A stretch of 43,842 nucleotides of DNA, taken from Bacteroidota bacterium (GTDB lineage Bacteria > Bacteroidota > Bacteroidia > NS11-12g > UBA9320). This document shows, piece by piece, positions 1 through 43,842 of this stretch (position 1 is its first letter; every line of letters begins with the position of its first letter). The position numbers and the translations under genes were made by a program. The stretch spans positions 1-43,842 of the forward strand of contig JABIUV010000010.1 in the NCBI GenBank assembly GCA_018700895.1, read 5' to 3'. The notes below the pieces were generated by a model, which was not told where the DNA came from, did not search any database, and saw nothing but the letters and a program-made list of their open reading frames with translations.

Positions 1-770
1 AAAATTCAGATAGTTTGATGAAAATTGGTGTTGGGTTTTCTTCATCTACACTTAGCGAGCCTTCATTAAATAACGTCAACGGCCTTGGTGATTTACTCGT
101 GTTAAAAGATGGGTTGTTGCTGTATAGCGGCGGTATTGCAATTCAAAATGGCGAAATGACTATCCCGTACAAACCATTAAAAGGGAGTTATTATGAAATT
201 CAACTTGCTTATGGTGAGTTATCACCTATTAGGGCGGTGGACACAGTACCTCAAAATACACCCGTGATGCTAATAGATACGGTGATTAGTCAAGAAAACC
301 GCTATAGAATTAACCTTACCCTAGACGATGGAGAAGAAGGAGATCACTATCTATTAACACTGCGGTACAACGGCAAGGAGCTTGTAGAAAATGATAGTGT
401 AGATGTCTCTTTACCGCTAACATTTGAAAGTTCTGAGAAAATTTTCTTAAGTAACATACGAACGGTAGCAGATGGTCGTTATTTTGCCATTTTTGATGAT
501 AATGGATGGAATAATACTTCCAGAAATATAGAGCTATTGATAGGTAATAAAGTAGCTGAAAGACCAAATTTCACCCCAAAAGAAGTGGTTGTGGAGCTGA
601 AAAATATTTCAAAAAATATGTATGATTATTACATTGATATCAATAACAACACCAATGTATATGGCGGCCCGTTAGCAAGCATAAGTAGAGTCACAGGTAA
701 TATCGATAATGGGCTAGGGGCTTTTTGTTTTTATACGCAGACGGTAAGGACTAAACGATTGAAACCTTAG
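1..770 (+). CDS. DUF4249 domain protein, 5' end missing
   Basis: The frame is open from the first base of the window, with codons for N-S-D-S before the first possible TTG (15) and ATG (18), so this is the 3' part of a longer gene. The product begins in a beta-rich segment containing GDLLVLKDG and continues with a region YDYYIDINNN followed by GNIDNGLGAF near the C-terminus. That order is typical of DUF4249, a Bacteroidota family of surface-exposed lipoproteins often found near TonB-dependent receptors. The lipoprotein signal expected in the family would lie left of the window. It ends 10 bases before the convergent saccharopine-dehydrogenase-like gene. The family is assigned from memory of its C-terminal pattern. 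No precise biochemical function is known to me. Confidence 0.72.
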   Translation, partial: NSDSLMKIGVGFSSSTLSEPSLNNVNGLGDLLVLKDGLLLYSGGIAIQNGEMTIPYKPLKGSYYEIQLAYGELSPIRAVDTVPQNTPVMLIDTVISQENRYRINLTLDDGEEGDHYLLTLRYNGKELVENDSVDVSLPLTFESSEKIFLSNIRTVADGRYFAIFDDNGWNNTSRNIELLIGNKVAERPNFTPKEVVVELKNISKNMYDYYIDINNNTNVYGGPLASISRVTGNIDNGLGAFCFYTQTVRTKRLKP

Positions 771-780
771 GCCAAGGCGT

Positions 781-2118
781 CTATATTTCTACTTCTTTTT
801 CCTTAAACACGATACCATTTTCGGCAAGTTCATTCAAGATAGGCAGATACAATTCTTGTTTCGTGGGCAGTATGCATCCTGTTTCTAAAACCTTTCCTAT
901 GAGTATTTGCTTACAGGCGATAGCTAAAGGCAATCCTACAGTTTTAGCCATGGCGGTATGTGTACTATCTTCACCTTTGCACACTAGGCTACTTTCTAGT
1001 TGATGTTTTTCGTTATGAAGCACGTAAGTAACTTTATGCCACATCACAATCATATCTTTATCTGTATGTTTTAGGCTCCATTTTTTTTCTAAAATATGTT
1101 GCAATATTTGGGCGGGTGTCGCTTCTTTAAGTCCAACTTTTTCATCAGAAAAAACGCCCGTACTCTCCAGCTTTTCCCACAGGTATATATCGTCTTGGTC
1201 AATACCTAAGTATGATTTTAGCTTTAGTTCTACGCTATCGGTAGGATGGTACGGTAGGAAAGTATTGATAAATTGGCGATGAGTCATCTCCGTAGTGTTT
1301 GGCAAGACGTATGAATCGTCAGTAGCTCCGAGCTGCACAAAACAATTCCACGCCTTGCTGAATCCTGGGCGTCTAAACGTGCCGCGGAACATCGTGTTTA
1401 CATCTTGTAGGCCATACGTTTCTCTGTATTTTAGGCTATCTCTATTGGCATATCCTTCAAATTTACCGTATCCGTCTATCTCCACAATCTCAGTACGTCT
1501 GAAAACACGATGGTAGGGAATGTACTTATATTGGCCAGTATGAATAAACTTCACAGCTCCTCCGCTACCCGCCAGCACCACATTACGTGGATTCCACGTA
1601 AACTTATATCCCCACGGATTGTCTACACAGTCAGGTGCGATGAGTCCTCCCGTAAAACTCTCAAATTCAGTAATTTTACCGCCTTTTGCCCTAATTTCAT
1701 CGAGTAATTTCATCGTAGAAAGGTGATCTATACCAGGGTCTAATCCACACTCATTCAGAAAAATAAGTCCTTTGTCTTTTACCTCTTGGTGCATCTTTTT
1801 TAAATCCTCAGAGAGGTAAGACGCAGTAGCTAGATGAATACCTTTTGTTAAACACTCCCTAGCAATAATGGTATGAAAACGTGCAGGAAGCATACTAACT
1901 ACTAATGCGGCATTTTCTATCAAATTTCGCACTGCTTTAGTATCAGAGATGTCTAGTTCTACGCATTCAGTTTCAGGTGATTTGCATTTGCTTCTTACTG
2001 TACTAAGGTCTCTATCGGCCACGTATAGTGACCAATTATGTACAATGCCTTTTTCTTCTAGATATCGAATGAGATAGCTGGCAGATAGTCCTGCCCCAAA
2101 TACAACTACTTTTTTCAT
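781..2118 (-). CDS. Saccharopine dehydrogenase family protein
   Basis: About 445 residues. The N-terminus reads MKKVVVFGAGLSASYLIRYL, a Rossmann dinucleotide-binding start. It is followed by VVSMLPARFH and NECGLDPGIDHLSTMKLLDE, features of the saccharopine dehydrogenase (L-glutamate-forming, Lys9-like) family. The likely reaction is NAD(P)-dependent cleavage of saccharopine to glutamate and aminoadipate semialdehyde, in lysine breakdown. I chose the ATG at 2118 because the Rossmann strand starts right behind it. An ATG at 2130 and a TTG at 2133 are alternatives. A 7-of-8 match to the TAnnTTTG box (CAGATTTG on the minus strand, 2131-2138) would put transcription start between the two ATGs and favours 2118. 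The gene stands alone, divergent from cytidine deaminase. The exact substrate is inferred. Confidence 0.85.
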   Translation of the reverse strand: MKKVVVFGAGLSASYLIRYLEEKGIVHNWSLYVADRDLSTVRSKCKSPETECVELDISDTKAVRNLIENAALVVSMLPARFHTIIARECLTKGIHLATASYLSEDLKKMHQEVKDKGLIFLNECGLDPGIDHLSTMKLLDEIRAKGGKITEFESFTGGLIAPDCVDNPWGYKFTWNPRNVVLAGSGGAVKFIHTGQYKYIPYHRVFRRTEIVEIDGYGKFEGYANRDSLKYRETYGLQDVNTMFRGTFRRPGFSKAWNCFVQLGATDDSYVLPNTTEMTHRQFINTFLPYHPTDSVELKLKSYLGIDQDDIYLWEKLESTGVFSDEKVGLKEATPAQILQHILEKKWSLKHTDKDMIVMWHKVTYVLHNEKHQLESSLVCKGEDSTHTAMAKTVGLPLAIACKQILIGKVLETGCILPTKQELYLPILNELAENGIVFKEKEVEI

Positions 2119-2155
2119 TTTTGTTTGCATCAAATCTGCATAAATATTTCGATAT

Positions 2156-2192
2156 ACGGTGTACTAAGCAATAATTGTGGATATTGCACCGT
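2156..2192. other. Interrupted inverted repeat in a divergent intergenic region
   Basis: ACGGT (2156-2160) pairs with ACCGT (2188-2192), and GCAATA (2168-2173) pairs with TATTGC (2182-2187), with unpaired bases only on the left arm. The repeat sits between the saccharopine-dehydrogenase-like gene and cdd, where a regulator shared by both would bind. It may also be chance, because the arms are short. Confidence 0.25.
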
Positions 2193-2210
2193 GAATAGAA
2201 AGAGAAAAAT

Positions 2211-2684
2211 ATGGAGAAAATCGTTCGCATAGAGGAGTTGAAATTTGGTAGTTTAACGGCTGAGAAAAAACATTTTTTGGAACAGGCTCAGCAAGCGAGT
2301 GATGAGAGCTACGCACCATATTCGGAGTTTTATGTAGGCTGCTCTGTGATGCACGCCAATGGTCATATTGGCTTTGGAAGTAATCAGGAGAATGCTTCAT
2401 TTCCATCGGGATTATGTGCGGAGCGTGTAGCCCTTTTTGAGAGTGCAAAAAACTTAGAAGCTAACAAAGTGACCGAATTGGCTGTATATGCAAGGAGTAC
2501 TAAGTATCAGGTTCCCAAAATGCTCGTGCCTTGTGCGGGTTGTCTCCAAGTAATAAGTGACCTTCGTAATAGACAAGGGAGTCCTATCAAAATATGGATG
2601 TGGGATGGAGCCGATGATGTATTTGTAGCTGACGATGTGCGGCATTTTTTACCCTTTCATTTTGAGCTAAAAAAGGGAGAATAG
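2211..2684 (+). CDS. cdd: Cytidine deaminase
   Basis: 157 residues, a normal length for the small tetrameric cytidine deaminases. The zinc site is visible as LCAERVALF (Cys ligand plus the catalytic Glu proton shuttle) and PCAGCLQVI (two further Cys ligands). The N-terminal YAPYSEFYVGC segment matches the conserved substrate-side region. It hydrolyses cytidine and deoxycytidine to uridine and deoxyuridine in pyrimidine salvage, in the cytoplasm. The ATG at 2211 follows an A-rich leader (AGAAAGAGAAAAAT), normal for this genome. The gene is divergent from the saccharopine-dehydrogenase-like gene and has a 119-base gap to fabG, so it is probably a single-gene unit. Confidence 0.93.
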   Translation: MEKIVRIEELKFGSLTAEKKHFLEQAQQASDESYAPYSEFYVGCSVMHANGHIGFGSNQENASFPSGLCAERVALFESAKNLEANKVTELAVYARSTKYQVPKMLVPCAGCLQVISDLRNRQGSPIKIWMWDGADDVFVADDVRHFLPFHFELKKGE

Positions 2685-2778
2685 CGTTCAACCATATTGC
2701 TTAGTCTTTCACCGCAATCAGAAGTGGGTATATGGGAAATAGAGAGGAATATGATAAGTATATAATCTAGCAAAATGA

Positions 2779-2786
2779 TACTTTTG
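2779..2786 (+). promoter_or_regulatory. -7 box (TACTTTTG) upstream of fabG operon
   Basis: Exact match to the Bacteroidota TAnnTTTG element, 17 bases before the fabG ATG. No clear -33 TTTG is present at 17-23 bases upstream. It would start transcription at about 2790 and give a short leader for the fabG-tatC-rpiB-lipoprotein operon. Confidence 0.55.
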
Positions 2787-2803
2787 TGCTAACCGAATTA
2801 ACA

Positions 2804-3553
2804 ATGAAATTATTAGATAATAAAACTGCGATAATCACAGGAGCTAGCCGAGGAATTGGTAAGGGAATAGCCGAAAAGTTTGCGGAGCAAGGATGTAATA
2901 TAGCATTTAGTTTTGCCAGTAGTGTAGATAAAGCAAAAGCGTTGGAAGAGGAGTTAGTCTCTAAATTTGGCGTCAAGGTAAAAGGTTTTCAAAGTAACGC
3001 TGCTGATTTTGAGTCTTCGCAAAAGTTTGTAGAAGAGGTAGTTGCAGAGTTTGGACGTATAGATATTCTCATAAACAATGCAGGAATCACTCGCGATAAT
3101 CTGCTGATGAGAATGAGCGAGGAGCAGTGGGACGAGATTATGAATGTGAATCTCAAGTCAGTATTCAATCTAACCAAAGCGAGTCTTCGTACCTTTCTAA
3201 AACAGAAGAATGGTAGTATCATTAATATGAGTAGTGTAGTGGGTGTGATGGGCAATGCAGGGCAGAGTAACTATGCTGCTACAAAGGCGGGTGTAATAGG
3301 ATTTACCAAGTCTATGGCCAAAGAATTAGGCAGCAGAAACATCCGATGTAATGTGATTGCTCCAGGATTTATAGAAACTGAAATGACAGCGGAACTCGGT
3401 GAAGAAGCACTTAAGAAATGGACCGATGGTATTCCACTGAAAAGAGGAGGGACGCCAGAAGACGTAGCAAATGCCTGCATATATCTGGGTAGTGATATGT
3501 CTACCTATGTAAGTGGTCAGGTGCTTAGTGTGTGCGGTGGTATGTTGATGTAA
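2804..3553 (+). CDS. fabG: 3-oxoacyl-ACP reductase (SDR family)
   Basis: 249 residues, the usual FabG length. The cofactor loop TGASRGIG, the NNAG motif (INNAGITRDNLL), the catalytic Ser (NMSSVVG) and the YxxxK pair (SNYAATKAG) are all present and in order. The C-terminus ends in a YVSGQVLSVCGGM-type segment typical of FabG. It reduces 3-oxoacyl-ACP to 3-hydroxyacyl-ACP with NADPH in fatty acid elongation. The ATG at 2804 is preferred over an in-frame GTG at 2786, because that GTG overlaps the promoter box and family members begin just before the first beta strand. First gene of an operon, 17 bases ahead of tatC. Other SDR substrates cannot be excluded. Confidence 0.9.
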   Translation: MKLLDNKTAIITGASRGIGKGIAEKFAEQGCNIAFSFASSVDKAKALEEELVSKFGVKVKGFQSNAADFESSQKFVEEVVAEFGRIDILINNAGITRDNLLMRMSEEQWDEIMNVNLKSVFNLTKASLRTFLKQKNGSIINMSSVVGVMGNAGQSNYAATKAGVIGFTKSMAKELGSRNIRCNVIAPGFIETEMTAELGEEALKKWTDGIPLKRGGTPEDVANACIYLGSDMSTYVSGQVLSVCGGMLM

Positions 3554-3570
3554 GCAACGTAGATTATTAA

Positions 3571-4410
3571 ATGCCATTAGACCAAATAGATGTAGATGAA
3601 TACGATGCTCAGATGTCCTTTTTGGAACATCTAGAAGCATTGAGATGGCATATTGTACGTTCCTTAGTCGCGGTAGTGATTGGTGCAATAATAGCGTTCG
3701 TAAATGGTCGCTTCATTTTTGATACGATTTTACTTGGACCTACACGAAACCATTTTTGGAGTTTCAGAAAGCTTTGTGAGCTGGGTGAATACCTAGGAAG
3801 GCCAGAAACCTTGTGTTTAGGCGATATGGACTTTGTAGTAAAAACAGTCAATATACAAGAGCAGTTTTATCAGCACTTTATGATAGCTGCCATTGGGGGA
3901 CTCATATTTGCTATGCCGTATATTCTGTTTGAAATTTATCGATTTATAAAACCTGCGTTAAAGAGTACGGAGAAAAAATATTCGGGGCTAATCATCGGCT
4001 TCGCATCCTTGCTGTTCTTCACAGGGATACTTTTTGGATATTTTATTTTAACACCTATTTCTGTAAATTTTTTGGGAACATACACGCTGAGTGATTCTAT
4101 AGTAAGAGAGTTTACTGTGGCCTCGGTAGTAAGTTTTATAAGTTTACTCACCCTGGGAGCGGGTGTCATATTTGAGTTACCTATTGTGATATATTTCTTA
4201 GCTAAAATAGGAATCCTAACCGCGGAGAATATGAAATCATACCGTCGTGTGGCCATAGTCGTCATACTCATTTTATCGGCAGTTATTACTCCACCCGACG
4301 TCACTAGTCAAATTATACTAAGTTTCCCCATACTGCTACTATATGAGATTGGAATAATCATAGCTCGAAGAGTAGCACCCAAAATACCTGTAGAATTACC
4401 CGAATCATGA
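3571..4410 (+). CDS. tatC: Sec-independent translocase subunit TatC
   Basis: 279 residues with six predicted hydrophobic segments. The family signature is at residues 16-25 (SFLEHLEALR). The periplasmic P-x-x-x-F-E segment appears as MPYILFEIYRFIKPAL. TatC is the receptor for twin-arginine signal peptides in the inner membrane and moves folded proteins across it. The first periplasmic loop (about residues 50-90) is long, as is common in Bacteroidota TatC. The stop codon overlaps the rpiB start (ATGA at 4407-4410), which suggests translational coupling. No tatA lies in the window, so the partner subunit must be encoded elsewhere. Confidence 0.95.
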   Translation: MPLDQIDVDEYDAQMSFLEHLEALRWHIVRSLVAVVIGAIIAFVNGRFIFDTILLGPTRNHFWSFRKLCELGEYLGRPETLCLGDMDFVVKTVNIQEQFYQHFMIAAIGGLIFAMPYILFEIYRFIKPALKSTEKKYSGLIIGFASLLFFTGILFGYFILTPISVNFLGTYTLSDSIVREFTVASVVSFISLLTLGAGVIFELPIVIYFLAKIGILTAENMKSYRRVAIVVILILSAVITPPDVTSQIILSFPILLLYEIGIIIARRVAPKIPVELPES

Positions 4411-4838
4411 AACCCATAGTAAGCATAGGCAATGACCACGCTGGCACTGACCTGAAAAAGAGAATTTTAAACGAGTACGCTGATACTTTTGAGTTTATAA
4501 ATCACGGAACAGATAGTAGCGAATCGGTAGATTATCCTGATTTTGTTCATCCAGTGGCAAATGATGTGGAATCAGGTAAAGCGACTTTTGGCATCATTAT
4601 ATGTGGAAGTGCCAATGGGGTATGTATGACTGCCAATAAGCACCAAGGCATACGAGCAGGACTAGCTTGGAACACAGAAGTTGCCAAGCTCATCAAGCAA
4701 CATAACAATGCGAACGTAATCGGTATTCCTGCACGTTTTTTGAGTGAGGAAGAGGCACTTGAAGTACTACAAACCTACATAGATGAGGACTACGAAGGCG
4801 GCAGACATCAGCGTAGAGTTGATAAGATTCCTTGTTAA
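4407..4838 (+). CDS. rpiB: Ribose 5-phosphate isomerase B
   Basis: 143 residues, matching RpiB/LacAB family length. It begins with SIGNDHAGTDLK (the D-H phosphate-site segment) and has the catalytic loop IICGSANGVCMTANK with its active-site Cys. The anomeric and phosphate-binding end is DYEGGRHQRRVDKI. It interconverts ribose 5-phosphate and ribulose 5-phosphate in the pentose phosphate pathway, in the cytoplasm. It is coupled to tatC by a 4-base overlap, and its last codons overlap the TTG start of the next gene, so it is the third gene of the fabG operon. Confidence 0.95.
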   Translation: MKPIVSIGNDHAGTDLKKRILNEYADTFEFINHGTDSSESVDYPDFVHPVANDVESGKATFGIIICGSANGVCMTANKHQGIRAGLAWNTEVAKLIKQHNNANVIGIPARFLSEEEALEVLQTYIDEDYEGGRHQRRVDKIPC

Positions 4839-5491
4839 AACCAGGAATTATATCTCTACTTTTATTTGTGGTCTTTTACGGTTGCAATACAGACGTAAAA
4901 ACCAAAAAACCACAAGTCAATATTTCTATAGCGACGAACAACTCGACTTTTAGTAAACCTGAATTTGCTAATACCTTAGAGCAAACAGAAGATAGGTTCA
5001 GTCAGCATGAAAGATTCGCCAAGTATAGAAACCAACTTTTACTTACAGTTAGCCTTTATGATAGCTTGGATCTTTGGGAGTCAAAAAGTGAAATTATAGA
5101 TTCTCCCTTTGAAGGAGAAGGAGGTGGTTGGGAGTACGCCGTATCGGATAGTTTGTCTTATTATTGCTATGCCCAGTTTGGTTGCAGCGGAAATTTTAAG
5201 GAACATTATTACACTCTTCACGATACTATTGTGATGCATCGTTCGGTAACCACCGACTATAATGCCCCTCTAGGATATGACCAGGAAAAAGCCAAGCTAG
5301 AGGGAGATTCTACGCAATATGGGGTAGATGAAGTGTTCGAGGAACTATCGATATTTAGAAATAACAAAATCATTTACCAATTAAGTCCTGATTGTGGGGC
5401 ACCTAATAGTTCGGAGTATGTTCTATCTGTAGAAAAGGATGTGCTTGCTGCTCTAACCGAGATACAACAAAAGGTCACTAGGCTAAGATAA
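4832..5491 (+). CDS. Putative lipoprotein of unknown function
   Basis: 219 residues. The N-terminus MLKPGIISLLLFVVFYGC is a short charged start plus hydrophobic core ending in Gly-Cys, a plausible lipoprotein signal although -3/-2 (F-Y) are not the classic lipobox residues. The only start that keeps this signal is TTG at 4832, overlapping the end of rpiB. The mature part is acidic and Tyr-rich with two paired regions around YYCYAQFGC and LSPDCGAP. I do not recognise a domain. It ends the fabG-tatC-rpiB operon, and its last 14 bases overlap the convergent comB gene. The function is unknown, and the location in the outer or inner membrane is inferred from the signal. Confidence 0.7.
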   Translation: MLKPGIISLLLFVVFYGCNTDVKTKKPQVNISIATNNSTFSKPEFANTLEQTEDRFSQHERFAKYRNQLLLTVSLYDSLDLWESKSEIIDSPFEGEGGGWEYAVSDSLSYYCYAQFGCSGNFKEHYYTLHDTIVMHRSVTTDYNAPLGYDQEKAKLEGDSTQYGVDEVFEELSIFRNNKIIYQLSPDCGAPNSSEYVLSVEKDVLAALTEIQQKVTRLR

Positions 5492-6176
5492 TTCTGTCAG
5501 TGCTTAGCACCCCAACACTATTTATTATATCCGTTTCGCAGCAATATGCAATGTCTTTTGTTACCCCTTTGCTAGCCAATCGTTGGAAGTGATTTGACTT
5601 TTTTAATGCTGCGAATAAGTTGTCTTTACTTGCATCATAGGCATCTATACACAGTAGCGTAGCATCATCTACCTCTTCTGATTTCAAACGTTGAGCCACG
5701 GCACCGGCATATAAACTATCTTCTACGTTTACACGATTTTTCCACCCTGCACAGAACAGCACCACATCTTTATCCATATACCTGAGGTGATTTACCACAG
5801 CAACCAAATTTAGGAAGGAACCAACGACAACTTGATGAGCGTGGCTCGCCATCTCAATACATTTAGTGCCATTGGTGGTGGTAAGCACTATTTCCTTACC
5901 CGTTACTATCTCTTTTTTATAATGAAAAGGAGAATTTCCAAAATCAAAACCGGGAATCGTTTCTCCGCCTCGCTCACCACCTACCAAGTATCCTTTAGAT
6001 TTATACTCCTGAGCAATAGAAGCTTCACGTACAGGGATAACGGCATCTGCTCCATTGTGTAGTATAGTGGTAATGGTGGAAGTAGCTCGTAGGATATCAA
6101 TCACTACAACTGTCTTATGCTCCACATCTGATATTTGACTAAATAGAGTAGGGGAGAGTACGGTTTCTATTTGCAT
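5478..6176 (-). CDS. comB: 2-phosphosulfolactate phosphatase family protein (ComB-like)
   Basis: 232 residues, the usual ComB length. Conserved segments are VVVIDILRATSTI near the N-terminus, GGERGGETIPGFDFGNSP in the middle, TTTNGTKCIE, and FCAGWKNRVNVEDSLYAG. In methanogens ComB removes phosphate from 2-phosphosulfolactate on the way to coenzyme M. In bacteria the same family is linked to sulfolactate formation, and the role here is uncertain because no comA or comC homologue is in the window. It is the last gene of the minus-strand secA operon, 13 bases after ctlX. Its 3' end overlaps the convergent lipoprotein gene by 14 bases. Confidence 0.85.
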   Translation of the reverse strand: MQIETVLSPTLFSQISDVEHKTVVVIDILRATSTITTILHNGADAVIPVREASIAQEYKSKGYLVGGERGGETIPGFDFGNSPFHYKKEIVTGKEIVLTTTNGTKCIEMASHAHQVVVGSFLNLVAVVNHLRYMDKDVVLFCAGWKNRVNVEDSLYAGAVAQRLKSEEVDDATLLCIDAYDASKDNLFAALKKSNHFQRLASKGVTKDIAYCCETDIINSVGVLSTDRIILA

Positions 6177-6189
6177 AATTAAGCGTTTA

Positions 6190-7107
6190 TTAAAAGAATA
6201 TTTCGGCCATCATACAGCGGGCACTGCCACCGCCTATTTTCTCTATCATATGTATAGCTGGAGCCAATATGGTATTACCAAACTTATTTTCTATTCTATC
6301 TTTTTGTTCGGAGGTCAAACTACTTTTGGCTTGTGCCGACATGACCAAAAACTTATCTCCTTTCCCGTTTTGCAACTGGAGCATATTCCCCGCAAAATTT
6401 TCGTAGGCTTGCTCGTTGCTTATTTCTAAGGGTTCTACACCTACATCCTTGAGCGAGTCTAATACCCGCTGTCTGTCTTCTTCTAATATAGAATCCGTGG
6501 CAATAATGGCATATTCATCACCCATAGTAAGCATTACATTGGTATGATAGATGAGGTTACCATCAGGGCCATTTGCTCTAAAACGTACGGTCTTGTACTC
6601 AGTTAGTTCTTCAAATTTATCAAGAGTCTCGCTAGTAGTACGAGGAGAAAGAGCCGCAAAAGCCGTTTTGGCTTCATAGTGGGCTACAAGGCTGCCTGTA
6701 CCTTCGAGTATTCCACCTTTCTTCTCATTTTTGAGTAGTTTGGTGTTGAGTGGTTTACGTAGGTCGTTGCTTATTTTGTTGTAGATGTTTGGTTTGCGTT
6801 CTTTTCTTCTATTCTCACTATACATCGGGTACAGGATGGTTTCTTTGGTAAATGTACTGAACCAATTATTTGGAAAAATAGAATCAGGTGTATCGCCTGC
6901 ATTATCCTGAAAAACCTTAACCTTTATCTGGTTGCTCTTTAGCAGATTGACCATATTGTCAAACTCTAATAGTGCAATGTCTTGTATTTGTTGAGGTGTA
7001 AAGCTTTCAATGTTATTTTGGAAAGCATTGTTGCCAGCAGTTTGTGCGTTAAAACCAAATTTTTTTGGTCGCACCATTGCTACGCAGGTTGGGATATGTT
7101 TGTTCAT
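6190..7107 (-). CDS. ctlX: Citrulline utilisation hydrolase CtlX-type (guanidine-modifying superfamily)
   Basis: 305 residues. It begins MNKHIPTCVAMVRPKKFGFN and has FPNNWFSTF, NLIYHTNVMLTMG and GGGSARCMMAEIFF, giving the substrate Asn/Asp, the catalytic His and the C-terminal catalytic Cys of the amidinotransferase/deiminase fold. CtlX, named from Francisella, is tied to citrulline hydrolysis. Here it is the partner of another deiminase-fold protein immediately upstream, whose stop overlaps this ATG by 4 bases. The pair therefore probably acts in one step or two successive steps of arginine or citrulline breakdown. The family is read from motifs, and the substrate is inferred from family naming. 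Confidence 0.82.
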   Translation of the reverse strand: MNKHIPTCVAMVRPKKFGFNAQTAGNNAFQNNIESFTPQQIQDIALLEFDNMVNLLKSNQIKVKVFQDNAGDTPDSIFPNNWFSTFTKETILYPMYSENRRKERKPNIYNKISNDLRKPLNTKLLKNEKKGGILEGTGSLVAHYEAKTAFAALSPRTTSETLDKFEELTEYKTVRFRANGPDGNLIYHTNVMLTMGDEYAIIATDSILEEDRQRVLDSLKDVGVEPLEISNEQAYENFAGNMLQLQNGKGDKFLVMSAQAKSSLTSEQKDRIENKFGNTILAPAIHMIEKIGGGSARCMMAEIFF

Positions 7108-8018
7108 TTACTTCTTTTGAGTGGGAGAGTAGAGCAACGTAGTAGGCCCTCTTGTTTTGATATTTGGTAATACGGTACCGTTTCTACCATATATCCGAGT
7201 GCTTGTAGTTTTTCATTGATCCGAACAAATCCACGTTCGCTTACTACCACATCGCGGTCGATAGAAAACACATTGCAATTCATATGATACATCTCTTCGC
7301 GGGTAACTTTTATACAATTATCCTCCCCGAAAATGCTGTAGATCTTTTGCAAGTCCTCGTCATACTGAAATCCGTCTTCGAATATTAGGGCGTGACCCAA
7401 GCCAAGCGGCTGAAAGCAACAATCAAGGTGCAGAGCATTTTCACGTGCTTCGTAATCTGATTTTTTCAGTTGAAACCCCAGTACTGTTTTATGCGGAAAG
7501 TGATCTGTCAAGAATTGCAATCCTTTTTCGTTGGTACGAGCAGTTTTGTAGTTATAAAAATCATCTGGATTAGAATAACCTACAAAGATGTACTCGTTGT
7601 GTACCACTACGTCACCACCTTCTATATTTACAGAAGCTTCAGCTCTTAATATATTTTTTTCACTTACTTGATTTACAATGTGTTGTATTGCATCTTGCTC
7701 TGGTTTTCGCTCACGTATTATCTGAGGGATAATGAGCTTTTCATCCACCGCAAAACAGATATCTCTAGCAAAGATTTGATTGACATTAGAGATATCACTA
7801 GGTCTAAGTACCTCTACATCGTATTTCGCCAAAATTTTAGCAAATGCTTCCATCTCTGGAATCATTTGTTTTTCGAGCGGGTACATCCCTTTTTTTAAAA
7901 ACTCCTTGGTTTTAGGGTCGTAGGCATCATCTAAGTTGGGTTGTCCGCCACAGTTATTGGCGATACCCAATACTACTGTTTTTAACCTATCGTATTCATT
8001 ATTTACTGATACCTGCAT
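7104..8018 (-). CDS. Arginine deiminase / dimethylargininase-like protein
   Basis: 304 residues. Guanidine-modifying enzyme features are IFARDICFAVDEK (Asp-containing substrate segment), ASVNIEGGDVVVHN (conserved E-G-G-D), NALHLDCCFQPLG (catalytic His) and GLLRCSTLPLKR at the end (catalytic Cys). The fold hydrolyses or transfers the guanidino or ureido group of arginine-like substrates. It is shorter than classic ArcA (about 400) and nearer the DDAH/amidinotransferase length, so the substrate could be arginine, a methylarginine or citrulline. It sits between the SPOR gene (5-base gap) and ctlX (4-base overlap) in the secA operon. Confidence 0.8.
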   Translation of the reverse strand: MQVSVNNEYDRLKTVVLGIANNCGGQPNLDDAYDPKTKEFLKKGMYPLEKQMIPEMEAFAKILAKYDVEVLRPSDISNVNQIFARDICFAVDEKLIIPQIIRERKPEQDAIQHIVNQVSEKNILRAEASVNIEGGDVVVHNEYIFVGYSNPDDFYNYKTARTNEKGLQFLTDHFPHKTVLGFQLKKSDYEARENALHLDCCFQPLGLGHALIFEDGFQYDEDLQKIYSIFGEDNCIKVTREEMYHMNCNVFSIDRDVVVSERGFVRINEKLQALGYMVETVPYYQISKQEGLLRCSTLPLKRSK

Positions 8019-8023
8019 AGCGT

Positions 8024-8428
8024 TTATAATTGGGGTCTCCTTATGCTCTCTTTTACTAAAATAGATCTTTCAAATTTATTACTGCTATGGTTGAGGAGTT
8101 CATCAAGTAACTTCAGTGCATCCAAGGGTCTATAAAAGTCACCTACACGTATTTTCCAGTAAGGACTTTGGTATACCTTGTACACTCGTGTGTTGTATTC
8201 TGGATAATAAGATTTAAAACTTGCAGCAATATTTTCTACTTCGCTCTTATTCTTACTAAAAGCTATCTGAATGCGATATCCTTTGAGCTTGGTCGAGTCA
8301 ATTAACGCATTTTTCATACGTAATTGGTCATTTATTTTCTCATCTATTTTGATGGTAACTTGTGCAGCAGCACTATATCCTATCGTAAATAGTAGGAATG
8401 TTAGAAAAATTTTAAGCGTTCTTACCAT
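8024..8428 (-). CDS. SPOR domain-containing secreted protein
   Basis: About 134 residues. The ATG at 8428 gives MVRTLKIFLTFLLFTIGYSA followed by an AAQ cleavage site, a clean signal peptide. An upstream in-frame ATG at 8470 would bury it. The C-terminal half (GYRIQIAFSKNKSE, then FKSYYPEYNTRVY and YWKIRVGDFYRPLDA) is a SPOR fold, which binds denuded peptidoglycan glycan strands in the periplasm, often at division sites. The gene begins 17 bases inside the end of secA, so its translation is likely coupled to SecA. The citrulline-type genes follow 5 bases later. Confidence 0.85.
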   Translation of the reverse strand: MVRTLKIFLTFLLFTIGYSAAAQVTIKIDEKINDQLRMKNALIDSTKLKGYRIQIAFSKNKSEVENIAASFKSYYPEYNTRVYKVYQSPYWKIRVGDFYRPLDALKLLDELLNHSSNKFERSILVKESIRRPQL

Positions 8429-11400
8429 GGCATTTTTTGTATTTTTTACCGCTTCCGCAAGGGCAATCATCGTTTCTTCCTACTTTCTGCTCAGCTCTTA
8501 CGGGTACTGCTGCTTCTTTAGGCTTGTCATCAGCCGGATCACGATCTTCTCCGTTTACGATAGCTTCTGCGGCTCTACTTGTACGCATCTTACTCATATC
8601 CTGACGTTTACGAGCTTTAGCCTCCGGCATATCCGTATTAGGTTCTACAGCAATATTACCTTTGAATAATAACGAAACTATCTCAGAGTTAAGATTGCCT
8701 ATCATAGCTTGGAATAGGTTAAATGATTCCAGTTTGTAAATCAATAACGGGTCTTTTTGCTCTATTGATGCGTTGTTACTCGTTTGTTTCAGGTCATCAA
8801 GTTCACGTAGGTGTTCTTTCCAAAAATCATCGATACTTGCCAATGCCACAAAACGTTCAAAGGAATTGATAATTTCTGTTCCACTTGTAGAAAGTGCTTT
8901 TTCTAGGTTTACAGATACGTTGATTGATTTTTTACCGTCAGAAAATGGTACAAGTATATTTTTCACCTCACTACCTCTATCCTTATTAATGTTTTCGAAC
9001 ACAGGGAGAGCACGTGCTAGAATATCATTATTCTTACGCTCATAAGCCGCGAGCATTTGGTCAAAGACTATTTGTGTAAGCGGAGCAGGTTTGGTACTCA
9101 AGAAATCTTCTTGACTTACATTTACATCTACTGCTACGTGCCTCAGTACTTCTAGTTTGAATCCTTCATAATCACTGTACTCTTTGTATGTAGTTACGGT
9201 CTCCTCTACCCAATCGTAGAGTGCATTATTGATATCAAGTGAAAGACGATCTCCGTACAATGCGTTGCGTCTACGTGAATAGATTACCACACGTTGCTTG
9301 TTCATCACATCATCATATTCGAGTAATCGCTTTCTAATGCCGAAGTTGTTTTGCTCTACTTTTTTCTGTGAGCGTTCTATGGTTTTAGAAATCATAGAGT
9401 GCTGTATCACCTCGCCTTCTTCGTAACCAAATTTATCCATAACCTTAGATACTCGGTCGGACCCAAAGAGTCGCATTAGGTTATCCTCGAGCGATACAAA
9501 AAACTGTGAAGAACCCGGATCTCCTTGTCTACCGGCTCTACCACGTAGCTGGCGGTCTACACGTCTACTATCGTGTCTTTCCGTACCTATTATGGCAAGT
9601 CCACCTGCTTCTTTTACACCTTTACCTAGCTTTATATCGGTACCACGACCCGCCATATTAGTTGCTAGGGTAATAGCACCAGGCTGACCTGCTTCTTGTA
9701 CAATGTCCGCCTCACGCTGATGTTGCTTAGCATTCAATACGTTATGCTTTATTTTTCGCATATTGAGCATACGACTGAGTAGTTCAGAAATCTCTACAGA
9801 CGTAGTACCCACTAGTACGGGTCTTCCTTCTTTTTGTAGTCGTACTATTTCTTCTGCTACGGCATTGAATTTTTCGCGAACTGTTTTGTACACTAAGTCA
9901 TCGTGGTCTTTACGAGCAATTGGTCTGTTGGTAGGTATTACCACCACATCCAGTTTATATATTTCCCAAAGTTCGCCAGCTTCTGTTTCTGCAGTACCCG
10001 TCATACCACTTAGTTTGTGGTACATTCTGAAGAAATTTTGTAGCGTAATGGTTGCAAAAGTCTGTGTAGCTGCTTCTACTTTTACATTTTCCTTAGCTTC
10101 TATCGCTTGGTGCAAACCGTCAGAGTATCTTCGACCGTCCATTACACGGCCTGTTTGCTCATCTACTATCTTTACCTTGCCGTCTTGAATGATGTATTCT
10201 ACATCTTTCTCAAACATAGCATACGCTTTGAGCAATTGATTGATACTGTGAATTCGTTCTGATTTCACAGAGAAGTCACGCATCAGCTCATCTTTTTGCT
10301 TCAGTTTTTCTGCTTCGGTTAGGTCTTGTTTTTCCAACTCGGCTATACTCGTACCTACGTCCGGCATTACAAAGAAGTCCTTATCATCACTATTGGTAGT
10401 GATAAGGTCTATACCTTTATCGGTAAGTTCTATCTGATTGTTTTTCTCATCTATGGTGAAATAAAGTGCTTCATCTACCACATGCATTTCCTTTTCTTGG
10501 TCTTGCAGGTAGAAGTTCTCAGCCTTGTTCATCATTGCCTTCATTCCTTGCTCTCCAAGAAACTTAATCAATGGCTTACTTTTAGGAAATCCACGGTAAC
10601 ATCTATATAAGAGTAATCCCGCTTCCTTCTCATTGGTTTTACCTTCTTTTACCATTTTTTTAGCATCGGATAATGCGGTATTCAGGTAGCTTTTTTGGGC
10701 GTCTACGAGTTTTTGTATCTTAGGTTTTAGTTCATTAAACTCGTGAATATCTCCCTTTGGTGTGGGTCCACTAATGATAAGCGGTGTACGTGCGTCATCT
10801 ATTAATACAGAGTCTACCTCATCTATCATAGCAAAATGATGTTTTTGCTGAACTTGATCCTCCGGGCTATGAGCCATATTATCACGTAGGTAGTCAAAAC
10901 CAAATTCGTTATTTGTACCGTACGTTATATCGGCTAGGTAAGCAGCTTTACGCTCAGGTGAGTGCGGACGGTAGTAATCCAGGCAATCTACCTTGAGTCC
11001 GTGAAATTGGAAGATAGGAGCGTTCCACTCTGCATCTCTACGAGCGAGATAATCATTTACCGTAACTACATGCACTCCGCGTTGTCCTAAAGCATTAAGA
11101 TATGCAGGAAGAGTAGAAACTAATGTTTTACCTTCTCCAGTCATCATCTCGGCAATTTTACCTTGATGTAATACGACACCACCTATGAGTTGTACATCAT
11201 AGTGTATCATGTTCCAAGTCACCTCTTGTCCAGCTGCATCCCACGTAGTATCATAGCTTACCTCAGAACCATTAATGTTGATGTGAGGCTTTGCAGCTGC
11301 AAGGTCTCTATCATATTCGGTAGCTGTGGCGGTTACTTTTTCATGCTCAGTAAATCTGCGAGCAGTTTCTTTTACCACAGCAAATGCCTCAGGAAGTAAC

Positions 11401-11729
11401 TCATCCAAAATTTCTTCTAGTTTTTCATCTCGTTGTTTTTCTAGAGCATCTATCTTGTCATAGGCATCTTCACGTTTGTCTATTTCGTGTATGGTAGTTT
11501 GTTCTATTTCAGTCTTTAAGTCAGTAATTTGTTGGTCAGTATCTGCCAAATAGTCGTTTACTCGTGTTTTGAACTCGCTGGTTTTAGCACGAAGTTGGTC
11601 GTTACTCAAACCACTTAATTTTTCATATTCTGCATTGATTTTACCCACGTATGGTTGCAGTCCCTTCACATCCTTATCCGCTTTGTTTCCAAAAAGCTTC
11701 TGTATATTATTCACTAATGAATTAATCAT
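8412..11729 (-). CDS. secA: Preprotein translocase ATPase SecA
   Basis: 1105 residues, the enlarged size usual in Bacteroidota. Visible are the Walker A loop MTGEGKTLVSTLPAYL, the Walker B/arm segment DEVDSVLIDDARTPL (Asp where most SecA have Glu in IDEART), TNMAGRGTDIKLG and the RQLRGRAGRQGDPGSS motif of the second motor domain, and the C-terminal zinc tail CPCGSGKKYKKCHGK that binds SecB or ribosomes. It drives unfolded preproteins through SecYEG. The coiled insert around residues 60-100 and the acidic insert around 330-480 account for the length. It heads a five-gene minus-strand operon ending in comB, with a good -7 box at 11801-11808 and a leader of about 65-70 bases. Confidence 0.97.
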   Translation of the reverse strand: MINSLVNNIQKLFGNKADKDVKGLQPYVGKINAEYEKLSGLSNDQLRAKTSEFKTRVNDYLADTDQQITDLKTEIEQTTIHEIDKREDAYDKIDALEKQRDEKLEEILDELLPEAFAVVKETARRFTEHEKVTATATEYDRDLAAAKPHININGSEVSYDTTWDAAGQEVTWNMIHYDVQLIGGVVLHQGKIAEMMTGEGKTLVSTLPAYLNALGQRGVHVVTVNDYLARRDAEWNAPIFQFHGLKVDCLDYYRPHSPERKAAYLADITYGTNNEFGFDYLRDNMAHSPEDQVQQKHHFAMIDEVDSVLIDDARTPLIISGPTPKGDIHEFNELKPKIQKLVDAQKSYLNTALSDAKKMVKEGKTNEKEAGLLLYRCYRGFPKSKPLIKFLGEQGMKAMMNKAENFYLQDQEKEMHVVDEALYFTIDEKNNQIELTDKGIDLITTNSDDKDFFVMPDVGTSIAELEKQDLTEAEKLKQKDELMRDFSVKSERIHSINQLLKAYAMFEKDVEYIIQDGKVKIVDEQTGRVMDGRRYSDGLHQAIEAKENVKVEAATQTFATITLQNFFRMYHKLSGMTGTAETEAGELWEIYKLDVVVIPTNRPIARKDHDDLVYKTVREKFNAVAEEIVRLQKEGRPVLVGTTSVEISELLSRMLNMRKIKHNVLNAKQHQREADIVQEAGQPGAITLATNMAGRGTDIKLGKGVKEAGGLAIIGTERHDSRRVDRQLRGRAGRQGDPGSSQFFVSLEDNLMRLFGSDRVSKVMDKFGYEEGEVIQHSMISKTIERSQKKVEQNNFGIRKRLLEYDDVMNKQRVVIYSRRRNALYGDRLSLDINNALYDWVEETVTTYKEYSDYEGFKLEVLRHVAVDVNVSQEDFLSTKPAPLTQIVFDQMLAAYERKNNDILARALPVFENINKDRGSEVKNILVPFSDGKKSINVSVNLEKALSTSGTEIINSFERFVALASIDDFWKEHLRELDDLKQTSNNASIEQKDPLLIYKLESFNLFQAMIGNLNSEIVSLLFKGNIAVEPNTDMPEAKARKRQDMSKMRTSRAAEAIVNGEDRDPADDKPKEAAVPVRAEQKVGRNDDCPCGSGKKYKKCHGKNA

Positions 11730-11800
11730 TTTCTTTATTTGGTATTTTTATTTCTAAAAGCGTGCCAACTTGTTATGGAGGCACCCGGTTACTAAGTGGT

Positions 11801-11808
11801 CAAATGTA
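11801..11808 (-). promoter_or_regulatory. secA: -7 box (TACATTTG) of secA
   Basis: Exact TAnnTTTG match read on the minus strand, 71 bases upstream of the secA ATG. No perfect -33 TTTG sits at 17-23 bases. A palindrome occupies that position instead (11822-11837). Confidence 0.5.
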
Positions 11809-11821
11809 AGAATATTTACGC

Positions 11822-11837
11822 TGTAATATGTATTACA
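11822..11837. promoter_or_regulatory. 16-bp palindrome, candidate operator between secA and purD
   Basis: TGTAATA - TG - TATTACA is a perfect 7-bp inverted repeat with a 2-base centre. It lies 13 bases upstream of the secA -7 box, where the -33 element would be. On the other side it is about 35 bases before a near-match -7 box (TTGATTTG, 11873-11880) for purD. The position fits a repressor or activator site acting on secA, purD or both. The binding protein is unknown. Confidence 0.4.
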
Positions 11838-11897
11838 ACGTGTACTTAAGACCTCAATTCAAAAAAAATATGTTGATTTGAACCACGATTAGAAACA

Positions 11898-13178
11898 ATG
11901 CGAATTTTAATATTAGGATCTGGAGCGAGAGAGCACGCAATTGCGTGGAAACTAAGTAAGGAAATAGGTAGCCAAAACGTATATACCGCACCTGGAAATG
12001 GTGGTACACAGTTATGCGGTACTAATGTAGATGCGAAATTTACAGATTTTGAATCCTTAAGCCATTTTTGTCTCCAAAATGATATTGACACCATACTACC
12101 AGGTAGCGAAGATGCTATTGCACAAGGAGTGCGAGATTTTTTTGAAGCAAACGATGAGACATCGCATATTTATGTGTTCTCACCAGACCAATATGCTGGT
12201 CAGCTGGAGAGTAGTAAATCATTCGCCAAGGCATTTATGGCTAAGGAAAATATTCCTACCGCTGCTTATGAGGCATTCACTAAGGACAATGTAGAAGAAG
12301 GCTACGCATTTTTAGAAAAACTAGACGCCCCGTATGTATTGAAAGCGGATGGTCTTGCTGCTGGCAAAGGCGTACTTATCATCAATGAACTAGAGGAGGC
12401 CAAGGCTGCTCTTAAGGAAATGTTGGTGGACCAAAAATTCGGTAATGCTTCGCAAACGGTTGTCATAGAGGAGTTTTTGGATGGGATAGAATTCAGTGTA
12501 TTCGCACTTACAGATGGTGAGCACTATGTTATTCTACCAGAAGCAAAAGACTACAAACGTATAGGCGAGGGCGATACAGGGCTTAATACTGGCGGGATGG
12601 GAGCCGTGTCTCCTGTACCTTTTTATACCGATGAGCTCAAAGAAAAGACCATCCAGCATATTGTGGAGCCTACCATCAAAGGGCTCAAGAATCAGAACTT
12701 AAATTTTAGAGGATTTGTTTTCTTTGGGTTGATAGTGGTAAATGATAATCCCTATGTGATAGAGTACAACGTGCGAATGGGGGACCCAGAGACTGAGGTG
12801 GTAATTCCGAGATTAGACGAGTCTTTTAGTGCACTCATAGAGGCAGCCAAAAAAGGAACTCTCTCCACCAAAGTGGCGAAGGCAAAAGAAGGATATTGTA
12901 CAACGATATTTTCCGTAAGTGGCGGATATCCAGAAAGTTATGACAAAAATAAGTTGATCACAATAGAGCAAGAGTCAGAGACTTTATTTCACGCAGGAAC
13001 AAAAGTGGAGGACGATGCGTTATATAGCAACGGAGGTCGTGTGTTAGCTGCTACGTGCTTTGGAGATACGATGAAAGATGCTTTGGATGCTTCTTATGCT
13101 CAGATAGCTAAAGTTAGGTTTGACAAAAAGTATATACGAACAGATATAGGCAACGACCTCAAAAAATATATCAAGTAA
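11898..13178 (+). CDS. purD: Phosphoribosylamine-glycine ligase
   Basis: 426 residues, full length. The N-terminus MRILILGSGAREHAIAWKL is the GAR synthetase phosphate-binding start. ATP-grasp segments ADGLAAGKGVLI and GEGDTGLNTGGMGAVSP follow, and VRMGDPETEVVIPR provides the metal-binding residues. It joins glycine to 5-phosphoribosylamine with ATP, the second step of purine synthesis, in the cytoplasm. It is divergent from secA across a 168-base region and followed after one base by a small membrane protein gene. No other pur genes are in the window. Confidence 0.96.
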   Translation: MRILILGSGAREHAIAWKLSKEIGSQNVYTAPGNGGTQLCGTNVDAKFTDFESLSHFCLQNDIDTILPGSEDAIAQGVRDFFEANDETSHIYVFSPDQYAGQLESSKSFAKAFMAKENIPTAAYEAFTKDNVEEGYAFLEKLDAPYVLKADGLAAGKGVLIINELEEAKAALKEMLVDQKFGNASQTVVIEEFLDGIEFSVFALTDGEHYVILPEAKDYKRIGEGDTGLNTGGMGAVSPVPFYTDELKEKTIQHIVEPTIKGLKNQNLNFRGFVFFGLIVVNDNPYVIEYNVRMGDPETEVVIPRLDESFSALIEAAKKGTLSTKVAKAKEGYCTTIFSVSGGYPESYDKNKLITIEQESETLFHAGTKVEDDALYSNGGRVLAATCFGDTMKDALDASYAQIAKVRFDKKYIRTDIGNDLKKYIK

Positions 13179-13179
13179 A

Positions 13180-13332
13180 ATGGAAGTATTAAGAAAAATA
13201 TGGGGATATCTCACCTTTAGAAAAGATACAGGAGAGGGTTCTTTTCTGAAATCAATGCACGTGATCAATAAGATATCAATTCTGATGTTTATCGTAGCAA
13301 TGTGCGTGCTTATTGCCAAACTGTCAAGATAG
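13180..13332 (+). CDS. Small membrane protein (DUF6728-like)
   Basis: A 50-codon gene starting one base after the purD stop. The N-terminal part MEVLRKIWGYLTFRKD is basic and amphipathic. It continues with a Gly/Ser stretch, then MHVINKISILMFIVAMCVLI, a single membrane segment, and ends KLSR. The MH-x-IN-KISILMF pattern resembles the small Bacteroidota family I know as DUF6728, which has the same length and layout. Its tight spacing to purD and the A-rich start favour a real gene. It is probably an inner-membrane protein with a cytoplasmic N-terminus. The function is unknown. Confidence 0.7.
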   Translation: MEVLRKIWGYLTFRKDTGEGSFLKSMHVINKISILMFIVAMCVLIAKLSR

Positions 13333-13383
13333 TCACTTGGGATAGTTTTTGTAATTTCACTAGCAAATTAAAGAATAAAAAAA

Positions 13384-14058
13384 ATGTACATAGTCTTAAT
13401 AGTATTGGTATTGGGTGCAAGTTGGTTAGTTCAAACCCGCTTAAAATCCAAATTTAGAAAATATTCGCAAACACCAATTAGCAGTAATCTTACAGGTAGA
13501 GAGATTGCGGAGAAAATGCTGGCTGATCACGGTATTTACGATGTGAAAGTAATATCGGTAAATGGACAACTTACGGATCATTATAACCCAATAAAGAAAA
13601 CAGTAAACTTAAGTGAAGTGGTGTACAACCACCGTAATGCTGCTGCAGCTGCAGTAGCTGCTCACGAGGTGGGGCATGCTGTACAGCACGCTCGCTCTTA
13701 CTCGTGGCTCCATATGAGGAGTAGGTTAGTTCCTGTAGTTTCTGCAAGTTCACGCTACATGCAGTGGATACTATTGGTTGGTATACTCACTATCCAGGTG
13801 TTTCCATATCTATTACTGGCAGGAATCGTAATGTTTGCACTCACTACCTTATTTAGTTTCATCACCCTGCCGGTAGAGTTTGATGCAAGTAATAGAGCAC
13901 TCCTATGGATGGAGGAGCGTAATATAGCCCGCCAAGATGAGCTAGAGGATAGTAAGGACGCACTTAAGTGGGCGGCAATGACCTATGTATTAGCGGCTGT
14001 TAGTTCTCTCGCCACATTACTTTATTACATCTCTATATTTATGGGGAGAAGAAATTAA
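13384..14058 (+). CDS. Membrane zinc metallopeptidase (YugP-like)
   Basis: 224 residues with an N-terminal membrane segment (MYIVLIVLVLGASWLV), the zinc motif AAHEVGHAVQHA at about residue 95, and two to three further hydrophobic segments, the last ending ISIFMGRRN. This is the neutral zinc metallopeptidase family of Bacillus YugP. The two His bind zinc and the Glu is catalytic. The preceding VNLSEVVYNHRNAAAAAVA is also conserved. It probably cleaves or turns over membrane proteins in the inner membrane, but its substrates are not known. It is followed by the thioredoxin-fold gene after 8 bases and probably shares its transcript. Confidence 0.9.
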   Translation: MYIVLIVLVLGASWLVQTRLKSKFRKYSQTPISSNLTGREIAEKMLADHGIYDVKVISVNGQLTDHYNPIKKTVNLSEVVYNHRNAAAAAVAAHEVGHAVQHARSYSWLHMRSRLVPVVSASSRYMQWILLVGILTIQVFPYLLLAGIVMFALTTLFSFITLPVEFDASNRALLWMEERNIARQDELEDSKDALKWAAMTYVLAAVSSLATLLYYISIFMGRRN

Positions 14059-14066
14059 TAGAAAAA

Positions 14067-15362
14067 ATGCAATTGATTAAAAAACGAATAATTGCCTCAA
14101 TCCCAATCCTAATGATTGGGATTTTTGTTAATGCTCAAGTCATTAAAATAGATACTGAAAAAAAGGTAAAGGACGACTTTTTTGAGAAGTCACAGAGCAT
14201 TTTACCGATATACAAGTACACTGGTAATCAGATAGAGCCTTACTCAAAGTTTGGATTAGAAGTAGATGCGAACAAGCCGTGGTATACCATAAAAAAACTC
14301 CCTGAACTTTTAGGAGTAAAGGATACAGGATATACCTATATTTACTTTGCAGGAGCAGATAATGCTGTAAGTCGTGGCTATTTATTGACACTTGTTGCCA
14401 ATTATCGCAGGTCGAGACGCACGGTTTATTTTTATATCGATAGGAATAATGATTTGGATTTTACCAATGACGGTGCACCAGACAGTATTACATACAAACA
14501 GAATCAATTTGAGATAACTTTGGAAAATAGTACCATCCCAGATGCTACGTATGCTATAAAATTGAGTAGATTTCAATATGGTCAAAACGTTCGGTACAAA
14601 AACTTACTCACCGAACATTATAAGGCTCATAGTGGTAAGAAAGAGTTTACCAATATTAATTATTGCTATAGAGAGCAACGTTATAACTCGGTAGCGGCAC
14701 ATTATAGAAGTGCTACTGATTCATTCACCATAGGAATCAAGGACATGAACGTGAATGGTGTTTATAACGAGAGTTGCACCGATAAACTGTACGTAGGAGC
14801 GTATAAAAGTCAAATTGTGAGTGACGACCTTTTTGATATGGTACCCACCATTAGTAATAATGCCTTTGAGTGGGGTGGTAAGAAGTACCGTATTGTAAGT
14901 ATAGAAACTAGCGGGGCCTATGTAGAAATAGAGGAAGACCAAAATGCGGTATTGAGCAGCAAGTTAGAAATAGGTGAAAAGGCTCCAAATTTTACCTACT
15001 TCAACGTATTCAATAAAAAGCATCAACTGCGAGAATATCGTAAGCAAGAAATTTTCTTGTTCTTTTGGGATAAAGAGACATTAACCAGTGAAGACACACT
15101 CTACCTCAATAAGCTAAATACGGAGTATCCTGAGCTTAAACTAGTAACTCTGAATCACGGTGATGAGCCCAAGCAGGTGAAAATCATCTATTACTATGAC
15201 AAGGTGAAGTATCCGATGGGCTACAGTAATAGCGATATTGCGGCACAATACTTTTTAGAAGATGTAAGCAGAGGTTACTACTTGGGCAAAAGGAGAAGAC
15301 TTAAAAACGATAATTTGTCGCCCAAGGAGATGTACGAGTTGTTGCAGAATACGTCGAACTAA
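14067..15362 (+). CDS. Secreted protein with C-terminal thioredoxin-like domain lacking CxxC
   Basis: 431 residues with a signal peptide (KKRIIASIPILMIGIFVNAQ). Residues 100-130 include VYFYIDRNNDLDFTNDGAPD, a strand plus acidic loop seen in Bacteroidota TlpA/AhpC-type proteins. The C-terminal 140 residues start LEIGEKAPNFTYFNVFNKKH and continue EIFLFFWDKETLTSEDTLYL, a thioredoxin-like opening in which the CxxC position reads W-D-K-E-T. A redox-active dithiol is therefore absent, and the domain may bind rather than reduce. It is 8 bases after the zinc peptidase gene. I do not recognise a named family for the whole protein, so a periplasmic location is inferred from the signal. Confidence 0.75.
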   Translation: MQLIKKRIIASIPILMIGIFVNAQVIKIDTEKKVKDDFFEKSQSILPIYKYTGNQIEPYSKFGLEVDANKPWYTIKKLPELLGVKDTGYTYIYFAGADNAVSRGYLLTLVANYRRSRRTVYFYIDRNNDLDFTNDGAPDSITYKQNQFEITLENSTIPDATYAIKLSRFQYGQNVRYKNLLTEHYKAHSGKKEFTNINYCYREQRYNSVAAHYRSATDSFTIGIKDMNVNGVYNESCTDKLYVGAYKSQIVSDDLFDMVPTISNNAFEWGGKKYRIVSIETSGAYVEIEEDQNAVLSSKLEIGEKAPNFTYFNVFNKKHQLREYRKQEIFLFFWDKETLTSEDTLYLNKLNTEYPELKLVTLNHGDEPKQVKIIYYYDKVKYPMGYSNSDIAAQYFLEDVSRGYYLGKRRRLKNDNLSPKEMYELLQNTSN

Positions 15363-15420
15363 CATGAAATATATTTTGCGAAGGCCATTTTGTTTGGTAG
15401 GATAATTATTTTCGTAGGGT

Positions 15421-15960
15421 ATGAACGGAACATTAACTATCATTTTAGTAGTTATAGCAGCACTTGCCTTACTCAAGTATGGGAAGCAGTTGCTCGCCAA
15501 AGTTTTTGGTGTACTGGTAATCGGGGGATTGATCATAGGTTTTATGTATAAAAACTCGTATGGACCTTTCAAGCAAAATATAGCAGATTTAGAGCACCTT
15601 CAACAGAAATACTGTGGACCTGATGGTGACACGGATATATGTGATTGTATACTAAATCCAGCTATAGATGATATTGCAAATAGATTTACCAAGATAGAGC
15701 GAGACTCGCTCAAATATCAGAAAATAAAAGCGGCTTATGTTTTACAGAAAAGCCTGCGTGTGACCAAAGAAGCGTCACTTATATGCCTAGCCTCCAAAGG
15801 TGCAACGGAGAAATACAAAGTTTTTTTGCAAGATTTCGTACCTATCGAAAATAAATACCTCGACAAAGTAGGTGAAACTGCAAGAGACATAGGTGAAAAA
15901 CTAAAGGGAGAAGTTGCTAATTTTAAAAGCAACAAAGAGAATATAGATAGTAAGTACTAG
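15421..15960 (+). CDS. Membrane-anchored hypothetical protein
   Basis: 179 residues. Two adjoining hydrophobic segments fill residues 4-45 (MNGTLTIILVVIAALALL and VFGVLVIGGLIIGFMY). After them comes a soluble helical domain with a cysteine cluster CGPDGDTDICDCIL and one later Cys in ASLICLASKG, which could form disulfides outside the cytoplasm. The C-terminus is a charged coiled-coil-like helix. I do not recognise the family. A near-match promoter box (TATTTTCG, 15407-15414) stands 6 bases before the ATG, so it may have its own start of transcription. Its stop overlaps the convergent START-like gene by 4 bases. Confidence 0.65.
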   Translation: MNGTLTIILVVIAALALLKYGKQLLAKVFGVLVIGGLIIGFMYKNSYGPFKQNIADLEHLQQKYCGPDGDTDICDCILNPAIDDIANRFTKIERDSLKYQKIKAAYVLQKSLRVTKEASLICLASKGATEKYKVFLQDFVPIENKYLDKVGETARDIGEKLKGEVANFKSNKENIDSKY

Positions 15961-16340
15961 GCTAATCCCAGAGCGTGCTTCAGTTCAGTCACCTGACTTT
16001 CCCAAAGCATGTTCATTTCTTCTACCTCGTCTTCATCTACGTAATCAGTTATAAGTAGTCCAATGTCGCCGGTGAGTTCATCTTTAGTGACTTCAAACTG
16101 GAAATACTCGTCCGCAGGATTATTGAGTAACTTGAATTTAATCAACTTGCCGTTTACTTTCTTCACTAGTTCAGCGGGGTTTTCTTCTCCATCCCATATA
16201 AATATGTAGCTTTTACTGCCTTTTATATTCACGTCGTCACAAAACCACTCAACAAGTCCAGACGGGGTAGATAAGTACTGGAATAATATTGTTGGCGATG
16301 ATTTTATAACAAATTCTAAGTCTATTTTTACTCTTTCCAC
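15957..16340 (-). CDS. START-like / SRPBCC domain protein
   Basis: 127 residues. The pattern MERVKIDLEFVIKSSPTIL, then FQYLSTPSGLVEWFCDDVN and FIWDGEENPAEL, matches small Bacteroidota START-like proteins related to the AHSA1/polyketide-cyclase fold. The C-terminal half carries an acidic loop (DYVDEDEVEEMNMLW) and a closing helix with W-E-S-Q-V. These proteins form a helix-grip pocket for a hydrophobic ligand or act as cochaperone-like factors. No ligand can be named here. It is a single gene divergent from the PAP2 gene and convergent with the small membrane protein. Confidence 0.8.
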   Translation of the reverse strand: MERVKIDLEFVIKSSPTILFQYLSTPSGLVEWFCDDVNIKGSKSYIFIWDGEENPAELVKKVNGKLIKFKLLNNPADEYFQFEVTKDELTGDIGLLITDYVDEDEVEEMNMLWESQVTELKHALGLA

Positions 16341-16403
16341 GATGTGTATGTTTATGATTTTTCAAATAAACAATCTTTTGTTAAATAAACAACTAAAGTG
16401 CTC

Positions 16404-16411
16404 TATTTTTG
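16404..16411 (+). promoter_or_regulatory. -7 box (TATTTTTG) of PAP2 gene
   Basis: Exact TAnnTTTG match with a TTTG at 16377-16380, 23 bases upstream, as -33. It ends 8 bases before the GTG at 16420. This argues that the true start is that GTG and not the in-frame ATGs at 16342-16354, which lie upstream of the promoter. Confidence 0.6.
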
Positions 16412-16419
16412 AAGTTAAA

Positions 16420-17031
16420 GTGGTAGATATATTTAAAAAGTATTCGATTTTTTACGTCTTTGTATTCACAATTTTACTTCTTGGTTTTGTGTTACACCTC
16501 GTACTCGCCAAAGGAGAGCTTGTATTATTATTTGATTCAAAGCATACTTTAAATTTGGACTCCATATTTATGTGGATTACCAAAGGAGGAGAACTCTATG
16601 GTGGTATTGCTGTAGCCTTAATTTTATTGGCATTCAAAAAGATGAGATTTCTAGGAATTTTTGCGGTAAGCATTTTGCTATCTCTTGCCGTTTCTCAGGG
16701 ACTCAAGCATGGTGTTTTTCCTGACGAGCTAAGGCCTATAAAGACTCACACAGAGTTACACAAAATAGATGGTTTGGAAAGGCATAAGGTCAATAGTTTT
16801 CCTAGTGGACATACTACCGCCGCCTTTACTTACTTTACGATGGTGGCATTAGCATTTAGACGCAAGTGGATCTCAATCTTTGCCCCAGTTTGTGCTACAA
16901 TGGTTGGCTTGTCACGTGTTTACTTGGGGCAACATTATTTGAATGATATAGTTGCGGGTGCAGTATTGGGTGTCTTTATTGTTACGACTGTCACGGTCTT
17001 AGCTAATAAGAAGTGGCCTGAATCAGTATGA
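16420..17031 (+). CDS. PAP2-type phosphatase, membrane
   Basis: About 203 residues from GTG 16420. The frame is open upstream to 16342, but that stretch lies before the promoter box and is unlike the family. The phosphatase motifs are FPSGHTTAAF (motif 2) and SRVYLGQHYLNDIVAG (motif 3, His nucleophile). Motif 1 is a looser K...RP (GLKHGVFPDELRPIK). Five or six membrane segments surround them. The family removes phosphate from lipid phosphates such as undecaprenyl pyrophosphate or lipid A, on the periplasmic face. The stop overlaps the glycosyltransferase start (ATGA, 17028-17031), so the two probably work on the same lipid-linked substrate. Confidence 0.88.
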   Translation: MVDIFKKYSIFYVFVFTILLLGFVLHLVLAKGELVLLFDSKHTLNLDSIFMWITKGGELYGGIAVALILLAFKKMRFLGIFAVSILLSLAVSQGLKHGVFPDELRPIKTHTELHKIDGLERHKVNSFPSGHTTAAFTYFTMVALAFRRKWISIFAPVCATMVGLSRVYLGQHYLNDIVAGAVLGVFIVTTVTVLANKKWPESV

Positions 17032-18728
17032 AAAAGTGGTTTCATTCACATATCGCCTTTTTTGTAATTCTAGTTTCTTATTTGATACTCTTTCTCCCAT
17101 TCTTGGGGCAAGTTCACCTCTTTGACTGGGATGAAATAAATTTTGCTGAGGCTGCACGTGAGATGTTGCTGTCAGGCGATTGGCTCAATGTCCAAATCAA
17201 TTTCGAACCATTTTGGGAGAAACCTCCGCTCTTTATTTGGCTACAAGCTTTGAGTATGAAAGTTTTTGGGGTAAATGAATTTGCAGCTCGTTTCCCCAAC
17301 GTATTTGTAGGTTTTGTTACCTTATTTCTACTTTATTTTCCTGTTTATAAGCATTACAGCAAGCAAGCTGCGGTATTCACAGTTCTCGTTTACTTAGGTA
17401 GTTATACATCTCATTTTTATTTCAAGTCAGGCATCATCGATCCTTTGTTCAATCTATTGATGTATCTTAGTATATTGAGTCTTATAAATGGTGTTATCAA
17501 GCGTAGAAATAGTTCATTCTGGTGGGCAGGTGTATTTTTAGGGTTAGCCGTACTTACCAAAGGTCCCGTAGCCATCTTGCTTATAGGCCTCACAGGCTTG
17601 TTGTATCAATTAGTTTACAGAATTAACTTCTATACTTGGAAGAATATCATTACGCTAGTCTTTGGTCTATTGCTTATTCCCGTGGTTTACTTTGGTGTTC
17701 ATGCTTCGCAAAATGGATGGTGGTTTGTTCAAGAATTTATTTGGTATCAGGTTGATTTATTTAAAAATCCTGTGGCCTCTCACGGGCAGCCATTTTATTA
17801 CCATTTTGTAGTTCTTCTTTTGGGGTGTTTCCCCATGTTTATTCTTTCATTTGGTAGAATGCTATCTAATAAGCCCGTTGCAAATGACCAAACATTCTAT
17901 AGATGGATGAAAGTTTTGTTTTGGGTGGTTCTGGTAGTTTTTTCGATGGTTACCACCAAGATAGTGCATTATAGCAGTATGTGCTATATTCCACTGGCGG
18001 TAGTAGGAGGGGTGCGGGTAGCGGAGTATATCCGATTATCTGTAATTACTAAAGTAGTATTGGTAATGGTGGGTGGCTCTTGGATCATTATTCTATTACT
18101 TGCTGGTTTTTTAGCAGTGAGTCCTGAATCAGGTCTTCTCACTTTTGTGCAAGGAATGATCAACGATGACTTTGTATTAGCACAATTGGCAACTCCTATA
18201 GAGTGGAATATTGTGCCATTATTCCTCGCATTCTTACTTGTGGTTGCGTTGTTTCAGTTCTTGAAAACGCCACGTAAAAGTACGCTAGCTACGGTACTAG
18301 TTACCAATACACTTATTACCGCCATGATGCTGGTAAGCTTAGTGCCCAATGTAGAGCAGGCCGTACAAGGTGACTGGGTGGGTAAGCTTAGTACTTTTCA
18401 AGGAACAGAAATGGCCCATTTTACTCGTGGATTCAAAAGTTACGCTCACCGATTTTATACCAAACAGCAAGATTTTCAGGAACTCAAAGATGTAAAGGCT
18501 AAGATACTGCAAGAGTATCAAATGAGTACTTACGATATGAACGAAGCCGAAAGGAAAATTTTTACAAATGCAGTAAGAGATTATGTGATAGACTCTACAG
18601 CTATACCTGTAAGTCTGAGTGCTAAGTTATTCAAATTTGAAGAAGTAAAGGAACGTTACCCGAATCTGACCAAGACCTTTGAAGGCAATGGTTATGGGGT
18701 TTGGGAACGAGTTATTGCTGATAGATGA
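17028..18728 (+). CDS. ArnT-like GT39/GT83 family glycosyltransferase
   Basis: 566 residues with about ten to twelve membrane segments. The first periplasmic loop has FDWDEINFAEAAREML, the acidic catalytic D-x-E of dolichyl-mannosyltransferase/ArnT enzymes. WEKPPLFIWLQAL and FKSGIIDPLFNLLMYLSIL follow, then WAGVFLGLAVLTKGPVAILL, all in the family order. Such enzymes move a sugar from polyprenyl phosphate to lipid A, glycan or protein on the outer face of the inner membrane. Overlap with the PAP2 gene suggests joint modification of lipid A or recycling of the lipid carrier. The soluble C-terminal 100 residues are short for an ArnT domain. The acceptor is unknown. Its 3' end overlaps the convergent membrane protein gene by 17 bases. 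Confidence 0.88.
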   Translation: MKKWFHSHIAFFVILVSYLILFLPFLGQVHLFDWDEINFAEAAREMLLSGDWLNVQINFEPFWEKPPLFIWLQALSMKVFGVNEFAARFPNVFVGFVTLFLLYFPVYKHYSKQAAVFTVLVYLGSYTSHFYFKSGIIDPLFNLLMYLSILSLINGVIKRRNSSFWWAGVFLGLAVLTKGPVAILLIGLTGLLYQLVYRINFYTWKNIITLVFGLLLIPVVYFGVHASQNGWWFVQEFIWYQVDLFKNPVASHGQPFYYHFVVLLLGCFPMFILSFGRMLSNKPVANDQTFYRWMKVLFWVVLVVFSMVTTKIVHYSSMCYIPLAVVGGVRVAEYIRLSVITKVVLVMVGGSWIIILLLAGFLAVSPESGLLTFVQGMINDDFVLAQLATPIEWNIVPLFLAFLLVVALFQFLKTPRKSTLATVLVTNTLITAMMLVSLVPNVEQAVQGDWVGKLSTFQGTEMAHFTRGFKSYAHRFYTKQQDFQELKDVKAKILQEYQMSTYDMNEAERKIFTNAVRDYVIDSTAIPVSLSAKLFKFEEVKERYPNLTKTFEGNGYGVWERVIADR

Positions 18729-20085
18729 TGACGCTCTCACCTTCATTGTTCGTGAAACGCTGCAACTCCGTAAGATTATAATTATGTACAAGTTCAGAGC
18801 TATCTATTTCTGCATCTGTAGGAGCAAAATAAGAGTCCCAGAGCACTAAGGCTGAGGTTACTAATTCTTTGCTTTTAGTTTGATTCAATCGATGCATGCT
18901 TATAATGTCAGTCTTGTTGTCTATAATTCTATTGCTTGCTACGCAGTAATAAAAAGCATTAACGTAGACTGGTCTTTTAGTCAGATTATGGTCTTCTAAA
19001 TAATTATGAGCTTGCACTATAAGTTTTTGAGAAGATGATAACGATACTTGTTTATCCCAATTGATGGCCATTTTATTGGGTACGAATGGGAAAACACCCA
19101 CAACAATTATCAGCACAATATTTATTATCCTCGGTGGGACAAAGTGAAATGCACAATGAATCCATTGAATGCCGCGATAAGCTATAAATGCTATAAGTGG
19201 AATAAGCACAATTAGTACACGTTGCATACCAAAACTATGAAACAGACCGTAACCCCAAAAAATACTATGAGCTGTAATATAGCCTAAACATATCCCGTAT
19301 ATCAAAAAAAACTCTTTCCATTCCATCTTGCCTTGTATGAGCTGGATGCCGCCGCGATACACACCTAATGCAAAAAGAATGAATATGGGTAACCCGATAA
19401 GATAGGGTAACTGCTCCACAAAGTGCCACACCGAACCTGCTCCATACTTATTTTCATCACCATTATATGGGTTGTGGTGAAACATCCATAGGAAATCTTC
19501 ATAGACAAAAAAGCCTGCAATGCCGTAGATTAGAGTGCCTACAAGAACAAGTGGAGCGTACTTTATTTGCTTGGAAAAAAGTAGATATATCACAAATATC
19601 AGTCCCACGATATAACCTTCTGAACGTACAAATGGTAAAAATGAAAGAATGATAAGTGCTATGGCTGTTTTATCCTTTATTTCAAAATAAACCAATGATG
19701 TAAGCCCGAGCATAAATAGAGGCTCTGTAAGTCCTGAGGACTGTACCAAAAAAAAGGAATACGCAAAAAAACTTAAAAAAACAGCCCACCAACCTTGGAG
19801 CTTATATGACTCAAAGACTTGCTGTATAAGCCAAGCGGAAAGCAAAATACAGGTGCTATTAAATAACTGCATGCCCCACCAACCAAAAGTTGCAAAAGGA
19901 GAAGCTAGCAGAATAAACACGGGTTTGGCCCACATATCCATAAAATATTTCGGGCTTGAAAATGCTTGATGAGCTTGTATATAATGTAAGATACTATCAC
20001 CATCATCGTAAGTGCTCTTATTCAGAAAAACCAAGATGAGATTAACAATAATGATACAAAGCCAAATTATTTTATTTTTACTCAT
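18712..20085 (-). CDS. GT-C fold-like integral membrane protein
   Basis: 457 residues, about ten membrane segments, beginning MSKNKIIWLCIIIVNLILV. The early loop STYDDGDSILHYIQAHQAF has acidic residues where GT-C glycosyltransferases keep their catalytic Asp. WAKPVFILLASPFATFGWW and FLPFVRSEGYIVGLIFVIYL resemble the PMT/mannosyltransferase layout. A soluble C-terminal region holds YVNAFYYCVASNRI. It is probably a polyprenyl-phosphate-sugar-dependent glycosyltransferase or a close relative, although the match is weaker than for its convergent neighbour. The start codon overlaps the GNAT stop (4 bases), so it is the second gene of a two-gene transcript. Confidence 0.7.
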   Translation of the reverse strand: MSKNKIIWLCIIIVNLILVFLNKSTYDDGDSILHYIQAHQAFSSPKYFMDMWAKPVFILLASPFATFGWWGMQLFNSTCILLSAWLIQQVFESYKLQGWWAVFLSFFAYSFFLVQSSGLTEPLFMLGLTSLVYFEIKDKTAIALIILSFLPFVRSEGYIVGLIFVIYLLFSKQIKYAPLVLVGTLIYGIAGFFVYEDFLWMFHHNPYNGDENKYGAGSVWHFVEQLPYLIGLPIFILFALGVYRGGIQLIQGKMEWKEFFLIYGICLGYITAHSIFWGYGLFHSFGMQRVLIVLIPLIAFIAYRGIQWIHCAFHFVPPRIINIVLIIVVGVFPFVPNKMAINWDKQVSLSSSQKLIVQAHNYLEDHNLTKRPVYVNAFYYCVASNRIIDNKTDIISMHRLNQTKSKELVTSALVLWDSYFAPTDAEIDSSELVHNYNLTELQRFTNNEGESVIIYQQ

Positions 20086-20537
20086 AATCGAAGTGAACCG
20101 TTAATCCACTCACCATCTAAAGATGCACCGTAGGATGAATAAAAATCGATTGCAGATTGATTCCAATCCAATACTTGCCAAATCATTCGTTTGCACCCCT
20201 GCTCTTTACCAAAATCTATGCACGTATTGAATAGTTGCTTGCCAGCACCCTGTCCTCGGTATTTTTCTGAAACTATAAGATCTTCCAGGTACAGGCATCT
20301 CCCTTTCCATGTGCTGTATCTATAATAGGTAATAGCACAGCCAATTATTTTTCCATCTATCTCTGCTACAAATGCATCATATAATTTCTTAGTTCCAAAA
20401 CCGTCCTCCTGCATCATTTCTAACGTGTTAGTCACTTCGTTTGGAGCTTTTTCGTAAACAGCGAGTTCATGAATTAGGTCTAATAATTTTGGGACGTCTT
20501 CTTTAGTAGCTGTACGTATAGAAATTTTTTTATTCAC
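20082..20537 (-). CDS. GNAT family N-acetyltransferase (diamine acetyltransferase-like)
   Basis: 151 residues, typical for the fold. ISIRTATKEDVPKLLDLIHE opens it. LYLEDLIVSEKYRGQGAGKQ is the acetyl-CoA-binding loop (R-G-Q-G-A-G), and the end MIWQVLDWNQSAIDFYSSYG matches spermidine/spermine and thialysine acetyltransferases (SSAT type). It would transfer acetyl from CoA to a primary amine in the cytoplasm, with polyamines or an amino-acid analogue as likely acceptors. The acceptor cannot be settled from sequence. First gene of a pair with the GT-C-like protein, divergent from the transporter gene. Confidence 0.85.
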   Translation of the reverse strand: MNKKISIRTATKEDVPKLLDLIHELAVYEKAPNEVTNTLEMMQEDGFGTKKLYDAFVAEIDGKIIGCAITYYRYSTWKGRCLYLEDLIVSEKYRGQGAGKQLFNTCIDFGKEQGCKRMIWQVLDWNQSAIDFYSSYGASLDGEWINGSLRL

Positions 20538-20627
20538 TAATTATAAAAGTTAATGTTAATGTAACGTGTATTTAGCTTAATTGCAGTATATTTATATCAC
20601 ACAATTAGAACGCAAACTTAGTAATTA

Positions 20628-22331
20628 ATGGACTATACGGAAATATTGAAGCTAGTAGGAGCATTAGGCCTGTTCATATACGGTATGATGGTAATGAGCG
20701 ATGGTATCCAAAAAATGGCAGGTACGCGTATGCGAAGTATACTTGGCTCTATCACTAGCAGTAGATTCAAGGGTATTTTTACTGGATTTTTTACCACCAC
20801 TCTCATTCAGAGTAGTAGTGCCACTACGGTTATGATTGTAAGTTTTGTAAATGCAGGCTTACTTTCTCTACGTCAGGCTATCGGCGTAATTATGGGAGCT
20901 AATATAGGAACTACTATGACCGCTTGGCTCTTGGTGATTTTTGGTTTTTCTAAATTCAGTCTTGGAGATTATGTGTTTCCAATATTGGCGATAGGGGTAC
21001 CGCTTTTATTTGTAAACAGAGGTAATTGGAAAAATTTGGGTGAATTCTTAGTAGGTTTTGCCTTATTGTTTTTAGGACTTAGCGGTATGAAAGAAGCGGT
21101 AGAAGGGCTGGATCTTGCTAATAGTGCTGGTTTTAGGTCTATGATAGCCTACCTCTCCGAAAAAGGATTCTTGGGTATAATGATGCTTGTCATTGTTGGT
21201 ACCATAGTGACCGTAGTGGTGCAAAGTAGTAGTGCTGCTATGGCACTAACACTATCGTTATGCGGAACAATGGGCTTACCTTTTGAGATGGCAGCGGCCA
21301 TTGTTTTGGGTGAAAATATCGGAACTACGATTACCGCTAATATTGCAGCGTTAGTAGGAAATGTGCACGCGAAAAGAGCTGCACGAGCTCACTTTATATT
21401 CAACATATTTGGTGTAGTGTGGATGTTGTTAGTTTTCTATTGGTTTACAAGTGGTATAGGATGGCTAATGCAACATACACAGTGGGGTAGTCCATTTGGC
21501 AATGCCAACGATGAGTCTATAAGATACTCACTATCAGCATTTCATACAGTATTCAATATTATCAATACCCTTATACTTGTCTGGTTTGTATCACTTATAG
21601 AACGAACCGTTGTACGCTTCACGCCAAGCAAGGGAGAAGAGGATGAGGTATTTAAGTTAGAGTATATAGGGTCTGGTATATTGGCTACGCCTGAGTTATC
21701 GGTACTGGAGGCTAAAAAGGAGTTAGTCAAGTTTGGTCAGCTCTTACTCAAAATGCATAAAAAAACACTAAAACTAGTAAATGCAACAGGTAAAAAAGAG
21801 CAAACAGCTCTTATTATCAAAATCAAGAGCTACGAAGAGGTAACCGATAGGATACATCATGAAATAAGCAGCTTCTTGGCCAAGGCAAGTAGTAAAGAAG
21901 TTTCAGAAAGCACTTCGGAACAAATAAGAGGTTTACTTGGTGCATCTAGTGACTTGGAGAGTATAGGTGATATCTACTTCAATATGGCGATGCAGATAGA
22001 GAAAAAGACGAAGGATAAGGTGTGGTTTGATCAGAAGCAGCGTGATTATCTTACCAAATACTTCAGTCAGATTATAGAAGCTTATGATGAGATGGTATCT
22101 AACTTGGACCAGAAAGTTGAGGTATTGAATATTTCGAAAGCTGCGGAACTAGAGCAAGAAATAAATGCTACAAGAGATAAGCTGCGTAAAAAACACTTGA
22201 AGAGTATAGAAAAACAAGAATATAATTACCACAGTGGATTGATATATAACAATCTGTTTTCTAGTTTAGAAAAGGTAGGTGATTACATTATTAGTGTTTC
22301 GGAGTATATCAGTGGTAAGAACCTAATTTAA
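20628..22331 (+). CDS. Na/Pi-cotransporter family protein with PhoU-like domain
   Basis: 567 residues. The membrane half (about 1-330) contains the duplicated QSSSA motif of the NptA/Na-Pi II family (TLIQSSSATTVMIVSF and VVQSSSAAMALTLSLCG), plus MGANIGTTMTAWL and LGENIGTTITANIA repeats. The C-terminal half (about 345-567) is helical, with acidic repeats around LLGASSDLESIGDIYFNMA and SGLIYNNLFSSLEKVGDYI, as in PhoU domains that bind metal clusters. It probably imports phosphate with sodium across the inner membrane, the PhoU-like part sensing or gating. No phoB/phoR is nearby. Confidence 0.92.
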   Translation: MDYTEILKLVGALGLFIYGMMVMSDGIQKMAGTRMRSILGSITSSRFKGIFTGFFTTTLIQSSSATTVMIVSFVNAGLLSLRQAIGVIMGANIGTTMTAWLLVIFGFSKFSLGDYVFPILAIGVPLLFVNRGNWKNLGEFLVGFALLFLGLSGMKEAVEGLDLANSAGFRSMIAYLSEKGFLGIMMLVIVGTIVTVVVQSSSAAMALTLSLCGTMGLPFEMAAAIVLGENIGTTITANIAALVGNVHAKRAARAHFIFNIFGVVWMLLVFYWFTSGIGWLMQHTQWGSPFGNANDESIRYSLSAFHTVFNIINTLILVWFVSLIERTVVRFTPSKGEEDEVFKLEYIGSGILATPELSVLEAKKELVKFGQLLLKMHKKTLKLVNATGKKEQTALIIKIKSYEEVTDRIHHEISSFLAKASSKEVSESTSEQIRGLLGASSDLESIGDIYFNMAMQIEKKTKDKVWFDQKQRDYLTKYFSQIIEAYDEMVSNLDQKVEVLNISKAAELEQEINATRDKLRKKHLKSIEKQEYNYHSGLIYNNLFSSLEKVGDYIISVSEYISGKNLI

Positions 22332-22346
22332 GAAGGGTAACTTCTT
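22330..22346 (+). terminator. Weak hairpin after transporter gene
   Basis: AAGAAG pairs with CTTCTT around a GGTAA loop, beginning at the stop codon of the transporter gene. The downstream T-run is short (TTTCTACTG), so termination would be weak. A second small hairpin (CTGCT-TCT-AGCAG) follows about 25 bases later. Confidence 0.25.
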
Positions 22347-22475
22347 TCTACTGCTGCACTCTGTAAGAAAATGCTGCTTCTAGCAGAAGATATCAATTAG
22401 ATGCCTTTTGTTTAAATACATTCACAAGCCTCCAAAATGGATGTGACTTTTATTATTTTCCCTCGCAAAAAAACT

Positions 22476-23930
22476 ATGATGAAACAAATAATTATGCTAT
22501 TCGTCTTTATTTTCTCCCCATTCATTTACAACACACAAGCACAAACTACCATCGATTTCAATGTCGACGCAGACTGGACTGCATCTTCATCTGGTGGCTA
22601 TACGAGCTACCAAACAAACCATTCCTACTCGCAATCCGAGTGGACCTTTACCGGTGGACCAGCATTGAGGCAATCGACCACTATTCAAGATGGCGAGCCA
22701 GCCACTGTCGGCAACACTGGGAGAGCCTGGAGAATTCGTGATAACAGTAGTGCTTCTTTCACTGCGACCCATAATACGTGTGGCACACTAACCCAATTTG
22801 GTTTTGATGTACGACGATGGGACGGGTCTCCTAGTCCCAACTTTGTAGTACAGCATAGTGCCAATGGAGGATCTACTTATAGTTCAACTATCGTGACTAT
22901 CAATAATACTTACTTAGGTAACAGTTCGGTTTATAAGACATTTAGTTATTCTATTCCTGTAGCAAATCAAGTGCATACTTCGGCTAATCAATTCATAGTT
23001 CGCGTAGAAGCAGCAGGCTCTACCGAGCGTATAATGATCGACAATTTCACATTTACCAAAGCGACTGTAGATAACTCTACTGGTGTTTCTAACACAGCCG
23101 TTAGTAGTGGGAGTAGCACCATATCGTGGACTAACCCTGCTACATTCAACAATATTATCGTGGTTGCTAGTTTATCATCTATAACAACTGCTCCTGCCGA
23201 TTGCGTAGATCCTACGAGCTGGGTGGCTAGTTCAGATTGGAATAGCCCAAGTAGCGTTTCCTCACAAATGGGGTCTGGTTCCTCAACGGAGTACGTCGTA
23301 TACCGTGGAACAGGAACATCCGTAACACTCACAAACCTTCCATCCACAGGCATACTTCATTATAAAGTATTTACACAACTTAATCCTTGGAGCGATGGTG
23401 TATCAGGTAACACGGCATTACCTGTAGATTTAGTAAGTTTTGGCGGAGAAGTAAAGAATAATATCGCAGAATTGAAGTGGGTAACTGCATCAGAAGTTAA
23501 CAACAGTCACTTTGAAATCTTAAAATCTAAAGATGGTATGTATTTTGAGCAAATAGGTTCAGTATCTGGTGCTGGTACTACTAATAGTTACACGGACTAT
23601 GCATATAGCAATGTAATGACTGGTACTAAGGAATACTACCAACTCAAGCAGGTAGATTTTGATGGAAAATTTGAGTATAGTAATGTCATATCCCTGGGCG
23701 AATCTGCCGATCCGGCGAGTATTATAAAGGACCAAGCTAGCAGTATCAAAATACAAGCCGAGGGTGAGACTGAAATTGTTATTTTGAATAAAAGTGGTAG
23801 TATCATCTATCAAAATTCCGTGTCAGAAAATATTATCCTATATAAAAATATCTTCCCGAGAGGTCTTCATATTATCAAAGTTCAAAATGCAGATAATTTC
23901 GAATTAATAAAATGGGTAAATCTTAATTAA
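22476..23930 (+). CDS. Secreted protein with T9SS-type C-terminal region
   Basis: About 484 residues. The in-frame ATG at 22437 would place 13 extra residues before the signal peptide. The ATG pair at 22476/22479 gives MMKQIIMLFVFIFSPFIYN followed by TQAQ, a clean signal. Residues 30-210 are a beta-sandwich-like domain rich in Ser/Thr. A fibronectin-like segment follows, then LPVDLVSFGGEVKNNIAEL through FEQIGSVSGAGTTNSYTDY, a module that in Bacteroidota commonly precedes the T9SS sorting domain. The final EIVILNKSGSIIYQNSV and FPRGLHIIKVQNADNFELIK look like a degenerate type A sorting domain. It is probably exported and released or anchored outside. Its role is unknown. Confidence 0.75.
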   Translation: MMKQIIMLFVFIFSPFIYNTQAQTTIDFNVDADWTASSSGGYTSYQTNHSYSQSEWTFTGGPALRQSTTIQDGEPATVGNTGRAWRIRDNSSASFTATHNTCGTLTQFGFDVRRWDGSPSPNFVVQHSANGGSTYSSTIVTINNTYLGNSSVYKTFSYSIPVANQVHTSANQFIVRVEAAGSTERIMIDNFTFTKATVDNSTGVSNTAVSSGSSTISWTNPATFNNIIVVASLSSITTAPADCVDPTSWVASSDWNSPSSVSSQMGSGSSTEYVVYRGTGTSVTLTNLPSTGILHYKVFTQLNPWSDGVSGNTALPVDLVSFGGEVKNNIAELKWVTASEVNNSHFEILKSKDGMYFEQIGSVSGAGTTNSYTDYAYSNVMTGTKEYYQLKQVDFDGKFEYSNVISLGESADPASIIKDQASSIKIQAEGETEIVILNKSGSIIYQNSVSENIILYKNIFPRGLHIIKVQNADNFELIKWVNLN

Positions 23931-23991
23931 CTAAGCACAAGTAATTTAGATGCCCCTTTTTTATCCTTATTCGGTTTTAGCACGGTCTATT

Positions 23992-23999
23992 TAATTTTG
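23992..23999 (+). promoter_or_regulatory. -7 box (TAATTTTG) of DUF1569-like gene
   Basis: Exact TAnnTTTG match ending 4 bases before the ATG at 24004, the same spacing seen at three other genes in this window. No -33 TTTG is visible. Confidence 0.45.
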
Positions 24000-24003
24000 C
24001 GTT

Positions 24004-24463
24004 ATGACTCATCCTAATTTATTTGAAATAGTAGAAGTTAAAAAAGCCATTGCTCGTATCAATAATCTAACAAGTGAAACACGACCTGAATGGGGAAAGA
24101 TGAACTCAGATGCTAGCCCACTGTTGTGTGCCTTATGAGTACGAGTATATGCCAGAAAAATATGGCCCTCCAGCTACAGGTATAAAGCGTTTTTTGCTAC
24201 GTACTTTTCTAAAATCTACCGTGGCAGGCTCCAGTCCCTACAAGAAAAATAGCCGAACAGCTCCTGATTTTATGATTGTAGATGAGCGAGAATTTGAAAC
24301 CGAAAAACAGCGGTTAATTGATTACTTAAATCGTACACAAGACCTTGGTGTAGAACATTTTGTAGCGAAGCCAACGCAGAGTATGGGTATGTTTACCGCC
24401 GATGAGTGGAACACCATGTTTTACAAACATTTAGACTACCACCTAGTGCAATTTGGAGTTTAG
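24004..24463 (+). pseudogene. DUF1569-like (DinB-fold) gene, frameshifted
   Basis: The first 35 codons (ending EWGKMNS) and the frame from 24110 (MLAHCCVPYEYEYMPEKYG to the end FYKHLDYHLVQFGV) together form a normal DUF1569 protein of about 150 residues. The two parts are in different frames. The break lies at about 24103-24110: the first frame goes on to a TGA at 24136-24138, whereas the second starts at CAG ATG CTA. In the family the join reads W-G-K-M-N-x-A-Q-M-L-A-H-C, so about five bases seem to be missing. DUF1569 proteins are DinB-like helical bundles of unknown function, here with the metal-type His residues AHCC and KHLDYH intact. It may be a real pseudogene or a sequencing or assembly indel. 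Confidence 0.75.
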
Positions 24464-24486
24464 GGTAAAATTATAAAATCGGAAGC

Positions 24487-25443
24487 TTAGTCCTCTAGTA
24501 TTCTGTAGCTTTCCAGATTGCCGATACCCCAATCGTCTAACTCTTCTTGACTCCAAAGGTCTGGGAAAAAGATGCGTTTTTGATAGCGTGGCAACATATA
24601 CTTACGCCAGTCACTCCCTCCTGTAGCTTCTTCTACGGTACCATCTGGTTTTGCCAAATATTTACCAGCAGCGTTATAGTGAGCCATTACCCATCGCACA
24701 TTCATTGTGTGGTCATAGTGTCTCATAGCGTTAAGTAGTTTTGTGTCGTTACGTTGGTCTTCTGGTAGTGACTTGAATTGTGTCCAAAGGTTGGTCGTAT
24801 TGTACTTTTTCATGAAGCGTATGAAATCCTTACGATACTTAAGCTCAAAGTTGCTGAGTAACATATTCTTATTGCCAGTTCTGTGATCTTTGCCAGCGGC
24901 CTGCCAATAAAGGTGCTCAAAAGCGTGACTGTAAGGTGTATCTCGGTTTATAGTGGTTCTAAATCTATTGTCTATAAGATTTATCAACTCTGTACTCGCA
25001 AACTCAATCTTGCGATATTGGGCACTCTGAAAACCACTAGCAGGAGTGAGGGTATGTCTGAATTTTTGGTATTGCTCCATACTCATCCCGTCACCCATCA
25101 CTTCAAATGAAGAAGCCAGCACATCTACATAACGGCTTACTCGATATAGTTTTTCGGCAAAGAAATCAACCGTGAGTTCTTCTTTTTTTGATACTTGCTC
25201 TATTTCCCAAAGCATCATTTTGAAGAGTAGTTCATTTACTTGATGGTACATAATGAAGACCATCTCGTCGGGGTATTGGGTGCGTTGTTGTTGCAGACTA
25301 AGCAAGGCATCCGTTTTGATATAATCCCAATAGTTGATGTAGTTGGCGTGTAAAAGTCCCTCTAAGTGCGTGTCTAGGTCTTGCCCGCTGGCACTAAACT
25401 TTTCTTCTAACTGCTGTAAAAGTTGCTCTCTTTTTTCGCTCAT
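24487..25443 (-). CDS. kynA: Tryptophan 2,3-dioxygenase
   Basis: 318 residues. YWDYIKTDALLSLQQQRTQY followed by PDEMVFIMYHQVNELLFKMM is the family core, with the distal His and substrate-pocket residues. RHTLTPASGFQSAQYRKIEF is the second signature. NVRWVMAHYNAAGKYLAKP and EATGGSDWRKYMLPR carry the proximal heme region and the GGS loop. It opens the indole ring of tryptophan to N-formylkynurenine, the first step of the kynurenine route, in the cytoplasm. No kynureninase, kynurenine monooxygenase or formamidase gene is in the window. It is a single gene convergent with the DUF1569 remnant. Confidence 0.93.
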   Translation of the reverse strand: MSEKREQLLQQLEEKFSASGQDLDTHLEGLLHANYINYWDYIKTDALLSLQQQRTQYPDEMVFIMYHQVNELLFKMMLWEIEQVSKKEELTVDFFAEKLYRVSRYVDVLASSFEVMGDGMSMEQYQKFRHTLTPASGFQSAQYRKIEFASTELINLIDNRFRTTINRDTPYSHAFEHLYWQAAGKDHRTGNKNMLLSNFELKYRKDFIRFMKKYNTTNLWTQFKSLPEDQRNDTKLLNAMRHYDHTMNVRWVMAHYNAAGKYLAKPDGTVEEATGGSDWRKYMLPRYQKRIFFPDLWSQEELDDWGIGNLESYRILED

Positions 25444-25495
25444 CTCTGGGCAAAGAAAGTGTATTTTATTTGTACTTATGCTTATTACGGGATGT

Positions 25496-26266
25496 CTAAT
25501 TGTTAACGGAGTACGAAACCTGTAAACCTAGTGATATGTTTACTTCTACACTGTATTTGGTTCTATCTACGGGTTGCGTAGAAAATCCCCAATAGAGTTG
25601 TGGTATGTCTGATTGTCTCACCGCACTTGTTTGTATTATGACCTTTGGTATAACCGAACATCGCTTATGAGCTTGTAAAATGATGCCTGTTTCAATGCCC
25701 ACTTGCGGAAGTATTGACCACCCACGGTCATTTGCATAGTTTTCGGCACTTCCTAGAGTGTAGTCATTTATAATATTATAATATTCATCTTGGTAAAATA
25801 CCGTGTCGGGAGAGTTGATTGTATAATAAGTAGACAAGCTATGTTGCCTGAAATGAGCAAATAAGCCTAAATTGGCAGAGGTATAAAGGCTTAAACCTAC
25901 AATTGTGAAGTCACGTCGTATGCCTGCTTGTATTCCTATTCCTGCATTCCTCGAATCAAAACTATGCGTTCGCACACTATCACCTTGTGGTAAACGGTAG
26001 AGGTGTTTTACATCCATACTGTAATAGTCCTTATCTTTTGCGAGATATAAAGCGTTTTCGGAGTTGTGGTAATCAAAGCCTGCTAAGCTTACAAATAGAT
26101 CCGTTTTCTTGTTTTCGTTAGTAAATGTTATTCCAACACTGTACGGTACGGCATAGTCATTTTGCACGAGCAATGGTATATTGGCGTCTATACTTTGAAG
26201 GTTGTATTGACAGTGTGCGTTGGTGCTTATAAGCACTGCTGAAAAGGTGATTAGCTGCTTAATCAT
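25496..26266 (-). CDS. Outer-membrane barrel-like protein, tandem paralogue 3
   Basis: 256 residues with signal peptide MIKQLITFSAVLISTNAHCQ. Alternating hydrophobic/polar strands run to the end, which closes YSVEVNISLGLQVSYSVNN, a plausible last strand of a small outer-membrane beta-barrel. The same plan is seen in the two genes upstream: length about 250, an early Gly-containing strand, a middle SLYTSANLGLFAHF strand, a VGIETG strand, then a PKV strand. The three are on one strand with 4 and 12 bases between them, so they form one operon. The function is unknown. Confidence 0.65.
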   Translation of the reverse strand: MIKQLITFSAVLISTNAHCQYNLQSIDANIPLLVQNDYAVPYSVGITFTNENKKTDLFVSLAGFDYHNSENALYLAKDKDYYSMDVKHLYRLPQGDSVRTHSFDSRNAGIGIQAGIRRDFTIVGLSLYTSANLGLFAHFRQHSLSTYYTINSPDTVFYQDEYYNIINDYTLGSAENYANDRGWSILPQVGIETGIILQAHKRCSVIPKVIIQTSAVRQSDIPQLYWGFSTQPVDRTKYSVEVNISLGLQVSYSVNN

Positions 26267-26270
26267 AATA

Positions 26271-27017
26271 TTATAACAGTTGGTAGGTGAATTGTAAGGC
26301 TGGCCTTATATCCAAACCAATAGTATTTCCGCGATTGGTCAAAGTTCCGTTTTCAAGTCTTTTGTCGGCCCAATAGGTACCACAATTTAGTTTTGGAACC
26401 AATGAAAATCTAGTTCCCATTTGATATACAAATCCTAATTCAAAGTTGCAAGTGGGCACCACAGAATTAAAATGTGTTTGAGCAGTTATGGGGTTGGTGA
26501 TGTATTTAATATGGTTTTCTCCGATTCTTGTGCCTTGCGATATGTAGCCTTCATAACCAGATCCTATATATGCCTCAAAACGTTCTTGTTCTATAGATAC
26601 AGCATTTAGCACTACTCCTAGCCCAATGCCAGCGTAGGTACTGAAATGGGTAAATTGTTTTTGCTTAGACATACCAATAGTTACACTGTGCGATTTGGTA
26701 CGAATTAATTCTGATTTGCCTGCTGCTGGAGTGTTTTTTGAGTAGACGTGCAGTAAATAGGTGTTATACGTCCAACTCGAAGCTTGGTTATCATAAAACT
26801 GTCTCCAATAGACAGATGATCTGAACGACCCATAAGAAAGAGAAAAACGATAAGGACTCTGTGATTTACCGAGTACTATTCCGTATTGACGGGTGAGATC
26901 AAAATTTTGATTGGATAAGGGTGTATTCACAAGCAAAGAAATGGATAAAGAGTCTGCTTGAGCCCAAGTAGTAGAAGAACTGATGAGGAATAATATGCCG
27001 AAGAAGAAAGTTTTCAT
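26271..27017 (-). CDS. Outer-membrane barrel-like protein, tandem paralogue 2
   Basis: 248 residues, signal peptide MKTFFFGILFLISSSTTWAQ. Strand-rich, with FSTYAGIGLGVVLNAVSI in the middle, CNFELGFVYQMGTRFSLVPK later and a closing DIRPALQFTYQLL. These correspond in order to the SVGIQLY, QFNAQIGAVLSFNDKLKFIPK and SFQLSYVFNQ segments of the upstream neighbour, which supports duplication followed by strong divergence. It probably sits in the outer membrane. No known family is recognised. Central gene of the three-gene unit. Confidence 0.65.
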   Translation of the reverse strand: MKTFFFGILFLISSSTTWAQADSLSISLLVNTPLSNQNFDLTRQYGIVLGKSQSPYRFSLSYGSFRSSVYWRQFYDNQASSWTYNTYLLHVYSKNTPAAGKSELIRTKSHSVTIGMSKQKQFTHFSTYAGIGLGVVLNAVSIEQERFEAYIGSGYEGYISQGTRIGENHIKYITNPITAQTHFNSVVPTCNFELGFVYQMGTRFSLVPKLNCGTYWADKRLENGTLTNRGNTIGLDIRPALQFTYQLL

Positions 27018-27029
27018 GATTACTAAATT

Positions 27030-27785
27030 TTATTGGTTGAAGACGTATGAAAGCTGGAAACTACCTGCCATACCGAGGTCTACCACGCGGTTATAACTTA
27101 CCTGATTATTCAAATCGTAATTCAGATACTCGTATAAGCTCGCGGTGGCTTGTAGTTTGGGTATGAATTTGAGTTTGTCATTGAACGATAATACAGCACC
27201 TATTTGTGCATTGAATTGAGGTACAAAAGATATTTTACTTTCTGAGTTAGATTCAGGGAATGAAAAAGATGGAGCATACTCATTATTAAAACCAGTTGGA
27301 TTTTCACTATATATCGTGAATGATTCAGTTCTATTGTAATTTAGTTTATTGCCATAAAGCTGAATACCTACGCTTGTGTAAATGGGTATGTTCTTAAATG
27401 AATAGTCAGATCGCAACGCGACTCTTAATCCTATAGCATCACTATGAGTCGTTTGATACTGTGTCAGTATACTATCGCCATCTGCTAGCATATACTTTGG
27501 TCGTTCACTTTGTGTAAAATTATTGGTTTCACCGTCAAGATAGGAGATGGTATTGTACACTCCATTCATCGTATATCGTTGTGTTCCATTCTCACCAAAT
27601 CCAGATAATCCCAATTCTAACATTCTGGTTTTTTTGGCGATTTTGAATGTGGCACCTAAGTTTAGGGTGTTATGATGACCTAAGTTTCCACCTAGTGGGG
27701 CTTGAAAATCGATACTGTGAAGACGTAGTTGACCGTATGAGACTGATGCTGCTAAACAGGCTAAAAGAGAATACAAAAATTTCAT
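27030..27785 (-). CDS. Outer-membrane barrel-like protein, tandem paralogue 1
   Basis: About 251 residues. The start is ATG 27785 (MKFLYSLLACLAASVSYGQ, a good signal peptide), five codons inside the longest open frame. Features are LGATFKIAKKTRMLELGLSG, IPIYTSVGIQLYGN, FVPQFNAQIGAVLSFNDKLK and a C-terminal SFQLSYVFNQ with an aromatic near the end, as in outer-membrane barrels. First gene of the tandem set and divergent from the T9SS propeller gene. The role is unknown; small porin-like or outer-membrane scaffold proteins would fit. Confidence 0.65.
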   Translation of the reverse strand: MKFLYSLLACLAASVSYGQLRLHSIDFQAPLGGNLGHHNTLNLGATFKIAKKTRMLELGLSGFGENGTQRYTMNGVYNTISYLDGETNNFTQSERPKYMLADGDSILTQYQTTHSDAIGLRVALRSDYSFKNIPIYTSVGIQLYGNKLNYNRTESFTIYSENPTGFNNEYAPSFSFPESNSESKISFVPQFNAQIGAVLSFNDKLKFIPKLQATASLYEYLNYDLNNQVSYNRVVDLGMAGSFQLSYVFNQ

Positions 27786-27959
27786 TGTTGAGTAACGCAA
27801 GTTAGGACCAGTTATTTTACCCGTTCGTCAATTGCAACCCTATTTAACACTATTGTAAATTGGCCTGTTGGTAAAATGATAACAGCATTTCGATATTGCT
27901 TACTGCAGTCATTTATTTATCAAATCGTGTAAGGCGTCGTTTGCAGAATTAGAAATGGT

Positions 27960-27967
27960 TATTTTTG
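27960..27967 (+). promoter_or_regulatory. -7 box (TATTTTTG) of T9SS propeller gene
   Basis: Exact TAnnTTTG match 4 bases before the ATG at 27972, with TTTG at 27940-27943 as a possible -33 element (16-base spacer, slightly short). Transcription from it would begin at or beside the ATG. Confidence 0.5.
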
Positions 27968-27971
27968 ATAT

Positions 27972-30149
27972 ATGGCTTATTTCCGACTCCTAATTACTGG
28001 CTGGTTCTTTATTTTGTCCTATATCGTTTCAGCTCAATGGGAGCCTAAACTTTTCAATAGTCAAGATACGCGAATATCATTAGTCAACTATGTTCACTCC
28101 AACTTAGCCTATGGTCATAATCAGAAAAACCTCATATACAAAACGGAAGACAACTGGGCTACATTCACCACATATATTGGTAAACTGGACCCAAATCAGG
28201 AGGCGGTTTATTTTAAAATGAAAGATAAAGTGCACGGTGTGATAGTGTCAAGGAGCAATAGAATGCTCTTTGAAGATAGCTGCTTTGTGTACATTACTAG
28301 CAATGGTGGCTATGATTGGGATGTAGTTTACAAAACGCCTATCCCTAAGGCATCGCGTGATTGGGGGATTGATTCTGAGCCGCTGTATGTAGAAGAATTA
28401 AGTGATAAATTATATGTGTTGTTTGGCGACTTAGTAAGTCACGGTTATATAAATGGTTCCAACTGGAAATCATCACGAATTACAAGAAGTAGGGAAATAA
28501 ATAATAGTCAATTCAGAGTATTCACTGATTCGGTGTGGATGTTTCAGAATAGAAGCAATTTTTGGTACACTCAAGATGCAGGGAATTATTGGAAAAATAT
28601 TGGTGGCTATACGCAGTTTACCCTCGGAGGTGACCACTTGGCCGTATATAACAATACAATTATTCGCTTTACCAAAGGGAACTATGAGTGGGAGGTAGTG
28701 GCTACTCACGATATGAACTTGGATTTAGGGGCCGTGTTAGAACTATCCGAGAATTATGTGCTAATAAATTACTACGATTGGCGGACCAGTGGGCAACAAC
28801 ATGTCGTTTTTGATTATAAGCGTAATCGATTTATAGAGTTAAACGGCAACTCCACTTTTTTTGACTTAGCGGGATACTCCAATGAGAAACCCTGGACAGT
28901 AATAGACAGTGTATTCGTGGAGTATAGCAAAAGTTATTATGGTACGCTCCGCCAAACCACAGATTTTGGTGTCACGTGGGAGACTATTTATCAAGCAGAG
29001 AGGAATGAAACACCAATTATTGAAGCCATAAATTTTGATAAAAATATAGGCCTAGCGGGCGGAACATCTTCAGAGATCTTGTACTACACTTTAGACTATG
29101 GTGAAACGTGGCAAGAAGCAACTTTACAAGAGTTAGGCATAGGAACAGAAAACTATGTTGACATCAACTACGACATTGGCTCTGAGGTATTTGTGACTAC
29201 CAACCAAGGAACCTATCACGCATACGACAATCAAGGATCAATTGACTTTGATAAGGTGTTGGTGGTGCTAAATGGTTCACCACTTACACTCCTTGATATT
29301 ACGAATATAGAAGAGACATATTGCACCGCTATGGATGCCGCTAAGGTATACTTATTGCAATGGGTAAATGATACTTGGCAAGTGCTATATGAATACGATA
29401 GATCGGAATTTCGCAATGAACGTATCCAAGATAAGATGATTCAAAATGATGAGTACGTGGTATTCCAAACGTATCGCACGGCTCATATTTATGATAAGAA
29501 TACAAAACAGGTAAGTCATATCACAGATGGATTATTCAATACGCCTCACGATATTCTCTTCCTAGGTAGTGATTCGGTGTTTTTCAGTTCCTTAAATGGA
29601 AGGCATTACTACGATATAGTGTCAAGTCATTTCGATACAACTTTCTGGGAGCTTGAGGTCTCTGGAGATTTGAAAGGGATGGAGAGCATAGCACAAGGGG
29701 CAAATGGCACAATGAAGATATGTAATCGTGGGATGATATACGAGACATCGGACTTAGTAAATTTTACCCAAGACGAGACGATGTATCATTATGACGGATA
29801 TCTAAAGCTGGTATATGCCAATGGCTCGTATTGGTGTGGTGGCGGATATAATCTGTACCAAGAGAAGATAACCGACACCAGATCAGAGGCTAACTTCATT
29901 AAGATAGAGTCTATATTTCCCAATCCTACGGCAGACCAACTAAACGTCTGTTTCCAATTAGAAGAAGAGACTGAAGTACAATTTGAGATTTATACGTATG
30001 AAGGTGAATCTGTTTCTGAATATGCAGAGAGGTATCGCACTGGTGTACATTTATACTCACAGGATTTAGGAAGGTATTCTCCGGGATTGTACTTTTTACG
30101 AATTATAACCAGAAATTCAGTGAATACCTACAAGATACTCGTAGAGTGA
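27972..30149 (+). CDS. Large secreted beta-propeller-like protein with T9SS sorting domain
   Basis: 725 residues. Signal peptide ITGWFFILSYIVSAQ. The body has repeated units of the BNR/Ycf48 kind: YITSNGGYDWDVVY, WYTQDAGNYWKNI, TTDFGVTWETIY, YYTLDYGETWQEAT, each about 100 residues apart, typical of Asp-box propeller blades. The end IESIFPNPTADQLNVCFQLE through YSPGLYFLRIITRNSVNTYK is a type A T9SS sorting domain. It is therefore exported by T9SS and anchored to the cell surface or released. Its binding target is unknown. It ends one base before the convergent aquaporin gene. Confidence 0.82.
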   Translation: MAYFRLLITGWFFILSYIVSAQWEPKLFNSQDTRISLVNYVHSNLAYGHNQKNLIYKTEDNWATFTTYIGKLDPNQEAVYFKMKDKVHGVIVSRSNRMLFEDSCFVYITSNGGYDWDVVYKTPIPKASRDWGIDSEPLYVEELSDKLYVLFGDLVSHGYINGSNWKSSRITRSREINNSQFRVFTDSVWMFQNRSNFWYTQDAGNYWKNIGGYTQFTLGGDHLAVYNNTIIRFTKGNYEWEVVATHDMNLDLGAVLELSENYVLINYYDWRTSGQQHVVFDYKRNRFIELNGNSTFFDLAGYSNEKPWTVIDSVFVEYSKSYYGTLRQTTDFGVTWETIYQAERNETPIIEAINFDKNIGLAGGTSSEILYYTLDYGETWQEATLQELGIGTENYVDINYDIGSEVFVTTNQGTYHAYDNQGSIDFDKVLVVLNGSPLTLLDITNIEETYCTAMDAAKVYLLQWVNDTWQVLYEYDRSEFRNERIQDKMIQNDEYVVFQTYRTAHIYDKNTKQVSHITDGLFNTPHDILFLGSDSVFFSSLNGRHYYDIVSSHFDTTFWELEVSGDLKGMESIAQGANGTMKICNRGMIYETSDLVNFTQDETMYHYDGYLKLVYANGSYWCGGGYNLYQEKITDTRSEANFIKIESIFPNPTADQLNVCFQLEEETEVQFEIYTYEGESVSEYAERYRTGVHLYSQDLGRYSPGLYFLRIITRNSVNTYKILVE

Positions 30150-30150
30150 A

Positions 30151-30906
30151 TTATTGCTGAATGCCGAGGAGCTTAGAAAATAGAAGATAGGCTAATGCTC
30201 CACCGAGGATAGGCGAAAGAATGTATACACTAAAGAAACTGCCTCCATAAGTAGGATAAGCGGCATTGCCCCAACCTCCTAAGTACGCCACTATACGCGG
30301 ACCGAAATCTCGTGCAGGGTTTAGTCCTGCCTGTGTATACGGAGCCACCACAAGGATAATTATACCTACGGTGAGTCCTATGAATACGGGATTGAGATAG
30401 GAGTATCGTTTATTCTTAAATCCTAAGATAAAAATCACCAATACTAGCGAAAAAGTTCCCAAGCCTTCTGCCAAGCAAGCCGTGAGATGCTGCACATTTA
30501 GGGCAATAAATTCACCAAACATTACAGCACTTTGGGATGAATTTGCATCACCACGAATGATGTTATTCTGTAACTCAAATAGCATTAAATCCTTATTGAC
30601 TAGAGCAAAAAGTATCGCTCCTGCAGTAGCAGCCCCCAAGAGTTGAGCGACAATATAGGTCGGCACTCTGTTCCACTTACATTCATTATTAAGGGCAAAG
30701 GCAATCGTAACAGCAGGATTTAGATGTGAATGACTAAAAGATTGTGTGCTATAAATAGCTGTGGCAACTCCCAATGCCCAGATCAGGGCTATTTGCCAAA
30801 GTTGCAATGGGAAATACAGAATAGAAACAGCGACTGAACTACATCCTATAAAAACAAGGATAAATATCCCGATATACTCACCAAGTGCTTCTTTCCAGTA
30901 GCTCAT
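30151..30906 (-). CDS. Aquaporin / MIP family channel
   Basis: 251 residues, six membrane segments and both half-helix motifs: HSHLNPAVTIAFA (first NPA) and AGLNPARDFGPR (second NPA with the pore Arg following). It begins MSYWKEALGEYIGIFILVFI. D-F-G-P-R after the second NPA is typical of glycerol-type channels. The start overlaps the stop of the arsenate reductase-like gene by 4 bases. Sinorhizobium has an arsenic operon in which an aquaglyceroporin (AqpS) next to ArsC lets arsenite leave the cell, and this pair looks like the same arrangement. Water or glycerol transport remains possible. Confidence 0.92.
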   Translation of the reverse strand: MSYWKEALGEYIGIFILVFIGCSSVAVSILYFPLQLWQIALIWALGVATAIYSTQSFSHSHLNPAVTIAFALNNECKWNRVPTYIVAQLLGAATAGAILFALVNKDLMLFELQNNIIRGDANSSQSAVMFGEFIALNVQHLTACLAEGLGTFSLVLVIFILGFKNKRYSYLNPVFIGLTVGIIILVVAPYTQAGLNPARDFGPRIVAYLGGWGNAAYPTYGGSFFSVYILSPILGGALAYLLFSKLLGIQQ

Positions 30907-31514
30907 TTTACTTGCGAAAAGACGTACTTCATCTCTGCGGCTATTTGCATACTTCGCTCATTATACATTTGGGCTTCTCGTGGCGTACCATCTGATACTT
31001 TAGGGTCTTCGTAGGGCAAAGAAATACGCTCCGCATCTGCTATGATGGGGCATTTTTCATCTGCATCGCTACACGTCATCACAGCAGCAAATTCGTTACG
31101 GGGATTGTATGCATCATTGTATCGTTTAGAAAAAAGAGTCATAGGGACTTTTTCTTCAGTAAAATTCACTTTGTAGGTAGGGTTACTATAATTGGCTATT
31201 TTTTCTACTGCAAAACCAATATTCTTAAGTGTTTCAATTACAGTAGGATATACTGCCGTGACTTCCGTTCCACCTGAGTAGCATCTCGTTTTTACTTCAA
31301 AGTGAGCCGCCATCGTTTTAGCCCAAACCTGACAGAGGTGACTTCGGCGACTATTATGCGTGCAGATAAAATTGAGGCGAATTATCGCTTCATCGTTTTT
31401 CTGTTGTTGTATATAATCAATAAGCGGTGTAAGATCATTCTTACGTTTTGCGGATATGGAATCGCTACTCAACGTATTGATGAATGATAAAATCGGCTTA
31501 TTTATAATGCTCAT
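30903..31514 (-). CDS. Thioredoxin-type arsenate reductase / low-molecular-weight phosphatase-like
   Basis: About 203 residues from ATG 31514. The frame extends to 31655, but those 47 codons overlap the start of the adjacent SIMPL remnant and lack family features. The phosphate loop reads FICTHNSRRSH, matching C-T-x-N-S-x-R-S of ArsC, with Arg where the second loop Cys usually is. The redox pair is clear: MTCSDADEKCP equals the C-S-x-A-D-x-x-C-P of B. subtilis ArsC (Cys82/Cys89). The end LPYEDPKVSDGTPREAQMYN also fits. It probably reduces arsenate to arsenite using thioredoxin. An N-terminal extension of about 55 residues precedes the loop. It overlaps the aquaporin gene by 4 bases. Confidence 0.85.
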   Translation of the reverse strand: MSIINKPILSFINTLSSDSISAKRKNDLTPLIDYIQQQKNDEAIIRLNFICTHNSRRSHLCQVWAKTMAAHFEVKTRCYSGGTEVTAVYPTVIETLKNIGFAVEKIANYSNPTYKVNFTEEKVPMTLFSKRYNDAYNPRNEFAAVMTCSDADEKCPIIADAERISLPYEDPKVSDGTPREAQMYNERSMQIAAEMKYVFSQVK

Positions 31515-31622
31515 TATGTGGTAAGGGTGAATGTGAATGTACGCTGCGAAGATAGCCTTACACCTTAATACATCACTATAGGTATTATGGCCTATAACGT
31601 GGTGATATAAAATGAAATCATT

Positions 31623-31630
31623 TACCTTTG
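31623..31630 (+). promoter_or_regulatory. -7 box (TACCTTTG) before SIMPL remnant
   Basis: Exact TAnnTTTG match 24 bases before the ATG of the decayed SIMPL gene. It indicates that the remnant may still be transcribed. No clear -33 element. Confidence 0.45.
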
Positions 31631-31654
31631 GGCAGGACATTGTATAATCACACA

Positions 31655-32101
31655 ATGAAAAGCATTATCCATTGCCTTTTTGGCTTATTAATTCTATCAA
31701 GCACCAGCGTCTTTGCCCCAATCTGCGAATCCTAAACCATTTATAGAAATGACAGGAACAGCCGAGATAAAAGTAAATCTAGACCAAATATTCATAAGTA
31801 TTCTGCTGCACGAAAATTTAGATAAAGATAAAAAGACTATTACCCAACAAGAATAAGACCTCATTAAAGCACTTCAAACGGTAGGCATAGCCAAAGAGAA
31901 ACTAGTAGTGACCGATGCCAATGCGTATTATGGTAAATCTGGTTTTATGACCAATGATGTGGTAAATCGCAAAAAGTTTGAACTAGAAGAAACGAATGCC
32001 ACACAAGCTCGCAAAGTCTTGGAGCAGTTAGATCTACTGCATATATCTCGCGTGTGGACTATTCGCAGGTTGACGAGTATAAGAAACAACCCAAAATATA
32101 G
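31655..32101 (+). pseudogene. SIMPL-domain gene, 5' part, decayed
   Basis: Starts ATG 31655 with a signal peptide (MKSIIHCLFGLLILSSTSVF). Frame 1 then breaks in a run of four C (about 31713-31716). One C fewer would restore AQSANPKPFIEMTGTAEIKV, the SIMPL (DUF541) opening. A stop (TAA, after TITQQE) interrupts it near 31852. It resumes DLIKALQTVGIAKEKLVV, continues to LDLLHIS, and shifts frame again at a duplicated TG (GTGTGGAC, about 32051-32056), after which the correct reading is DYSQVDEYKKQPKI. A TAG ends it at 32101. The family's next 45 or so residues are absent. SIMPL proteins are periplasmic or outer-membrane proteins of poorly known function. At least three lesions make this a pseudogene and not an assembly slip. 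Confidence 0.72.
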
Positions 32102-32119
32102 TGAATAAAACAAATTAAA

Positions 32120-32144
32120 AAAAATCCTCAATACGAGGATTTTT
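32120..32144. terminator. Bidirectional intrinsic terminator
   Basis: AAAAATCCTC (32120-32129) pairs perfectly with GAGGATTTTT (32135-32144) around an AATAC loop, with a T-run to 32148 on the plus strand and an A-run upstream serving the minus strand. It terminates the CAP-domain gene from the right and the SIMPL remnant from the left. Confidence 0.85.
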
Positions 32145-32146
32145 TT

Positions 32147-32686
32147 TTATTCATTTAGACTAAAACTTGTTAGTGCAATATCTATACTTCGTGTCTTTTC
32201 ATTACAAATAGAACTTATACCTATAGCGAAGTTGTTAATATACATACCCATATTTTTTATTGTCCCCATATGACCCTTTGAGTTCAACCATTCATTAAGT
32301 GCTATCTGTGCCACTTTTTGATAAGTAGTTTCACCTCGTACAGGTATTCGTGCTAATATCTCACCCCGACCAACATAACGAGTTTCTGTGGTGTCCCAAC
32401 CAATATCATTTAAAATCAATATTGCTTCATCGTTCGGTAACATCCCCATGAAAGTATGGGAGGGCATATGTCTTACACCATTAGTTTTCATATATTCTAA
32501 AGAGTGTTTACTATGTAATTCCGCACCGACCTCTGTGTAGTATAAATTTACAGTAGTATCTCTTTTCATTGTGTAGTCAACAACCATATCATATAAAACC
32601 TGATTCAATATGGAGTCGTTAAACCCCTGTGAATAAACAGGTGTTGATAGTATAACGAGTAAAATTATGTTGATTATCTTTTTCAT
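32147..32686 (-). CDS. CAP (SCP-like) domain secreted protein
   Basis: 179 residues with signal peptide MKKIINIILLVILSTPVYSQ. The CAP elements are visible: an early His in ELHSKHSLEYMKTNG, HMPSH, a Glu in VGRGEILARI, and the signature NEWLNSKGHMGTIKN (trp-Leu-x-Ser-x-Gly-His), then NNFAIGISSI. CAP proteins are extracellular or periplasmic, and bacterial members have sterol/lipid binding or unknown roles. The gene has its own -7 box directly before the ATG and its own terminator directly after the stop. The whole unit lies between the two ends of a broken SIMPL gene, which suggests that it was inserted there. Confidence 0.72.
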   Translation of the reverse strand: MKKIINIILLVILSTPVYSQGFNDSILNQVLYDMVVDYTMKRDTTVNLYYTEVGAELHSKHSLEYMKTNGVRHMPSHTFMGMLPNDEAILILNDIGWDTTETRYVGRGEILARIPVRGETTYQKVAQIALNEWLNSKGHMGTIKNMGMYINNFAIGISSICNEKTRSIDIALTSFSLNE

Positions 32687-32690
32687 ACTT

Positions 32691-32698
32691 CAAATATA
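32691..32698 (-). promoter_or_regulatory. -7 box (TATATTTG) of CAP gene
   Basis: Exact TAnnTTTG match on the minus strand, 4 bases before the ATG at 32686. The identical octamer with identical spacing precedes the T9SS gene at 34953. Confidence 0.5.
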
Positions 32699-32701
32699 AG
32701 G

Positions 32702-32830
32702 GCCAAAATTATTATGTCTTATAATGCTGATTCCGATGGGTATAACGAAAACGAGGACAAGCTAAACCAAGACTTTAAGCAAATCACTGTTTCTGCGAGT
32801 ATCTATACCGAGTGGAGCATCTTGGAGTAG
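32702..32830 (+). pseudogene. SIMPL-domain gene, 3' remnant
   Basis: The open frame AKIIMSYNADSDGYNENEDK continues to DFKQITVSASIYTEWSILE and a TAG at 32828-32830. The K-I-x-V-x-A-S-V/I-x-x-x-W/F-x-I end is how SIMPL-domain proteins finish, and the frame has the same strand as the 5' remnant at 31655-32101. It lacks a promoter or sensible start of its own. I read it as the tail of the same gene, separated by the CAP-domain unit with loss of about 45 codons. The short length makes the family call less sure than for the 5' part. Confidence 0.5.
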
Positions 32831-32913
32831 AAAGTTTAAACTACTTTTTAGTATAGTTTTCAAAATCTGAATGAAAAGCGACCTGTAGTCGTTTTTTATG
32901 TGCCTGTTCGGTG

Positions 32914-32921
32914 TACTTTTG
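32914..32921 (+). promoter_or_regulatory. -7 box (TACTTTTG) of BamA-like gene
   Basis: Exact TAnnTTTG match 17 bases before the ATG at 32939, the same octamer and spacing as before fabG. It lies inside the longer open frame from 32900, which argues for the later start. Confidence 0.5.
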
Positions 32922-32938
32922 GCAGGAGTAAAAAAGAG

Positions 32939-34075
32939 ATGGCAAAACAGCTTTGTTTTTCGCGTATATTGGTTGTTATGGCCTGCTTGTTCTTTATGTA
33001 TAATGTTAATGCTCAGAATATTGTAACACGTTATCTAAATCATACGCTCAGAGATACGAGCAATCCCGCTAATCCTAAGTTTATAGCTTATCCTACCATT
33101 TCTTATTCTCCAGAGACACTTTTTGAGTTTGGCCTCAGTGGTTTATTGGTTTACAGAGCAAAACGCGATACTATTAATCGTCTCTCGGAGATGCAGGGTT
33201 TTGGTTTTGTGACACAAGAGGGGCAATATGGAGCGTGGTTAGAGCACGCACTATATACCGACAAAGACAGGTGCTTTTTCTTGGGTCAAGCCAAGTTTCA
33301 AAACTTTCCGCTTTCTTACCACGGCATAGGTATGAACACGCCCGAGAAGAAAATAGCACTGGTATCTACCACAGAGCTGAAAATAAAGGAACGTGTTCTC
33401 AGGCAGGTGCGATCTTCGTTGTTTACAGGTTTTGAAGTGAATTTTGAGCGACAGGCCAATGTGGTTTTTGATGCAGAGCCAAACCAGCTGCTAAATCTAC
33501 CTTTGGGGCACGCAGGTTCGTCTAACCTCTCATTAGGCTGGGGTGTGGTGTATAATGATATTCATAACGTACTGAATCCAAGACACGGTCATTTCGGAGA
33601 AATCGCTTTTTTGAGCAGTAGACAAGCGTGGGGAAGTACGTTCGATTTTAATCTTGCTTTTGCAGATCTACGGTATTACGTGCCTATGGGTGAAAAGAAT
33701 GTGCTTGCTCTGCAAGTAGTGGGGCAGTTTGGCAATGGTAATATCCCATTTAATCAGTTGGCACTCATGGGCGGTGAACGAATGATGCGTGGTTACTACC
33801 TAGGAAGATACAGAGATAATAATTACACCGCCGCACAAGTAGAATATCGAATGTTACCCTTCAGCTTTGCGAAGCGATGGGGCGGGAGTGTATTCGCATC
33901 AGCTGGTGCGGTATATCCAGATTTTCAATCTCTCAAATCGTCACCATTGGCTTGGGCCATAGGAGGCGGTCCACGCTTTCTACTCTTCCCCAAAAAAGAT
34001 GTTTACAACCGCATAGATGTCGCCTTCACACCAGAAGGATACGGAATTTACTTCTTAATCGGGGAAGCATTTTAG
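32939..34075 (+). CDS. BamA/TamA family outer-membrane beta-barrel protein
   Basis: About 378 residues from ATG 32939. The longest frame begins at 32900, before the promoter box. Signal peptide ILVVMACLFFMYNVNAQ. The barrel has FIAYPTISYSPETLFEFG at the start, VLNPRHGHFGEI in the middle, and MRGYYLGRYRDNNYTAAQVE, the counterpart of the conserved R-G-F/Y loop of Omp85 proteins. It ends in FLIGEAF with the terminal Phe recognised by the barrel-assembly machine. POTRA domains are missing, so this is a barrel-only Omp85 relative (DUF-like surface antigen D15 type). Such proteins sit in the outer membrane, and the cargo or function is unknown. Confidence 0.85.
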   Translation: MAKQLCFSRILVVMACLFFMYNVNAQNIVTRYLNHTLRDTSNPANPKFIAYPTISYSPETLFEFGLSGLLVYRAKRDTINRLSEMQGFGFVTQEGQYGAWLEHALYTDKDRCFFLGQAKFQNFPLSYHGIGMNTPEKKIALVSTTELKIKERVLRQVRSSLFTGFEVNFERQANVVFDAEPNQLLNLPLGHAGSSNLSLGWGVVYNDIHNVLNPRHGHFGEIAFLSSRQAWGSTFDFNLAFADLRYYVPMGEKNVLALQVVGQFGNGNIPFNQLALMGGERMMRGYYLGRYRDNNYTAAQVEYRMLPFSFAKRWGGSVFASAGAVYPDFQSLKSSPLAWAIGGGPRFLLFPKKDVYNRIDVAFTPEGYGIYFLIGEAF

Positions 34076-34275
34076 AGAAGATTGTAAGTTTTTTAGTTCT
34101 CGTTTAGTCTCTATTTATTTATATGCGTAATTCAATGAAAGTCGAAGAACCAGTAGCATCTTATGTGTGACTAGGTGTTTTGGGGAGTAGATTAAATCTC
34201 TAGATGAACGTTGGATTCACTTTTTTACGCTGAGTCATTTTAGTAACCTATTCCAGCGAAATCAGCAGACTTAAG

Positions 34276-34953
34276 CTATTGTAGTACTAACTTCCGCACA
34301 CCAACTTTTTCTTCAAATGCCACTTGCAAAAAGTATGTTCCTCTGGGTAGGTTTTGAACATCTAGTTGATTCGAAGAATTGTCGAATATCCCGTTTTTTA
34401 ATACTTGACCTTGCAGATTAACGAGTGTGTACTTACTGCCTATTTCTGCCTTAATGGTCAGGAAATCGGAGGTAGGATTAGGGTAGATGAAAAATGAACT
34501 CAGCTCAGGGATATTTACCGAGACTAAGTTGCGAGCATTTATCTTGAATACAATAGAATCACTATTGGCAGGATTGAGTTTGGAGGTAATACGCAAATGT
34601 AGAGTTCCTGAACCCGGAGTTCCATACATGACAAAGTACATTCGTGCTCTATCTTGAGCGTTGTTAGGTATTACCAATGAGCCCTCCGTAACAGGAGGTA
34701 GAAATCCGCAGTATAAATCATATCCTACGATATATTCCCATTCTTCTGGCATGTCTACGTATGTCAACTCCCAAGTGAAGTTTGTATCTCTTGGATGTAT
34801 ACTATCGTTTGTTAGTATAAAATTATAATTATAGTCGAAATTTCGGCTATCTACATTCAGGTTCTCGTGATAGGTAGTATCAAATGAAATCTGTGCGTTT
34901 ACATTAAAGTAAAATGAGGCAAGGAGAGTAGAGAGTATCACTAGTTTTTTCAT
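34276..34953 (-). CDS. Short secreted T9SS type A cargo protein
   Basis: 225 residues. Signal peptide MKKLVILSTLLASFYFNVNA. Residues 25-145 look like one immunoglobulin-like beta domain (NFILTNDSIHPRDTNFTWEL and GTLHLRITSKLNPANSDS). The C-terminal 80 residues are a type A sorting domain: SSFFIYPNPTSDFLTIKAE, YTLVNLQGQVLKNG, QNLPRGTYFLQVAFEEKVGV and the ending RKLVLQ. It is therefore exported through T9SS to the surface. The small Ig-like domain might be an adhesin or scaffold, which is a guess. Single gene with a -7 box 4 bases before the ATG. Confidence 0.82.
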   Translation of the reverse strand: MKKLVILSTLLASFYFNVNAQISFDTTYHENLNVDSRNFDYNYNFILTNDSIHPRDTNFTWELTYVDMPEEWEYIVGYDLYCGFLPPVTEGSLVIPNNAQDRARMYFVMYGTPGSGTLHLRITSKLNPANSDSIVFKINARNLVSVNIPELSSFFIYPNPTSDFLTIKAEIGSKYTLVNLQGQVLKNGIFDNSSNQLDVQNLPRGTYFLQVAFEEKVGVRKLVLQ

Positions 34954-34957
34954 TTTT

Positions 34958-34965
34958 CAAATATA
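34958..34965 (-). promoter_or_regulatory. -7 box (TATATTTG) of short T9SS gene
   Basis: Exact TAnnTTTG on the minus strand with only four bases (AAAA) between it and the ATG at 34953. No -33 TTTG is visible at normal spacing. Confidence 0.5.
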
Positions 34966-35004
34966 ACGGTAATAAACAACAAGCAGAATAAAGAGTAACT
35001 ATGC

Positions 35005-35086
35005 GTTATTTCGACTCAGAGCATAGCGAAGAATCTATCCTTTAACCACTAAATCATCATATCATTCCAAGGCTAGACTTTGGAAT
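35005..35086. repeat. Degenerate interspersed-repeat-like element with hairpin
   Basis: The phrase GTTATTTCGACTCAGAGCA followed by TAGCGAAGAATCTATCC (35005-35040) resembles a short repeat I recall from intergenic regions of Bacteroidota genomes (ATTTCGAC...AGCG...GAATCT). After it, ATTCCAA (35064-35070) pairs perfectly with TTGGAAT (35080-35086) around a 9-base loop. Only one copy lies in the window, so the repeat nature is unproven. The 200-base gap contains no gene I can support. Confidence 0.35.
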
Positions 35087-35153
35087 CTGAACTGTTTAGT
35101 GTGTTCGCTAAAGACGAATTTTATCGGTGGTTATCAGTTCGAGTGATTCCGAT

Positions 35154-36668
35154 TTATCGAGAACCAACCATAACCTTCCTCATAGCTACTTTGCCTTCGT
35201 ACATCACTCGTACAATGTAAGTACTACTTACTAAGTCACTCACATCCACAAAATTTATCCAATTGTGTAATGTTTTATTCAAAACTAGGTTGCCTTGTAA
35301 ATTAGTGATTTCTAATTGAGCACCGGGTTCCGTATTTATTTGGATGTAGACATGAGCTGGATTTGGGAATACATCGAGTTCTAGAGGGACAACGCTTTCA
35401 GTACCAAGTAACGGCATTGTTTCGAGAATACTATCTGCCACCAACACATCAGGTAGGCCATAGCCATACTCATTGTTTGGAGCATCGTATCTATCGCTGC
35501 TTTTCAGTATTGCTTCAAATACTTGAGCATTGGTTTTGTTGGGATGTGCACCTTTCAAGCAAGCAACCATTCCCGCTACAAGTGGGCCTGAGAACGAAGT
35601 TCCACTACCGCGACGTAACAAGCCATTTTCTCTTGGAATGGTATTTCTGCTTCCCATAGCTACCACATCGGGTTTTATGCGTCCGTCGGCACTCGGTCCT
35701 CTGCTGCTGAATGCGGTGATTTGCTCAAAACTATCCACAGCTCCAACACATAATACATTGACCCCGTCACACGGAGCGGTAATATGAAACCAAGGGTCAT
35801 TGCCGGAGTTACCCGCACTGTTGGTAATGAAAATTCCTCGCTTGGCTGCCGCTTCGGCAGCTATGGTAATAATGGTGCTCTCGCCATCCATATCTTGATA
35901 GGTATAATCACCCTGTAAACTATCAAATAAGGAGTAACCCAAGCTACTGTGTATAATGTCCACACCTACACTATCTGCCCACTCCATGGCATTCAGCCAA
36001 TTGAGTTCTTCTAGGTGTGTTTCGGAATAGGTGTTTTCTGTTCGTGCTAGTACAAAATCGGCACCAGGAGCTGCACCCACCATACTATCTGGATAGTTGA
36101 TACCAGCCAAGGCAAGAACTTGCATTCCGTGCGTACTCTCATCGTACTGCATAGGCTCATCATCTACAAAATCATAAGCAGCTTTCACTTGATTATTGGC
36201 CCACAGTGAATCGAAGATAGGTAGACTATCCACCTTCCAAAATCCACCATCAAATAAGGCAAGTGTTACACCTTCTCCCGTATTCCCACGTACATGGTAT
36301 TGGTGAAGATTAAGCATTTCTATTTGCCAATCACCTTGTCCATAGCTGAGATCTTCATCCGTACGGTCTTCTTGTGTTTGGTATGATTGGAAAGGAACTA
36401 CACGAGATACAAAAGGGAGTCCTTCCAATTTTTGAGCTTCGGAAATCTTAATACACGCAGCATTAAGCCACTTGCTCGTTCCTTGTATAATGATGCCGTT
36501 AGCTTCGATTGACTTCACATAGGTGTCACATAAAGGCGATGCGAAGTAGTCTTCACCCTCGCTGCATTTGTCTTCTAAGTACACCCAAGCATACTGAGCA
36601 CTACACGAAAATTGTATTAATACGCTGATTACGAGAGTACTAATCCTCCAATAGTTGTTTAATTTCAT
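35154..36668 (-). CDS. Subtilisin-like S8 peptidase with T9SS sorting domain (nested, possible own start)
   Basis: If translated from ATG 36668 inside the mutS frame, the product is 504 residues starting MKLNNYWRISTLVISVLIQF, then SCSAQ, a normal signal peptide. GAGG stands 5 bases before that ATG, an unusually good ribosome site for this genome. The protease triad is intact, counted from this Met: Asp140 (VTLALFDGGF), His180 (ESTHGMQVLALAG) and Ser358 (GSGTSFSGPLVAG), with Asn287 (SAGNSGND) as oxyanion residue. The end (about 430-504, LDVFPNPAHVYIQINTE to KVAMRKVMVGSR) is a type A sorting domain. It would be exported by Sec and T9SS. The first four residues M-K-L-N double as the conserved MutS C-terminus. 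Confidence 0.75.
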   Translation of the reverse strand: MKLNNYWRISTLVISVLIQFSCSAQYAWVYLEDKCSEGEDYFASPLCDTYVKSIEANGIIIQGTSKWLNAACIKISEAQKLEGLPFVSRVVPFQSYQTQEDRTDEDLSYGQGDWQIEMLNLHQYHVRGNTGEGVTLALFDGGFWKVDSLPIFDSLWANNQVKAAYDFVDDEPMQYDESTHGMQVLALAGINYPDSMVGAAPGADFVLARTENTYSETHLEELNWLNAMEWADSVGVDIIHSSLGYSLFDSLQGDYTYQDMDGESTIITIAAEAAAKRGIFITNSAGNSGNDPWFHITAPCDGVNVLCVGAVDSFEQITAFSSRGPSADGRIKPDVVAMGSRNTIPRENGLLRRGSGTSFSGPLVAGMVACLKGAHPNKTNAQVFEAILKSSDRYDAPNNEYGYGLPDVLVADSILETMPLLGTESVVPLELDVFPNPAHVYIQINTEPGAQLEITNLQGNLVLNKTLHNWINFVDVSDLVSSTYIVRVMYEGKVAMRKVMVGSR

Positions 36669-39236
36669 TAGTGCCTCAATGGGAGTGAGGCTTTCGATGC
36701 TCAATTTATCGATGGTTTGCAATACCTCAGCAGTTTTAGGGTCATTTATTTGAAACAAATTCAGCTGGTAATTTTGGTCTTGAACTTTTTTTATAGAATC
36801 TTTGGTGCTGATGCTTGCTCTGTCGTTTTCTAATTGTTTTAAGATACTATCTGCCCGCTTGAGTACTTTTTTAGGTATTCCAGCCATACGAGCCACATGT
36901 ATTCCAAAACTATGTTCGCTGCCACCTTTTTTCATTTTACGCAAGAATATAACCTTATTTCGTTTTTCCTCCGTACTTACGTAGTAATTGACTACGCCTT
37001 CGTTTTTACTCTCTAACTCATTAAGCTCGTGATAATGCGTAGCAAATAGTGTCTTGGGCTTTTCTTCACTTTGACTCAGAAACTCTGCAATACTCCACGC
37101 CAAACTTACCCCATCAAAGGTACTCGTGCCGCGACCTATCTCGTCTAGTATTACCAAGCTTCGCTCACTCAGATTATTGAGGATACTTGCAGTTTCTACC
37201 ATTTCTACCATAAATGTAGATTCACCTTGCGAAATATTATCTGATGCTCCTACACGGGTATATATCTTGTCTACGATGCCTACTTCAGCGTGAGCCGCGG
37301 GAACAAAACAACCTACCTGAGCCAGCAATACGGTAAGTGCGGTCTGTCGCAATATCGCAGACTTACCACTCATATTAGGACCTGTAAGAATGATAATCTG
37401 TTGATCTTCTTTGTTCAGATAAATATCATTAGGGATATACGTATAACCCTTAGCTAACTGTTGCTCAATCACCGGATGTCTACCATCCTTAATTGCCAAG
37501 TTCATACTATCATTTACATCAGGCTTGGTGTAGTTGTTATCTGCTGATACATTGGCAAAACTTGAAATACAATCCAGTTTAGCTATTTGGCGAGCATTGT
37601 GCTGCACATTCGTAATATAAACGCTTAATTTATCGACAAGTACCGTGTATAAGGCTGTTTCTAAGGTACTTATCTTATCCTCCGCGGCTAATATTTTCTC
37701 CTCAAATTCCTTTAACTCTGGTGTAATGTATCGTTCGGCACTTACCAGTGTTTGCTTTCTAATCCAGTCTTCAGGCACTTTATCCTTGTGGGTATGTGTC
37801 ACTTCTAGGTAGTACCCAAATACATTATTGAACGCCAACTTTAGACTAGATATTCCTGTACGTTCGGCCTCTCGCTCTTTGATGCCGAGCAGGTAGTCTT
37901 TACCGTTTTTAGATACTGATAGGTACTCATCTAGCTCATCATTCACACCCATTTTGAAAATACCACCTTTACTGGCTACCACTGGAGCATCATCTGCAAT
38001 GTGAGAATCGATCAGTGTGACCAAATCTTCACAGAGATGGAGATTTTTGGCAAAATGTACAATTGGTTCGCAATTGGCCGACAAGCACACTTCTTTTACT
38101 CGAGCTATAGATTTTAGCGAAGCAGACAGTTGTGATAGTTCCTTGGGGTTTATTCGTTTCAGAGCAACCTTACTGATTATTCGTTCTAGGTCGCCTATTT
38201 GATGTATCTCATCAGCCAACTTATCGTGCAAGGTTCTATTGTCAATCAGATACTCTACCGTGTCTTGACGTTCTTTTATTTCATTGATATCGAGCAGCGG
38301 TAGTATGAGCCAGTTTTTCATTAGCCTACTGCCCATAGGCGATATCGTTTTATCTACCACATCCAGTAAACTAATGCCTGTAGGGTGGTTACTATGTACT
38401 ATTTCGAGGTTACGAATAGTAAATGAATCAATCCATACGTGGCTTTGCTCATCTATACGCTTTATACTATTAATATGCTCTAAGTCAGTATGATGCGTTT
38501 GGTTGAGATAGTGTATCACCGCACCTGCAGCTATGGTAGCCTCTTCCATATGGTCTATCCCAAAGCCCCGAAGTGATTCTATGTTGAAATGCTTATTGAG
38601 TTGTTCCTTACAGTAATCTTCTTCAAAAAACCACTTGTCTATCGCATAACTGTAATACTCTTCACCGTAGGTTTTGTCAAAAGTGGTGCGGTAGGACTTG
38701 CTCAGTACAATCTCGCTCGGGCTAAGTGATTTAATAAGGCGTTCTACATAATCCTGATTGCCCTGTGCTACCATAAATTCACCGGTGCTTAGGTCGGCAA
38801 ATGCTACACCTACACGATTGTTTTGTTCGTGTATCGCTGCCAAGAAATTATTGCTTCTACTATCATACGTCTTATCATTGGCAGATACGCCTGGAGTAAT
38901 GAGCTCTGTTACTCCACGTTTTACAATGCCTTTGGCCGCTTTAGGGTCTTCTAACTGCTCGCACACAGCTACTCGTTGGCCAGAGCGACTTAGCTTGGGT
39001 AGGTAAGTGTCGAGCGAATGATACGGAAAACCAGCGAGTTCTATCTTACTACCGCCATTGTTACGGTAGGTTTGGACAATATCTAATATTTGGGCTGCTA
39101 TGATAGCATCCTCACCAAATAACTCATAAAAATCTCCAACGCGAAAGAGAAGTAATGTCCCCGGGTATGCCGCTTTTATCTCGCCATACTGTTTCATTAG
39201 TGGAGTTTCTTTTTGCTGCTTTACCTTTGTGCCCAA
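35154..39236 (-). CDS. mutS: MutS fused in frame to a secreted S8 protease with T9SS domain
   Basis: One uninterrupted 1360-codon frame. Residues 1-860 are a complete MutS: ETPLMKQYGEIKAAYP, mismatch motif F36-x-E38 in VGDFYELFGEDA, Walker A TGPNMSGKSAILRQ, LDEIGRGTSTFDGVSLAWS, helix-turn-helix region, and the normal C-terminal motif SLTPIEALMKLN. Instead of stopping, the frame runs into NYWRISTLVISVLIQFSCSA, a signal peptide core, then a subtilisin-like protease and a T9SS sorting domain (see the entry at 35154-36668). MutS recognises mismatches in DNA and works with MutL in the cytoplasm, so a joined secreted protease is functionally at odds. The start is TTG 39236, the first codon after a stop; the next ATG (39197) would cut 13 residues. 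It may be a real fusion, a recent stop-codon loss, or an assembly error. Confidence 0.85.
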   Translation of the reverse strand: MGTKVKQQKETPLMKQYGEIKAAYPGTLLLFRVGDFYELFGEDAIIAAQILDIVQTYRNNGGSKIELAGFPYHSLDTYLPKLSRSGQRVAVCEQLEDPKAAKGIVKRGVTELITPGVSANDKTYDSRSNNFLAAIHEQNNRVGVAFADLSTGEFMVAQGNQDYVERLIKSLSPSEIVLSKSYRTTFDKTYGEEYYSYAIDKWFFEEDYCKEQLNKHFNIESLRGFGIDHMEEATIAAGAVIHYLNQTHHTDLEHINSIKRIDEQSHVWIDSFTIRNLEIVHSNHPTGISLLDVVDKTISPMGSRLMKNWLILPLLDINEIKERQDTVEYLIDNRTLHDKLADEIHQIGDLERIISKVALKRINPKELSQLSASLKSIARVKEVCLSANCEPIVHFAKNLHLCEDLVTLIDSHIADDAPVVASKGGIFKMGVNDELDEYLSVSKNGKDYLLGIKEREAERTGISSLKLAFNNVFGYYLEVTHTHKDKVPEDWIRKQTLVSAERYITPELKEFEEKILAAEDKISTLETALYTVLVDKLSVYITNVQHNARQIAKLDCISSFANVSADNNYTKPDVNDSMNLAIKDGRHPVIEQQLAKGYTYIPNDIYLNKEDQQIIILTGPNMSGKSAILRQTALTVLLAQVGCFVPAAHAEVGIVDKIYTRVGASDNISQGESTFMVEMVETASILNNLSERSLVILDEIGRGTSTFDGVSLAWSIAEFLSQSEEKPKTLFATHYHELNELESKNEGVVNYYVSTEEKRNKVIFLRKMKKGGSEHSFGIHVARMAGIPKKVLKRADSILKQLENDRASISTKDSIKKVQDQNYQLNLFQINDPKTAEVLQTIDKLSIESLTPIEALMKLNNYWRISTLVISVLIQFSCSAQYAWVYLEDKCSEGEDYFASPLCDTYVKSIEANGIIIQGTSKWLNAACIKISEAQKLEGLPFVSRVVPFQSYQTQEDRTDEDLSYGQGDWQIEMLNLHQYHVRGNTGEGVTLALFDGGFWKVDSLPIFDSLWANNQVKAAYDFVDDEPMQYDESTHGMQVLALAGINYPDSMVGAAPGADFVLARTENTYSETHLEELNWLNAMEWADSVGVDIIHSSLGYSLFDSLQGDYTYQDMDGESTIITIAAEAAAKRGIFITNSAGNSGNDPWFHITAPCDGVNVLCVGAVDSFEQITAFSSRGPSADGRIKPDVVAMGSRNTIPRENGLLRRGSGTSFSGPLVAGMVACLKGAHPNKTNAQVFEAILKSSDRYDAPNNEYGYGLPDVLVADSILETMPLLGTESVVPLELDVFPNPAHVYIQINTEPGAQLEITNLQGNLVLNKTLHNWINFVDVSDLVSSTYIVRVMYEGKVAMRKVMVGSR
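39222..39229 (+). promoter_or_regulatory. -7 box (TACCTTTG) of RNA methyltransferase, inside mutS 5' end
   Basis: Exact TAnnTTTG match lying within the first codons of the divergent mutS frame and 24 bases before the TTG start at 39254. No -33 TTTG at usual spacing. Confidence 0.45.
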
Positions 39237-39253
39237 TTATTCTACCAATTATT

Positions 39254-39781
39254 TTGACTCGCAAGGTAAAAAACCAAGATTTGAATAGGCTCACTGTTGA
39301 AAAGTATAGGAAAGTTTCCAAAACTCCTATCATCGTTGTGCTGGACAATATACGCAGTATACACAATGTAGGGGCTATATTCAGAACAAGTGATGCTTTT
39401 CGCGTAGCCAAAATCATTTTGTGCGGTATCACAGCAACTCCACCACACCGTGATATACGCAAAACGGCCCTTGGAGCAGAAGAAAGCGTGGATTGGGAAT
39501 ACTCAGAAACGACCTTAGAGGCGATTAAAAATCTGAAAGAATGTCACATTTGTGCCTTGGAGCAGGTAGTAGATAGTGTACCCTTAAGAGAGGTGGACTT
39601 ACCGCAGGACAAAACAATTGTACTGATAGTAGGCAACGAAGTAGATGGAGTAGACGAAAAGTTGCTCGATTTTTGCAGTCAAGTCATAGAGATACCACAA
39701 TTTGGAACCAAGCACTCGTTTAATGTTTCGGTTTCTACAGGAATAACACTTTGGGAAATGTATAATAAAATAAATGCATAA
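39254..39781 (+). CDS. TrmH/SpoU family RNA 2'-O-methyltransferase
   Basis: About 175 residues from TTG 39254 (M-T-R-K-V-K-N-Q-D-L). The open frame reaches 39155, but that part overlaps mutS and its promoter box and is unlike the family. SPOUT-knot motifs are all present: IIVVLDNIRSIHNVGAIFRT (motif 1), KTIVLIVGNEVDGVDEKLLD (motif 2) and IEIPQFGTKHSFNVSVSTGI (motif 3). These bind S-adenosylmethionine in the knot, and the Arg in motif 1 is catalytic. It methylates ribose in tRNA or rRNA. The short form without an N-terminal RNA-binding domain gives no clue to the target. The 3' end overlaps the next gene by 8 bases. Confidence 0.9.
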   Translation: MTRKVKNQDLNRLTVEKYRKVSKTPIIVVLDNIRSIHNVGAIFRTSDAFRVAKIILCGITATPPHRDIRKTALGAEESVDWEYSETTLEAIKNLKECHICALEQVVDSVPLREVDLPQDKTIVLIVGNEVDGVDEKLLDFCSQVIEIPQFGTKHSFNVSVSTGITLWEMYNKINA

Positions 39782-41846
39782 ACAGATACGTCACATACTA
39801 CTTTTGACTACTATTCTATTAGGGTTTCTGCCCGCTAAAGCAAATGACATCATAAATAAGTACGTAGCCAAAATAGATGCAGAAAAACAACGCATAGACC
39901 TACTTGACCTAGCAGAAGATAATACTGTCACTCTAAAAAGTGCATTGCAAACGGAACAGGCAACGTCCACTTACTTGGTTTTACCAGGAAAGATTACCAC
40001 GACCATACTGGCCAGTCACCTAAGCACCAATGCTCAAAAAATTGATCAGCTTATACGAGTGTACGAAAACTTAAAACGCGTACGAGTAAGTAATGTGCAT
40101 TTTTACACACAGTTCAGACCGATATTTAGGCTAATACAGAAAGTGCAAACGGTAGACGACAGTGCACGACTAGAGTCAATTTTGCGTAGCAATGTTCAAG
40201 CTTCGCTTAATCTTATTGCATTTTATATAGATAAGCCTGTGGCAAAAAAATTCTTGATTCTCGCCGCTAGCTCACAACCTTCTGAATTGCTCAGACACTA
40301 CACCGAGTTTGATTACAAACCGTGGAGTAAGGAAGTGCTCAACGAGACGGTAAAAGTGGCCCCAATGAAAATCAAGACTTACCTACACAGCTGGAACGCC
40401 GTACATCAGCGAGTAAAGGCAAGTGATAATAGATTGACCAAACAGGTTTACGAAATATTTGAAGAAAAAGGTTCGTCCACACGTGCTTATGTATTGTTGA
40501 ACGACATTTTCAATGGTAAGTTGAGTATAGAAGAGGCTCATACGATTGCACGTTATGACAGTTCGCTTTTTGAATACTTGATTACCATGCGGTCAGTTGC
40601 TACACTTAATGGTGAGCACTCGGTAGACGAAGCTTTAAAGTATCAATGTCTAAAGCACGTTCGTGTGATCAATGATTTGCATGAAGAGTCTGATGCTAAG
40701 CGTTTTGCGAGTTTAAAGAAGTTTTCGGCACCTGAAATATATACCCTTATGGTATATAGCGAAGATGAAATATATACCTCTACATTTTTGGGAATGTATA
40801 AGCGTATGATGGCCAAAATGGAAGCTGAAGATACTTATCAGTTTTTACATAGCCTTAATTTTAACAAGTTCAGAACCTTTATCAAGATGTGTGCAGGGTA
40901 TAATGAACTCAACAGTTTCTTACTCAAAATGGGAGAGTGGGAAAAGCATCGTTTGTTTACCAAACTGGTAGAAGGGATAGAAAAAGCCAATGACAACTTG
41001 AGCAGTGCTGTTGCCGTGGCTGATACCTATGGGAGTATTCGTAATGGCTCTAGCAGATATATGTTGGAACAAGCCATTCTTAATTATTATGAAGATATAC
41101 GTTACACTAATCCAGAAGCCGAGAAACTATACGGTATCTTACTTAGCGTATTCGAGATCGGAGACCAAGCTAGCAATACGGCCTTGGCAGATCAAACAGT
41201 AAATCTAAGAGTTTTACCTATTAATAGAATTTACAAAGAAGGTAAAAACATCCAACAGCATTTCTTTTTTGACGACCCAGATGGTCGTGCGAGCTATGCT
41301 CACTTTTTGGGAATTTTTAGCAATGGTAAATGGAGCATTATAGACAAGAGTAGCTATATTATAGTGAAAAGTAAAACGGGTATGGATGTGGAAATATATG
41401 CCAATAAGCCTAGCACCGAGTACTTAGGACAAGATGCCATTAAAGCACATTTTGAGCAAATGGGTAGGTGGCCTGATGTGGTAGTACATCGCGGTCATTC
41501 CTATTTTGCTAGTGCAGCGATAGAAAGCCTTACGCCAAATGCCGAGATTGTATTTTTGGGTTCGTGTGGCGGATATAATAACATAAGCCAAGTACTCAAA
41601 TACTCGCCAGATGCTCAGATAATAAGCAGTAAGCAGATAGGGACAATGCACGTGAACGATAAGCTCTGCCTAGAGCTAAATGAGGTGATACGCCAAGGGA
41701 AAGACATCGTATGGGATAACCTATGGACGACACTCAATGGTAAATTCGCCAAAGGAACAACAGCAGCTAGCCGTTTTCAAGATTATATCCCTCCTCACAA
41801 AAACCTAGGTGCGTTACTTATCAAGACGTATAGGAGTGTATTGTAG
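39774..41846 (+). CDS. Secreted protein with caspase-like (clan CD) C-terminal domain
   Basis: 690 residues. Signal peptide RHILLLTTILLGFLPAKAN. Residues 25-490 are mostly alpha-helical with no family I recognise (helical repeats around LNDIFNGKLSIEEAHTIA and QFLHSLNFNKFRTFIKMC). Residues 510-690 look like a clan CD peptidase fold: a strand VVVHRGHSYF with His575, then about 20 residues on IVFLGSCGGYNN with Cys598, followed by DAQIISSKQIGTMHVND. His-Gly and Gly-Cys pairs in that order are how caspases, gingipains and CHAT peptidases present their dyad. It is probably a periplasmic or outer-surface cysteine peptidase or an inactive relative. It starts 8 bases inside the RNA methyltransferase gene, so translation is coupled. 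Confidence 0.65.
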   Translation: MHKQIRHILLLTTILLGFLPAKANDIINKYVAKIDAEKQRIDLLDLAEDNTVTLKSALQTEQATSTYLVLPGKITTTILASHLSTNAQKIDQLIRVYENLKRVRVSNVHFYTQFRPIFRLIQKVQTVDDSARLESILRSNVQASLNLIAFYIDKPVAKKFLILAASSQPSELLRHYTEFDYKPWSKEVLNETVKVAPMKIKTYLHSWNAVHQRVKASDNRLTKQVYEIFEEKGSSTRAYVLLNDIFNGKLSIEEAHTIARYDSSLFEYLITMRSVATLNGEHSVDEALKYQCLKHVRVINDLHEESDAKRFASLKKFSAPEIYTLMVYSEDEIYTSTFLGMYKRMMAKMEAEDTYQFLHSLNFNKFRTFIKMCAGYNELNSFLLKMGEWEKHRLFTKLVEGIEKANDNLSSAVAVADTYGSIRNGSSRYMLEQAILNYYEDIRYTNPEAEKLYGILLSVFEIGDQASNTALADQTVNLRVLPINRIYKEGKNIQQHFFFDDPDGRASYAHFLGIFSNGKWSIIDKSSYIIVKSKTGMDVEIYANKPSTEYLGQDAIKAHFEQMGRWPDVVVHRGHSYFASAAIESLTPNAEIVFLGSCGGYNNISQVLKYSPDAQIISSKQIGTMHVNDKLCLELNEVIRQGKDIVWDNLWTTLNGKFAKGTTAASRFQDYIPPHKNLGALLIKTYRSVL

Positions 41847-41952
41847 GAGATGTATTTCATAAGAAATTCTTCTGTTTGATTTTTTTATTCTAACTCGTGT
41901 TTAGTTATCATTGAATGCTTATTAATTTTAACTAGATATTTACAATTACTCA

Positions 41953-43842
41953 GTGCTCGAATCTTTACTCAAAAAATACTGGGGTTACGACTCATTTAGG
42001 CCATTGCAACGCGATATCATCGTGTCTGTGATGCAGGGAGATGACACCCTAGTTCTGTTGCCTACTGGCGGTGGTAAGAGTATATGCTATCAGCTGCCTG
42101 CTGTAGCTCAGGACGGTGTTTGTTTCGTGTTTAGTCCACTCATTGCATTAATGAAAGATCAGGTGGATAATCTACTGAAACGCGGAATATCAGCTGTGGC
42201 ACTCCATAGCGGAATGACCAGCCGTGAGATTGATACCGAGATGCAAAACACCCTAAACGGAAAGTACAAACTGGTTTACCTCAGTCCGGAGAGAGCTACT
42301 ACCAAGGTGTTTAGAAACTACCTGGTAAATATTCCCGTGAGTTTTTTTGTGGTAGATGAGGCACACTGTATCTCGCAGTGGGGACATAATTTTAGGCCGG
42401 AGTACCTCCGACTAGGTGAGTTAAGAGACCTTGTGCCGAAAGCCGCATTTATCGCAGTAACTGCCACAGCTACACAAACAGTGGAGCAAGATATCAAAAC
42501 CTATTTGCGGTTTACCGACAAATTAAGTTCATATCGTAAATCATTCAGTAGGGATAATTTGAGTTACCTCGTGCTGAGAGATCATAATAAGTTACAGCGT
42601 ATAAACAACGTACTCAAAAAACTACAAGGCACGTGTATCGTATATGCTAATACCCGACGTAAGTGTGAGGAGATATGTCGTTCGCTGGTGCAAAATGGAA
42701 TTTCGGCGGCGTATTACCATGGTGGCTTGACCAATGAGAGACGAACAGCTATACAACAAGATTGGATAGATAACAGAATACGAATAGTGGTGTGTACCAA
42801 TGCTTTTGGTATGGGGATAGACAAACCCGATGTACGAGCAGTCATTCATTATGAGCGGCCAGATAGTCCAGAGGCATATTATCAGGAAGCAGGAAGAGCA
42901 GGTAGAGATGGAAAGGAAGCTTATTGCTTGTTGCTAAGTGACGGGGCTAGCCAAGACGACCACTGGAGTAGTTTTCCGCTCTTACAACAGGTAGAACATA
43001 CCTTACATTGTTTATATAATTACCATCAAATAGCTTTTACGGCGGGTAAAGGGATTACCTACCCTTTTGATATACTGGCCTTTGCACATAATTTTAAGCT
43101 AAGTGCTTGGCAGGTAGTGAATTGTCTTAAGGTGTTGTACGCCTTGGGTTTTTTAAAACTCAATGAGCAAAGTTTGCAGTTGCCACGAGCACGATTTGTA
43201 GTGCAGCAGGATGAACTTTACGCCTATCAAGTAAAGCACAAGGTGCAGGATATGTTTATCAAATTGTTGCTTCGTTCGTACGGAGGAATGTTTGATCACT
43301 ATGCGGCGTTAAATTTCGGGGATTTAGCCAAGCGTCAGAAATGTAGCATATCCGACCTTAAGCGAGAGCTAAAGAAGCTAAATAATGATGGTATTATTGA
43401 CTATATAGAAGGAAACGATGGCAACTCTATAACGTACCTAAAGGAGAGACCTACTAAGGCCTATTTTGATAAAAAGCATTACTTATCGTTACGTGATAAA
43501 GAAGAATATCGCAAGGAGTATATGCTTGGTTATGAGTCTATTGATGTCACCTGCAGGGAGAATTATTTGCTCCAATATTTTGGTGAGACCAAAGAATATA
43601 CTTGTAGCAAGTGCGACGTCTGTAGGTTAGCTAAGAAAGTAAATTCTACAGGAGATCAAATTCCATTAATCATCGAAAAAATCAAAAAGTCAACAACGAA
43701 TAAAAATTTGGAATTGAGTGCAATAGTTTCGATGTTTGGCACGTTTGAAGAAAAGCAAATAATAGCTGTTGTGAAATGGCTGTTAGAAAATCAATACCTA
43801 ACCAAAATTAACCAATCCTACACTTGGAAAACAAACCAAGCG
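41953..43842 (+). CDS. recQ: ATP-dependent DNA helicase RecQ, 3' end off window
   Basis: 630 codons without a stop at the window edge. The start is GTG 41953, because a TAA at 41929 closes the frame upstream and no ATG precedes the family N-terminus. Visible are YWGYDSFRPLQRDIIVSVM (motif 0), LLPTGGGKSICYQLPA (Walker A), VVDEAHCISQWGHNFRPEY (DEAH plus the aromatic-rich loop), AVTATATQ, YYHGGLTNERRT, CTNAFGMGIDKPDVRAVIHY and YYQEAGRAGRDG. The zinc-binding RQC Cys residues are in VTCRENYLLQYFGETKEYTC and SKCDVC. RecQ unwinds DNA 3'-5' in recombination and fork repair. A possible HRDC domain would lie beyond the window. Confidence 0.95.
   Translation, partial: MLESLLKKYWGYDSFRPLQRDIIVSVMQGDDTLVLLPTGGGKSICYQLPAVAQDGVCFVFSPLIALMKDQVDNLLKRGISAVALHSGMTSREIDTEMQNTLNGKYKLVYLSPERATTKVFRNYLVNIPVSFFVVDEAHCISQWGHNFRPEYLRLGELRDLVPKAAFIAVTATATQTVEQDIKTYLRFTDKLSSYRKSFSRDNLSYLVLRDHNKLQRINNVLKKLQGTCIVYANTRRKCEEICRSLVQNGISAAYYHGGLTNERRTAIQQDWIDNRIRIVVCTNAFGMGIDKPDVRAVIHYERPDSPEAYYQEAGRAGRDGKEAYCLLLSDGASQDDHWSSFPLLQQVEHTLHCLYNYHQIAFTAGKGITYPFDILAFAHNFKLSAWQVVNCLKVLYALGFLKLNEQSLQLPRARFVVQQDELYAYQVKHKVQDMFIKLLLRSYGGMFDHYAALNFGDLAKRQKCSISDLKRELKKLNNDGIIDYIEGNDGNSITYLKERPTKAYFDKKHYLSLRDKEEYRKEYMLGYESIDVTCRENYLLQYFGETKEYTCSKCDVCRLAKKVNSTGDQIPLIIEKIKKSTTNKNLELSAIVSMFGTFEEKQIIAVVKWLLENQYLTKINQSYTWKTNQA

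Follow-up and report, generated by a model that had tools for sequence, protein, structure and literature searches.

Apparent fusion of mutS to a secreted protease gene in one Bacteroidota genome: probable loss of one unit of a 10-bp repeat where the two genes overlap

How does a mismatch-repair protein come to share one reading frame with a protease that carries an export signal? Does such a frame encode a new protein architecture, or does it record a mutation or a fault of the assembly? The question arises from the window, the whole stretch of 43,842 nucleotides analysed here. Reading frame and translation show a minus-strand open frame from 39236 to 35154 that begins with TTG, encodes 1360 amino acids and contains no internal stop. 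The single 1360-codon frame reported by the first-pass annotation is therefore open from end to end. That annotation left three options for its origin: internal initiation of the protease, recent loss of a stop codon by deletion, or misassembly. The features at issue are the following, all on the minus strand.

35154..39236, minus strand: fused frame of 1360 codons, open, unique among 38 genomes of the family
36669..39236, minus strand: mutS from its TTG start to the junction, residues 1-856 (Pfam MutS I-V, NCBIfam mutS1/PRK05399)
36659..36668, minus strand: single remaining 10-bp unit ATGAAATTAA, which includes the S8 protease start codon; relatives have two in tandem (ATGAAATTRA ATGAAATTAA)
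36640..36669, minus strand: remnant of the ancestral MutS tail in the -1 frame, NEIKQLLED and stop (three-frame translation; same peptide in relatives)
35154..36668, minus strand: S8 subtilisin-like protease of 504 aa from ATG 36668, with predicted signal peptide and type-A T9SS sorting domain (Peptidase_S8, Por_Secre_tail)

Two complete-looking proteins in one frame

Pfam places MutS domains I-V at residues 11-803 of the fused chain, followed by Peptidase_S8 (987-1260) and Por_Secre_tail (1289-1357). The MutS part belongs to mutS1, with 909 bits against TIGR01070 (cut-off 641.7) and 999 against PRK05399 (480). A search of the whole genome (2.42 Mb, 59 contigs) turned up no other full-length MutS; a second MutS-like match, on contig C39, is distant (28% identity). 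Against the three nearest relatives for which the sequence is full-length, the mutS body shows 87-88% identity, and its TTG start codon is common to 9/9 same-genus relatives examined. Upstream of this TTG (window 39236-39300), between mutS and a divergent SpoU-family methyltransferase gene, lies a conserved block, ttttttaccttgcgagtcaaaata, a candidate for a shared promoter region.

The second part of the chain is an S8 protease with an intact triad and a T9SS sorting domain, as first proposed: Peptidase_S8 matches at 1.4e-33, Por_Secre_tail scores above its cut-off, and the triad motifs DGG, HG and GTSFS lie at 996, 1035 and 1212. Its PDB matches are subtilisins, and a paralogue on contig C50 is 37% identical. 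The gene 3' of the protease (window 34276-34953) codes for a further secreted protein, a small one, likewise with a T9SS sorting tail. A signal-like stretch, MKLNNYWRISTLVISVLIQFSCSAQ, predicted to direct export, starts at ATG 36668; it would lie at an N-terminus only when translation initiates internally.

Could selection have favored a bifunctional MutS-protease? All 1360 codons are open and every domain is intact, as such a protein would require. Yet among the 38 genomes of the family that were searched, the fusion occurs in the window genome alone, which rules out a family of functional fusions; relatives keep the gene order with separate frames, the old mutS stop and tail are still legible alongside, and a cytoplasmic repair ATPase and a protease exported by signal peptide and T9SS belong to different compartments. 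We find a functional fusion protein scarcely credible.

The junction in relatives and in the window

The protease orthologue adjoins mutS throughout the family. Matches to the MutS part in related genomes stop, in nearly all cases, at about residue 861-868, and the protease appears as a separate adjacent match. Comparison of the junction with relatives, a check proposed at the outset, found separate, overlapping genes and two repeat units in 15/15 genomes read, namely every same-genus relative whose junction can be read (14 genomes) and one family member of another genus. The two genes share about 40 nt, read in different frames, and the protease ATG falls within the 3' end of mutS. Wherever the frame was measured in a same-genus relative, the S8 gene is +1 relative to mutS, and its frame opens no earlier than 29 nt before the stop of mutS. 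At two further loci (L010 and L011, in G034 and G030) the protease lies in the mutS frame with stop codons in between; frame register alone is thus not unusual in this family.

What does the overlap consist of? In the 14 same-genus genomes and the one from another genus it is a tandem 10-bp repeat, ATGAAATTRA twice with 0-2 mismatches, and the repeat is perfect in three of these 15 relatives (G009, G008 and G013). It encodes the MutS tail MKLNEIKQLLED, followed by the stop, and in the other frame the protease start. The tandem exists because the MutS residues MKLNEIK are coded as ATGAAATTRA-ATGAAATTAA; the second copy doubles, in the other frame, as the start of the protease (Met-Lys-Leu-Asn). 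In G016, for example, the junction reads gaagcgtta ATGAAATTGA ATGAAATTAA acaactattggaggattaa, so that MutS ends in MKLNEIKQLLED and a stop, and the protease begins with MKLNNYWR at the second ATG.

The window holds one unit only, gaggcacta ATGAAATTAA acaactattggaggattag. In the aligned junctions this appears as a clean 10-bp gap, present in the window alone: exactly one of the two adjacent units found in 15/15 relatives is lost. Loss of one short adjacent repeat unit is the classic product of slipped-strand mispairing, and a loop of 10 nt exceeds what normal mismatch repair corrects. Since minus ten equals minus one modulo three, MutS enters the protease frame. The old MutS tail can still be read in the -1 frame (AAT GAA ATT AAA CAA CTA TTG GAG GAT TAG), with its TAG at 36642-36640. 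The missing 10 bp and the out-of-frame TAG account for the fusion without any mutation of the stop codon, and the survival of the ancestral TAG rules out stop loss by substitution. The earlier proposal of a stop lost through recent deletion is thus supported as regards the deletion, but the stop itself is unmutated. The sequence A-TTA-AAC at this site weakly resembles a slippery heptamer; a -1 ribosomal frameshift there would reach the old MutS stop.

Internal initiation, offered by the first-pass annotation as an alternative to deletion, is supported together with it by the layout in relatives. In every same-genus relative the protease ATG is internal to mutS, so the protease would normally be initiated within the mutS 3' end, and the gene layout suggests that internal initiation is the ancestral state. 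The deletion spares ATG 36668 and everything downstream; hence normal protease is probably still made in the window strain. The GAGG upstream of this ATG, pointed out in the first-pass annotation, is part of the MutS codons for Glu-Ala and sits 10 nt farther from the protease ATG in relatives than in the window, which makes it unconvincing as a conserved ribosome-binding site. Shine-Dalgarno pairing is little used by Bacteroidota.

Taken together, a recent, strain-specific slipped-strand deletion of one 10-bp unit at the overlapping mutS-protease junction is the likely cause of the fused frame. It would have started from a mutS gene and a downstream secreted protease gene that overlap on one strand, with the tandem repeat in the overlap. 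Slipped-strand misalignment during replication most likely then removed one copy, and the net change of -10 bp would shift mutS by one frame, past its own stop and into the frame of the protease. Ribosomes that initiate at mutS would then make MutS without its last 8 residues and with a protease tail of about 500 residues that includes an internal hydrophobic segment, and ribosomes that initiate at ATG 36668 would still yield the secreted protease in its normal form, just as they do in relatives. The fusion is most likely a fresh instance of an already known type of event.

Could the assembly be at fault?

Alternatively, the organism may carry two repeat copies and two genes, one copy having been dropped by the assembler or through a minority strain variant. 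A tandem repeat can collapse, and the deletion lies precisely on one; MutS, moreover, looks fully constrained. On the other hand, the 20-bp tandem and its unique flanks lie well inside usual read and k-mer lengths, and an error would have to equal one 10-bp unit precisely. The genome-wide count of frameshifts is a sample, obtained by setting 1.06 Mb of this genome against 1.2 Mb of G009: apart from mutS, the 371 genes compared (126,340 aa) show a single real frameshift, in murB. This result indicates that the assembly is not indel-rich. Two automatic frameshift matches were rejected, one on C26 (L180) because the G009 ORF is spuriously extended at its 5' end and one at window 39124-39462 because it is an ORF antisense to the SpoU gene; a 103-aa match on C1 (L156) was left out of the gene-frameshift count.

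The murB case speaks in favor of an artefact. In this gene (L194, G000:C40, 9181-10163, minus strand), the only murB of the genome, one A is missing from an A5 run, which cuts MurB to about 264 aa; the frame is intact in 14/14 aligned relatives. MurB is normally essential. A 1-bp deletion in such a single-copy gene is hard to square with a living cell, and the assembly may therefore hold some false deletions. Either the murB frameshift is a consensus error or, more speculatively, it is an A-run frameshift left by a mismatch-repair defect. Because of murB we keep an assembly or consensus artefact at the mutS junction as a real, if unlikely, alternative, and misassembly, the third option of the first-pass annotation, is less likely than the deletion. 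A search of viral_contigs for same-species alleles gave no match.

Consequences for MutS and comparison with known systems

If the slipped-strand deletion is real, what becomes of MutS? The relatives' protein ends in IEALMKLNEIKQLLED and a stop, and the window match breaks off after MKLN (residue 860), so that the final 8 residues are gone. MutS had been described as complete; domains I-V are indeed present, but these last residues, and with them the end of the C-terminal helix-loop-helix, are replaced. On a profile of 840 positions, window residues 1-856 reach position 832, the fused chain 837 and the intact protein of G016 840. When full MutS is aligned through the E. coli C-terminus, the lost EIKQLLED aligns with the end of the C-terminal (tetramerisation) domain; a PDB search with the 54-residue C-terminus alone returned chance matches only. 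The clamp-binding-like QLNLF (824) and SLTPIEALM (849) and all catalytic domains are retained.

The ~500-residue tail, with its hydrophobic segment at residues 865-880, probably destabilises or mislocalises MutS. Function would probably be reduced or the protein unstable, with no gain. In E. coli, MutS dimers are enough for repair, whereas the P. aeruginosa protein neither oligomerises nor functions once its C-terminal residues R842 and K852 are deleted (both reviewed in PMC8744996). Judged by these two cases, the changed tail could have an effect anywhere between mild and strong. The strain could be a mutator, and its mismatch repair may be altered provided that the deletion is real; the 371 genes compared with G009 show no broad excess of frameshifts.

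How old is the event? Comparison of amino-acid divergence to outgroups with that of sister genomes showed no relaxed constraint in the window MutS. Its dN to G012 is 0.138, against 0.153-0.154 in the sisters, and its amino-acid-changing divergence to outgroups (0.138-0.226) is generally equal to or below theirs. A long-term mutator state or a relaxed MutS is thus unsupported. The protease is slightly more divergent than the sisters' against most outgroups, which we treat as noise. An intact mutL in the same genome, the unrelaxed MutS and the absence of the fusion from the other family genomes together indicate a recent event.

Could the repeat instead act as a reversible mutability switch, in which gain and loss of a 10-bp unit toggle MutS between a normal and a fused form, on the model suggested for the 6-bp repeat in Salmonella mutL? 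The repeat is found in every same-genus genome read, perfect tandems of 10 bp are few (G009 has 4 in 1.2 Mb, counting the mutS-protease junction, and the window's genome 2 in 1.06 Mb), and slippage switches in mutL and mutS are on record (PMC2955026). However, coding constraint in both frames accounts for the repeat, the one copy left offers no tandem for efficient re-expansion, and a single deleted allele has been seen, in one genome of the species. Such a switch is very improbable. Equally improbable is its wider form, a genus-wide phase-variable element in which unit loss would give a tailed, less active MutS (a mutator) and a protease coupled to mutS translation, with rare re-duplication restoring the original state.

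The nearest precedent for the proposed deletion is the allele conversion of mutL in Salmonella typhimurium LT2 and E. coli, in which slipped-strand mispairing removes a 6-bp unit and yields a defective allele, the 6bp-deletion allele (Chen et al. 2010, PMC2955026); further repeats in mutL and mutS were proposed there as switches. In both cases a tandem-repeat copy is lost within a mismatch-repair gene and a variant allele results. The mutL deletion is an in-frame 6 bp in the MutL ATP lid with a measured mutator effect, whereas the mutS deletion is a 10-bp frameshift at the extreme 3' end that fuses the gene to its neighbor. The species survey in that study covers repeat units of 1-6 nt, so the 10-bp mutS repeat falls outside it.

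In comparison with the E. coli MutS tetramerisation helix-loop-helix (~801-853; full-length chains 7ai6 and 7ou2), with whose end the lost residues align, the window protein keeps the body of the domain, SLTPIEALMKLN, but has a long foreign extension in place of the free C-terminus. An annotated 'MutS-protease fusion' of this kind should be read as a frameshift rather than as a new protein architecture, and calls for caution in annotation. The junction also offers a base-resolved case of two unrelated genes becoming one frame through loss of one repeat unit in their overlap. As in other same-strand overlapping bacterial gene pairs joined by indels, an indel that is not a multiple of three puts the frames in register; unlike those pairs, the overlap repeat here supplies both the start codon of the second gene and the substrate for slippage.
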